Positions 1 to 42,302 of a DNA stretch of 42,302 bases are shown piece by piece. Within the stretch, counting starts at the first letter, position 1. Each line of letters opens with the position of its first letter. Below the pieces are notes generated by a model. That model worked only from the letters and a program-made list of their open reading frames with translations. It had not been told where the DNA came from and ran no database searches. The translations under genes and the position numbers were made by a program. The DNA lies in assembly GCA_937899275.1 (NCBI GenBank), contig CALBPE010000053.1, positions 1 to 42,302 on the forward strand, written 5' to 3'. This stretch comes from an uncultured Chlamydiae bacterium (GTDB taxonomy: Bacteria > Chlamydiota > Chlamydiia > Chlamydiales > SM23-39).

Positions 1-2280
1 ACTTTGGTGGTGGAAAATTCCATTATAGGCAAAAAATTATCCCATTCAGAAAACCTTCTTTTGCATGAGTTAAAAAAAGAACAAGAGCAAAAAAGGCGGC
101 AGCTACAATCTTTTTTACAAAAATCTGTTTTGGACAAACAAGCGGAGATGCAGGCGATTTTTTACGATCTTTCTACAATCGATTTTGCCAGCCGCAGCAA
201 CTTCTCAGAAGAAAATCTATGGGATTTTTCTGCAGGGATGTTAGCGAAGCATGCTTGGCTTGACTTTATACAGACGGGGACGAAAATGGGCAAAAAAAAG
301 GTCCACTTTACCCTCACACCATTTGCAGTAGAACCTAAAAAAACATCTGTTTATGAGATTGATGAAACGCTTTCTTGGGTGTATGTAAAAGATCGTCTTT
401 ACATCAGTATCTTGATTCCATCTAAGGTTTTGGAGAATTTGATGGGAGAAAACGCATCGGGGCTAGCAAAAGAAGATGTACATGTAGCCTATGATTGGAA
501 AACTCTTTTATATATATCGCCAAAAAACTGGTCTGATCAAGACAAAAAAACGCCTTTTGTAAAGCAGCTTCTTTACGCTAAAGAATACTTAAAAACGCAT
601 GAAAAAAAGCTACTACAAGGCGATTTTCGAGCGCTTTTAAAACAGTCGACTAGGAAAAAAAATGTGCGGCGCTATCACGACTCCTCTGGCTCTTCTTTAG
701 AAAAAGCTGGAGAAAAACGATTCCGCTACTTTGTCAAAAGAAATCAAATCCTTGCTATTGGACTTTTTGCAACCCATCTATCTTTTGAGGGTCTTGTGCA
801 AGAAGGGCCTTTATCTCCCTACGCTCCTGCAGGGGTGATTTTTACCCCTTTTCCTAGGGAAAAACCCGTCTTTTTTCCGTTTTCTGGTTTATTTCGGAAA
901 ACAGCTTTTCTTACCATCGGAGATGGCGCTGCTAAAAATAGCTCTTCTTTTCAGAAAAAAAATATTGAGCTTCTTTCTACAGGTTACGGCTCTGAGGCGT
1001 TTTTGGTATCTACACAAAGCATTTTATGGGAAGCCCATCGCAATAATACACTAGAACTAATGCTTGGTGCATCGGTCGATCCTATCATGCGTAAGGTAGC
1101 TATAGCTTCAGGTCAGATGGTCCTTTTAACAGAAGGTAAAAGAGTCCTTGCTCTTTACCGTCCTAACGGTGAAAAACTCGACCGCTCGCCTATTTTGCAG
1201 GCAAAAGTAGAACACTTCGATCAACCTATTGGACGCATCTCGATTGGCGGTATTTCGTATATTTATGCGCAGCTAAGCCCGTTTCACCATGCTGATATCA
1301 ATATATTTACTCTACAAGAAGAGAGCAAGGCCTACGCTTTAATCAATCATACAAATAGAGAGATCCATCGGATTGTATCGAGTATTTCTTCAAAAATCAT
1401 GGTTGCAGCGTTTTTCATGTTAGTCGTTGCTTTAATTCTTTTGGAAAATATCGCGAGAAAAATCACGAGACCTATTGCCCGCCTTGCTGCTGCTTCTACA
1501 AAAATCAAAGAGGGGCACATGCACGATGTACCTTTTCTAGATAGTGAAAAAGGCGCATCAAAAGAGGTGGTGTCCCTGGTGCATTCTTTTAATGCGATGG
1601 TAAAAGATCTTTCAGAAAAAGAAAAAGTCCGCAGTATTCTAAATAAAATGGTATCGAAAGAAGTAGCGGCAGAGCTGTTAAAAAAAGAGCTGCACCTAGG
1701 TGGTCAAATCGTAGATGCGGTCGTGTTATTTGCAGATATCCGCGGATTTACTAAACTGACAGAACACATGCAACCAGAACAGGTGATCGAAATGCTCAAC
1801 ACCTGCATGACAAAAATCACATCTATTGTAGAAAAAAAACGGGGTGTAATCGATAAATACGTAGGCGATCAGGCAATGGCTCTTTTTGGAGCGCCTTTTC
1901 CCATTGAAGATCCCTACCAAGCTGCTGTAGAAAGCGCTATTTCTATTCAGCAGGCATTTAGCCTATGGAATCAAGAGCGTCTAAGAAAAAAAGAGCCTCT
2001 CATTGAGTTGGGAATTGGGATCAATGGAGGGAAGGTGCTGGCGGGAAATATGGGCGCAGAAGATCGCCTCAACTATACTGTACTAGGCGCCGAAGTTAAT
2101 TTGGCAGCGCGCCTTTGTAAAGAAGCAAAAGGCGGAGAGATTTTACTTTCTTCAAAGATGTTAGAAAAAGGTAGATTATCTACCAGCATCGAAACAGAAA
2201 ATAGAGGTAGTAAATCGTTTAAAGGATTTTCTGATTCTTTTACCGTCCATGCAGTACAGGGTTTGCGTTCTAAATCTTAA
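1..2280 (+). CDS. Membrane-bound class III adenylate/guanylate cyclase with HAMP domain (5'-partial)
   Basis: Likely makes cAMP from ATP at the inner face of the membrane. The frame is open to the window edge, so the true start may lie upstream; a TTG at 4 is the first possible start and is used for numbering. Order: a charged N-terminal helix, a large sensor-like region (about 60-455), one membrane segment (about 464-482), a HAMP linker (about 483-540), and a class III catalytic domain (about 570-750). The catalytic set looks complete: metal-binding D578 (in FADIRGFT) and D622, adenine-contacting K618 and T692 (Thr in the YTVLG motif, as in class IIIb bacterial enzymes), and transition-state N699 and R703 (NLAAR). 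A first membrane helix is expected before the sensor region, which also suggests the 5' end is missing. A histidine kinase gene follows after 7 bases. The signal sensed cannot be told from the sequence; adenylate rather than guanylate specificity is inferred from K618/T692. Confidence 0.88.
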   Translation, partial: TLVVENSIIGKKLSHSENLLLHELKKEQEQKRRQLQSFLQKSVLDKQAEMQAIFYDLSTIDFASRSNFSEENLWDFSAGMLAKHAWLDFIQTGTKMGKKKVHFTLTPFAVEPKKTSVYEIDETLSWVYVKDRLYISILIPSKVLENLMGENASGLAKEDVHVAYDWKTLLYISPKNWSDQDKKTPFVKQLLYAKEYLKTHEKKLLQGDFRALLKQSTRKKNVRRYHDSSGSSLEKAGEKRFRYFVKRNQILAIGLFATHLSFEGLVQEGPLSPYAPAGVIFTPFPREKPVFFPFSGLFRKTAFLTIGDGAAKNSSSFQKKNIELLSTGYGSEAFLVSTQSILWEAHRNNTLELMLGASVDPIMRKVAIASGQMVLLTEGKRVLALYRPNGEKLDRSPILQAKVEHFDQPIGRISIGGISYIYAQLSPFHHADINIFTLQEESKAYALINHTNREIHRIVSSISSKIMVAAFFMLVVALILLENIARKITRPIARLAAASTKIKEGHMHDVPFLDSEKGASKEVVSLVHSFNAMVKDLSEKEKVRSILNKMVSKEVAAELLKKELHLGGQIVDAVVLFADIRGFTKLTEHMQPEQVIEMLNTCMTKITSIVEKKRGVIDKYVGDQAMALFGAPFPIEDPYQAAVESAISIQQAFSLWNQERLRKKEPLIELGIGINGGKVLAGNMGAEDRLNYTVLGAEVNLAARLCKEAKGGEILLSSKMLEKGRLSTSIETENRGSKSFKGFSDSFTVHAVQGLRSKS

Positions 2281-2287
2281 GGTATAG

Positions 2288-2989
2288 ATGGAACAACATA
2301 GAAAAGATTCTCTATTGGAAAATGAACTTTTTTCTCTCATTTCTCATGAGATCAAAACGCCCATCACCATTATACGCGGCTTTGCAGAGATTTTAGAGGG
2401 GTCTACAGTAGATCCGTCTATGCAAGAAAAAATAGCCAAAGCAATCCTTGGCGCCTGCGGGAAAATGGAGCGCCTCTTCTTCCATTTGGAAAAAATATTT
2501 TCTTATGGAAAAATCGAGGCGTCGTTTTCCTCTATTGCTGTGCAGCCTTTACTAGAAAAGATCTATCTGAAGGCAAAAAACAAGTACCCTTGCGCAGAAA
2601 TCACTTTGGTCAACCGAGTAAACAATCGTCTCCATACAATTTGGGCAGAGCCTTTTTTACTAGAAATTGCCATCATGAACCTCATCGATAATGCCATCCA
2701 TTTTAGCGATGAAAAAAAATGCGTTACGTTAGTGATGCGTGCATCTGCAAAGAGTTATATGCTATCGGTAGAAGATCGAGGTATCGGAATCTCTTCTTCT
2801 TTTCAGAACAAGGTGTTTCAGCCGTTTTTTTCTGCGCATCCCAAAAGGTCTAAAGAAAAAGGAGGCAGCGGGCTCGGGCTGTATCTCGTACAGCGTATTT
2901 TGCAGCAGCATCAAGCCTCTTTAGAGCTGGTTTCAAAGAAGGGAAAAGGCTCATGCTTTACTATAACGCTGCCTTTAGAAAAACAATAA
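2288..2989 (+). CDS. Soluble sensor histidine kinase (HisKA + HATPase)
   Basis: Two-component histidine kinase of 233 residues with no membrane segment and no separate sensor domain. The dimerisation/phosphoacceptor helix carries H20 in SHEIKTP. The ATP-binding domain has the N box (N131, N135 in NLIDNA), the G1 box DRGIGIS (163-169), an F box near 177-181 and the G2 box GGSGLGL (192-198), so all catalytic boxes are present. It starts 7 bases after the cyclase stop, so the two are probably co-transcribed and may work on the same signal. No response regulator gene is visible in the window, so the phosphotransfer partner is unknown. The kinase may respond to a partner protein, possibly the cyclase, through its short N-terminus; this is inference. 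Confidence 0.88.
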   Translation: MEQHRKDSLLENELFSLISHEIKTPITIIRGFAEILEGSTVDPSMQEKIAKAILGACGKMERLFFHLEKIFSYGKIEASFSSIAVQPLLEKIYLKAKNKYPCAEITLVNRVNNRLHTIWAEPFLLEIAIMNLIDNAIHFSDEKKCVTLVMRASAKSYMLSVEDRGIGISSSFQNKVFQPFFSAHPKRSKEKGGSGLGLYLVQRILQQHQASLELVSKKGKGSCFTITLPLEKQ

Positions 2990-2999
2990 CGGATCTACT

Positions 3000-3842
3000 T
3001 TAAGAAGAATATTTCGGCAGCTCTGTACGCAAGGATTTTCCTCCTTCTTCTACCGCAATTTGTAAAGAGCTGCTTTTTGTTTGTTTATGACGAAAAGAAA
3101 GACGAGAGAGCACTTCCTCATCTACTTTCTCTCCATGTTGATGTAAAAGGGTAATGAGGTCTTCTTTACTGATCTGCAAACGCTCTTCAGGAAAGTTTTT
3201 TCTACGCATTAATGCTTTAGCTACATTTTTCCCGAATAAAGCAGATAGCAGCGTTTCATCTGCACAAGGAAGGCAGATATACGGCATATGAGCTGAAGTA
3301 TGCCAGTAGCGTAAAAGAGAGGATCCTTCATCACCTTTAAGAGCGAGGTAGTAGATGCGCCTTAATATCGGGTCTTTAAAGTAGATTTTTTCTAGATGAA
3401 GAGGATGTTTCACTGAGCTTTTTTCCAATTCTTCCAGCACTTTTTGAAAGATCTCTTCTGTAAGTCTATTGATAGTAGAGGTATCTTCAATAAAAGAAAG
3501 GGTCTTTATTTGCATCCTCAAAAGCTTTTTGGCAACTTTTTTGAAAGGGCTATCTACCTGTTTTTTTATCAGGTGTAAATTGCATTTAGAGCAGCTTTTA
3601 CAGCGGGCGATTTTGGCTGTAGAAAAAGGGTCTTTTTTTTGCTTCGAAGATTTTACAGGGTCTTTTTTCACCAGTTTCTCAAAGGTGGTATGCTGGATTT
3701 TCCGGTGGGTTTTTTTGACTAAACGGAGCTCTCTTTGCTCAAATGAACAGATCCGCTGAAAGGCGTAAGAATCTTCTGAAATGCTTGCGGTGAGAAACGC
3801 AAAAAGGAGTAAGAAAATGCTTACAAGGCTAAGTATATTCAT
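3000..3842 (-). CDS. Unknown exported protein at the end of a pseudopilin cluster
   Basis: 280 residues. The N-terminus (about 4-21) is hydrophobic, looking like a signal peptide or anchor. A basic Lys-rich stretch follows, then a C-x2-C-x2-C group (C81, C84, C87), then a mostly helical C-terminal half. The start codon overlaps the stop of the upstream pseudopilin-like gene by 4 bases (ATGA), so the two are translationally coupled. By position, as the last gene after pseudopilin-like genes, it could play a GspK-like role, but I see no GspK sequence signature, so this is only a contextual guess. I do not recognise the family. It ends 10 bases from the convergent histidine kinase gene. Confidence 0.7.
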   Translation of the reverse strand: MNILSLVSIFLLLFAFLTASISEDSYAFQRICSFEQRELRLVKKTHRKIQHTTFEKLVKKDPVKSSKQKKDPFSTAKIARCKSCSKCNLHLIKKQVDSPFKKVAKKLLRMQIKTLSFIEDTSTINRLTEEIFQKVLEELEKSSVKHPLHLEKIYFKDPILRRIYYLALKGDEGSSLLRYWHTSAHMPYICLPCADETLLSALFGKNVAKALMRRKNFPEERLQISKEDLITLLHQHGEKVDEEVLSRLSFRHKQTKSSSLQIAVEEGGKSLRTELPKYSS

Positions 3843-4447
3843 GAGAAATAAGCTAGATGTGGTTTGGGAAAAAAGCAGACAAAAGCATGGACTACCCCCT
3901 TTTTTTTATACGAGATCCGCATCATAACAGGTAACTTTTGCTCTACTGTTTGCGCGTCCATTCGATGTGTCCAATAGCCACTTTTACCCTCTTGGATGAA
4001 GTAGGCAATCGATAGATCAGAGGCGCCCTTAAGTAAAATTTCTTTGCGCATTTTTTTAGAGTTTTTTTCTATAGGCCAAGAGTAAAGTACAATTTGTTTT
4101 TCTTTATCGAGCTGCAGACTTGCCCAAACAGCTCCGCTAAATGCAGGAGTAGGAGATATACCTGCATCAAATAAAAAATACAGGGTTTCTTGTCCTACAG
4201 GTCCTTGGGTGTACATTCCAGGATAGATGGAGGCGTGATCGATTGCTTTTGGGATGGATAAGACAATTTTCTGCATACGGGAGAAAAAAATAGATTTTTC
4301 TATCGCCTCTTTTTTCTGCCGATACAACACGTTTTCTACCTTGGATAAAGAGATATAAGAAGAAAGTAAGATACTTAAAAGAGCGCCTGTTAAGCTAAGA
4401 GCAATCAAAAGCTCCAGTAAAATCACAGGAGATTTTTTTACGCGCAT
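3839..4447 (-). CDS. Pseudopilin-like protein, possibly GspJ-type minor pseudopilin
   Basis: 202 residues. The N-terminus is that of a type IV pilin/pseudopilin: a few basic residues (RVKK), then VILLELLIALSLTGALLS, with Glu12 at the +5 position of the mature protein. Such proteins are cut by prepilin peptidase and assemble into a type II secretion pseudopilus in the inner membrane. Unusually, the residue before the expected cut is Pro7 rather than Gly. The rest looks like a globular periplasmic domain. Length and position are compatible with a GspJ-like minor pseudopilin, but I cannot assign the letter with certainty. It starts 9 bases after the OPT transporter stop and overlaps the following gene by 4 bases, so it sits inside one minus-strand operon. 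Confidence 0.7.
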   Translation of the reverse strand: MRVKKSPVILLELLIALSLTGALLSILLSSYISLSKVENVLYRQKKEAIEKSIFFSRMQKIVLSIPKAIDHASIYPGMYTQGPVGQETLYFLFDAGISPTPAFSGAVWASLQLDKEKQIVLYSWPIEKNSKKMRKEILLKGASDLSIAYFIQEGKSGYWTHRMDAQTVEQKLPVMMRISYKKKGVVHAFVCFFPKPHLAYFS

Positions 4448-4456
4448 AGAATGAAG

Positions 4457-6301
4457 TTATGCTTTTTTGCTTTTATGATACGTGTATATTCCAATAAAAG
4501 CAGCAAGAAAAACGTAGGCAATAACCGAGAATACGTTCGGTAAAATGCCCTCATCTTCTGGGCTGATGATGCCGAATACTGCCAGCGCTGCCAGCAGAAT
4601 GCCCATGCAAGCATCACCTCCGATGATGCCAGAAGAAAGAAGTAAACCCGCCTCAGCACCTTCTTCTTTTGTTTCGACAATTTTTTTAACAATGCCTCCA
4701 ACCATTGTAGCGCTTGTCAAAGAAAGAGGTAGATAGACGCCTAGCGCAAAAGGTAGAATCGGAATACGCAAAAACTCCAATAAAATCCCAATCACTATAC
4801 CTATAGCAAACAAAGTATAGGGAAGCTTTTGGTTGATGACGCCGTTTGCGATCATTGCTATCATGCTCGCTTGTGGCGCCGGCATATTAGTTGAGCCGAT
4901 CGTATAGGCGCCATTGAGAATATAGATGACAAAACCGAGTGCAAGCGCAGGTATAATCGTTGCAATGATTTCTACTAGCTGCTGTTTTAATGGGGTTGCT
5001 CCCAGTAAAAAACCTGTTTTTAGGTCCTGTGAAGTGGTAGAGGCCATACAAATCGTAATGTTCGCAACAGAGCTCATCGTAATAGCAGAAAGAAGGTACA
5101 TTCTTTCTGTCCATCCGAGAAAAACAAAGAGAAGGCTGGTGATTAAAAGAGTGGTAATAACCATACCCGATACCGGGTTCGAGGTGCTTCCTACAATGCC
5201 TACTGTGATCGAGGTAACTGCAGAAAAGAAAAATCCGAGTAGAGAAAGAAGAATAATTGTGAATGCATTCATAGGGAAAATCGGAATCATCCATAGCGCA
5301 AGCATGATGCCAAGGCTGCCGAAAAGTAATATGGGCAAGGGGATATCTAGATCGGTCCGTTTTTTTTCTCTATGGAGAGCCCACCCTTGGGTCATTTCCC
5401 GAAAACCTTCTTTCAGGGTTTTTCCAAGTACCGGCAGAATATGGATCAAGCTCATGATCCCGCCAAAAGCGATTGTTCCCGCTCCAATATAACGGACGTA
5501 AGAGCTCCAAATATCTTGCGCGCTCATCGCTGCAATCAGAGTTTCTGATGGGAAGATGGGCTCTTGACCTCCACCAAAAAAACGGATGAGAGGAATGATC
5601 ACAAACCACGCAAGAATACTACCAGAAAAGATTAAGGAAGAGACCCGAAAGCCGATGATGTAGCCAATGGCTAAAAGAGCAGGACTTGTATCCAGCGATA
5701 TACGGGTGTTTTCATAAAAACGAAGGGTCCAAGAAGGCGTTTCTTTCCAAAGGCGCAGTATACCTGATAGAACTTTGTAAAAAATACCTGCGATAAAACC
5801 CCAGCCAGCTGACATGGCAGATGAGCTATTATCTTCCCCTGCTTTTAAGATTTCTGCGCAGGCGGTGCCTTCGGGAAAAGGCAGTTTTTTATCTTCTTCT
5901 ACAATGATGAACCTTCGAAGAGGGATCATACAAAGCACCCCTAACACTCCTCCGAGTAAAGAAAGAAGAAAAATTGCTCCAATACTTGGAGGCGCGCCTA
6001 GTAAAAATAATGCGGGAATAGTAAAAGCAACGCCTGCTGCAATACCTTCACCTACAGTTGCTGTGGTTTGCACAATATTATTTTCTAATAGACTCGCCTT
6101 TCTCCTCGATAATCGAAAAATCGCCATCGATAAAATCGCTGCAGGAATCGATGCAGAAATCGTCGTTCCGATTTTTAGAGCAAGATACGCATTCGATACG
6201 GCAAAAAGAAGACTGAGAATCATTCCGAGAAAAACCGCTTGAAACGACGCTTCTTTTGGCATAGATGTTTTGCAGGAGGGAAAAAACGAGAACAAGGGCA
6301 T
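4457..6301 (-). CDS. OPT family oligopeptide transporter
   Basis: 614-residue polytopic membrane protein, with hydrophobic segments throughout. It belongs to the bacterial OPT (oligopeptide transporter) family: an N-terminal VSNAYLALKIGTTISASIPA stretch, a QTTATVGEGIAAGVAF segment, and a central TSNPVSGM motif typical of OPT proteins. The family imports small peptides or metal-chelate compounds with protons; the substrate here is unknown, though peptide uptake from the host cell would fit an intracellular bacterium. The ATG at 6301 has GAGGG about 15 bases upstream; a second Met at residue 14 (6262) lacks a Shine-Dalgarno sequence. The gene lies between two pseudopilin-like genes, in the same direction and tightly spaced, which is an odd placement for a transporter. 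Confidence 0.9.
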   Translation of the reverse strand: MPLFSFFPSCKTSMPKEASFQAVFLGMILSLLFAVSNAYLALKIGTTISASIPAAILSMAIFRLSRRKASLLENNIVQTTATVGEGIAAGVAFTIPALFLLGAPPSIGAIFLLSLLGGVLGVLCMIPLRRFIIVEEDKKLPFPEGTACAEILKAGEDNSSSAMSAGWGFIAGIFYKVLSGILRLWKETPSWTLRFYENTRISLDTSPALLAIGYIIGFRVSSLIFSGSILAWFVIIPLIRFFGGGQEPIFPSETLIAAMSAQDIWSSYVRYIGAGTIAFGGIMSLIHILPVLGKTLKEGFREMTQGWALHREKKRTDLDIPLPILLFGSLGIMLALWMIPIFPMNAFTIILLSLLGFFFSAVTSITVGIVGSTSNPVSGMVITTLLITSLLFVFLGWTERMYLLSAITMSSVANITICMASTTSQDLKTGFLLGATPLKQQLVEIIATIIPALALGFVIYILNGAYTIGSTNMPAPQASMIAMIANGVINQKLPYTLFAIGIVIGILLEFLRIPILPFALGVYLPLSLTSATMVGGIVKKIVETKEEGAEAGLLLSSGIIGGDACMGILLAALAVFGIISPEDEGILPNVFSVIAYVFLAAFIGIYTYHKSKKA

Positions 6302-6372
6302 ACTTTATTTGTATAGGCCCTCTTGCTATTTTTATGAAATAACTTTTCTCTACCCTTTCAGCAAGAACTTTG

Positions 6373-6807
6373 CTACACCTCTTTTTTTCTAAGAAAGATA
6401 AAAGAGGAGCGGTGCGAGCCGCTGGCGTCTTTTAACTGCATTTGGATCGACAATTTTTGATAGATGCCTCCTTTTTTACCCGGTTTTTCTACCGATTTGG
6501 TCACCGAAAAAGAGCATGTGGCAAGCGATTTTTCTCCCGACGGCGATACGGTCCAACGCTTTTTTAACTTATAGGGAGAAGGCTTCATAGTCCAAGGGTA
6601 TCGGTTTAGGTAGAAGTTTTCGGAGATCTCTGCTTGCATCAGGGAAAATATCTGTTCTTGTGCAAATGTCTGGATCATTGCAGCGTCTTTTTGACACATT
6701 TTAATGGGAATACGCAGAAGGTAGCCGCTAAATGCGGTCAATAGCAAAATACCTAAAAGAACTTCTAACAGGATGAAAGGTTGTTTTCTTCGGTGCATCT
6801 TATGCAT
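6373..6807 (-). CDS. Pseudopilin-like protein
   Basis: 144 residues from the ATG at 6807. The same frame is open further upstream to 6999, but starting at 6807 puts a short basic leader (HKMHRRK) directly before the hydrophobic helix FILLEVLLGILLLTAF, the arrangement of a prepilin signal, and AAGGAGAT lies upstream (about 15 bases away, rather far). Glu15 is the +5 Glu. As in the other pseudopilin-like gene of this cluster, the residue before the predicted cleavage point is Pro (P10), not Gly. Likely a minor pseudopilin of a type II-like secretion system. The OPT transporter gene follows after 71 bases. Confidence 0.65.
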   Translation of the reverse strand: MHKMHRRKQPFILLEVLLGILLLTAFSGYLLRIPIKMCQKDAAMIQTFAQEQIFSLMQAEISENFYLNRYPWTMKPSPYKLKKRWTVSPSGEKSLATCSFSVTKSVEKPGKKGGIYQKLSIQMQLKDASGSHRSSFIFLRKKEV

Positions 6808-6983
6808 AGGCGCGGGTAGTTTATCTCCTTTAGAAAAACTCGATCTAGTATAGCAAAACTCGGTTTTTCTATTCTGGAGATATCCTGATCCATAGGCAAG
6901 CTGCAAACATTGGTAAAGTAATTTTTGACGAGATATCTTGCGCTCGATATAGTTTGAGAAAAGTGGGCTAAACGTAATTAAAG

Positions 6984-7991
6984 ATGCAATTAAAGACAAA
7001 AGCGGTAAATAACCTTTTTTTATTTAACGTATACCATCCCGATGATGCAAGCGCTGAGGCCTATGCCAATGCTCTTTTGCCTAAACCAACTGTTGAAGAC
7101 CTACGAAGGTTAGAAGAAAAGGAGTTATTTTCCCGGCTGAAAGCGTTAGATATGCCTCTTGAAAAAGAAGAATTTTTCCAGCTTACGCATATGGTAGATA
7201 CACCAGAAGAAGCAGCTACTCTTCTCATCGATACGGCGAAAATTCCCCCTCTTTATGAAACGCTATACCTACTCGTTTTTGAACTATGGCGTAGGCTCGT
7301 TCCCGAAAGAAAAACCCTATCGATTTTTTGCGATGAGCTTGATCGTCAAATTTTTTTCTACAATCAAGGAAGCTTGAAAAGTGATGAATCCCTACAAAAA
7401 GCTCTTTCTACTTTAGAACAAATCCTACAAGAAAGCGCCGATCGCGGTAAGGGAAAAGAGGAAATTCGTAGTTATTTTGATGCGTATCTTGCCCACGATA
7501 TCGAACATTTTTTGTATGAGTACATTACAGATCATATTGGGTCTGATGCGCATTTGTATGCAGAAGAGCTGCTCGATAGCTTTTATTTTTATATGAGGGA
7601 TTTCCGTTGGTTTGATTTTTTGTATAGCAAACTGATCTATCCAGAAAATCCTTCTGCTGCTAATGAAGCTCTTCGTATGCTTATGCAAGAGCTTGTAGAG
7701 CATCCCGATTTAGATTTACAACTGGAAATACTACATTTTATGATCGAGTCTTGCGATCGAAAATCGTTCATCTATCTTGTAGAAAAAACCGTACGGTTGA
7801 TCCAGCTAGAAGAAGACTTTCTAGAACTTTTAGATCTAGCCTCTGAATACTACCTAAGATTAGATGAGGAAGAAGTGCAAGAACAAATTGATGAGATATT
7901 GGTTGCAAGAGAAAAAAGATCGCCCCAAAGATTTTCTAAGGATGATCCTGATGTACAAGAATTTCTACGGATCATCCAGCTAGATAGATAA
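6984..7991 (+). CDS. Conserved-looking acidic protein of unknown function
   Basis: 335 residues, without signal peptide or membrane segment; acidic and predicted to be largely helical, with many Leu/Glu-rich amphipathic stretches (for example near 195-215 and 280-310). I do not recognise the family and see no catalytic motif. It is transcribed away from the pseudopilin/OPT operon, with a 176-base shared upstream region, and converges on the metallophosphoesterase gene, overlapping its 3' end by 12 bases. Long, clean coding sequence and good codon structure support a real gene. Cytoplasmic location is inferred from the lack of export signals. Confidence 0.75.
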   Translation: MQLKTKAVNNLFLFNVYHPDDASAEAYANALLPKPTVEDLRRLEEKELFSRLKALDMPLEKEEFFQLTHMVDTPEEAATLLIDTAKIPPLYETLYLLVFELWRRLVPERKTLSIFCDELDRQIFFYNQGSLKSDESLQKALSTLEQILQESADRGKGKEEIRSYFDAYLAHDIEHFLYEYITDHIGSDAHLYAEELLDSFYFYMRDFRWFDFLYSKLIYPENPSAANEALRMLMQELVEHPDLDLQLEILHFMIESCDRKSFIYLVEKTVRLIQLEEDFLELLDLASEYYLRLDEEEVQEQIDEILVAREKRSPQRFSKDDPDVQEFLRIIQLDR

Positions 7992-8726
7992 AAGAAGTAC
8001 AGGCGAAAAATCTCTATAATCTGCAGCAGCAAATACGTAGCGGACGCCATTTTTCTCTCCAAAAGGTAGAGCAGCTTTGTGCACATTATGCAGATGACCA
8101 AAAACGCAGATCGAAACGCCATATTGTTCTAGTAATTTAGATGCTCTTGACGAGGCTAAATCTGCTCCAATAGGAGGGTAGTGGGTCATCGCAATTCTTG
8201 TTTTTATATGGTCAGGTACGCTTTGTAGACTTAATTCTAATCGGTTGAGCTCTTTAACAAAAATTTCCTCATCATGCGCTTCATCTACAACTTTTTCTTT
8301 GACGCAAGCAGCTTTTCTAAAGGTAATGTAGTTTGTAAAATGGTACTCTTTTGTATCCCAAAGCCGTGATCCGCAAATTGCTATATCATCTACTACAACC
8401 GAGCTATTTTGGATGATTGCACAAGATGGTGGCAGTATGTTTTCCACTTTTGCTTTTGAGGTCCACCAGTGGTCGTGATTGCCTTTAAGCAAGATTTTTT
8501 TTCCGGGAAGATGATCGATCCAAAGAAGGTCTTTTTCTGCATCTTGCGTTTTAAGAGCCCAAGAAATATCTCCTGGTACAAGAACAATATCTTCTTGCTC
8601 TACAAGGGAAAGCCAGTGGCTTTGGAGCCTTTCTGTATAATTTTCCCAATTTGGACCGAATACCTCCATGTTTTTTTCTGGAGCGCCAAAAGGAAGATGT
8701 AAGTCGGCAAGAGCCCAAATTTTCAT
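7980..8726 (-). CDS. Calcineurin-like metallophosphoesterase
   Basis: 248 residues with the full metallophosphatase metal-binding set: D8-x-H10 (ADLHLP), G52-D53, G-N83-H84-D85, H182 (MTHYPP) and G210-H211-L212-H213. Enzymes of this fold use two metal ions to hydrolyse phosphomono- or diesters. The substrate of this subgroup is not evident from the sequence. No signal peptide, so probably cytoplasmic. The ATG overlaps the glgC stop as ATGA, so it is probably translated together with glgC. Its 3' end overlaps the convergent unknown gene by 12 bases. The pairing of a metallophosphoesterase with glgC also occurs, as far as I remember, in other Chlamydiota. Confidence 0.88.
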   Translation of the reverse strand: MKIWALADLHLPFGAPEKNMEVFGPNWENYTERLQSHWLSLVEQEDIVLVPGDISWALKTQDAEKDLLWIDHLPGKKILLKGNHDHWWTSKAKVENILPPSCAIIQNSSVVVDDIAICGSRLWDTKEYHFTNYITFRKAACVKEKVVDEAHDEEIFVKELNRLELSLQSVPDHIKTRIAMTHYPPIGADLASSRASKLLEQYGVSICVFGHLHNVHKAALPFGEKNGVRYVFAAADYRDFSPVLLLSI

Positions 8727-9991
8727 AAAGGTAAGGATCGAGTGATATGTGCATTTTTCGTTGCAATGATGATTCCTTCACGTATGTACACATCTTTGCT
8801 GTCAAACGACTCTTTCAGTGATGCGTTTTGTAAAGATACACCATCTTCTATGCACACATGTTCGTCAATAATTGCGTTTTCAATCAAGCAATTTTTCCCA
8901 ATAGTTGCGATCAAAGGCTGTTCTTGTGCTAGATGCGATGAGGGCTGTACGCCCATGATGATGCTATTTTTTATAATCGTTCCTTCACCGATATGTACTT
9001 TCGGTCCAATAATAGAATGGATGAGTTTTTCTCCTTGAATCACACATCCATCAGATAACATGCTTTGATGTACTGTGGTATTTTCTACTATAGGGCCTGG
9101 TAAATAGCTTGTACTGGAAAAAATGGGGTGTTTTTCATCATAAGCATATAGGCTTTTTTCTCCTCGGAGAAAGGCTAAGTTCGCTTCGTAAAAAGAGCGG
9201 ATTGTTCCAATATCTTCCCAGTATCCTTCGTAGATATAAGCGTATGTTTTGCCTTGAGTAATCTCTTTTGGAATTAAATGTTTGCCAAAATCTTCCCTAT
9301 CATCTTCTAAAAGAAGCTTTTCTAAAGCGTTTCTCTTGAAAATATAGATCCCCATCGAGGCTAAAAACACCTCTTCTTGCATGCAGCCAAGCATATCTTT
9401 ATAACGTTTAGGTAGAATAAAGCCGTTTAACTCTTCTTTTTTCTCCGGCTTTTCTATGAAATGGAGCACTTTTGCTGCAGCATCTATCTCTAAAATTCCC
9501 AAACGATGGGCAGACTCTTTTTGTACAGGTAAAGAAGCAATCGTTAAATCGGCATCTGTTTTTTGCGCAAAGAGAAACATCTCTTGAAAATCGATATTAT
9601 ATAGTTGATCTCCAGATAAAATCAGGAAATACTCGGCTCCTGTTGCAAGAAGTGTGGAAAGATTTTTCCTAACAGCATCCGCTGTTCCTTCAAACCAGAT
9701 TTTTTCTCCTCCAGTAGTTTCTTGCGGTGTAAGGAAATTGACCTGCCCATCTAATAAAGGACCAAAATGGTAGGTTTGATGGATATGATGCTGCAACTCT
9801 GCGGTTAAAAACTGCGCAATCACAAAGATTTCACGCATATTAGAGTTGATTGAATTGGATAGAGGGATATCGATCAATCGGTATTTTCCCGCAAAGGGAA
9901 CAGCGGGTTTTGCATGATGATTGGTTAAAGGAAACAGCCTTGTTCCTTTACCTCCTGCCAAAATAACCGACGCAATCGTTCTACCCGACAT
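8723..9991 (-). CDS. glgC: Glucose-1-phosphate adenylyltransferase (ADP-glucose pyrophosphorylase)
   Basis: Makes ADP-glucose from ATP and glucose-1-phosphate, the committed step of bacterial glycogen synthesis. The start chosen is the ATG at 9991 (422 residues), preceded by AAAGGGGGAT at good spacing; an open extension to 10021 has no better signal. The N-terminal nucleotidyltransferase domain has LAGGKGTRLFPLT (11-23) and the KPAVPFAGKYRLIDIPLSNS stretch; SGDQLYNIDF follows, and the C-terminal third shows the left-handed beta-helix pattern (hexapeptide-like I-G-x-x repeats) of GlgC. Length matches the family. It is coupled by ATGA to the downstream metallophosphoesterase. The interrupted long gene ends 71 bases upstream. 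Confidence 0.95.
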   Translation of the reverse strand: MSGRTIASVILAGGKGTRLFPLTNHHAKPAVPFAGKYRLIDIPLSNSINSNMREIFVIAQFLTAELQHHIHQTYHFGPLLDGQVNFLTPQETTGGEKIWFEGTADAVRKNLSTLLATGAEYFLILSGDQLYNIDFQEMFLFAQKTDADLTIASLPVQKESAHRLGILEIDAAAKVLHFIEKPEKKEELNGFILPKRYKDMLGCMQEEVFLASMGIYIFKRNALEKLLLEDDREDFGKHLIPKEITQGKTYAYIYEGYWEDIGTIRSFYEANLAFLRGEKSLYAYDEKHPIFSSTSYLPGPIVENTTVHQSMLSDGCVIQGEKLIHSIIGPKVHIGEGTIIKNSIIMGVQPSSHLAQEQPLIATIGKNCLIENAIIDEHVCIEDGVSLQNASLKESFDSKDVYIREGIIIATKNAHITRSLPL

Positions 9992-10020
9992 GCAGAAATA
10001 TCCCCCTTTATTCTGCAACA

Positions 10021-10040
10021 TAAGGATTCTAGGATTCTAG
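10021..10040. repeat. Copy of 11-bp direct repeat TAAGGATTCTA, left flank of the interrupted gene
   Basis: TAAGGATTCTA at 10021-10031, followed directly by a second partial copy (GGATTCTAG to 10040). The same 11 bases occur at 13409-13419, on the other side of the interrupted long gene. Could be a target-site duplication or recombination scar. A 10-base match in the opposite orientation at 42277-42286 shows that the word is not unique in the window. Confidence 0.45.
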
Positions 10041-10062
10041 ATCAACCAGAATGGGGAAATTT

Positions 10063-10500
10063 CTACCACTGGCGGGGAAAGCTTTCGCTTCTTGTTCTTG
10101 AAGAAGAGCGAGATCGGAATCTGCGATTTCTCTTTTCATCGTCTTTTGTATCACGCTCTAATTGCTTTCTTAGGTTCTCCTCACCGGCTAAGTACTTTTC
10201 TAGATCTTCGCGATAATACTTTTCGAAAGCGCTTACTTCTTTGCCAAAACGAATTGTCTGTAATTCCTTTATACCGAAACGAGGAAAGTACAGCGTTGTA
10301 GAAACGTTTTTATTTTGAGGCTTGAAGTGTTTACGAGTCTCTTTTGTTGAAAATACAAACGTAAATCCGGTATCAGGGATACTCTTTTCAGAGTTAACTG
10401 CTGTGGTAAAGTCTGTGATATTAGACGAACCTCCTTCAGGGTCGAGCTTATATCTGTCTGTAGAAGATAGCTGATTTATTTCTTCACTTAAGTTGTGGTC
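10063..10500 (-). pseudogene. C-terminal continuation of an interrupted long gene (145 codons after TGA-TAA)
   Basis: Directly after the tandem stops TGA (10504-10506) and TAA (10501-10503), the same frame stays open for 145 codons to a TAG at 10063-10065. It contains no ATG, GTG or TTG in frame, so it cannot be started as a normal gene. The translation looks like real protein: it begins DHNLSEEINQLSSTDRYKL, has a central mixed stretch, then an acidic/basic helical part (EKYYREDLEKYLAGEENLR), and ends in an Arg/Ser-rich tail (RNRRFRSRSSSRTRS). The simplest reading is that it is the C-terminus of the protein encoded upstream (10504-13401), cut off by nonsense changes or reached by readthrough. 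No homologue is recognised. Confidence 0.6.
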
Positions 10501-10503
10501 TTA

Positions 10504-12252
10504 TCAAACCTCTCCTTCACGCGATATGAAAACTCCTTCTTTTTGTATCTTTTTTGATAAGTTTTCTATTGGGTAAATATCACCCTTTGTATCTATGAAA
10601 AAGGGATTCATCCAGGTTTTAATCTGGTGAAATTTTAGAGTGGTAATATTCCTTTTTCGACCGCGGTTCTCTTTTTCATCAGGTAGGTTTGCCAATGCTA
10701 AGTTTTGTAAAAGATGAACTGCAAAGTCGACATTAAGGGTTTTGTTTTGTTCATCAAGAAAATGGATAGTTTGATCCTTATTTGGAACAATCCAATCGCC
10801 GTTGTAAAGTATAACACGTAATTTTTCAACCTGATTATCTGGTAAAGGAATTAAACATCCCGAATGAGGATCATAAAAATGGGAACGTTTTTTATAAGGA
10901 ATCTCGTCGCCGGGAGTAATAATATTCTGAACATTAATCGTACTTTTAGAATTGTAAACTCTCCCCACGAAGAATACTTGTACGCTTTTTTGTAAATCTG
11001 CACTTTTCCCTTCTGTTGATGAAATATCGCGTGCGGAGGTTGAAAGCCCTTGTAGAAAATTTGCGAAAGATATCGTCCGGTGTTTTGGAATTTTAGCTAT
11101 TTGTTTACCTGGTTGATAGTAACTAGGAGGTGTTTTTTGTCTATCTGGGCTATAAAAAATTCCTAAAGGAATTTTAGGCTTCTTCTTGTGCAAAGGAACA
11201 ATCAAATTATGTGTGGGATCTATGAACAGATTCTTTTCTCCTATCTGGCGCTCTTTATCTACCTCTTCTTGTTTTTCAGCATAGAAAATAGAGCCGTCTG
11301 CTTTTAAGAAGACAGAAGCAGATGTCATCTTATGGAGACTGTAAATTTTTGATGTATGGAAAGATCTGTTGCCTGCCGCTATTAGAAACAAACCGTTTTT
11401 TTCCTTTTTTAATGCTCGGAATCCGATGGAATTTTTATTTTCACTTGCTATAAAGCAGTTTCCATTGTAGTAGAAAAGGCTGTTATCCACAGCTTTTACA
11501 GGAAATAAAAGTCCGTTCTCTGCATCGTAAACACTTGAGGAGGTATAAGCTGATAAATTGTCTTTAACTACTATGCTTTTTCTGAGCGCTGTATACTCAA
11601 AAGAGGACGGCGTCATATGCACTTGTTCAAGTGTATCCTGAGCTTTTCCTTTATTTCTTGCTTTTTCTAATATGCTTTGCCAAAGATTGCCTTTCCTTCG
11701 TATTTTAAACCGGGCAGGTAATGTACATACATATGTTGTTGAAAAGAACACAGTTCCACCGCTTATTACATAAGGAGCGTCGTTTCCTGGTATAGTTGGT
11801 ATGGCTATTTCTCCATCATTTTTTTGATGTACAAAATAGGGAGCCTCGCTTGAGCTAAGAATCTTTGGTCCTGTAGAGCTGCGAAGATCTACGCTACTTT
11901 TTTGGGCCTTATAATCCTCTTGCGTTTGTTGTGTAAGGCAGTCGGAATATCTATACTTTGCGCTAGACTGTGGGTATATTAAGGGAGCTAATTTATCGAC
12001 TGTACATGAAGATGCAATGTGGAAGAATAGATTTTGTAGATTTTTTCTAGCCTTATTTTGACGCATATTTTCAGTTTGTCGCAGTGATTGGATGTTTTCT
12101 ACAATGCCTATGAATTGACGAAATGCATGTACGGTAGCTTCTAGATTTACTGTTAGCGTGGTATCTTTTTCTTTTTCCAACTCTGTTATTAATGATTCTT
12201 TGTAACTTTCTATCAGTTGTTTGCATTTCTGAAGGGGCGCTTGTAACGCCTG
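10504..12252 (-). pseudogene. Middle part of an interrupted long gene; degenerate repeat protein of unknown function
   Basis: Continues in the same frame after the TAG at 12253-12255; an independent start would have to be TTG at 12180 (558 residues), which has no convincing ribosome-binding site. The joined reading before that TTG (starting QALQAPLQKCKQLIESYKES) is coding-like and helical. From the TTG: a helical N-terminus (1-60), then a beta-rich region with about five or six degenerate copies of a motif of the form F/Y-D-x3-G-x-I/L-x-P followed by D/N and, about 12-15 residues later, a Tyr-Asn-Gly-like turn (near residues 116, 217, 290, 319, 435 and 528). It ends at TGA-TAA, beyond which the frame continues. 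No known family is recognised; no transmembrane segment is visible in this part. Confidence 0.6.
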
Positions 12253-13401
12253 CTACGCAATCGTTATTTCTTTGCAAATCTCTTGCAGTTGCTTTGGCGG
12301 TGGCTCATTTTGTGGAATCTCTATCCATCGCCTTTTAGGATCAATATGTTTTTTTAAAGCTTTGTATATCGTGTCGAGCTTTTGTCGGTAATAAGAACTG
12401 GTCGTCTGTTCTTTAGACTCTTGGGCGCAGTCTGTAATGCTTTTAGACAATGCTTGTATATATGTTTTTTGTTGATCTAAATATTTTCGTACTTCTTCCC
12501 ATGTATCTGATGCTGTGGAGTCTTCGGGTGTGTCAATAGCGGATTGTGTTACGGACAAAATTTGTGTATTTAACATGCTCCATGTAGATGGGTCTAGTTT
12601 GTCCAGCTGCTTTTTTAAACTATTTATGAATTCATACTCTAGATGCAGTATACTTTCGATTAGTACCGGATTGTTTAATAGGTACAATTCTCTATTTACC
12701 CTGCAAAAAAGTCTAGGAAAGTGGTGTTGTGTCTGCTGAAAGAAAGGGTGTTCGTACATCTTCATCCACTGCTGTTCAGCTGATTTCGATTCGTCAAGGG
12801 GGTATACGCATGGTTGAAATACTTGAGCAGGTGGGTTTGTACAGAGAGGTCCGAAAATTAGCTCTTTTGGTTTAGAAGAATGGTTAGCTTTTTTCGCGTT
12901 TATCTTCTTCCAATCGAGTTGAGCAGCTAAAGAGATAGTAGATGTGGCTGTGAAGCTTGTCTGAGCAGTGTTTTTTGTAGCAACGGAACCACTGTCTGCA
13001 TATCTAACTGAGGTAGGCGAGTCACGATGAGCTTCTAGAAACGGATAGCTATTTCTGAAATAGACCTTGAGAGCAAGCATGATAATAGGAATAAACAGAA
13101 GTAGAGGATAAACGATGCTTATGACTTTTGTGGTGAGCTTAACGAGGTACTCTAAGCAAGAAACGGGGCTTTTTCCCGGTGTTAATTCATTCAATTTTCT
13201 AGTTCGAAGGGGCTTATTAATGCAAAGTATGTCCTGTGAATACTGAAAGTAACGCTCTGCTATGTAACACAGTTTAAATAAGCACCATTCGAATATACTG
13301 CGAGGCTTGGGCGCTTTAGGGGCGTTGGGGTCGGGAAGAACTGGACTAAAAAAAGGTACAGTTGGAAGTTGGTTAAGCCCTGAAATATTCATAAAATCCA
13401 A
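12253..13401 (-). pseudogene. N-terminal part of an interrupted long gene; membrane-anchored protein of unknown function
   Basis: Begins with ATG at 13401 and reads 382 codons to an in-frame TAG (12253-12255). Pro-rich N-terminus (about 19-33), then a Cys-containing stretch, one strongly hydrophobic segment (about 93-115, ISIVYPLLLFIPIIMLAL) and a long helical, soluble region that is still in the middle of a helix when the stop occurs; the same frame goes on with coding-like sequence. A stable truncated product of 382 residues is possible. I do not recognise the family; a chlamydial inclusion-membrane or secreted protein is conceivable, but the single hydrophobic segment is not the bilobed type known for Inc proteins. 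Starts 37 bases after lipA, in the same direction. Confidence 0.65.
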
Positions 13402-13408
13402 TTTTAAT

Positions 13409-13419
13409 TAAGGATTCTA
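13409..13419. repeat. Copy of 11-bp direct repeat TAAGGATTCTA, right flank of the interrupted gene
   Basis: Exact second copy of the repeat at 10021-10031, same orientation, lying in the 37-base gap between lipA and the start of the interrupted long gene. Together the copies bracket that gene almost exactly. Confidence 0.45.
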
Positions 13420-13438
13420 AAAACATTTTTCTAACGAA

Positions 13439-14365
13439 TCAATAAAAATTTGTATTTTTTTTCGATAATAGAGCGTGGACTTCTTTTGCGTTGAGGCTAG
13501 ATCGGACAAAAGGTCCTGCGTAAACGTAGAGAAGTCCAATCGATTTTCCGTAATCTTCGTAGCGGTCGAACATAGATGGGGGGATAAACTGTTTTACTCG
13601 GATTTTTTTTCTGCTGGCTTGTAAATACTGCCCGATGGTAACTACGGTAACGCCTACTTCCTTCATGTCGCGCATTGTTTTTAACACCTCTTCTGGCGAC
13701 TCACCGAGACCTAACATAAGGCCTGATTTGATGTATTTTGCTTTGTACATATGGGACGCTTTTTTAAGCAGGTCGAGGCTGCGTTTGTAACTTGCTTTAT
13801 GTCGTATTTTAGGAGAAAGGCGCTCTACAGTTTCTACATTGTGGTTGAAGATTTCTGGTTTTTCATTGAGAACGGTTTTTAGCGCATCGGCATTTCCAGA
13901 AAAATCAGACGTGAGGATTTCTAGGGTTGCCTTTGGATTGTGCTCGCGCACTTTTCGCATAATCTGCACGAGTTGATCTGCCCCCCCATCGTCTAGATCA
14001 TCTCTTGCTACCATAGTGATCACTATATGTTTTAAACCCAGTTCTTTAGCAGATAATGCAATACGAAGAGGTTCATCTTTTTCTAAAGCTTTTGGAGTTT
14101 TAGTAAAGTCGATATCGCAAAAAGCGCAGCTTCTAGTACAAGATTTGCCCAGAGCTAAAAAAGTAGCTGTTTTTTTTGCGTAACAGCTAAAGCGATTGGG
14201 GCATTTCGCCTCTTCACAGACGGTATTGATTTGGTATTTTTTTACAATCGAGCCTGTTTTATAAAGCTGGCCTCCTTTCGGAAGAGATCTTCTAAGCCAG
14301 GCAGGAAAGGTGGGTTTTTTCGGCTCGTTTTCTACAACGTGTAATGGGTTTTTTTTCAGAGTCAT
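13439..14365 (-). CDS. lipA: Lipoyl synthase (radical SAM)
   Basis: Inserts two sulfur atoms into octanoyl groups on lipoyl-dependent enzymes, giving the lipoyl cofactor. 308 residues, the usual length. Both iron-sulfur clusters are marked: the auxiliary cluster Cys C50-x4-C55-x5-C61 (CEEAKCPNRFSC), the radical SAM cluster C76-x3-C80-x2-C83 (CTRSCAFC), and the C-terminal R288-S-S290 motif whose Ser ligates the auxiliary cluster. It starts 9 bases after lpdA in the same direction, so lpdA and lipA form an operon linking cofactor synthesis to a lipoyl-dependent enzyme. The interrupted long gene follows 37 bases downstream. Confidence 0.96.
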   Translation of the reverse strand: MTLKKNPLHVVENEPKKPTFPAWLRRSLPKGGQLYKTGSIVKKYQINTVCEEAKCPNRFSCYAKKTATFLALGKSCTRSCAFCDIDFTKTPKALEKDEPLRIALSAKELGLKHIVITMVARDDLDDGGADQLVQIMRKVREHNPKATLEILTSDFSGNADALKTVLNEKPEIFNHNVETVERLSPKIRHKASYKRSLDLLKKASHMYKAKYIKSGLMLGLGESPEEVLKTMRDMKEVGVTVVTIGQYLQASRKKIRVKQFIPPSMFDRYEDYGKSIGLLYVYAGPFVRSSLNAKEVHALLSKKNTNFY

Positions 14366-14374
14366 CCAAGAAGT

Positions 14375-15769
14375 CTACTTTTTTGGGGGAAAATTGACGG
14401 GGAGGTTTTTTGCAATTAGCGCAGCTTCTAACCAGACTTCAGCAAGGCTTGGGTGAGCATGTATCGTATCTATGATGCAGTCTAAAGTCAGTTCATTTTT
14501 GATGGCTAAAGCAATTTCTGCGATGAGATTTGCCGAATCGTAACCGATCGACTGCGCGCCTAATACAGCGCCTGTTTTTGCATCGGCAATAATTTCTGCA
14601 AATCCTTCTGTTTCTGTAAGGGTAATGGATTTGCCGAGAGCGCTATAGGGATATCTTCCAGAAATGACGTTGTAACCTTTTTCTAAAGCCTCTTCTTTAG
14701 AAAGGCCGACTACTCCAATTTCTGGGTAGGTGTAGACTACAGCTGGAATCACATGGTACTCCATTTTGGCAGGCAGATTGGATATATGATCTGCTGCAAC
14801 AAGCGCTTGATGTGAAGCTACATGAGCTAGCATCCCTTTTGCTGTAACGTCTCCTACTGCATAAATGCCGTCTACAGACGTTTGCATATGATCATCTACC
14901 AGAATTTCTCCTCTCGGCCCCGTCATAACTCCTGATTTTTCTAGTCCGATACTTTGCGATAAAACAGAGCGTCCCACAGCTACAAGTGCGTATTCTGCTT
15001 GGAGGGATTTTCCTCCTTTGAGATGGACAGTTACTCCTGTTTTTTCTGTAGTAATTGAGCTGACTGCAGTAGAACAGTGGATTTGTATATTTTCTCTCAA
15101 AAAATAGGCTTGTAGCTCAGAGGCTACATTTTGGGGCAGACCTGGTAAAATATGGTCCATCATCTCAATGATGGTGACGTCAACGCCCATTTCCCGAAAT
15201 AATGAGGAGAACTCACAGCCGATGTAGCCTCCTCCTATAATAATCAGGTTTTTCGGCAGTTTTTGCAGCTGCAACATCGACGTAGAGTCTAAAATCCGTT
15301 GATGGTCGCAGGGAAAAGCGGCAATATCTGTTGGTTTTGATCCAGAGGCGATGATGGTATGTTCTGTAGAGATAAGCGCTGCATCTTTACCAAGTACTTT
15401 GATTTCGTTGGGCGCAGTAAAAGATCCTCTTCCTTGAAAGATAGTAATCTGATTTTTTTTGATGAGCGTTGCAAGCGATTTTCGCATATCCTGAATAATC
15501 CGGTCTTTTCTTCCGACCATTGCACCAAAGTCAAACGAGGCAATATCTGCTTTAATCGCATATTTACTTGCTTCTTTGATATGCCTTAGCCTACTTGCTC
15601 CAGCAACAAAAGCTTTTGTAGGGATGCATCCTACGTTAAGACAAACGCCTCCAAGCTCTTTTTCTTCAATCAGAGCGGTTTTTTTTCCACGCTGCGCTGC
15701 CCGGATTGCTGCTGTATATCCTCCAGGACCTGCTCCAATTACAACTACATCAAAAACCTTTTTTTCCAT
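14375..15769 (-). CDS. lpdA: Dihydrolipoamide dehydrogenase (E3)
   Basis: FAD enzyme that reoxidises the dihydrolipoyl arm of 2-oxoacid dehydrogenase complexes with NAD. ATG at 15769 chosen (464 residues) because AGGTGG lies 5 bases upstream; a GTG three codons earlier would fall inside that site. N-terminal FAD fold GAGPGGYTAA, redox-active disulfide in GGVCLNVGCIPTK, NAD fold IIGGGYIGCE, FAD motif YAVGDVT, and the C-terminal catalytic His-Glu pair in HAHPSLAE. Complete and of normal length. Operon head for lipA. Confidence 0.96.
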   Translation of the reverse strand: MEKKVFDVVVIGAGPGGYTAAIRAAQRGKKTALIEEKELGGVCLNVGCIPTKAFVAGASRLRHIKEASKYAIKADIASFDFGAMVGRKDRIIQDMRKSLATLIKKNQITIFQGRGSFTAPNEIKVLGKDAALISTEHTIIASGSKPTDIAAFPCDHQRILDSTSMLQLQKLPKNLIIIGGGYIGCEFSSLFREMGVDVTIIEMMDHILPGLPQNVASELQAYFLRENIQIHCSTAVSSITTEKTGVTVHLKGGKSLQAEYALVAVGRSVLSQSIGLEKSGVMTGPRGEILVDDHMQTSVDGIYAVGDVTAKGMLAHVASHQALVAADHISNLPAKMEYHVIPAVVYTYPEIGVVGLSKEEALEKGYNVISGRYPYSALGKSITLTETEGFAEIIADAKTGAVLGAQSIGYDSANLIAEIALAIKNELTLDCIIDTIHAHPSLAEVWLEAALIAKNLPVNFPPKK

Positions 15770-15843
15770 GAATACCACCTAAATGCAATTGTAGCCGATG
15801 GATTTTTTTAAATCTATACGCGGGCTTTTTGCCTACTTCGCTT

Positions 15844-15873
15844 TTGTAAAAAAAATCGAAATGCGTCTACACT
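15844..15873 (+). promoter_or_regulatory. Candidate sigma-70-type promoter for the zinc-ribbon membrane protein gene
   Basis: TTGTAA (15844-15849), 18-base spacer, TACACT (15868-15873). The expected start of transcription is about 18 bases before the ATG at 15898, leaving room for AGAAAAGG as the ribosome-binding site. Prediction from sequence only. Confidence 0.4.
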
Positions 15874-15897
15874 ATCGAGTAGAGAAAAGGTATCGGT

Positions 15898-16329
15898 ATG
15901 ACCACAAAAAAACGGCAAAAGCTCTGTCAAAATTGCGAGGGAGAAGTCGACTTTGATGTAATTTTTTGCCCATTTTGTGGACATGACTTATTAGAAGAAA
16001 AAGATCAGGATCTTTTATCCCGATCAGAAGAGTCCATAAAGGCTCTTTCTCCTCAAGAATCTGTCGCTTCTCTATACCCTCCTCCTTATGGCGCTTCTTC
16101 TGTAGAAGAGGAGCCTGTAGTAGAAAAAACAAACGACAGCTTGTTTTTACCTCTTTTGCTGTTATCTCTATCAGGTTGGTTTTTTAGCTTAAGTCTTCTT
16201 TTATTTGTATTTTCTGATGGAGGTAAGCTGGTTTTGCAGTTTGATGCAACCATGTGGTTTTTCTATTTGATTGCTTCTCTTTTTCTAGGTTTTTTTGGTT
16301 GGAAGACGCTTTACAAAGAGGGAGATTGA
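15898..16329 (+). CDS. Zinc-ribbon protein with two membrane segments, unknown function
   Basis: 143 residues. N-terminal zinc ribbon with C10-x2-C13 and C24-x2-C27 (CQNC...CPFC), an acidic, Pro-containing linker (about 30-80), and two hydrophobic segments near the C-terminus (about 83-106 and 118-136). Likely an inner-membrane protein with its zinc ribbon in the cytoplasm. ATG at 15898 is preceded by AAAAGG at 7 bases. It is divergent from lpdA and ends 7 bases from the convergent epmB-like gene. No specific function is recognisable; a regulatory or scaffold role is possible. Confidence 0.75.
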   Translation: MTTKKRQKLCQNCEGEVDFDVIFCPFCGHDLLEEKDQDLLSRSEESIKALSPQESVASLYPPPYGASSVEEEPVVEKTNDSLFLPLLLLSLSGWFFSLSLLLFVFSDGGKLVLQFDATMWFFYLIASLFLGFFGWKTLYKEGD

Positions 16330-16336
16330 TGTTTGA

Positions 16337-17293
16337 TTATCCTGCACATGGGAAGATGGGGACTTTACTAGCCGATCCTGGTATTTCTTTTACGTATGTG
16401 GGAACAGCGTAGCCAGGCAAATGCTCTCGCAGCTTTTCAATAAGATGTGTACCTACGTTTTCTGTAACGAAAAACCGCTCACTTCCTTCTACAGGATCTA
16501 AATGGTGTAGGTAATAAGGTACTATCCCTGCATCGCTTAACTGAGTATATAAAGAAAACAAAGTAGAAAAGGCGTCGTTTACTCCTTTGAGTAGTACAGA
16601 CTGGGTGAAAACAGGTATACCTAGCCTTTGGATAAGAAGGAGTTTTTCTCTAAGATCTTCCCCCCACTCTAAGGGGTGGTTGATGTGCAGTACAAATACT
16701 ACCTGTTTTATAGATCGTGCAAAAATGCTGCAGAGTTTTCGGGAAATTCTACTCGGAAACCCTATCGGAAATCTCGTATGGATCCGGATTTTTTTCACAT
16801 GGGAGATCTTGTGTAGATGAGAAAATATCTGATCTAATCTGCTATCGCTAGCCGACAAAGGATCACCGCCACTTAAAATCACCTCTTGAATAGAAGGGTT
16901 TGCTGCGATGTAGGCAAATTCTTCAGAAAAATCCTCCACTTCTTTTTCGTAGGGAAAATTTTGCCGAAAGCAGTATCTACAGTGCATAGCGCAGTTTGCG
17001 CTGACCAGAAGAAGCGCTCTACCAAAGTATTTATGCAGCAGCTTTTTTTTCGGGGAACATAAGGCTTCTTGCAAAGGCTCTTTTGAAAAACTCACGGGTA
17101 AAGAAGGGCGCTTTTGCAGCGGCACAAACTGGAGAAATAAAGGGTCTTCTAGGCAGTTTTTCCTCATTTTTTCTGCTAGGCGAAAAGGAACATTGAGCCG
17201 AAAAGGGTGGGCTTTTTCTACTAAAGCCCGGTTTTCCTCAGAAAGCTCTAAAAACTGACTTAGCTTTTTTATGCAAGAAAAGGTGCTGTTCAT
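16337..17293 (-). CDS. epmB: KamA-family radical SAM enzyme, EF-P (R)-beta-lysine pathway EpmB-like
   Basis: 318 residues. Lysine 2,3-aminomutase family: radical SAM cluster C101-x3-C105-x2-C108 in CAMHCRYCFR, preceded by HKYFGRALLLVSANC, SAM/PLP region ILSGGDPL, and a C-terminal PGSASKVP segment with K310 as the likely PLP lysine. The short length and the YFGRALLL...CRYCFRQNFPY block match EpmB (YjeK), which makes the beta-lysine placed on elongation factor P, rather than longer catabolic aminomutases. Neither efp nor epmA is in the window. It lies 30 bases downstream of murA in the same direction. The general family is secure; the EF-P role is inferred from similarity to EpmB. Confidence 0.85.
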   Translation of the reverse strand: MNSTFSCIKKLSQFLELSEENRALVEKAHPFRLNVPFRLAEKMRKNCLEDPLFLQFVPLQKRPSLPVSFSKEPLQEALCSPKKKLLHKYFGRALLLVSANCAMHCRYCFRQNFPYEKEVEDFSEEFAYIAANPSIQEVILSGGDPLSASDSRLDQIFSHLHKISHVKKIRIHTRFPIGFPSRISRKLCSIFARSIKQVVFVLHINHPLEWGEDLREKLLLIQRLGIPVFTQSVLLKGVNDAFSTLFSLYTQLSDAGIVPYYLHHLDPVEGSERFFVTENVGTHLIEKLREHLPGYAVPTYVKEIPGSASKVPIFPCAG

Positions 17294-17323
17294 GGAACGA
17301 ATATAGCAAAAAGCAGGCTTTAT

Positions 17324-18688
17324 TCATAGGGAGGCTACTACAGGCTCTTTTTCTTCAACTGTAACTCTTTTAATATCCGCGCCAAGCGATTGTAAATTTT
17401 GATCAATATCTTGATAGCCTCTATCTAAATAATCGACGTTTTTAATTTCAGATATGTCTTCTGCAATCAACGCTGCCATGACGTAAGCAAAGCCTGCTCG
17501 AAGGTCAGGAACAGCAATTTGTTTACCATGTAAAGGAGTTTTACCTTTTACAATTAAGCTATGTGGATGGTTCGAAAGCGCAAATCTACAGGGAGAAGGT
17601 CCAAGGCATTGGTGGAAAAGATGCACATCTGCGCCCATTTCACGAAGGATGTAGGTGTAGCCAAATCGATTTTCATAGACCGTTTCATGGATCACAGAAA
17701 CCCCTTCTACTTGCGTTAGAAGAACGCAAAAGGGCTGCTGCCAGTCGGTCATGAACCCAGGATGCACGTCTGTTTCAATATGCACGTTTCCCTTGAGCTC
17801 TTTTTCGTAGAAAAATGCAATCCCATTTTCTTCAATTGAGTAGCCGCCTCCCACTTGTCTTAAGGGGTTTAAAAAAGAAACTAGCATATGTTGAAGGGCT
17901 CCTTCAATAAAGACATGTCCCTTTGTTGCAACGGCGGCAAGGGCGTAAGAAGCGATTTCATTGCGATCGGGCATGATCGTATGAGTCGCTTCGAAAAACT
18001 CTTTTGTTTCTTCTATTTTTATCGAGCGGTCAGGCTGTATTGCTACGCTTACTCCCATTTTTTGCATAAACAAAATGATGTCTAAGACTTCTGGTTCAAG
18101 GGCTGCATTTTTGATGATTGTGGTGCCCTTTGCTTTTGCTGCAGCAAAAAGGATGTTTTCTGTTGCGCCTACAGAGGGATAGGAAAGGGTGATGATAGCG
18201 CCTTTAAGGCCGTTATGGGCTCTTGCAAAATAGGCCCCTTCTTGTTTCATCTCCCGGTATTCAATCGATGCCCCGAGTTTTTCTAATGCTTGAATATGAA
18301 AATCTACAGGGCGCTTTCCTAAATCATCGCCTCCCAAAGTAGGTACAATAATATCGTGATCGGTTCTACCAAGTAGAGCTCCAATCATCAGAATCGGGAT
18401 GCGGTTTGCTCCAGAAAAGCGCTGGGGCACATACGTTGTTCGCAACTCTTTTGTCTCTACTTCAATGATTTGGTTTTCTTTATCCCAAGAAATGTTCATA
18501 CCAATTTCTTTGCAGAGATTTACTGTGATGGATACATCGCCTATATTAGGTACATTTTTAAAGACGCATTTTTTATCAGAAAGAAGAGAGGCTACTAATA
18601 GTTTTGTAGTCGCATTTTTTGCACCGCTTGCTCTAATAGAGCCCTTCAGAGGTTTTCCTCCTTGGATTTTCAGTAATTCTGCTGACAT
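17324..18688 (-). CDS. murA: UDP-N-acetylglucosamine 1-carboxyvinyltransferase, Asp variant
   Basis: First committed step of peptidoglycan precursor synthesis: transfers enolpyruvate from PEP to UDP-GlcNAc. 454 residues, somewhat longer than the usual 420 or so. EPSP-synthase-type inside-out barrel; N-terminal SGAKNA with K24/N25, conserved R126-P127 of the catalytic loop, and C-terminal DLRAGFAYVMAALIA with the PEP-binding Arg. The catalytic loop reads GGDDLGKRP: the position of E. coli Cys115 is D121. This exchange is known from Chlamydia and gives natural resistance to fosfomycin, which alkylates the Cys. It is followed by the epmB-like gene and is divergent from a small membrane protein gene. 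Confidence 0.94.
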   Translation of the reverse strand: MSAELLKIQGGKPLKGSIRASGAKNATTKLLVASLLSDKKCVFKNVPNIGDVSITVNLCKEIGMNISWDKENQIIEVETKELRTTYVPQRFSGANRIPILMIGALLGRTDHDIIVPTLGGDDLGKRPVDFHIQALEKLGASIEYREMKQEGAYFARAHNGLKGAIITLSYPSVGATENILFAAAKAKGTTIIKNAALEPEVLDIILFMQKMGVSVAIQPDRSIKIEETKEFFEATHTIMPDRNEIASYALAAVATKGHVFIEGALQHMLVSFLNPLRQVGGGYSIEENGIAFFYEKELKGNVHIETDVHPGFMTDWQQPFCVLLTQVEGVSVIHETVYENRFGYTYILREMGADVHLFHQCLGPSPCRFALSNHPHSLIVKGKTPLHGKQIAVPDLRAGFAYVMAALIAEDISEIKNVDYLDRGYQDIDQNLQSLGADIKRVTVEEKEPVVASL

Positions 18689-18754
18689 AATTTTTAGTAC
18701 CCTCTATTTGCTGCTATCATGTATATCGAAATAAAAAAAGAATTGCCATAAGCT

Positions 18755-19300
18755 ATGCAAAAAATTTTCTTACTGCGTCTTTTTTCTTGTGCATTATACG
18801 TCCTTTTAGGTGGATCGATCGCCTTTTTTTTCTTATCTTTTCTATACCAAGAAACGGTATTTTCTTTGACCTACCATCACTGGGCGATGCAGACAAGCCT
18901 TCTTGTCATCGCAATTTTTTTGGTGCAGATCTATCTCATTAAATGGGATAAACAAAAGGAAAAAATTCTACAGGAAAAAACAGAAGAGCAACAAGAAAAA
19001 TCTTTGCTTTCCACGAACAATATACGAGAGGATTTTGAGAATTTTAAACGGGAGTCTTTACACGCATTTAAAGGGACAATTAAAATCTCTTCTCTTTTTT
19101 GGATTTATTCTATCAAAAAAGAAAAGGTGCTCTCTTTTGAAGAGGCAAAAAAAGAGGTGTTTCGTTCGTTAAAAAAGCAGTATACAGCCGTTCCTTGGAT
19201 GGGCGATCTTTTAGAAGACATCAGAAAAGATTTGAACAAATACGATAAATCGATCAAAAACGATTGCTTAAAGCCCTCAGAGCTTGATCCAGACAAATAG
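18755..19300 (+). CDS. Small membrane protein of unknown function
   Basis: 181 residues with two hydrophobic segments close together near the N-terminus (about 10-30 and 44-64), then a charged, helical cytoplasmic or periplasmic tail rich in Lys and Glu (about 67-181). No known family recognised. It lies between murA (divergent) and ispF (48 bases downstream, same direction), and could be co-transcribed with ispF. Clean coding sequence with ATG start; no strong ribosome-binding site visible. Confidence 0.65.
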   Translation: MQKIFLLRLFSCALYVLLGGSIAFFFLSFLYQETVFSLTYHHWAMQTSLLVIAIFLVQIYLIKWDKQKEKILQEKTEEQQEKSLLSTNNIREDFENFKRESLHAFKGTIKISSLFWIYSIKKEKVLSFEEAKKEVFRSLKKQYTAVPWMGDLLEDIRKDLNKYDKSIKNDCLKPSELDPDK

Positions 19301-19347
19301 GATTTTCTTTCTATCAACCGCAAAACTTGTATATACTGATTCTACAT

Positions 19348-19845
19348 ATGACAAGTTATCGATATAAAACTGGTTTAGGCCAGGACAGTCACCGTTTTTT
19401 ACCTGAAGGCTCTGCCAAACCCTGTATTATTGGTGGGGTGATCTTTTCAGATGCACCTGGCTTATCAGCGCATTCTGATGGGGATGTGGTGTTTCATGCG
19501 CTTTGCAATGCGATCACATCGATTACCACAGTACCGATTTTAGGAGGCATTGCAAACGAGCTATGCTTAAAAGATGGGATCACAGATTCTCTTGTCTATC
19601 TACAAAAAGCGCTGGATACTCTAAAAGAAACAGAAGTGGTCCATATCGCCTTATCACTCGAGGCAAAGCGGCCTAGATTAGAAAAAAGGCTTCCAGAAAT
19701 CCGAAAAAATGTAGCAGCAGCCGCGCGCATCTCAATACAATCGGTAGGGGCTACCGCGACTTCTGGAGATGGCCTCACCGATTTTGGCTGCGGCGATGGG
19801 ATTCAGTGTTTTTGTATTCTTACGGTTCGGGAAAAAATCGATTAA
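19348..19845 (+). CDS. ispF: 2-C-methyl-D-erythritol 2,4-cyclodiphosphate synthase
   Basis: MEP isoprenoid pathway: cyclises CDP-ME 2-phosphate, releasing CMP. ATG at 19348 (165 residues) chosen because the product then begins MTSYRYKTGLGQDSH, close to the usual N-terminus; an earlier TTG at 19327 would add seven residues. Metal ligands D13-x-H15 and H42 (SAHSDGD) are present, as is the C-terminal TATSGDGL...GCGDGI block. The middle (the usual GDIGKHFP region) is replaced by a divergent stretch with GITDSLVYL, a form I recall from chlamydial IspF. Products feed UppS-dependent undecaprenyl phosphate, whose gene is also in this window. Its 3' end overlaps the CysJ-like gene by 4 bases. Confidence 0.93.
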   Translation: MTSYRYKTGLGQDSHRFLPEGSAKPCIIGGVIFSDAPGLSAHSDGDVVFHALCNAITSITTVPILGGIANELCLKDGITDSLVYLQKALDTLKETEVVHIALSLEAKRPRLEKRLPEIRKNVAAAARISIQSVGATATSGDGLTDFGCGDGIQCFCILTVREKID

Positions 19846-20924
19846 TATACGTCTAGCAGCAGCCGCTTAGTTTTTTTTAGATCCCGGATGTAGCTTGAAG
19901 ATTGTTCTTCAGAAAGCCCTTTTTCCTTTGACGCAATCTGTTTTAGCATTTCCAAGACATCTTTTGCCATGTTTTTTGCATCGCCGCAAATGTACAAAAT
20001 AGCCCCTTTTTCCATCCAAGAGATCAGCTTTTTTCTATTGGCAAAAAGAGCGTCTTGTACATACCGTTTTTCTTCTTGATCACGGGAAAAAACAGAAGTT
20101 ATTTGTAAGGGGATTTTTTTAGAAAGCTCTTCCCAGTCATTTTGGTAATAAAAATCATAAGCTTTTTGCCTTTCTCCAAAGATCAACCAGTTGTTACCCT
20201 CGCTTTGATGGAAGGCGCGTTCTTCTAAAAATGCTCTAAAAGGGGCAATGCCTGTTCCAGGCCCGATCATAACAATCGGTGCATTGGGATCTTTCGGTAA
20301 ATGAAAATCTTTTGCGGCTTGTATATATCCTTGCACAAGATCCCCTTTTTGTAAGCTATGGCAAAGATAGGAACTTCCCAGTCCATAACGGATATTTCCT
20401 TTTACTTCATAGGAAGCTAGCGCAACCGTCAAATGGATTTCAAAGGGTCTGTACAAAGAAGAGCTAGCAATAGAATAAAACCTAGGAGTCATTGGAAGAA
20501 GGCTATCTGTTAGCGTTTGTACATCTATTTTACATGCTTTTTTCGGAAGTAGATCGATCAAATCTACTGCAGTTGACGCATCTTTTGAAAACGCGAGATC
20601 TAAGCAGGCGCAAAAACGCCTTGTCGCTTTTTGTAGATTTGCTTTTTCCTTTAAAAAGGTCTTAAAAGAAATCTTTTGTCCACTTTTTTTGGGGAAAACC
20701 AGTTCTTTTCCCGAAAAGCCCGTTTTTTCCAAAAAAAGGTCCACTACAGCATCGGAGTTTTTTGGGTAAACCGCAATGCTATCACCTGGAACAAAAAGCG
20801 CAGGTTTTTCTGTTTTTAAGACGACATGAAAAGTGCTTTTACTCGACCCTTTTTGATTCAGGAGCTCTTTTTTTTCAAATACAGCATCTACTTGGATTTT
20901 TGTGGACTGATCTACCGTTTGCAT
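19842..20924 (-). CDS. CysJ-like NADPH-flavin reductase lacking the flavodoxin domain
   Basis: 360 residues, ferredoxin-NADP reductase fold as in the C-terminal two thirds of sulfite reductase alpha subunit, NADPH-P450 reductase and related diflavin enzymes. FAD-binding R148-F-Y-S, second FAD/NADPH site GLGSSYL (181-187), NADPH phosphate loop GPGTGIAPFRAF (221-232), CGDAKNMAKDV (about 314-324), and a C-terminal DVY ending typical for this family. The N-terminal FMN domain of CysJ is absent, so electrons must go to a separate partner. No sulfite reductase beta subunit is in the window. Chlamydiae have such a gene (annotated cysJ) next to ispF; the physiological acceptor is, as far as I know, unknown. 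Confidence 0.9.
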   Translation of the reverse strand: MQTVDQSTKIQVDAVFEKKELLNQKGSSKSTFHVVLKTEKPALFVPGDSIAVYPKNSDAVVDLFLEKTGFSGKELVFPKKSGQKISFKTFLKEKANLQKATRRFCACLDLAFSKDASTAVDLIDLLPKKACKIDVQTLTDSLLPMTPRFYSIASSSLYRPFEIHLTVALASYEVKGNIRYGLGSSYLCHSLQKGDLVQGYIQAAKDFHLPKDPNAPIVMIGPGTGIAPFRAFLEERAFHQSEGNNWLIFGERQKAYDFYYQNDWEELSKKIPLQITSVFSRDQEEKRYVQDALFANRKKLISWMEKGAILYICGDAKNMAKDVLEMLKQIASKEKGLSEEQSSSYIRDLKKTKRLLLDVY

Positions 20925-20967
20925 AAAATTCTAGACAAAAGAAAAGGAAACATTTTACTTTAAGGTT

Positions 20968-21108
20968 ATGATACGTTACCTAAGTATACTACTTATCCTC
21001 TCCTCATGCAATAGCGGCTATCATAACCGGGCCTATATTCTGTCTCATAGACAAGATCCTCTTCCTATTCCACAAGAAGAGTGGAATGAGGAAGAATCTG
21101 AGGAATAA
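20968..21108 (+). CDS. Small predicted lipoprotein (46 residues)
   Basis: Short frame beginning ATG at 20968 and ending TAA at 21106-21108. The product starts MIRYLSILLILSSC: a basic residue, hydrophobic core and lipobox L-S-S-C with Cys14 as the acylation site, then a short polar mature part ending in an acidic tail (EEWNEEESEE). TAAGG lies just before the start (close spacing). It is divergent from the CysJ-like gene. Such small lipoproteins are often missed; function unknown. Confidence 0.55.
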   Translation: MIRYLSILLILSSCNSGYHNRAYILSHRQDPLPIPQEEWNEEESEE

Positions 21109-21143
21109 AGATATCTTTCCTCTATGGTTAGAAATGGCGCAGG

Positions 21144-21437
21144 TTACGATTGAGAACCCTGCTTTTTTCCTCCCAAAGTGTTAGCTAGTCTACGCTTAAC
21201 GCTATCCATATCCATTTCTCCGATCTGTCCCGTCTTCAGACGTACTTTGGCGAATGCTATAATATCTGCATCAAGGGATTTATATTCAGGGTTTTGTTTT
21301 TCTTCAGGAACGTTCACAAAACCGTATTGACTAGGGTCCAGATATGCCGTTATTGCGCTTCTATGGTGCAGGCTCAGATTATCAGGCAGCTTTTTTCTCG
21401 GGCCCTCTGGCAGTAAGAGCTCTTTTAGTTTTGGCAA
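21144..21437 (-). CDS. Doubtful small hypothetical protein
   Basis: 97 codons from a TTG at 21437, without a ribosome-binding site; the same frame goes on upstream for eight codons to a TAA and further beyond it. The reading begins with a Leu/Pro-rich stretch (LPKLKELLLPEGPRKKLP) and ends in a basic, Gly-rich tail. No family recognised. It may be a remnant of a longer gene rather than an active one. It lies between gltX (same direction, 59 bases upstream) and the small lipoprotein gene. Confidence 0.4.
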   Translation of the reverse strand: MPKLKELLLPEGPRKKLPDNLSLHHRSAITAYLDPSQYGFVNVPEEKQNPEYKSLDADIIAFAKVRLKTGQIGEMDMDSVKRRLANTLGGKKQGSQS

Positions 21438-21496
21438 GCGATTCAGCTTGGGAAGATCATCTTATTCTAATGATAAAGCGGTTTTTAAATAAGTAT

Positions 21497-23008
21497 TTAA
21501 CTTTTTTTGTTTGAATCTAGAGCTAGGATCTCTTCGCTTTCCCAGAACTTTTTCATAGAGAGGAGTTTTTTATTTGAAATGCCTCCTAAAAATTGGATGG
21601 CTCGTAAAAAGCGGGCTCTTGCACGTTCTTTACCCAGAATAGCTACTGATGCGAATAATGGAGGACCTTTGCGTTTGCCCATGATTGTGGCAAAAAGAAT
21701 GGGTATAATGATTTTCTTATGGTGCAGGTTGCATCGTTTAGCTACTTCATGAGAGGCTTTTTCGATGTTTTCTTTTGACCAATCTTCCTGTAGAAAAAAT
21801 AGTAGGTACTGCAAGACTTGCTTGATGGTATCTTGATCTACTCCCTTGATTGTGAATAAAGATTCAGTGAGATCTAAGCGGTCTGCAAAGAAAAAATCAC
21901 AAAGGGGGATGAAATCACTGAAAGTTTTCATCCGGGTATGGGCAAGAGACATCAGCTTTTGCATGAACTCTTCTTGAAAAGACCACTCCTGGATTCTTTT
22001 CCAAAGGTCTTTTTCTTCGATGGTTTCTATGATGTATTTCTGGTTGATCCAGTCGAGTTTTTTTTGATCAAAAAAAGCGCCTGATTTCCCAATCCTTGTA
22101 GGATCAAAGGTAGAGATGATTTTTTCTAAAGGGTAGATTTCTTCAGCATCTTCCATGCTGTAGCCCATTAAGGTTAGAAAATTTACAAGGGCTTCAGGAA
22201 GGTAGCCACTTTTTTGGAAGTAAAATACAGAGGTGGGATTCTTTCTTTTGGAGAGCTTTTTTCCATCGTCTCCTAAAAGAAGAGGCATATGCATGAATGT
22301 GGGTTTAGAAAATCCAAAGGCTTCATATAGAAATATATGCTTGGCGGTAGATGAAATCCATTCATCTCCACGGATCACATGGGTGATTTTCATTAAATGA
22401 TCATCTACCACATTGGCTAGGTGGTAGGTAGGAAATCCGTCGGATTTGATCAAAATCTGGTCGTCGATGTCTTGCCAAGGGGTGGTGATGCGCCCTTTAA
22501 TTGCGTCTTCAAAAACGCATTCTCCTTGTAGGGGAATTTTTAAGCGGATGACATACGGCTCACCTTTTGCTTCTTTTTCTGCGACTTCTTCTTTTGATAA
22601 GCTGCGGTATCTGCGATCGTAACCTATTCTATGGCCCATTTTTTTCGCAAGCTCGCGCATTTCTAAAAGCTCTTCAGCTGTAGCAAAGCATTTATATGCA
22701 TAGCCTTTGTCTAGTAGCATTTGCGCGTATTCTTGGTAGATGGAAAAACGCTCTGATTGTCTGTAAGGGCCGTAAGGGCCTCCAATATCTGGGCCTTCAT
22801 CCCATGTGATATTGCACCACTTAAGGGCTTTATAAATGTTTTCTTCAAACTCTTTAGTAGATCTAGACTGATCTGTATCTTCGATCCTTAACACAAACGT
22901 GCCTTTAAAATGGCGGGCAAAAATCATGTTAAAAAGAGCGATGAATGCAGTGCCTACATGAGGATCACCAGAAGGAGAGGGAGCTATACGAACGCGAACA
23001 TTTTCCAT
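21497..23008 (-). CDS. gltX: Glutamyl-tRNA synthetase
   Basis: Class I aminoacyl-tRNA synthetase charging tRNA with glutamate. ATG at 23008 chosen (503 residues), giving the normal N-terminus MENVRVRIAPSPSGDPHVGT with the HIGH-type motif (HVGT); an earlier TTG at 23044 would overlap the tsp gene. The KMSKS-type motif is KLSKR (about 250). C-terminal anticodon-binding domain present, normal length. In Chlamydia, which lacks GlnRS, GltX also mischarges tRNA-Gln for the GatCAB amidotransferase; that this applies here is inference. Downstream of tsp in the same direction. Confidence 0.95.
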   Translation of the reverse strand: MENVRVRIAPSPSGDPHVGTAFIALFNMIFARHFKGTFVLRIEDTDQSRSTKEFEENIYKALKWCNITWDEGPDIGGPYGPYRQSERFSIYQEYAQMLLDKGYAYKCFATAEELLEMRELAKKMGHRIGYDRRYRSLSKEEVAEKEAKGEPYVIRLKIPLQGECVFEDAIKGRITTPWQDIDDQILIKSDGFPTYHLANVVDDHLMKITHVIRGDEWISSTAKHIFLYEAFGFSKPTFMHMPLLLGDDGKKLSKRKNPTSVFYFQKSGYLPEALVNFLTLMGYSMEDAEEIYPLEKIISTFDPTRIGKSGAFFDQKKLDWINQKYIIETIEEKDLWKRIQEWSFQEEFMQKLMSLAHTRMKTFSDFIPLCDFFFADRLDLTESLFTIKGVDQDTIKQVLQYLLFFLQEDWSKENIEKASHEVAKRCNLHHKKIIIPILFATIMGKRKGPPLFASVAILGKERARARFLRAIQFLGGISNKKLLSMKKFWESEEILALDSNKKS

Positions 23009-23033
23009 GGACAATACTATGCCGGGTTTTCTC

Positions 23034-24968
23034 TTAAGAATCAATATGGATCAAGACAAGAAGGTCTTTCATAATGTGTATACACTCTTCTAATTGGAGG
23101 TCTTGTAGAGCAAATTTTTCTAGATCTTCTGCAGGTGCGGTATCTTTTATTGCGGCTAAAAACTGCTGGTAGCGTGGGTTTTCTGCGATTCTTTGTGAGG
23201 AATTTTGTTGCAGCTGGCTTTGGTAGGCTTGGTATAAAGGCTCTGCTTTTTGTAGGTGTTTGCGGTATAAAGCGCCTAGTCGTTTTCTTTGTAGTAAAGG
23301 GATATCTGATAAATCGTCTACGAAACGGGGGGAAATAGCGTCTTCTTGTATGGGAAATGTTCCAAAGCTTTCACCAATATCGGCTTCTTCAAATAAGCCA
23401 GGTACGATAAGATCGGGTTTCACTCCAACAAGCTGGGGGCTTTTCCCTGAAACGGTATAATACATCCCTCTTGTGACTTTAAATTCTCCTTCAGGATTGA
23501 CTGTTCCAGTAGAGCTTGCATCTAATGTAAAGCCTTGAAACGTTCCTTTACCAAATGTTCTAGAATCGCCGACGGTTAACGACCTTCCATAGTCTTGCAA
23601 AGACCCTGTTACGATTTCAGAAGAAGAAGCGGAAAGTTTGTTGGTAAGTACAATTAACGGCCCTTGCCAAAATGCTTTGCCGTTTTGCGCTCTGGAGTGG
23701 TATATCCGGTGGAGGCTATCTTTAACAGAGACGACAATACCATTTTCAATGAAAAGGCTGGTGACTTTTACCGCTTCGTCTAGCATGCCTCCTGAGTTGT
23801 TCCGAAGGTCTAAAATCACGCCTTTAAGGTGGTGATTTTTTTGCACTTCTTGTAGCGCATTTTTAATGTCTTTAGATGAAGAGGTGTTTTCATCTCTGTA
23901 AAAAGAAAAAAGCCGCACATGTGCAATGACCCCATCTCCAAAAGGGTGGGTCTCTGTGCGTATTCTAGAATCTTCTAGTACGATTTCATCTCGGGTAAGC
24001 TCTACATCGATGGTTTCTAAAGAAGCCGTTTCGTTTTTTGTGACTTCTCTTAATACAGTCAAGGTGACTTTAGAGCCTTGTTCTCCGCGGATTTTTTCTA
24101 CCGCTTCAAATACATTTAAACCAGCTACAGGCTGATTGTCGACGGCGATGATCCTATCACCCATTTTTAATGTAGATTTTTCTGCGGGGCTGCCCTCTAA
24201 AATCCTCATTACGCTAAAGCCATCTAAGGTATCTTTTAACTGCGCTCCAATCCCAAAAAGCCTTTGCTGCACTTGAATCATGAACTGGACAGCCTCTCGG
24301 GGGGTAAAATAACTTGTGTTGGAATCTAACGACTGACAAAAAGCCTTTAGAACGTTCACAAGGATCCATTTTTCCTGCTCTTTAGGATCTTTTTGATCCA
24401 TGGCTTTTTCCCTAATGGAGCGGTTTTTTTGGATCATTTTGAGATACAAAGAGCGGGTCTTTTCATCAAGCTTGCTAGCGGTGTTTTCGTGTAAATAGCG
24501 GAGCTTCATCCACCGGTTTTTTAATTCAGATGGCGTTTTGGCCCAGCCTCTTTTTTCCCAAGTTTTCCAAGAATCTACCGATATATCTGCAGAAGGCGCC
24601 TTTTCTTCCAACGTAGACTCAGCGGCATTTCTTCGAGAAATGGCTACTGGTAGCTGTTTTTGTATTTCATGAAATGCAGCGTATTTTCCGTAGCGCAGTC
24701 CATCTGCTACGTCGGATAGCGTTTTTTCAGAGGGGCTGAGCCAGCGCTCTACTTCTTCTTCGAGAAAATAAAGCTTTGCAGGGTCAATCTCTGTTAGGAA
24801 ATTTTTGAGGGTTCTTTTTGCAAGTTCTTGATTGATCGATTGATAAGAGAAATGCACATCTAAAATATGCTGCATTTTTTCCCGAACAACTCGAGGAGTC
24901 AGGTTCGGTGAAGAGCTATATAAGCAAGAACTTAGGCATAGAATCCAAAAAAGTAGAGCTCTTGCCAC
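23034..24968 (-). CDS. tsp: Periplasmic tail-specific serine protease (C-terminal processing peptidase)
   Basis: 644 residues. GTG start at 24968, preceded by GAGGAGAT at 5 bases. N-terminal signal sequence ends in L-S-S-C15, a lipobox, so it may be a lipoprotein. A helical N-terminal domain (about 25-220), a PDZ domain (about 225-310) and an S41 peptidase domain follow. By alignment with E. coli Tsp the catalytic residues are S448 (in LSASSSEI), D459 (QDYG) and K474 (TFGKG). It degrades proteins from their C-termini in the periplasm; in Chlamydia a Tsp (CT441) is also linked to host-protein cleavage. A C-terminal DUF3340-like helical region is present. Lies upstream of gltX. Confidence 0.94.
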   Translation of the reverse strand: MARALLFWILCLSSCLYSSSPNLTPRVVREKMQHILDVHFSYQSINQELAKRTLKNFLTEIDPAKLYFLEEEVERWLSPSEKTLSDVADGLRYGKYAAFHEIQKQLPVAISRRNAAESTLEEKAPSADISVDSWKTWEKRGWAKTPSELKNRWMKLRYLHENTASKLDEKTRSLYLKMIQKNRSIREKAMDQKDPKEQEKWILVNVLKAFCQSLDSNTSYFTPREAVQFMIQVQQRLFGIGAQLKDTLDGFSVMRILEGSPAEKSTLKMGDRIIAVDNQPVAGLNVFEAVEKIRGEQGSKVTLTVLREVTKNETASLETIDVELTRDEIVLEDSRIRTETHPFGDGVIAHVRLFSFYRDENTSSSKDIKNALQEVQKNHHLKGVILDLRNNSGGMLDEAVKVTSLFIENGIVVSVKDSLHRIYHSRAQNGKAFWQGPLIVLTNKLSASSSEIVTGSLQDYGRSLTVGDSRTFGKGTFQGFTLDASSTGTVNPEGEFKVTRGMYYTVSGKSPQLVGVKPDLIVPGLFEEADIGESFGTFPIQEDAISPRFVDDLSDIPLLQRKRLGALYRKHLQKAEPLYQAYQSQLQQNSSQRIAENPRYQQFLAAIKDTAPAEDLEKFALQDLQLEECIHIMKDLLVLIHIDS

Positions 24969-25274
24969 AGGGATCTCCTCATCTTCTATTGATCAATTTG
25001 TAACTATACGGGATCGTCTGATTAGATCCAAAATAAAAAGAATTTCTTCTCAAACTATTTATTTAGAATTGTTTATATGAATTAAGCAACTAATGAGGCT
25101 TTTTTAACAAACTATCTAGGATAGCTCTTGCTTTCAAGTCTTTATTATGTAATAATGATTATTCAATAATGACAAAGTAATTGAGATAATGCATTAATCG
25201 CACTAGCGTTATCACCCAATTATTTGAATGTAAAAAGATTTTTTAACAAAAACCCCAAACGAAGGAAAAAAACC
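24969..25274. other. Intergenic region between tsp and euo
   Basis: 306 bases without a gene, strongly AT-rich, shared by the divergent tsp and euo genes. It contains a candidate tsp promoter (25003-25031) and the euo ribosome-binding site. An open frame in phase with euo reaches back to a TTG at 25224, but has no start signal. I see no tRNA, hairpin with T-tract, or long repeat. Confidence 0.6.
25003..25031 (-). promoter_or_regulatory. Candidate promoter of tsp
   Basis: On the minus strand: TTGGAT (25026-25031), 17-base spacer, TATAGT (25003-25008). The -10 box matches well, the -35 only moderately. Leader would be about 28 bases, with GAGGAGAT before the GTG start. Confidence 0.35.
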
Positions 25275-25742
25275 ATGGTAGAGGAAAAAGATTGGGACCA
25301 ACCGAGAGAGGCGATTATTCAAGAAGATCGACCTACATCGGATATTAAGGTGGTCTCTATAACAGAAGCTGCGAGAATTAATAATGTCACTCGCCAAGCG
25401 ATTTATGTTGCGATCAAACAACGCAAGTTGAAAGCGACAAAAAGCTCCACAAGATGGACAATTCATTTAGATGATTTAGAAGAGTATCGCAAAAATAAAT
25501 ACTCAAGAACAAAATCTACATATGAAGGGGAGCTTCTTTTTGACAACAATAAAGGGTTTTATTCTGTCAATCAAGCAGCGCAAATTTTAAATGTTCCTGC
25601 GCAAAAAGTCTATTATGCGACTAGAATTGGGCATTTAAAAGCGCACCGTAAAGGAGCTGCTTGGGTCGTCCATTCGGAGGATATTGAAGCCTATAAACAC
25701 GGCTACTTGCAAAAGAAAGTAACTGAGCAAGAAGCAAGTTAA
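25275..25742 (+). CDS. euo: Euo, developmental transcription repressor with two excisionase-type HTH domains
   Basis: 155 residues from the ATG at 25275 (AAGGA 8 bases upstream). Two copies of a MerR/excisionase-like winged HTH: VSITEAARINNVTRQAIYVA with downstream KLKAT...W, and YSVNQAAQILNVPAQKVYYA with HLKAHRKGAAWVV. The recognition parts closely resemble Chlamydia EUO as I remember it (VTRQAIYVAIKQ; GELLFDN). In Chlamydia, Euo is made early and represses late, infectious-stage genes, holding the cell in the replicating form. N-terminal extension is short and acidic. Located between divergent tsp and convergent recJ, with its own terminator. Assignment is strong; targets cannot be read here. 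Confidence 0.94.
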   Translation: MVEEKDWDQPREAIIQEDRPTSDIKVVSITEAARINNVTRQAIYVAIKQRKLKATKSSTRWTIHLDDLEEYRKNKYSRTKSTYEGELLFDNNKGFYSVNQAAQILNVPAQKVYYATRIGHLKAHRKGAAWVVHSEDIEAYKHGYLQKKVTEQEAS

Positions 25743-25745
25743 ATG

Positions 25746-25777
25746 AAAAAGCAGATGGCGCGCCATCTGCTTTTTTT
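25746..25777. terminator. Bidirectional rho-independent terminator between euo and recJ
   Basis: A perfect 20-base palindrome GCAGATGGCGCGCCATCTGC at 25751-25770, flanked by five A (25746-25750) and seven T (25771-25777). It forms a strong GC-rich hairpin with a T-tract on either strand, so it can end both euo and recJ transcripts. It starts 8 bases after the euo stop. Confidence 0.93.
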
Positions 25778-25779
25778 AT

Positions 25780-26541
25780 TTAAAAGTCTTTGATGTGCAG
25801 TTGAATCGTTGCTTTATTGTAGTAGTGATTGACTGTAGGTGTAAAAATCACCCGAAAGGTTCCTTTTTTTTCTTGTAAGGCTTCTAGCCTTTCGGCCATA
25901 CCAAAACCAATACCATCCAGTACCCTATCTCCCTGTTCTAAATGCATTTTCAGATGAGATCTCCCTACGATTTTTGCAGGTCGATGTAATTTGACATCTG
26001 TATAGAAAAAGGGAGCGGGATTTTCATTCCCAAAAGGCTCTAAGAGTTTCAGCGATTCCATGAAGTCAAAAGTAATATCTTGAAAATCAATCCGCGCATC
26101 GAGATACAGTTTTTTGACAACGTCCATATCACCAAGCGCTGCATTTGCTTCGTCGATAAAAGCTTTTTTCAGCTCTTCAATACGCTCTTTTTTGATGGTG
26201 AGCCCTGCTGCGTAGTCGTGGCCTCCAAAATTTTCTACAAGGTGACGGTGTTTTTTTAATACAGGTATAAGAGCAAAAGGTGGAATCGTTCTAATGGAGC
26301 CTTTGCCCAATGCAGAACCTACAGCAATAACCATCGCAGGGCGGTTATATTGCCTAGAAATTTTCGATGCAATGATGGGTACAACGCCTGGATGCCATGC
26401 ATCTGAATGAAACACAAGCGCTTTATCTTCGAGTAGCTCTGGCCCATTTTCTAGTATGTTTTCGACATCATCGGAACCCCGTTTATCAATTATCTGCCGC
26501 TGGGTTTTATACGCATAGCGCACAGATGCCAATTTTTCTGC
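25780..26541 (-). pseudogene. recJ: recJ, C-terminal part downstream of an in-frame TAA
   Basis: Same frame as the upstream recJ part, directly after TAA at 26542-26544. The reading AEKLASVRYAYKTQRQIIDK fits the helix that links the DHH and DHHA1 domains of RecJ, and the stop replaces one residue. A separate start would be TTG at 26532 (250 residues) without a ribosome-binding site. DHHA1 domain with GKGSIRTIPPF and FGGHDYAAGL, followed by an OB-like C-terminal domain (KLHRPAKIVGRSHLKM). Ends next to the euo/recJ terminator. Either a severed gene half, or part of one RecJ of about 570 residues if the stop is read through or is a sequence error. Confidence 0.75.
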
Positions 26542-27495
26542 TTATTTTTCATCGTTTGCAAGAAGCAGTTCAATTCCTTTTTGTGGGTTTGCGATTCTGC
26601 CTAAGCTATTGAGCCGTGGAGCAATTTTCAATGCGATATCGATGGGGGAAATTTCTCCTACATCTAAACCGCAAATTCTAAAGAGTTTTTTTAATCCAAT
26701 GCGGGCATTTTTTTTCAGTACCTCAAGGCCGTAGCGCACTAAGATCCGGTTTTCTCCTATCAACGCGCCCATATCCGCAATCGTTCCTAATGCGACAAGA
26801 TCAAGGTAATCTTTTAGATCCACTCGATTGGCAATCAATGCCCCTTTTTCTGTGAGTGCATTGAGTAAAGCGTGCGCTAATTTGAATGCAACACCAACGC
26901 CTGTTAACTCCCGATTGGGATAGGTGCTTTGGATTAATTTCGGGTTTAGGGTGGCTACCGAGTGGGGTAGTTTTTTCGTAGGCTCGTGGTGATCGGTGAT
27001 AATGATATCGATTTGCTTGCGGTCGATTGCAGATAGCTCTTTGCTAGAGCCGATACTACAGTCTACTGTAATCAAAAGAGAGCAGTTTTTTTCTTTAGCA
27101 TACTGGAACGCATTTTCTGAAAGGTTTTGACTGAGCTCTGCTGTATTGGGTATATAACAAAGTACGTTGACGCCAATTTTTTGTAAAAATTCGGTCAGAA
27201 GGGCGCCTCCACTCATGCCATCTACATCGTTATCTGCATAGACAAGTACCCGTTCTCGTTTTTTTAAAGCGGCAAGAACTCTTTTGACCGCTTTATCCAT
27301 ATCGGCAAAAAGGTGTGGGGAATGTAGCTGTGGTAATTTCCCGTAGAGAAAAGAATGAATCGCTTCTAAATCATCAACACCTCTAGATACAAAAATCTGC
27401 GCTGTTGCTGGATGGATGTGAAATTCTCGTATGATATTTTGTAAGAGAACCGGGTTGTTTTCAGGATAAATCCAAAGGTGGGAAGAAGGGCTCAT
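26542..27495 (-). pseudogene. recJ: recJ, single-stranded-DNA-specific exonuclease, N-terminal part (317 codons)
   Basis: RecJ degrades single-stranded DNA 5' to 3' in recombination and mismatch repair. ATG at 27495 with AGGT upstream. DHH-family phosphoesterase motifs: D88-N-D90-V-D92-G, D145 (TVDCS), D168-H169-H170 and GVGVAFKLAHAL. Metal-binding positions look intact, but the usual PNR-x-EGYG loop reads IPNTAELSQNLS. An in-frame TAA (26542-26544) stops it before the DHHA1 domain; the frame continues unbroken to 25780, total 572 codons, the normal RecJ length. Without the rest the protein should be inactive. It lies 134 bases downstream of secDF, in the same direction. Confidence 0.8.
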
Positions 27496-27629
27496 CTAGA
27501 AAGACCTAATGCAATGGAAAATACTTGCGAAAACATGATGCGCTCAAGTTAGGTCAGGTGGGTTATACCTGAAAAACCAAAAATATACTATTGCTTGTAT
27601 TTTCGCAATTAAGATGCAAAAAAATCTCT

Positions 27630-30600
27630 TTACGCTTCCTTAATAGTTTTTTTAATAACCCCTTTTTTTGGGGAAAATAGCAGAAGAAAAGGCCCAGCTA
27701 AGAAAAGAGACGAGGCAGTGCCAAATAAAACGCCCATAGCCATAATGAACGAGAAGTTGAAAATAGCAGCTCCTCCAAAGCATACGAGCGTGCTTAAAGA
27801 AAGTAGGGTCGTAAGCGAAGTCATGAGAGTTCGGGATAAAGTACCATTGATGGCTTGTTCAATCAGATCGGAAAAAGAAGCTTTTTCTGTACGGAGAAGA
27901 TCTTCTCGCATCCGGTCAAATACAATGATGGTATCGTTTAAAGAATAACCAATGATGGTCATAAGAGCGGCTACTGCATGTAGGTCGAGTTGTAAAGGCA
28001 TTCCGAAAAAGCGCAGCAGACTGATTGCTCCTAAAGAGACCAGTACATCGTGCAATAAACAAAGGATCGCTGCGGCTGCATAGGAGAATTCAAAACGAAG
28101 GGTTAGGTAGCAAAAGATCCCTACAAATGCAAGTAAAAGACCAATAAGCGCCTGCGTTTTCACATGGGAAGAAAACTGCGCACTGACAGAAGAAAACGAC
28201 TCATGAAGATGTGCAAGGCTCTCTTCTTTGATGGATAGATCATCTGCTTGTAATGCCTCGATGATCCAACGAATCGACGGGTTTTTTTCAAAAGGGTAGG
28301 CGTTTTTAGCAACATTTGCAATAGACCGGGTTTTTTCTTCTAGAGAAGATCCCAGTAAAATCCGTAAATGATTGGGTTGATTTAACTCCCGTATCTGAAT
28401 AGCAGAGGGGTGCATTCCTGCTTTGATGAGAGCAGTGCGTACCTCTTTTCTATAAGAAACAGTTTCTTTTGGGGTTAGCTCCACTGTCAAAGAATAGCCT
28501 CCTTGAAACTCCAACCCTAAAAGAGACTGTTTCTGGAGGAGCGCAGCGCCCCCTCCCGAAATGATTAAGGTTGTGCTTAACAAAAAGAGGTATTTTGCCT
28601 TTGTTAGAAAGGCAAAAGAGGGCTTATAAAAAGAGCGTTTGGTAAAAAGCTGGCATTTTCTAGAGCGTTCGAGCCACCAATTGAAAAAGACTCTTGTGAC
28701 AAAAAGCGCAGAAAATAAAGAGGAAAGCGTTCCGATAATGAGGGTAATCGCAAAAGCTTTGATAGGCCCTGCATCAAAGTTGAAAAGAATTATTCCTGCA
28801 ATGACAGTGGTGATGTTTGCATCAAAAATCGCGCTATATGCCTTTTCATAGCCTGAAAATAGCGCCCGTTTTAAAGAGACATTTTTTGTGAGCTCTTCTT
28901 TGATTCTTTCAAATACAATGACGTTGGCGTCAACGGCCATCCCTAAGGTCAAGATAATTCCTGCAATACCTGGTAGGGTCAGGGCGGCGCCTATACTTTG
29001 TAAAGAGGCCCACATGATGAGTAAATTTAAGATAAGAGCAAAAGATGCAATGATCCCTGCAAAACCGTAGTAGCCGCTCATAAACACCATTACAAGAGCA
29101 AGCGCTGATACCATAGCAATAATGCCTTGGAATTTTTCTTTTGCGCCTAATTCAGGGCTCACGTTGGTTTCTGATACGATTTTTGGTGTGTAAGATAAAG
29201 AGCCTGCTTTTAAATCAAATGCAAGTGCAGCTACTTCTTTTTGCGAAAAATTTCCTGAAATCATCGCTTGATCGCGTATCGCAGCCTCTAGTTTTGGCGC
29301 GCTGATCAGCTCATCATTGAGAAGTACGCACATACGAAACCCTTCGCCGCCTGTGTATTTTTCAAGGGGAGATCCGACAACAGAGTCTCTACAAAAGCGT
29401 TTTGTCCAAGCATGTAACGCACCTTTTGGATCGATGCTTTTTCCTTTTTCATTGGTATGAGATCCTTGCACGGCAAAGCGCAAAAAATTGCCTTGTACAG
29501 GGTCATAAGAAGGCGCAATTTTTGTGAGGTGCGCTCCTTTCAAAGCGTAGTTATGAAATGCAATTAAAAGAGGGGGATAGCCGTCTTGTTTTGCTGCATC
29601 TTTTCGATACACCGCAATTTTCGAGAAGGTTTCGTCATAATCAGACTGGCTACTGGTTTTTCCAGGAACAGCAAGGCGAAGGCCTTTAGCGAAGAGTGTA
29701 TTTGCTGCTGCAGACTTCGGTAGCGCTTTTTCTGGATCAGAGGCGTCGCCGTATAAGTGTTTACAGGCGATTTCCTGAATTTCTTCTGGATGGGTTTTTC
29801 CATGGATACTCGCTTCGTTCCAAACAGCTTCTAAAAAGGAAAAAACATCTTCTCTTAATTCGGGGTTTCTATAGGAAAATTTTTCATTTGCGATATGAAA
29901 AAACATGGAGGAGCCTTTGATCAGCTCTTCTGCAGAAAAATTTTGGGACCCTGGAAAATCGATGACAATATGATCTGCTTCTTTTCTGATTTGGACTTCA
30001 GAGACACCTAATCTGTTCACTCTTTTTTCCAGCTCGCTCATGCCTTTATCTAATTCCAGCGGGTCGGTGACTTTTTCCCCTTTTGGATCATGCAAAGAGA
30101 CGGTAACGGTTTTTCCCCCTGATAAGTCGAGGCCCCAGCGTAATATTTTCCGTTCATCTCCTCGAAAATATTTCGTAGCGCTTAGCGTCATATTGCTCCA
30201 AAAAGCGCTTTTAGTTGGAGCGGGGTGAAAGGAGTGCTCGTTTGCATAAAGCGCGGTTTGCGCTTTATGATACGCATCTTTTTCTTGCAGGAGCCTTTCA
30301 TGTTTTGCGGTATCGATCTGGTTTTGCGTTAAGATCCGGTGCTCTACGTCTTTGAGCTCTAAGTAGGCATAGCGTTTTGATCCTCGCACAGAAAATGCTT
30401 CTTCTGTCGCGCGTAAAAATGGATGAAAATACTGGGGTTTTTCAAAAATTAGATCGCCAGAAAAGTTGCGATCGTCTGTCAACATCTTTGCAGGGAAGCA
30501 TACAAAGCCTCTGGATCGGAAAAACCGCTGCATTGTTTGTATATCTTGTAAAAGGTCGGATGCACCTTCTGATTTTTCAGAGCCTTCGTATTTTTCTAAC

Positions 30601-32066
30601 AAGCTTCCCAGCCCTTTTGCTACGACGTAAAGAGAGGGTTTTTGTAAAAAAGGAAAAAGCGTTTCTTGTTTTTCTGGGTGAACAAGGACTATTCCTAAGC
30701 GCTTCTCTGGGTAAGAGGCGTTTATATAAGATTTTGTAGAGAAAATAGGAAACGCATCTTGTTGCAGTTCAGGATGCTCTACTTTCCAGTTCAATAGCCC
30801 ATCTTTCAGCAAAGAAAGCTCATCTTCTGCTATTTTCCAAAGATCGAGAGCAAGCAGACTTTTGCTGTTTTCTATATCGTATAAGGTAATGGAAAACCCT
30901 TCTTTATCCCGGCTGATTTTTTCTGAGGAAATATTTGCAATGCGCGAGATTTCTTCTAAAATCAGATGGGTAGAAGATGAGCCCTTTTTTTCGTTGATAA
31001 AAGCTTGCACATCTTCATGCAGTTTAAACGCAATTTTTTCTTCTTTCCAATCGAGCACCACTTCTTTTATGAAGGGGTGCGTTTTTCCTAAAGATAAATG
31101 GAAAATATCGCTTTGGTCTGATCGGATTTTACGCAGAAGATTGCCTACAAAATCCTCGCAGGAAATCGGTTTTTTTGGCTGGTACATATCGAGTAGGTTA
31201 TGCGATTTCTTGATAAATGAAAGAGTGGCGTTTACCTGCTTTTTCTCTAGGCTCTTTTTTTCTTTGGAAAGCGCCTTTTTTTTCACATCAAGTGCATCTT
31301 CTAAAGCTTTGAAAGAGCTTTTTAGCCTCGCAATACAAGGCGCGTTTTCTTTAGATAATAAGCTGGTAAAATATCTCTTTGTAATAGGAGAATTTTTGCC
31401 AAAAATGCTTTGGTATTCTTGGAGGGACTGCGCTAATCGGATGAGCTCTTCTTCTTTTTTCTGCTTTTCTGGAAGAGATAGAATATGGGTGATTTTTTGT
31501 CTTTGATCAAAAGGGGCAAAGATTGCAGATGTGATCGTAGACAGCCGGTCCAATACGATATTGCGGTATAAGGCAGAAGATTTTGGTATACCTCTTTGCT
31601 TGTCGCTAAATGTTAAGTAGCCTTCAAGATTTTTATTTGTCGCAAAAGAGCGCTCTAAAATGCACTCTTTATTGGAAAAAGATTCTTTTGCAGGAGCCCT
31701 TAAATGCAAAGATGCAGGGTTAAGCTGCATAGATCTTTTGGCAAGAGGCCACTTGTCTCTGAAGGTCGAAGCGTCCGCTTCTTTATAAAATACAACGCGG
31801 ATTTTTCCAGGAATATCTGGGTCTTCCTCAAGGCTTTTTGGTTTAATCGATAGCGTGCGGCAAAAAGAGCGCAGGACTTGAAGCGCGTTCTCCTGTTTTT
31901 CCGCTACGCGAAAGGCGATTTCTTTTTGAATATACGTCGCATCTTTTGCATCAATTGTTTTGCCTAACGGCTTTGTATAGTAAAAAATTGTTGGTAAAAT
32001 GTTATAAATCGTTAAAAACATAACGAAAATAATTAAACTTACTTGCCATTTTTTTACTTTTTCCAT
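27630..32066 (-). CDS. secDF: Fused protein-export membrane protein SecDF with long chlamydial-type N-terminal region
   Basis: SecD and SecF in a single chain of 1478 residues; they use proton motive force to help pull proteins through the SecYEG channel. First membrane helix at about 11-29, then a very long periplasmic region (about 30-640, with coiled-coil-like Lys/Glu-rich stretches), SecD P1 start LRWGLDLSGGKTV (about 645), SecD membrane bundle with LTLGMAVDANVIVFERI (about 1050), SecF start LLGLEFQGGYS (about 1185) and SecF bundle with GYSLNDTIIVFDRM (about 1375). E. coli SecD plus SecF together are about 940 residues; the extra length is mainly the N-terminal periplasmic part, as I recall from other chlamydial SecDF. 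Upstream of recJ; divergent from uppS. Confidence 0.95.
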   Translation of the reverse strand: MEKVKKWQVSLIIFVMFLTIYNILPTIFYYTKPLGKTIDAKDATYIQKEIAFRVAEKQENALQVLRSFCRTLSIKPKSLEEDPDIPGKIRVVFYKEADASTFRDKWPLAKRSMQLNPASLHLRAPAKESFSNKECILERSFATNKNLEGYLTFSDKQRGIPKSSALYRNIVLDRLSTITSAIFAPFDQRQKITHILSLPEKQKKEEELIRLAQSLQEYQSIFGKNSPITKRYFTSLLSKENAPCIARLKSSFKALEDALDVKKKALSKEKKSLEKKQVNATLSFIKKSHNLLDMYQPKKPISCEDFVGNLLRKIRSDQSDIFHLSLGKTHPFIKEVVLDWKEEKIAFKLHEDVQAFINEKKGSSSTHLILEEISRIANISSEKISRDKEGFSITLYDIENSKSLLALDLWKIAEDELSLLKDGLLNWKVEHPELQQDAFPIFSTKSYINASYPEKRLGIVLVHPEKQETLFPFLQKPSLYVVAKGLGSLLEKYEGSEKSEGASDLLQDIQTMQRFFRSRGFVCFPAKMLTDDRNFSGDLIFEKPQYFHPFLRATEEAFSVRGSKRYAYLELKDVEHRILTQNQIDTAKHERLLQEKDAYHKAQTALYANEHSFHPAPTKSAFWSNMTLSATKYFRGDERKILRWGLDLSGGKTVTVSLHDPKGEKVTDPLELDKGMSELEKRVNRLGVSEVQIRKEADHIVIDFPGSQNFSAEELIKGSSMFFHIANEKFSYRNPELREDVFSFLEAVWNEASIHGKTHPEEIQEIACKHLYGDASDPEKALPKSAAANTLFAKGLRLAVPGKTSSQSDYDETFSKIAVYRKDAAKQDGYPPLLIAFHNYALKGAHLTKIAPSYDPVQGNFLRFAVQGSHTNEKGKSIDPKGALHAWTKRFCRDSVVGSPLEKYTGGEGFRMCVLLNDELISAPKLEAAIRDQAMISGNFSQKEVAALAFDLKAGSLSYTPKIVSETNVSPELGAKEKFQGIIAMVSALALVMVFMSGYYGFAGIIASFALILNLLIMWASLQSIGAALTLPGIAGIILTLGMAVDANVIVFERIKEELTKNVSLKRALFSGYEKAYSAIFDANITTVIAGIILFNFDAGPIKAFAITLIIGTLSSLFSALFVTRVFFNWWLERSRKCQLFTKRSFYKPSFAFLTKAKYLFLLSTTLIISGGGAALLQKQSLLGLEFQGGYSLTVELTPKETVSYRKEVRTALIKAGMHPSAIQIRELNQPNHLRILLGSSLEEKTRSIANVAKNAYPFEKNPSIRWIIEALQADDLSIKEESLAHLHESFSSVSAQFSSHVKTQALIGLLLAFVGIFCYLTLRFEFSYAAAAILCLLHDVLVSLGAISLLRFFGMPLQLDLHAVAALMTIIGYSLNDTIIVFDRMREDLLRTEKASFSDLIEQAINGTLSRTLMTSLTTLLSLSTLVCFGGAAIFNFSFIMAMGVLFGTASSLFLAGPFLLLFSPKKGVIKKTIKEA

Positions 32067-32077
32067 TGATAGTTACG

Positions 32078-32104
32078 CCTTATAAGGTAATTATCCTTAT
32101 AAAA
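32078..32104. promoter_or_regulatory. Tandem palindromic sites upstream of secDF
   Basis: CCTTATAAGG (32078-32087, a perfect 10-base palindrome) and CCTTATAAAA (32095-32104), 17 bases apart, directly before the secDF start. The AAGG on the minus strand also serves as a possible ribosome-binding site. Could be an operator or just an AT-rich promoter core; no protein is known to bind it. Confidence 0.3.
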
Positions 32105-32272
32105 TAATCAAAATCTTTGATTCCGTCTATCAAAATTCCTGAGTTGATCCAATTTTTTTTGAATACAATCTCCAAACAGCTTATGCTATGTAAGAGATCA
32201 AATGGAGATCTACTTAATGTATCTGGTTTCATCCTACAATTTTTTTCCACGCTACATTTTTCCCATTACTTT

Positions 32273-33010
32273 ATGAACAAGATACAACCAGAAATGCCTT
32301 CTTCAACGTATAGCCTGTCGTCTCCAGAGCATGTTGCGATCATCATGGATGGTAACCGCAGATGGGCAAAACTAAGGGGAAAAAACTCGATAGAAGGGCA
32401 TTATCAAGGTGCAGAAAAGCTGCGTGAAATGGTCCGTTTTGCCGCTTCTTTAGGCATCAAATTTCTTACTGTTTACGCTTTTTCTACAGAAAATTGGCAT
32501 AGATCCAAAGAAGAAGTCGACTCGTTGATGGAGCTTTTTGGACTCTATTTGCAGCAGGAAAAAGCAGGGATTGTAAAAGAAGGTGTGCGATTAGAGACCA
32601 TTGGGAATCTATCAGAGCTTCCTCTGCCGCTACAAGCTACATTTCATGAAGTGAAAGAGGCGTCTAAAGAAGGGGAAAACATCACTTTAATCATCGCTAT
32701 GAACTATGGTGGAAGAAACGAGCTGATCCGAGGGATGAAAAAAATGTTTTGCGATCTAAAAAAAGGCAAGTTAGACGCAGAAGCAGTTGATGAAAAACGG
32801 TTTTCTTCTTATTTAGATACAGCGAGCTATCCCGATCCCGATCTGATTATTCGTAGTTCGGGAGAGTGCAGAATGAGTAACTTTTTACTTTGGCAAAGCT
32901 CGTATGCAGAAATTGTGGTGATCGATACGCTTTGGCCCGATTTTTCTACAGAAGACTTTTCCTCAGCTATAGAAGAATACCAAACTAGAATACGAAGAGG
33001 TGGACAGTGA
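32273..33010 (+). CDS. uppS: Undecaprenyl diphosphate synthase
   Basis: Cis-prenyltransferase that adds isopentenyl diphosphate units to farnesyl diphosphate to make the C55 lipid carrier for cell-wall precursors. ATG at 32273 chosen (245 residues, the normal length); the frame is open upstream to 32117, but that extension is not conserved in type. HVAIIMDGNRRWAK with the catalytic Asp26, ENWHRSKEEV, LIIAMNYGGRNEL, and the C-terminal DLIIRSSGE...SNFLLWQSSYAE block are all present. Overlaps cdsA by 4 bases (GTGA), heading a lipid-biosynthesis operon uppS-cdsA-cmk-plsC. Confidence 0.95.
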   Translation: MNKIQPEMPSSTYSLSSPEHVAIIMDGNRRWAKLRGKNSIEGHYQGAEKLREMVRFAASLGIKFLTVYAFSTENWHRSKEEVDSLMELFGLYLQQEKAGIVKEGVRLETIGNLSELPLPLQATFHEVKEASKEGENITLIIAMNYGGRNELIRGMKKMFCDLKKGKLDAEAVDEKRFSSYLDTASYPDPDLIIRSSGECRMSNFLLWQSSYAEIVVIDTLWPDFSTEDFSSAIEEYQTRIRRGGQ

Positions 33011-33852
33011 AAGAATTTGGGCAAAGGGTGATCAGTACAACAATTTCCCTAACCTTGCTTCTTTTATTGATCTACTATGCAAATACTTCTTTAGGATCTC
33101 TTTTTGTTTTGGCAGCTCTTTCTTTGCTTTCTGTATGGGCTTTGCAAGAATATGATGCGCTTTTGCACACAAAAGCAACTTCGATCATTTTCTTTTTTTC
33201 TGCCAGTATTTCCGTAGTTTGGATCAATCTTAACTACGCGTTTTTACAAGGGATATTTCCATCGAAGCTCTATTTTTCACTGCTTCTTGGACTCATGCCT
33301 ATCTACTTTGTCTGTTTAGTGGCAGCGGCAAAACCTGCAAAGGGCTTTTTATTGAAAACAGCTTCTTCTGGATTTTCTTTGCTCTACATTACCGCGCCGC
33401 TGAGTCTCATGCTTTGGATCTTATATAGCCCAGAGTTTTCAGGTAGAATTTGGTTTTTGTATCTAATTTTTGTCACAAAAATTTCCGATGTTGCAGGCTA
33501 CTTAGGCGGCAAGCTTCTTGGCAGAGTGCCTCTTGCTCCAAAAATTAGCCCTAGAAAAACATGGGAAGGCAGTATTTTAGGGGTGTTTTTTTCTATTGTC
33601 TGCAGTCTTTTGTTTGCTTATCTACAACAAAAGTATGCTTGGTCTAATTTTTCGCTTTCTTATACAAGCGCTCTATTTTTAGGCGCCTTTCTTTCTTGTA
33701 TTGGTCAGATAGGCGATCTTTTTGAGTCGTTATGCAAAAGGGATGCGGGTAAAAAAGATAGTAGCAAGCTGCCAGGATTTGGCGGCGTATTAGATCTACT
33801 TGACTCGCTTTTATTTACTACACCTTTTCTTACATGTTTTCTTTTGGGGTGA
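33007..33852 (+). CDS. cdsA: Phosphatidate cytidylyltransferase (CDP-diglyceride synthase)
   Basis: Makes CDP-diacylglycerol from phosphatidate and CTP for phospholipid synthesis. GTG start at 33007, overlapping the uppS stop, with AGAGGTGG upstream. 281 residues with about seven or eight membrane segments. Family signature at the C-terminus: SPRKTWEG, GDLFESLCKRDAGKKDSSKLPGFGG in sequence (positions about 180-260), then LDLLDSL. It uses the phosphatidate made by PlsC, whose gene lies downstream, so the operon supplies membrane lipid synthesis. Confidence 0.95.
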   Translation: MKEFGQRVISTTISLTLLLLLIYYANTSLGSLFVLAALSLLSVWALQEYDALLHTKATSIIFFFSASISVVWINLNYAFLQGIFPSKLYFSLLLGLMPIYFVCLVAAAKPAKGFLLKTASSGFSLLYITAPLSLMLWILYSPEFSGRIWFLYLIFVTKISDVAGYLGGKLLGRVPLAPKISPRKTWEGSILGVFFSIVCSLLFAYLQQKYAWSNFSLSYTSALFLGAFLSCIGQIGDLFESLCKRDAGKKDSSKLPGFGGVLDLLDSLLFTTPFLTCFLLG

Positions 33853-33857
33853 TATAG

Positions 33858-34745
33858 ATGATCATTACTATTGATGGACCTTCGGGTACAGGAAAATCGA
33901 CAACAGCTAAACGCTTAGCTTCTGCATTGCAGATTGCTTATCTAGATACAGGAGCGATTTACCGCTCTCTTGCTTGGTTTTTTTTAGAGGAAAAAATCGA
34001 TCCTGCAAATGAAGCTGAAGGTAAAAAAGCGCTGAAACGGTTTCATCTTGAAATCACGGAAGACGAGAATTACATCGTTTCTGGAAAAAATATAACGAAA
34101 GAGCTGCGCAAAGAAAAAATTTCTACGTTAAGCTCTACTGTCTCTGCTTTTCCCTACATTCGTAAACACCTTCGGAAAATTCAGCGTGGGTGCATGAGTA
34201 AGCGCTCTGGTGTTGTAGAAGGAAGAGATATAGGCAGCGCTGTTTTTCCTAAAGCAGATGTGAAAATTTTTCTCACAGCCAGCTTAGCAAGTAGAGCAAA
34301 AAGACGGCATTTACAGCTAAAAGAGCAGTTTCCAGATCAAGATTTTTCCCTGAAAGATATCGAAGAAAAACTCGATCAAAGAGATCAAGCAGATAGCACA
34401 AGAGCTTCTTGTCCGCTGAAAAAAACAAGCGATATGTATGTGATTGATACCACAAATCTTTCGTTGGAAGAGGTGTTGATTGCTATTTTGCATAGGATTC
34501 CGAGAAAGAAAATGCGCTTTTTCTACAGGATGATTTTTCAAATTGCCTGGGGTATATTTCGCTGTTTTTACCGCTTTCGGGTGTATGGTAAACAGCATCT
34601 TTTTGCAGGGCCTGCTCTTGTTATTGCCAACCATACCTCATATTTCGATCCCCATATGACTGTTCTTGCGATGAAAGAAGAGCTCCATATTCTTGCTAGA
34701 AATACCCTATTTCGGCAAAAGCTCTTAGCTTCTTTGATTTTATAA
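33858..34745 (+). CDS. cmk: Cytidylate kinase fused in frame to the N-terminal part of PlsC
   Basis: 295 residues. CMP kinase part (about 1-215): P-loop GPSGTGKST, DTGAIYR, EGRDIGSAVFPKADVKIFLTA... region with R123/D124, and the KLDQRDQADSTR lid. It phosphorylates CMP and dCMP with ATP. No stop codon separates it from PlsC: the frame runs into RKKMRFFYRM and on to the acyltransferase motif NHTSYFD (H259, D264), ending at TAA 34743-34745. ATG at 33858 has GGGGTGAT upstream. Either cmk has lost its stop, giving a fusion, or plsC is also started internally at ATG 34512. As translated the product would be Cmk plus a truncated acyltransferase tail. Confidence 0.88.
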   Translation: MIITIDGPSGTGKSTTAKRLASALQIAYLDTGAIYRSLAWFFLEEKIDPANEAEGKKALKRFHLEITEDENYIVSGKNITKELRKEKISTLSSTVSAFPYIRKHLRKIQRGCMSKRSGVVEGRDIGSAVFPKADVKIFLTASLASRAKRRHLQLKEQFPDQDFSLKDIEEKLDQRDQADSTRASCPLKKTSDMYVIDTTNLSLEEVLIAILHRIPRKKMRFFYRMIFQIAWGIFRCFYRFRVYGKQHLFAGPALVIANHTSYFDPHMTVLAMKEELHILARNTLFRQKLLASLIL

Positions 34746-35132
34746 CTAAAAGCCCATCCCCAACATCAAGGAAAAAAAGATGTCACTGCGATGAAAACGA
34801 CCTTTTCTTTGCTAAAACAAGGGGAAAAAGTGCTCCTTTTCCCTGAAGGGGGTAGGTACTCAGGAAAAACCCTGCATCCGTTAGAACCAGGCATTGGATT
34901 TTTAGCTTATAAAAGTCTTGCGCCAATCATCCCCATCTATATTTCTGGGGCTTGTGATGTATGGGGGAAAACGCGGAAATTTCCTAAGCTATTTGGTAAA
35001 GTTACCTGCCATATAGGCCCTCCTATTTTGCCTGCAACGTACAGCCCTATGGATAAAAAAGCTTTTATGAAAAAAGTGGTGCAAGATGCAGAAGCATCTC
35101 TCACCAATTTACAGAATAAAGCGCGTTTATAA
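34512..35132 (+). pseudogene. plsC: plsC, 1-acyl-glycerol-3-phosphate acyltransferase interrupted by an in-frame TAA
   Basis: Acylates lysophosphatidate to phosphatidate, the substrate of CdsA. From the internal ATG at 34512 the frame gives a hydrophobic N-terminus, motif NHTSYFD (HX4D), LARNTLF, then TAA at 34743-34745. The same frame continues with LKAHPQHQGKKDVTAMKTTF (matching the L-N-A-x-P region expected next), FPEGGRYSGKTLHP (acyltransferase motif III) and PIIPIYISGA, ending at 35132. With the stop ignored the length (206 residues) is normal. A separate downstream start would be ATG 34791, which would make a product without the catalytic His. So the gene is intact apart from one stop codon. 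Confidence 0.8.
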
Positions 35133-35166
35133 GATCCTACTTAGAGTAAAAGATCGTTTCCTGGAA

Positions 35167-35195
35167 TTGCTTTTTTTGCGTATACCGCATACTAT
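35167..35195 (+). promoter_or_regulatory. Candidate promoter of trxA
   Basis: TTGCTT (35167-35172), 17-base spacer, TACTAT (35190-35195); expected transcription start near 35202, followed by TGAGG (35206-35210) and the ATG at 35216. Spacing is ideal; prediction only. Confidence 0.45.
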
Positions 35196-35215
35196 TGTAG
35201 GTAAATGAGGTGCAT

Positions 35216-35539
35216 ATGAGTGAAGAACAGATCAAAAAACTATCGGACGAAAATTTTACTAGCGAAATTGCAACTGGAGTTACTCTAGTAGACTTTTATG
35301 CTGAGTGGTGCGGCCCTTGTCGTATGCTAAATCCTGTTTTGCAAGAGCTTGCATCAGAAATGCAGGAAGTAGCGTTTGGTAAAGTCGATATTGACGTAGC
35401 TGAATCAGTTTCTCAGCAATTTCAAATCACTACAGTACCTACCATGATTTTGTTTCAAGAGGGAAAAGAAATCGGCCGGATTGCAGGGCTACAAAGTAAA
35501 TCTGCTATCCGATCTTTTATAGAAACCACCCGTTCTTGA
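35216..35539 (+). CDS. trxA: Thioredoxin
   Basis: Small cytoplasmic disulfide reductase. ATG at 35216 (107 residues), with TGAGG 5 bases upstream; an in-frame GTG at 35210 overlaps that site. Active site W-C32-G-P-C35, cis-Pro in TTVPTMILF, and normal length. It is followed one base later by a DUF2905 gene. Confidence 0.96.
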   Translation: MSEEQIKKLSDENFTSEIATGVTLVDFYAEWCGPCRMLNPVLQELASEMQEVAFGKVDIDVAESVSQQFQITTVPTMILFQEGKEIGRIAGLQSKSAIRSFIETTRS

Positions 35540-35540
35540 T

Positions 35541-35765
35541 ATGATCAAACGCTTTCTTTTTTGGGTGTTTTTTTTCACCATTTTAGGAGGCATTTTTATC
35601 CATTTTCATACGAAATTTCCCCCGTTTCTTTCCTGGTTTGGCAGGCTGCCGGGGGATATGGTGATCATGAGAAAAAAGTCTTATGTGGACTTGCCTGTCG
35701 TATCTTCTAGTATTATCTCGGGCATTATTGTCTTACTTACCTCGATTTTTACAAGAAAACGGTAG
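35541..35765 (+). CDS. DUF2905 family small membrane protein
   Basis: 74 residues with two hydrophobic segments (about 4-22 and 53-70) separated by a loop with FGRLPGDMVIMRKKSYVDLPV, the conserved 'GRLPGDI...P' core of DUF2905. Function unknown. Starts one base after the trxA stop, so probably co-transcribed; its 3' end overlaps the convergent trmL gene by 33 bases. Confidence 0.85.
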   Translation: MIKRFLFWVFFFTILGGIFIHFHTKFPPFLSWFGRLPGDMVIMRKKSYVDLPVVSSSIISGIIVLLTSIFTRKR

Positions 35766-36218
35766 TACTTGCCGCCGCATTTCATAAGCAGCGATAGCGC
35801 ATGCGTTGGATAAATTTAAGCACCTGCACTCTTGTTCCATTGGGATGGTGACAAGGCGGTCTGCCCATTTTTCCATGATTTTTTCTGGTATACCTGTTGT
35901 TTCACTACCGAAAATCAGCATGCTGTCTTTTTGATAGGTAACGTCGGTATACGCTACTTTTCCCTTCGAAGAAAATAGAAAAAAAGAAGAGGAGTTTTCT
36001 AAATACTTTTCTATATCATCGATTTCTTCTATGGGAAAAGAAGGTACGTAGTCTAGTCCTGCCCTTTTCATATAGCGGTCGCTTATAGAAAAACCGTAGG
36101 GCGGTACTAAAGCTAAAGATGCACCTACAGCCACACATGTGCGGATGATATTGCCTGTATTTTGGGGAATTTGTGGATGGACTAAAACGATTTTCAAGGC
36201 GATATGTGTTTTAGACAA
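35733..36218 (-). CDS. trmL: tRNA (cytidine(34)-2'-O)-methyltransferase, SpoU family
   Basis: 161 residues. SPOUT methyltransferase: N-terminal IVLVHPQIPQNTGNIIRTC, middle LIFGSETTGIP, and C-terminal IPMEQECRCLNLSNACAIAAYE, the knotted SAM-binding part. The short form without an extra RNA-binding domain is TrmL, which 2'-O-methylates the wobble base of tRNA-Leu. The start is uncertain: TTG at 36218 or TTG at 36197, neither with a clear ribosome-binding site; both overlap or abut the aspS stop (36194), suggesting translation coupled to aspS. Confidence 0.9.
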   Translation of the reverse strand: MSKTHIALKIVLVHPQIPQNTGNIIRTCVAVGASLALVPPYGFSISDRYMKRAGLDYVPSFPIEEIDDIEKYLENSSSFFLFSSKGKVAYTDVTYQKDSMLIFGSETTGIPEKIMEKWADRLVTIPMEQECRCLNLSNACAIAAYEMRRQVLPFSCKNRGK

Positions 36219-37951
36219 AGTTCTTGTAAATGTTCAGGATTTGCACGAGAAGGAGCCTGCATCATCAAGTCTTTTGCATGGAGAGTTTTCGGAAAAGCGA
36301 TCACATCGCGGATGCTTTTTGCGTTGCATAAAATCATCATGAGCCGATCTAATCCAAGAGCGATGCCTAAATGAGGCGGCGTACCATACTGTAGTGCATT
36401 TAAGAAAAATCCAAATTTTTCATGCATCTGCTCTTCATCTAACTCTAAGATAGCAAATATCTCTTGTTGAAGAGCCGAATCATGAATCCTCATCGATCCC
36501 GAACCCATTTCATATCCGTCAATAACTAGATCATAAGCCAAAGAGCGGACGTTTTCTGGATTAGAGCGAAGAAAAGAAAGGTCTTCTGGGTGGGGAGCTG
36601 TAAACGGGTGATGCGCGCTTTCTATGCGATTTGTATCGGGATCTTTTGTAAACAGGGGAAAATCGGTTACCCATAAAACGGCGTGCTTATTGGGATCGAT
36701 TAAGCCCTCTATATCTCCAATATGCCTTCTTAAATGGTCCATTGCTTGGTAAAGCCGCAGCTTTTCTCCTATACCGATAAGAAGAAGATCGTCTTCTTGC
36801 ATCTCTGCTTTTGTTGCAATTTCTGTAAGGATTTCTTTAGACAAAATCTTAAGAGCGTTTGAAGAAAAATCGCCGTCTTTTCTTTTGATCCATGTAAGGG
36901 TAGAAAGTCCAAAGTTTTGCACAATCTGGATGAAAGCATCGATTTCTTTACGCGATTTTTTTGCGCCTCCTTTTACAAGAAGCGCTTTACTTATGGATCC
37001 TTTAGAGAAAAGATCTTGTATAAAAGAAGCGGGTACAGTTTGTAAGATAGAGGAAAGCTCAATAAAGGGCATAGCAAAGCGCAGATCAGGTTTGTCGGTG
37101 CCGTATAGATCCAACGCTTTTGCGTAAGACAGCCTTGGAAAAGGGGCGCTAAGGGTTTTTCCAGTGAGCGCAAATACTTTTTGCATCAGCTCTTCAATGA
37201 TGGGGAAAAAGTCTTCTAAACGAGTAAAACTCATTTCTATATCGATCTGGGTGAACTCTGGCTGGCGGTCTTTTCGAAGGTCTTCATCGCGAAAACAAGG
37301 TGCAATCTGAAAATACCTATCCATACCGCTCATCATCAATAACTGCTTGAATAATTGAGGGGACTGGGGAAGGGCGTAAAAACTTTTGGGATGAACTCTT
37401 GAAGGCACAAGGTAGTCTCTAGCTCCCTCTGGTGTGGTTTTCCCTAAAATGGGGGTGTTGATTTCAAAAAATCCTATCGAGGAAAGAGTAGACCTTACCG
37501 CAAGCATTACTTGATGGCGTAGGATCAAATTCTGAGCAATAGCTCCTTTTCGAATATCTAAAAAGCGGTATCTTAAGCGGAGATCTTCTTGCACATCTTC
37601 CTCTTGAAAAACAGAAAATGGCGGGGTTTTCGACGAGGATAAGACCTGTAGATCTGTTACAGAAATTTCAATTTCCCCGGTAGATAATTTGGGATTGGGA
37701 TCTTTTCTTTTTTTAACAGTGCCTGTAATAGAAATGACCCATTCAAGACGAATAGAAGAAAGAGCTTCGCTGAGTTCAGGGTGCTTTTTGGGATCAATCA
37801 CCAGCTGCGCTTTTCCATAAAGATCGCGAAGATCGAGAAATACAACCGATCCCAAATCTCTTCTTTTATGGACCCACCCCGCTAACGATACGGTTTTTCC
37901 TACATCAGAGCTTCTAAGTTCACCGCAGTTGTGCGTGCGTTTTGTGTTCAT
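36194..37951 (-). CDS. aspS: Aspartyl-tRNA synthetase
   Basis: Class II aminoacyl-tRNA synthetase charging tRNA with aspartate. ATG at 37951 chosen (585 residues): it overlaps the hisS stop as ATGA and gives the usual N-terminus followed by the OB fold (GWVHKRRDLGSVVFLDLRD). Bacterial-type features: motif 2 CFRDEDLRKDRQPEFTQID, GAD insertion domain (about 280-400), motif 3 GIALGLDRLMMIL. Chlamydia uses AspRS also for tRNA-Asn with GatCAB; whether this enzyme does is not shown here. Lies between hisS and trmL. Confidence 0.96.
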   Translation of the reverse strand: MNTKRTHNCGELRSSDVGKTVSLAGWVHKRRDLGSVVFLDLRDLYGKAQLVIDPKKHPELSEALSSIRLEWVISITGTVKKRKDPNPKLSTGEIEISVTDLQVLSSSKTPPFSVFQEEDVQEDLRLRYRFLDIRKGAIAQNLILRHQVMLAVRSTLSSIGFFEINTPILGKTTPEGARDYLVPSRVHPKSFYALPQSPQLFKQLLMMSGMDRYFQIAPCFRDEDLRKDRQPEFTQIDIEMSFTRLEDFFPIIEELMQKVFALTGKTLSAPFPRLSYAKALDLYGTDKPDLRFAMPFIELSSILQTVPASFIQDLFSKGSISKALLVKGGAKKSRKEIDAFIQIVQNFGLSTLTWIKRKDGDFSSNALKILSKEILTEIATKAEMQEDDLLLIGIGEKLRLYQAMDHLRRHIGDIEGLIDPNKHAVLWVTDFPLFTKDPDTNRIESAHHPFTAPHPEDLSFLRSNPENVRSLAYDLVIDGYEMGSGSMRIHDSALQQEIFAILELDEEQMHEKFGFFLNALQYGTPPHLGIALGLDRLMMILCNAKSIRDVIAFPKTLHAKDLMMQAPSRANPEHLQELCLKHISP

Positions 37952-39243
37952 GAGCGGTTTTTCCATTTTTCTTCGATCACCTTGCAAGCATCTTGGAGCG
38001 TAATCACTTCTTGCGTTCGCGTCTTCATATGTTTGCATTGCAGAGTTCCTTGTTTTTTTTCATCTTCTCCCAAAAGGAGCGTGTAGGTGGCTTCCAATTG
38101 ATTGGCTCTTTTCAACTGCTCTTGGATCTTTTTTCCTGTAAGGTCAATTTCTGCGGGGATCTTTAGATCCCTAAGCGCTTTTGTCAGCAGGAAAAGCGGT
38201 TTGATGCAAGAGCTGTGTAAAGGGGCAAAAAATACAAAAGGAGCTTTTTTAGGGGGAAATAGACAGTTTTGAGCAAGCATCGTTTGAATCACCCGCTCTA
38301 TTCCTGTGCCAAATCCTGTCCCTGGTAGATCTTGTCCTGAGAAAAGCTTGGGAAATCCATCGTATCTTCCCCCTGCGCCAATCGCATTTTGCGAGCCTAT
38401 ACCGGGTGCTGTGATCTCAAACACAGTTTTTTGGTAGTAATCTAAACCGCGCACAATGCGGGGGTTGATCTCGTAGGAGATGCCTAAAGCTTCTAAATGG
38501 GACTGCACGCCCATAAAGTGGGCTTTTGCATCGGGAGATAAATAATCTAAAATTGAAGGGGCGTTTTTTAAAATCTCTTGATCTTCTTCCGCTTTTGTAT
38601 CCAAAATGCGGAGGATGTTTTCAGAAAATCGGATTGTACTTTCCTTAGACAGTTTCGGTAGATAAGGCTCTAGATACGACTTTAACGCCTTTTTATATGC
38701 CTCTCTTGAGGGGATGTCTCCTACAGAATTGAGGTGTAAAGAAAGGCCCTTTAGTCCTAAGTCTTGGTAGAAAGAGAGCAAAAGATCGATGATCTCTACA
38801 TCTTGTTCTGCGCTACTGCTGCCCAAAACTTCAACGCCAAACTGGTGGTGCTGGCGGTACCTACCCGCTTGGGGTTTTTCATACCGAAACATAGGAGCAA
38901 AATAAAAGAGCTTATGCACCTTTCTTTCTTGAAATAAACTTTTTTCAAAAAAAGCGCGAAGTAGCGCCGAAGTGCCTTCAGGCCTTAAGGCAAGAAGCCG
39001 CTTTTTTTTATCTTCAAAGGTGTACATTTCTTTTGAAACAATATCGCTTGTCGAGCCGATGCCTACAGAAAAAACGCCTGCATGTTCAAAGATGGGCGTG
39101 CGTATTTCTTCAAAGCCGTATAGTTCCGCCTTAGATCGAAGGGCATTTTCTACATAACTCCACAAATGAGAATGCGCCCACGGCTCCTTTGCTCCGTAGG
39201 GTAAAATGTCGAATAGTCCTTTTGCAATAGTGTATTTCTTCAT
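37948..39243 (-). CDS. hisS: Histidyl-tRNA synthetase
   Basis: Class II synthetase charging tRNA with histidine. 431 residues from the ATG at 39243. RPEGT (87-91), motif 2 region MFRYEKPQAGRYRQHHQFG (about 118-136), HisRS-specific GLDYYQKTVFE, GGRYDG and GTGIERV (motif 3), then a C-terminal anticodon-binding domain. Complete. Coupled by ATGA to aspS; this pairing is common in Chlamydiota and many other bacteria. Confidence 0.96.
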   Translation of the reverse strand: MKKYTIAKGLFDILPYGAKEPWAHSHLWSYVENALRSKAELYGFEEIRTPIFEHAGVFSVGIGSTSDIVSKEMYTFEDKKKRLLALRPEGTSALLRAFFEKSLFQERKVHKLFYFAPMFRYEKPQAGRYRQHHQFGVEVLGSSSAEQDVEIIDLLLSFYQDLGLKGLSLHLNSVGDIPSREAYKKALKSYLEPYLPKLSKESTIRFSENILRILDTKAEEDQEILKNAPSILDYLSPDAKAHFMGVQSHLEALGISYEINPRIVRGLDYYQKTVFEITAPGIGSQNAIGAGGRYDGFPKLFSGQDLPGTGFGTGIERVIQTMLAQNCLFPPKKAPFVFFAPLHSSCIKPLFLLTKALRDLKIPAEIDLTGKKIQEQLKRANQLEATYTLLLGEDEKKQGTLQCKHMKTRTQEVITLQDACKVIEEKWKNRS

Positions 39244-39412
39244 AGGAAGTTTAGTATATCTCTCTAAGTGGAAAACCGCAAGAAGAGCCTATGTAAAATC
39301 TACTGCTACATGTACGCAAAAAACCCTTGTGTAGAGATTGCATATAATAGGCGAATTCAGCGAAAATAGGCTAATTATCTTAACTAGAAACAGCGATTTA
39401 TCCCCATTTTTT

Positions 39413-40825
39413 ATGAAAACTCCGAAAAAACACCTGAATATTTTTTTACTTTCTATGATCAATATATCGGCGATTTGCAGTATCCGCAATTGGCCTGTAG
39501 CTGCTGAATATGGATTTTCGTCTCTTTTTCTCATTGTTCTTGCCGCGTTGATCTTTTTTATTCCCGTTGCCTTAGTATCCGCAGAACTTGCGACAGGTTG
39601 GCCTGAAGAGGGGGGCATTTTCGTCTGGGTAAAAGAGGCCTTTGGTCATAAAATGGGGTTTTTATCCATTTGGTATCTATGGATGACGAACATCCCATGG
39701 TACCCTACTTTGCTGTCGTTTATTGCGACAACCATCGCTTTTGTAATTGCTCCAAGCTGGGTCAACCATCCCTATTATATTTTTGGGACAACGCTGATCT
39801 TGTTTTGGTCTGCTACTGCGTTAAATCTTTGTGGGATGAAAATCTCTGGCTGGCTTAGCACAATTGCTGTCCTTGTAGGCACAATTTTGCCAGGTATTGT
39901 GATGATTGCTTTGGCAAGCCACTACTGGATGTCTGGAGCTCCTTTACAAATTACTGTTTCTTGGAGCGCATTTTTCCCCAAAGTACATAGCGTTCAAGAT
40001 CTTGTGTTTTTAACAGGAATTCTATTTTCTTTTGCAGGTATTGAAATGTCTTCTGTACATGCAAATGACGTGGAAAATCCGCAAAGATCCTATCCAAGGG
40101 CGATTTTTTTATCCGCTTCGATGATTCTACTGATATCGGCTCTTGGCGCTTTATCCATAGCGATGGTGATTCCGCAAGAAAAAATCCATTTTACTTCAGG
40201 AGCGCTCGATAGTTTGTCCTATTTTTTCGAGGCCTACCATATCTCTTTTTTACTGCCTTTATTCGCTGCATGTATTGCGATAGGCTCTTTTGGTCAGATG
40301 AGTACATGGATTGCAGGTCCAAGTAAAGGGCTTTTAGCTGCAGCAAAACAGGAAGATCTTCCTGCAGTTTTACTCAAAACTAATGCTAAAGGTATGCCAG
40401 TTGGACTTTTAGTAGCGCAGGGCCTTGTCGTCTCTTTTTTAGCCTTAGTATTTGTTTTTATGCCCTCAATCAACAGCTCTTTTTGGCTTTTAACCGCGCT
40501 GACTGCTCAGTATTACCTTCTTCTTTACATCTTGATGTTTGCAGCAGCAATTTACCTTCGCTACAAAAAAAACGATGTACCGAGAAGCTACCGAGTACCA
40601 GGAGGCAAAACGGGATTGACGCTCATATCTGCCTTGGGAATGCTCAGCTCAACTATCTTTTTTCTTGTAGGGTTTATTCCTCCCTCTCAAATTGAGACGG
40701 GAAGCGTTTTTTTCTATGAAATGTTTCTAGTTCTCGGAATGATCATAGGGAGTTTGATTCCAAGCCTTCTGATGTTTTTCAAAAAGTCTTCTATGAAAAC
40801 AGCTGCAAATGCGAATGTATTGTAG
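39413..40825 (+). CDS. APC-family amino acid permease / antiporter
   Basis: Polytopic membrane transporter of 470 residues from the ATG at 39413; an earlier start at 39338 would add a non-hydrophobic 25-residue leader. About 12 membrane segments; N-terminal INISAICSIRNWPVAAEYG, GGIFVWVKEAFG (typical G-G-x-x-x-W), FSFAGIEMSSVHANDVENPQRSYPRAI, and IAGPSKGLLAAAKQEDLP. These place it in the glutamate:GABA/YjeM-like branch of APC transporters. Substrate unknown; an amino acid exchange with the host cell is plausible. In Chlamydia, hisS is followed by uhpC instead, as far as I recall. A hairpin follows the gene. Confidence 0.88.
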   Translation: MKTPKKHLNIFLLSMINISAICSIRNWPVAAEYGFSSLFLIVLAALIFFIPVALVSAELATGWPEEGGIFVWVKEAFGHKMGFLSIWYLWMTNIPWYPTLLSFIATTIAFVIAPSWVNHPYYIFGTTLILFWSATALNLCGMKISGWLSTIAVLVGTILPGIVMIALASHYWMSGAPLQITVSWSAFFPKVHSVQDLVFLTGILFSFAGIEMSSVHANDVENPQRSYPRAIFLSASMILLISALGALSIAMVIPQEKIHFTSGALDSLSYFFEAYHISFLLPLFAACIAIGSFGQMSTWIAGPSKGLLAAAKQEDLPAVLLKTNAKGMPVGLLVAQGLVVSFLALVFVFMPSINSSFWLLTALTAQYYLLLYILMFAAAIYLRYKKNDVPRSYRVPGGKTGLTLISALGMLSSTIFFLVGFIPPSQIETGSVFFYEMFLVLGMIIGSLIPSLLMFFKKSSMKTAANANVL

Positions 40826-40852
40826 ATCTACGTAGCCGCTAGCTTATGAAAA

Positions 40853-40879
40853 AGCCTATGCAGTACAAATGCATAGGCT
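40853..40879. terminator. Hairpin downstream of the APC permease gene
   Basis: Perfect 10-base inverted repeat AGCCTATGCA / TGCATAGGCT with a 7-base loop (40863-40869), 27 bases after the permease stop. There is no real T-tract after it, so it may be a weak terminator or an RNA-stabilising hairpin. Confidence 0.55.
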
Positions 40880-40925
40880 AAATTGAATTCTTAAATATCT
40901 CAAAATTAACATCTTAAAATTTTAC

Positions 40926-40955
40926 TTGAAAGTTCTGTATCCTTAAAGATACAAT
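40926..40955 (+). promoter_or_regulatory. Promoter overlapping a palindromic operator of a toxin-antitoxin locus
   Basis: TTGAAA (40926-40931), 18-base spacer, TACAAT (40950-40955). A near-perfect 18-base palindrome TGTATCCTTAAAGATACA (40936-40953, one mismatched pair) covers the spacer and -10 box. Such an arrangement lets the antitoxin repress its own promoter. The remnant toxin ATG lies 8 bases after the -10 box. Confidence 0.6.
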
Positions 40956-40963
40956 AAGTTTGC

Positions 40964-41074
40964 ATGGAAGAGATCGCAATTACAGTTTACGAAACAGCGA
41001 CAGGTAAGCGACCTTTTCAAAGTTGGTTGGAGCGGTTCAAACGATGGCAAGAAGTAAAAAATATCAAGATTTTC
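40964..41074 (+). pseudogene. Truncated HigB/RelE-like toxin (addiction module killer protein remnant)
   Basis: 36 codons from ATG 40964 to TAG 41072-41074. The first part, ITVYETATGKRPFQSWLERF, is the N-terminus of the small RelE/HigB-type killer protein family, which is normally about 100 residues with catalytic residues in the C-terminal half. The reading then runs out of homology (KRWQEVKNIKIFF) into the antitoxin start region. About 60-70 codons appear to have been deleted. Without these the toxin should be inactive. Confidence 0.65.
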
Positions 41075-41346
41075 TTTTAGAGCAACTTCAGGATCATGAT
41101 TTTGCTGTGGCTTATTTAAATGAAGCATTAAATGAGAGCTTAAAAGGAGATGCAGAATCTCAACAGCTTTTTCTTATGGCTCTTCGCAATGTTGCGGATG
41201 CACAAGGCGGGATTAGTGTTCTGGCTAAAAAGGCTCATCTTGGCCGAGAGAGCCTTTACAAGACTCTTTCAGGTACAGGCAATCCTAAATGGCACACCCT
41301 TGTTTCTTTGGTGATTGCTTTAGGATTGAATCTACGATTAACCTAA
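41044..41346 (+). CDS. Addiction module antidote protein, HTH type (orphan antitoxin)
   Basis: 100 residues from ATG 41044. Short N-terminal part (DFAVAYLNEALNE), then an Xre-like helix-turn-helix with LFLMALRNVADAQGGISVLAKKAHLGRESLYKTLSGTGNPKWHTL, matching the 'probable addiction module antidote protein' family paired with HigB-like killer proteins. It normally neutralises the toxin and represses the operon. Its toxin partner, immediately upstream and overlapping, is truncated, while the antitoxin looks complete. Confidence 0.85.
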   Translation: MARSKKYQDFLLEQLQDHDFAVAYLNEALNESLKGDAESQQLFLMALRNVADAQGGISVLAKKAHLGRESLYKTLSGTGNPKWHTLVSLVIALGLNLRLT

Positions 41347-41465
41347 GACCCGCATCCTTTAAGTTCCTTCAGCCTGGATATTTTTTCAGTTTCTGATTGA
41401 TGCGAAAGTAGATGCAGTACATGTGGGAGAGAGGAGGGAGATAGAAAAGTCCATGTAAAGCTGTT

Positions 41466-42077
41466 TTACCAGTCTCTAGAGATTTTCTTTAGCAGGTCTT
41501 TGAGTAGTCTTGTCCATCTGGCTAGATGGGAGTTTATCGGATTTTTTTTGTGCTCTAGATGCAGGTCTTGCAACATATCCATGAAGGGAAAAGGGATCCA
41601 ATCAGCTCCTGCGTATTCAATAAGGTAGTAGCCAAGAGTATGCTCGATATCTTCGGGGTATTCATGGATTTTGGCGATAAAAGATTCAATGGCCTTATAT
41701 AATCGAACGTGTTTTTTAAATTGTCCGGAGTGTTCTAAAAATTGATGCCACCAAGTAGAGATCTTATTGAGATAAGCTACGTCTTGACTGTAGTCTTCTA
41801 CTTTGAGTTTTTCAAATGCGGATAGAAGCTGCTTTAAGTCGAATTCTATCGAGTTTTCTGTAATCTGATGAGAGATTGTATGCTCGTTTTTGGATTGGAG
41901 ATAAAAAGTGGCGATGTTTTCTAATGTAGTAAAAAAATGGGCAAAGAGCGCTTTCTTTTTTTCTTCAGGCTGCTCTTCAAATAGGTTCGGTTTTTTTTGT
42001 CTAGATTCATCTTTTTCAATAGGACTAATGCGGATATCTTCGTAAGGGTCATGTGGAGGGGGAGGGCCAGATACCAT
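41466..42077 (-). CDS. Hypothetical soluble protein
   Basis: 203 residues from ATG 42077 (GGTGA 6 bases upstream). Pro-rich N-terminus (VSGPPPPHDPYEDI), an acidic/basic linker to about residue 45, then a helical C-terminal part (about 45-203). No membrane segment or signal peptide. Family not recognised; a disordered Pro-rich start and helical body would also suit a secreted or chaperone-type protein, but nothing shows this. Isolated at the window end, transcribed towards the toxin-antitoxin remnant, 119 bases away. Confidence 0.65.
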   Translation of the reverse strand: MVSGPPPPHDPYEDIRISPIEKDESRQKKPNLFEEQPEEKKKALFAHFFTTLENIATFYLQSKNEHTISHQITENSIEFDLKQLLSAFEKLKVEDYSQDVAYLNKISTWWHQFLEHSGQFKKHVRLYKAIESFIAKIHEYPEDIEHTLGYYLIEYAGADWIPFPFMDMLQDLHLEHKKNPINSHLARWTRLLKDLLKKISRDW

Positions 42078-42103
42078 AGAGTCACCGATTTTTCCCCTTG
42101 TTT

Positions 42104-42133
42104 ACTATAAGCGGTTATTTAAGGAAATGATAA
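42104..42133 (-). promoter_or_regulatory. Candidate promoter of the hypothetical gene at 41466-42077
   Basis: On the minus strand: TTATCA (42128-42133), 18-base spacer, TATAGT (42104-42109). The -35 box is weak. The rest of the end region (42078-42302) holds no recognisable gene; it may also contain the promoter of a plus-strand gene beyond the window. Confidence 0.25.
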
Positions 42134-42302
42134 CTTGGCTTACAATGAGACAATTTTTTTTGGGCTTAGAGCTTTTTTCAAATTGAGCTATTTTCTAGCG
42201 AAGCGCTCCAGATATATGTTCTATTGTTACGAATGATTGACAAAAGCCGCTAGGATCGATCATTATTAAAGATTAAAGAATCCTTAAAGGTATTTCCGTG
42301 AG

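Follow-up and report, generated by a model that had tools for sequence, protein, structure and literature searches.

A 3.4-kb orphan locus between lipA and glgC of an uncultured chlamydia-like bacterium, with interior stops probably due to assembly substitutions

The window analysed here, a stretch of 42,302 nucleotides from the metagenome assembly of an uncultured chlamydia-like bacterium, carries an orphan gene of about 1109 codons that is interrupted in frame by a TAG and by a tandem TGA-TAA. These interior stops are probably part of a genome-wide background of random substitutions in the assembly. Relative to the related genomes the gene is an insertion and, taken jointly with an origin of its stops in assembly substitutions, the locus is probably best described as a lineage-specific orphan gene gained as a 3.4-kb insertion. 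Being most likely assembly errors, the interruptions are of low biological interest and serve as a useful warning on this genome. The coordinates of the features described below are given in Table 1.

Table 1. Positions of the orphan gene, its parts and borders, and interior stops elsewhere in the same assembly (window positions unless a contig is named).
Feature	Position	Strand	Evidence
Orphan frame, 1113 codons with the stops counted; as a single protein, about 1109 residues	10063..13401	-	translation, coding potential
N-terminal piece, 382 aa	12256..13401	-	translation
Interior stop 1, TAG, both flanks coding	12253..12255	-	translation, codon model
Middle piece, 582 aa (558 aa counted from TTG 12180)	10507..12252	-	translation
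Tandem interior stops TGA-TAA (TGA 10506-10504, TAA 10503-10501)	10501..10506	-	translation, codon model, ORF-end survey
Startless tail, 145 codons, same frame, coding-like; C-terminus basic, serine/arginine-rich	10066..10500	-	
Direct repeat, copy 1, exact, 11 bp, TAAGGATTCTA, glgC-side border of insertion	10021..10031		
Direct repeat, copy 2, exact, 11 bp, TAAGGATTCTA, lipA-side border	13409..13419		
In-frame TAA inside recJ (27495-25780), frame kept; in-window control	26542..26544	-	
In-frame TAA inside fused cmk-plsC (33858-35132), frame kept; in-window control	34743..34745	+	
rpoB, in-frame TAG, about 112 codons ahead of gene end	L166:7446	-	
obgE, single in-frame stop	L053:13772		
alaS, single in-frame stop	L155:2133		
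pheT, single in-frame stop	L170:5984		
ftsK, single in-frame stop	L168:9150		
glgP, single in-frame stop	L141:6705		
gatB, single in-frame stop	L062:5224		
pth, single in-frame stop	L159:16333		

The orphan frame codes across both stops

Translation of the minus strand recovered the frame and its interior stops as described in the earlier note; the frame closes at TAG 10065-10063, giving a total of four stops in 1113 codons. The start, previously placed at ATG 13401, was wrong by nine bases: the codon at 13401-13399 is TTG, and the first in-frame ATG lies at 13392-13390. The next start past the TAG is indeed TTG 12180, 24 codons on, and the 145 codons beyond the tandem stops do contain zero ATG, GTG or TTG.

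All six frames were scored with a codon model derived from this genome's long ORFs. Frame 0 ranked first on either side of each stop, and 24-codon windows along the gene displayed no lasting shift of frame. We also surveyed the ends of ORFs of at least 250 codons (548 from this assembly, 153 from a relative); of these 701 ends, only that at 10506 precedes a run of at least 145 open same-frame codons whose first 100 lack a start. Because frame 0 is best on all flanks and the startless tail is without parallel among ORF ends, the orphan frame was a single coding unit that, until recently at least, extended over the two stops. The marks of a genuine pseudogene (frameshift, deletion or lost coding signal) were not encountered in this frame: the absence of a frameshift over 3.3 kb, claimed before, was borne out, and the coding signal is undamaged.

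An insertion between lipA and glgC

Relatives share the order lpdA-lipA-glgC-metallophosphoesterase, and the gap between lipA and glgC is below 300 bp in 10/10 of the relatives' loci where both genes are visible (L007, L008, L009, L012, L014, L016, L019, L021, L023 and L026). Here an insertion of 3.4 kb separates the two, with the orphan gene as its only gene. An exact 11-bp direct repeat flanks the insertion, for which the chance in zones of such size is around 0.002; it hints at an insertion event, without identifying any mobile element.

Pfam and NCBIfam searches of the three orphan pieces returned weak matches only, well under cut-off, and no family fits. Protein homologues were sought in 64 genomes from this family or order, where none was convincing, and in GTDB contigs, IMG/VR, phages and plasmids, where there were none; the sets searched contained no second genome of the genus. 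A match to the orphan protein at E 7.7e-4 was dismissed, as it covers a 41-residue stretch within a 55-codon frame containing stops. Single-sequence AlphaFold2 modelling of the middle piece gave a mean pLDDT of 34, too low to use, and the internal repeats spotted by eye in this piece were not significant against shuffles (18/40). The N-terminal piece displays one strong hydrophobic segment, at approximately residues 92-114, which is a possible single membrane span. From this segment and the restriction to one lineage, it may be guessed that the protein is membrane-anchored or takes part in host interaction.

Interior stops elsewhere in the assembly

We sampled 1.14 Mb of this assembly (33 contigs, 77 kb, were present as N, leaving 1.07 Mb) together with 0.31 Mb of a relative, G015. 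Comparison with G015 proteins revealed interior stops in rpoB, recJ, cmk-plsC, gatB, pth and a gspE-like gene, and 0 real frameshifts among the 141 genes compared. NCBIfam matches on the flanking pieces identify interrupted obgE, glgP, ftsK, alaS and pheT; for the first three of these, the profile alignment skips precisely one position at the stop. The TAG of rpoB aligns with a sense codon in the relative and the rpoB matches of all relatives are stop-free. In the case of alaS and obgE, a stop within a cut-off-passing match was found in this genome alone among 28 family genomes. Interior stops are thus present in essential genes and absent from relatives.

Several further observations concern these genes. 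The cmk and plsC genes are fused into one frame on the plus strand of the window. The gspE-like secretion ATPase (L163:1460-2947, plus strand) contains two in-frame stops, TAA 2699 and TGA 2750, 17 codons apart, the stops elsewhere being single. For alaS, there are three partial matches in one assembly (contigs C59, C63 and C100), which fits its contamination of 5.95%, and two of them may be another organism's.

In a reference-free coding-potential scan the 0.31 Mb of G015 gave 0 strict interior stops, with 12 predicted from the rate in this assembly (P ~4e-6); the 1.07 Mb of this assembly gave 43, about one per 25 kb. Their spread over contigs fits random placement (p 0.54), and their mix, 25 TAA : 13 TAG : 5 TGA, is substitution-like when set against the 0.49 : 0.275 : 0.235 expected from random substitutions in this codon usage. 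The 43 stops are followed by C in 14 cases, by T in 11 and by A and G in 9 each, with C only mildly in excess, which makes the TAG-CAG context, to which the earlier note had drawn attention as partly matching a leaky viral motif, uninformative. The two stop events in the 3.3 kb of the orphan gene slightly exceed what the genome rate predicts (p ~0.016). Natural genes of this assembly end in 297 TAA, 147 TGA and 127 TAG, with tandem stops at 17 of these 571 ends.

An underpowered missense test on rpoB and rpoC together counted 3 departures over 443 invariant columns, which is not unusual beside the other sequences. No complete rRNA was present in the fetched contigs. Among the overlaps between contig ends two are exact, at 55 bp, which suggests short-read k-mer assembly; the others resemble diverged repeats. 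Contigs L051, L053, L061, L062, L078, L139, L140, L161 and L175 share dispersed repeats, roughly 100-700 bp long and with 82-98% identity, which are possibly small mobile elements.

Origin of the stops

Considering that the same kind of stop cuts many indispensable genes of this assembly, sequence error is the most likely explanation for the stops. Random base substitutions in the assembly would create stops in essential genes and in the orphan gene alike, and the density of interior stops would correspond to a substitution error of about 0.1% of bases, a figure estimated from that density and not measured. Likewise for the orphan gene specifically, the source is most likely consensus error and not decay. 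Pseudogenes called on internal stops are often assembly errors, dependent on coverage, assembler and platform (Cooley and Wright, 2024, PMC11017572). Of the two readings previously offered, that of one large protein carrying nonsense changes agrees with the coding potential over both junctions, while its production by stop-codon readthrough finds no support in random-looking stops of all three kinds across the assembly.

The orphan gene might instead be a true recent pseudogene that acquired the TAG and then the TGA-TAA and is decaying, atop an assembly that is error-prone elsewhere. We regard this as unlikely, and it retains some weight mainly on account of the tandem TGA-TAA, adjacent stops being improbable from two independent errors; the apparent dispensability of the insertion and a stop rate slightly above that of the genome also speak in its favor. 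Against it, the gene has kept its frame and its coding signal, and the same pattern is seen in the other two interrupted genes of the window and in essential genes elsewhere, which are not dispensable. Since essential genes with real, uncompensated stops would be nonfunctional, pseudogenisation fails to explain the genome-wide pattern.

The frame could also be divided into two adjacent genes, of 382 codons to TAG 12253 and of 558 codons from TTG 12180, the second with a natural TGA-TAA end followed by a chance open tail. TTG 12180 is a possible start and tandem stops do end some natural genes here, but the 24 codons between the TAG and this TTG stay coding, no ribosome-binding site is evident by eye ahead of it, and a startless tail of this length has no parallel in the ORF-end survey, making such a division improbable.

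That the organism translates through in-frame stops, by readthrough or by reassignment, would account for rpoB, alaS and obgE, otherwise nonfunctional if their stops are real, but is very improbable given that TAA, TAG and TGA all occur as interior stops, the aligned positions in the relative vary (Leu, Tyr, Cys, Lys, Arg) where reassignment would give one particular amino acid to one stop codon, prfA and prfB (RF1/RF2) are intact and over curated cut-offs, with no lost or altered release factor in the fetched sequence and no suppressor tRNA or suppressor anticodon in 1.07 Mb of readable sequence (about three quarters of the genome), strict interior stops are rare, and TAA, TGA and TAG also terminate hundreds of normal genes; a general low-level readthrough of all three stops in essential genes, with the orphan gene one of many so expressed, is equally far-fetched.

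If the stops were real they would be extraordinary, with rpoB, alaS, obgE, pheT and ftsK all dependent on translation through stops. Taking them as assembly substitutions, the assembly is unfit for claims of pseudogenes, recoding or readthrough without reads, and the one real feature left is a modest one, namely an orphan gene that forms a 3.4-kb insertion between lipA and glgC.

Comparison with known systems

The artefactual pseudogenes described by Cooley and Wright (2024, PMC11017572) resemble the present case in that, across the genome, genes expected to be intact show a surplus of internal stops, essential ones included; that study used public bacterial assemblies with reads, whereas here the stops were judged from the assembled sequence alone. 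Reassignment systems, for which stop codons have been screened (PMC8629427) and of which the trypanosomatid Blastocrithidia offers an all-three-stop code (PMC12153298), likewise have in-frame stops in critical genes; the present stops differ in their rarity, their three kinds and the varied residues opposite them in the relative, in a genome with intact release factors and no suppressor tRNA found. With lineage-specific bacterial orphan genes the locus shares the lack of a detectable homologue and an insertion at a site unoccupied in relatives, whereas it differs in its unusual length of about 1109 codons and in its flanking 11-bp direct repeat.
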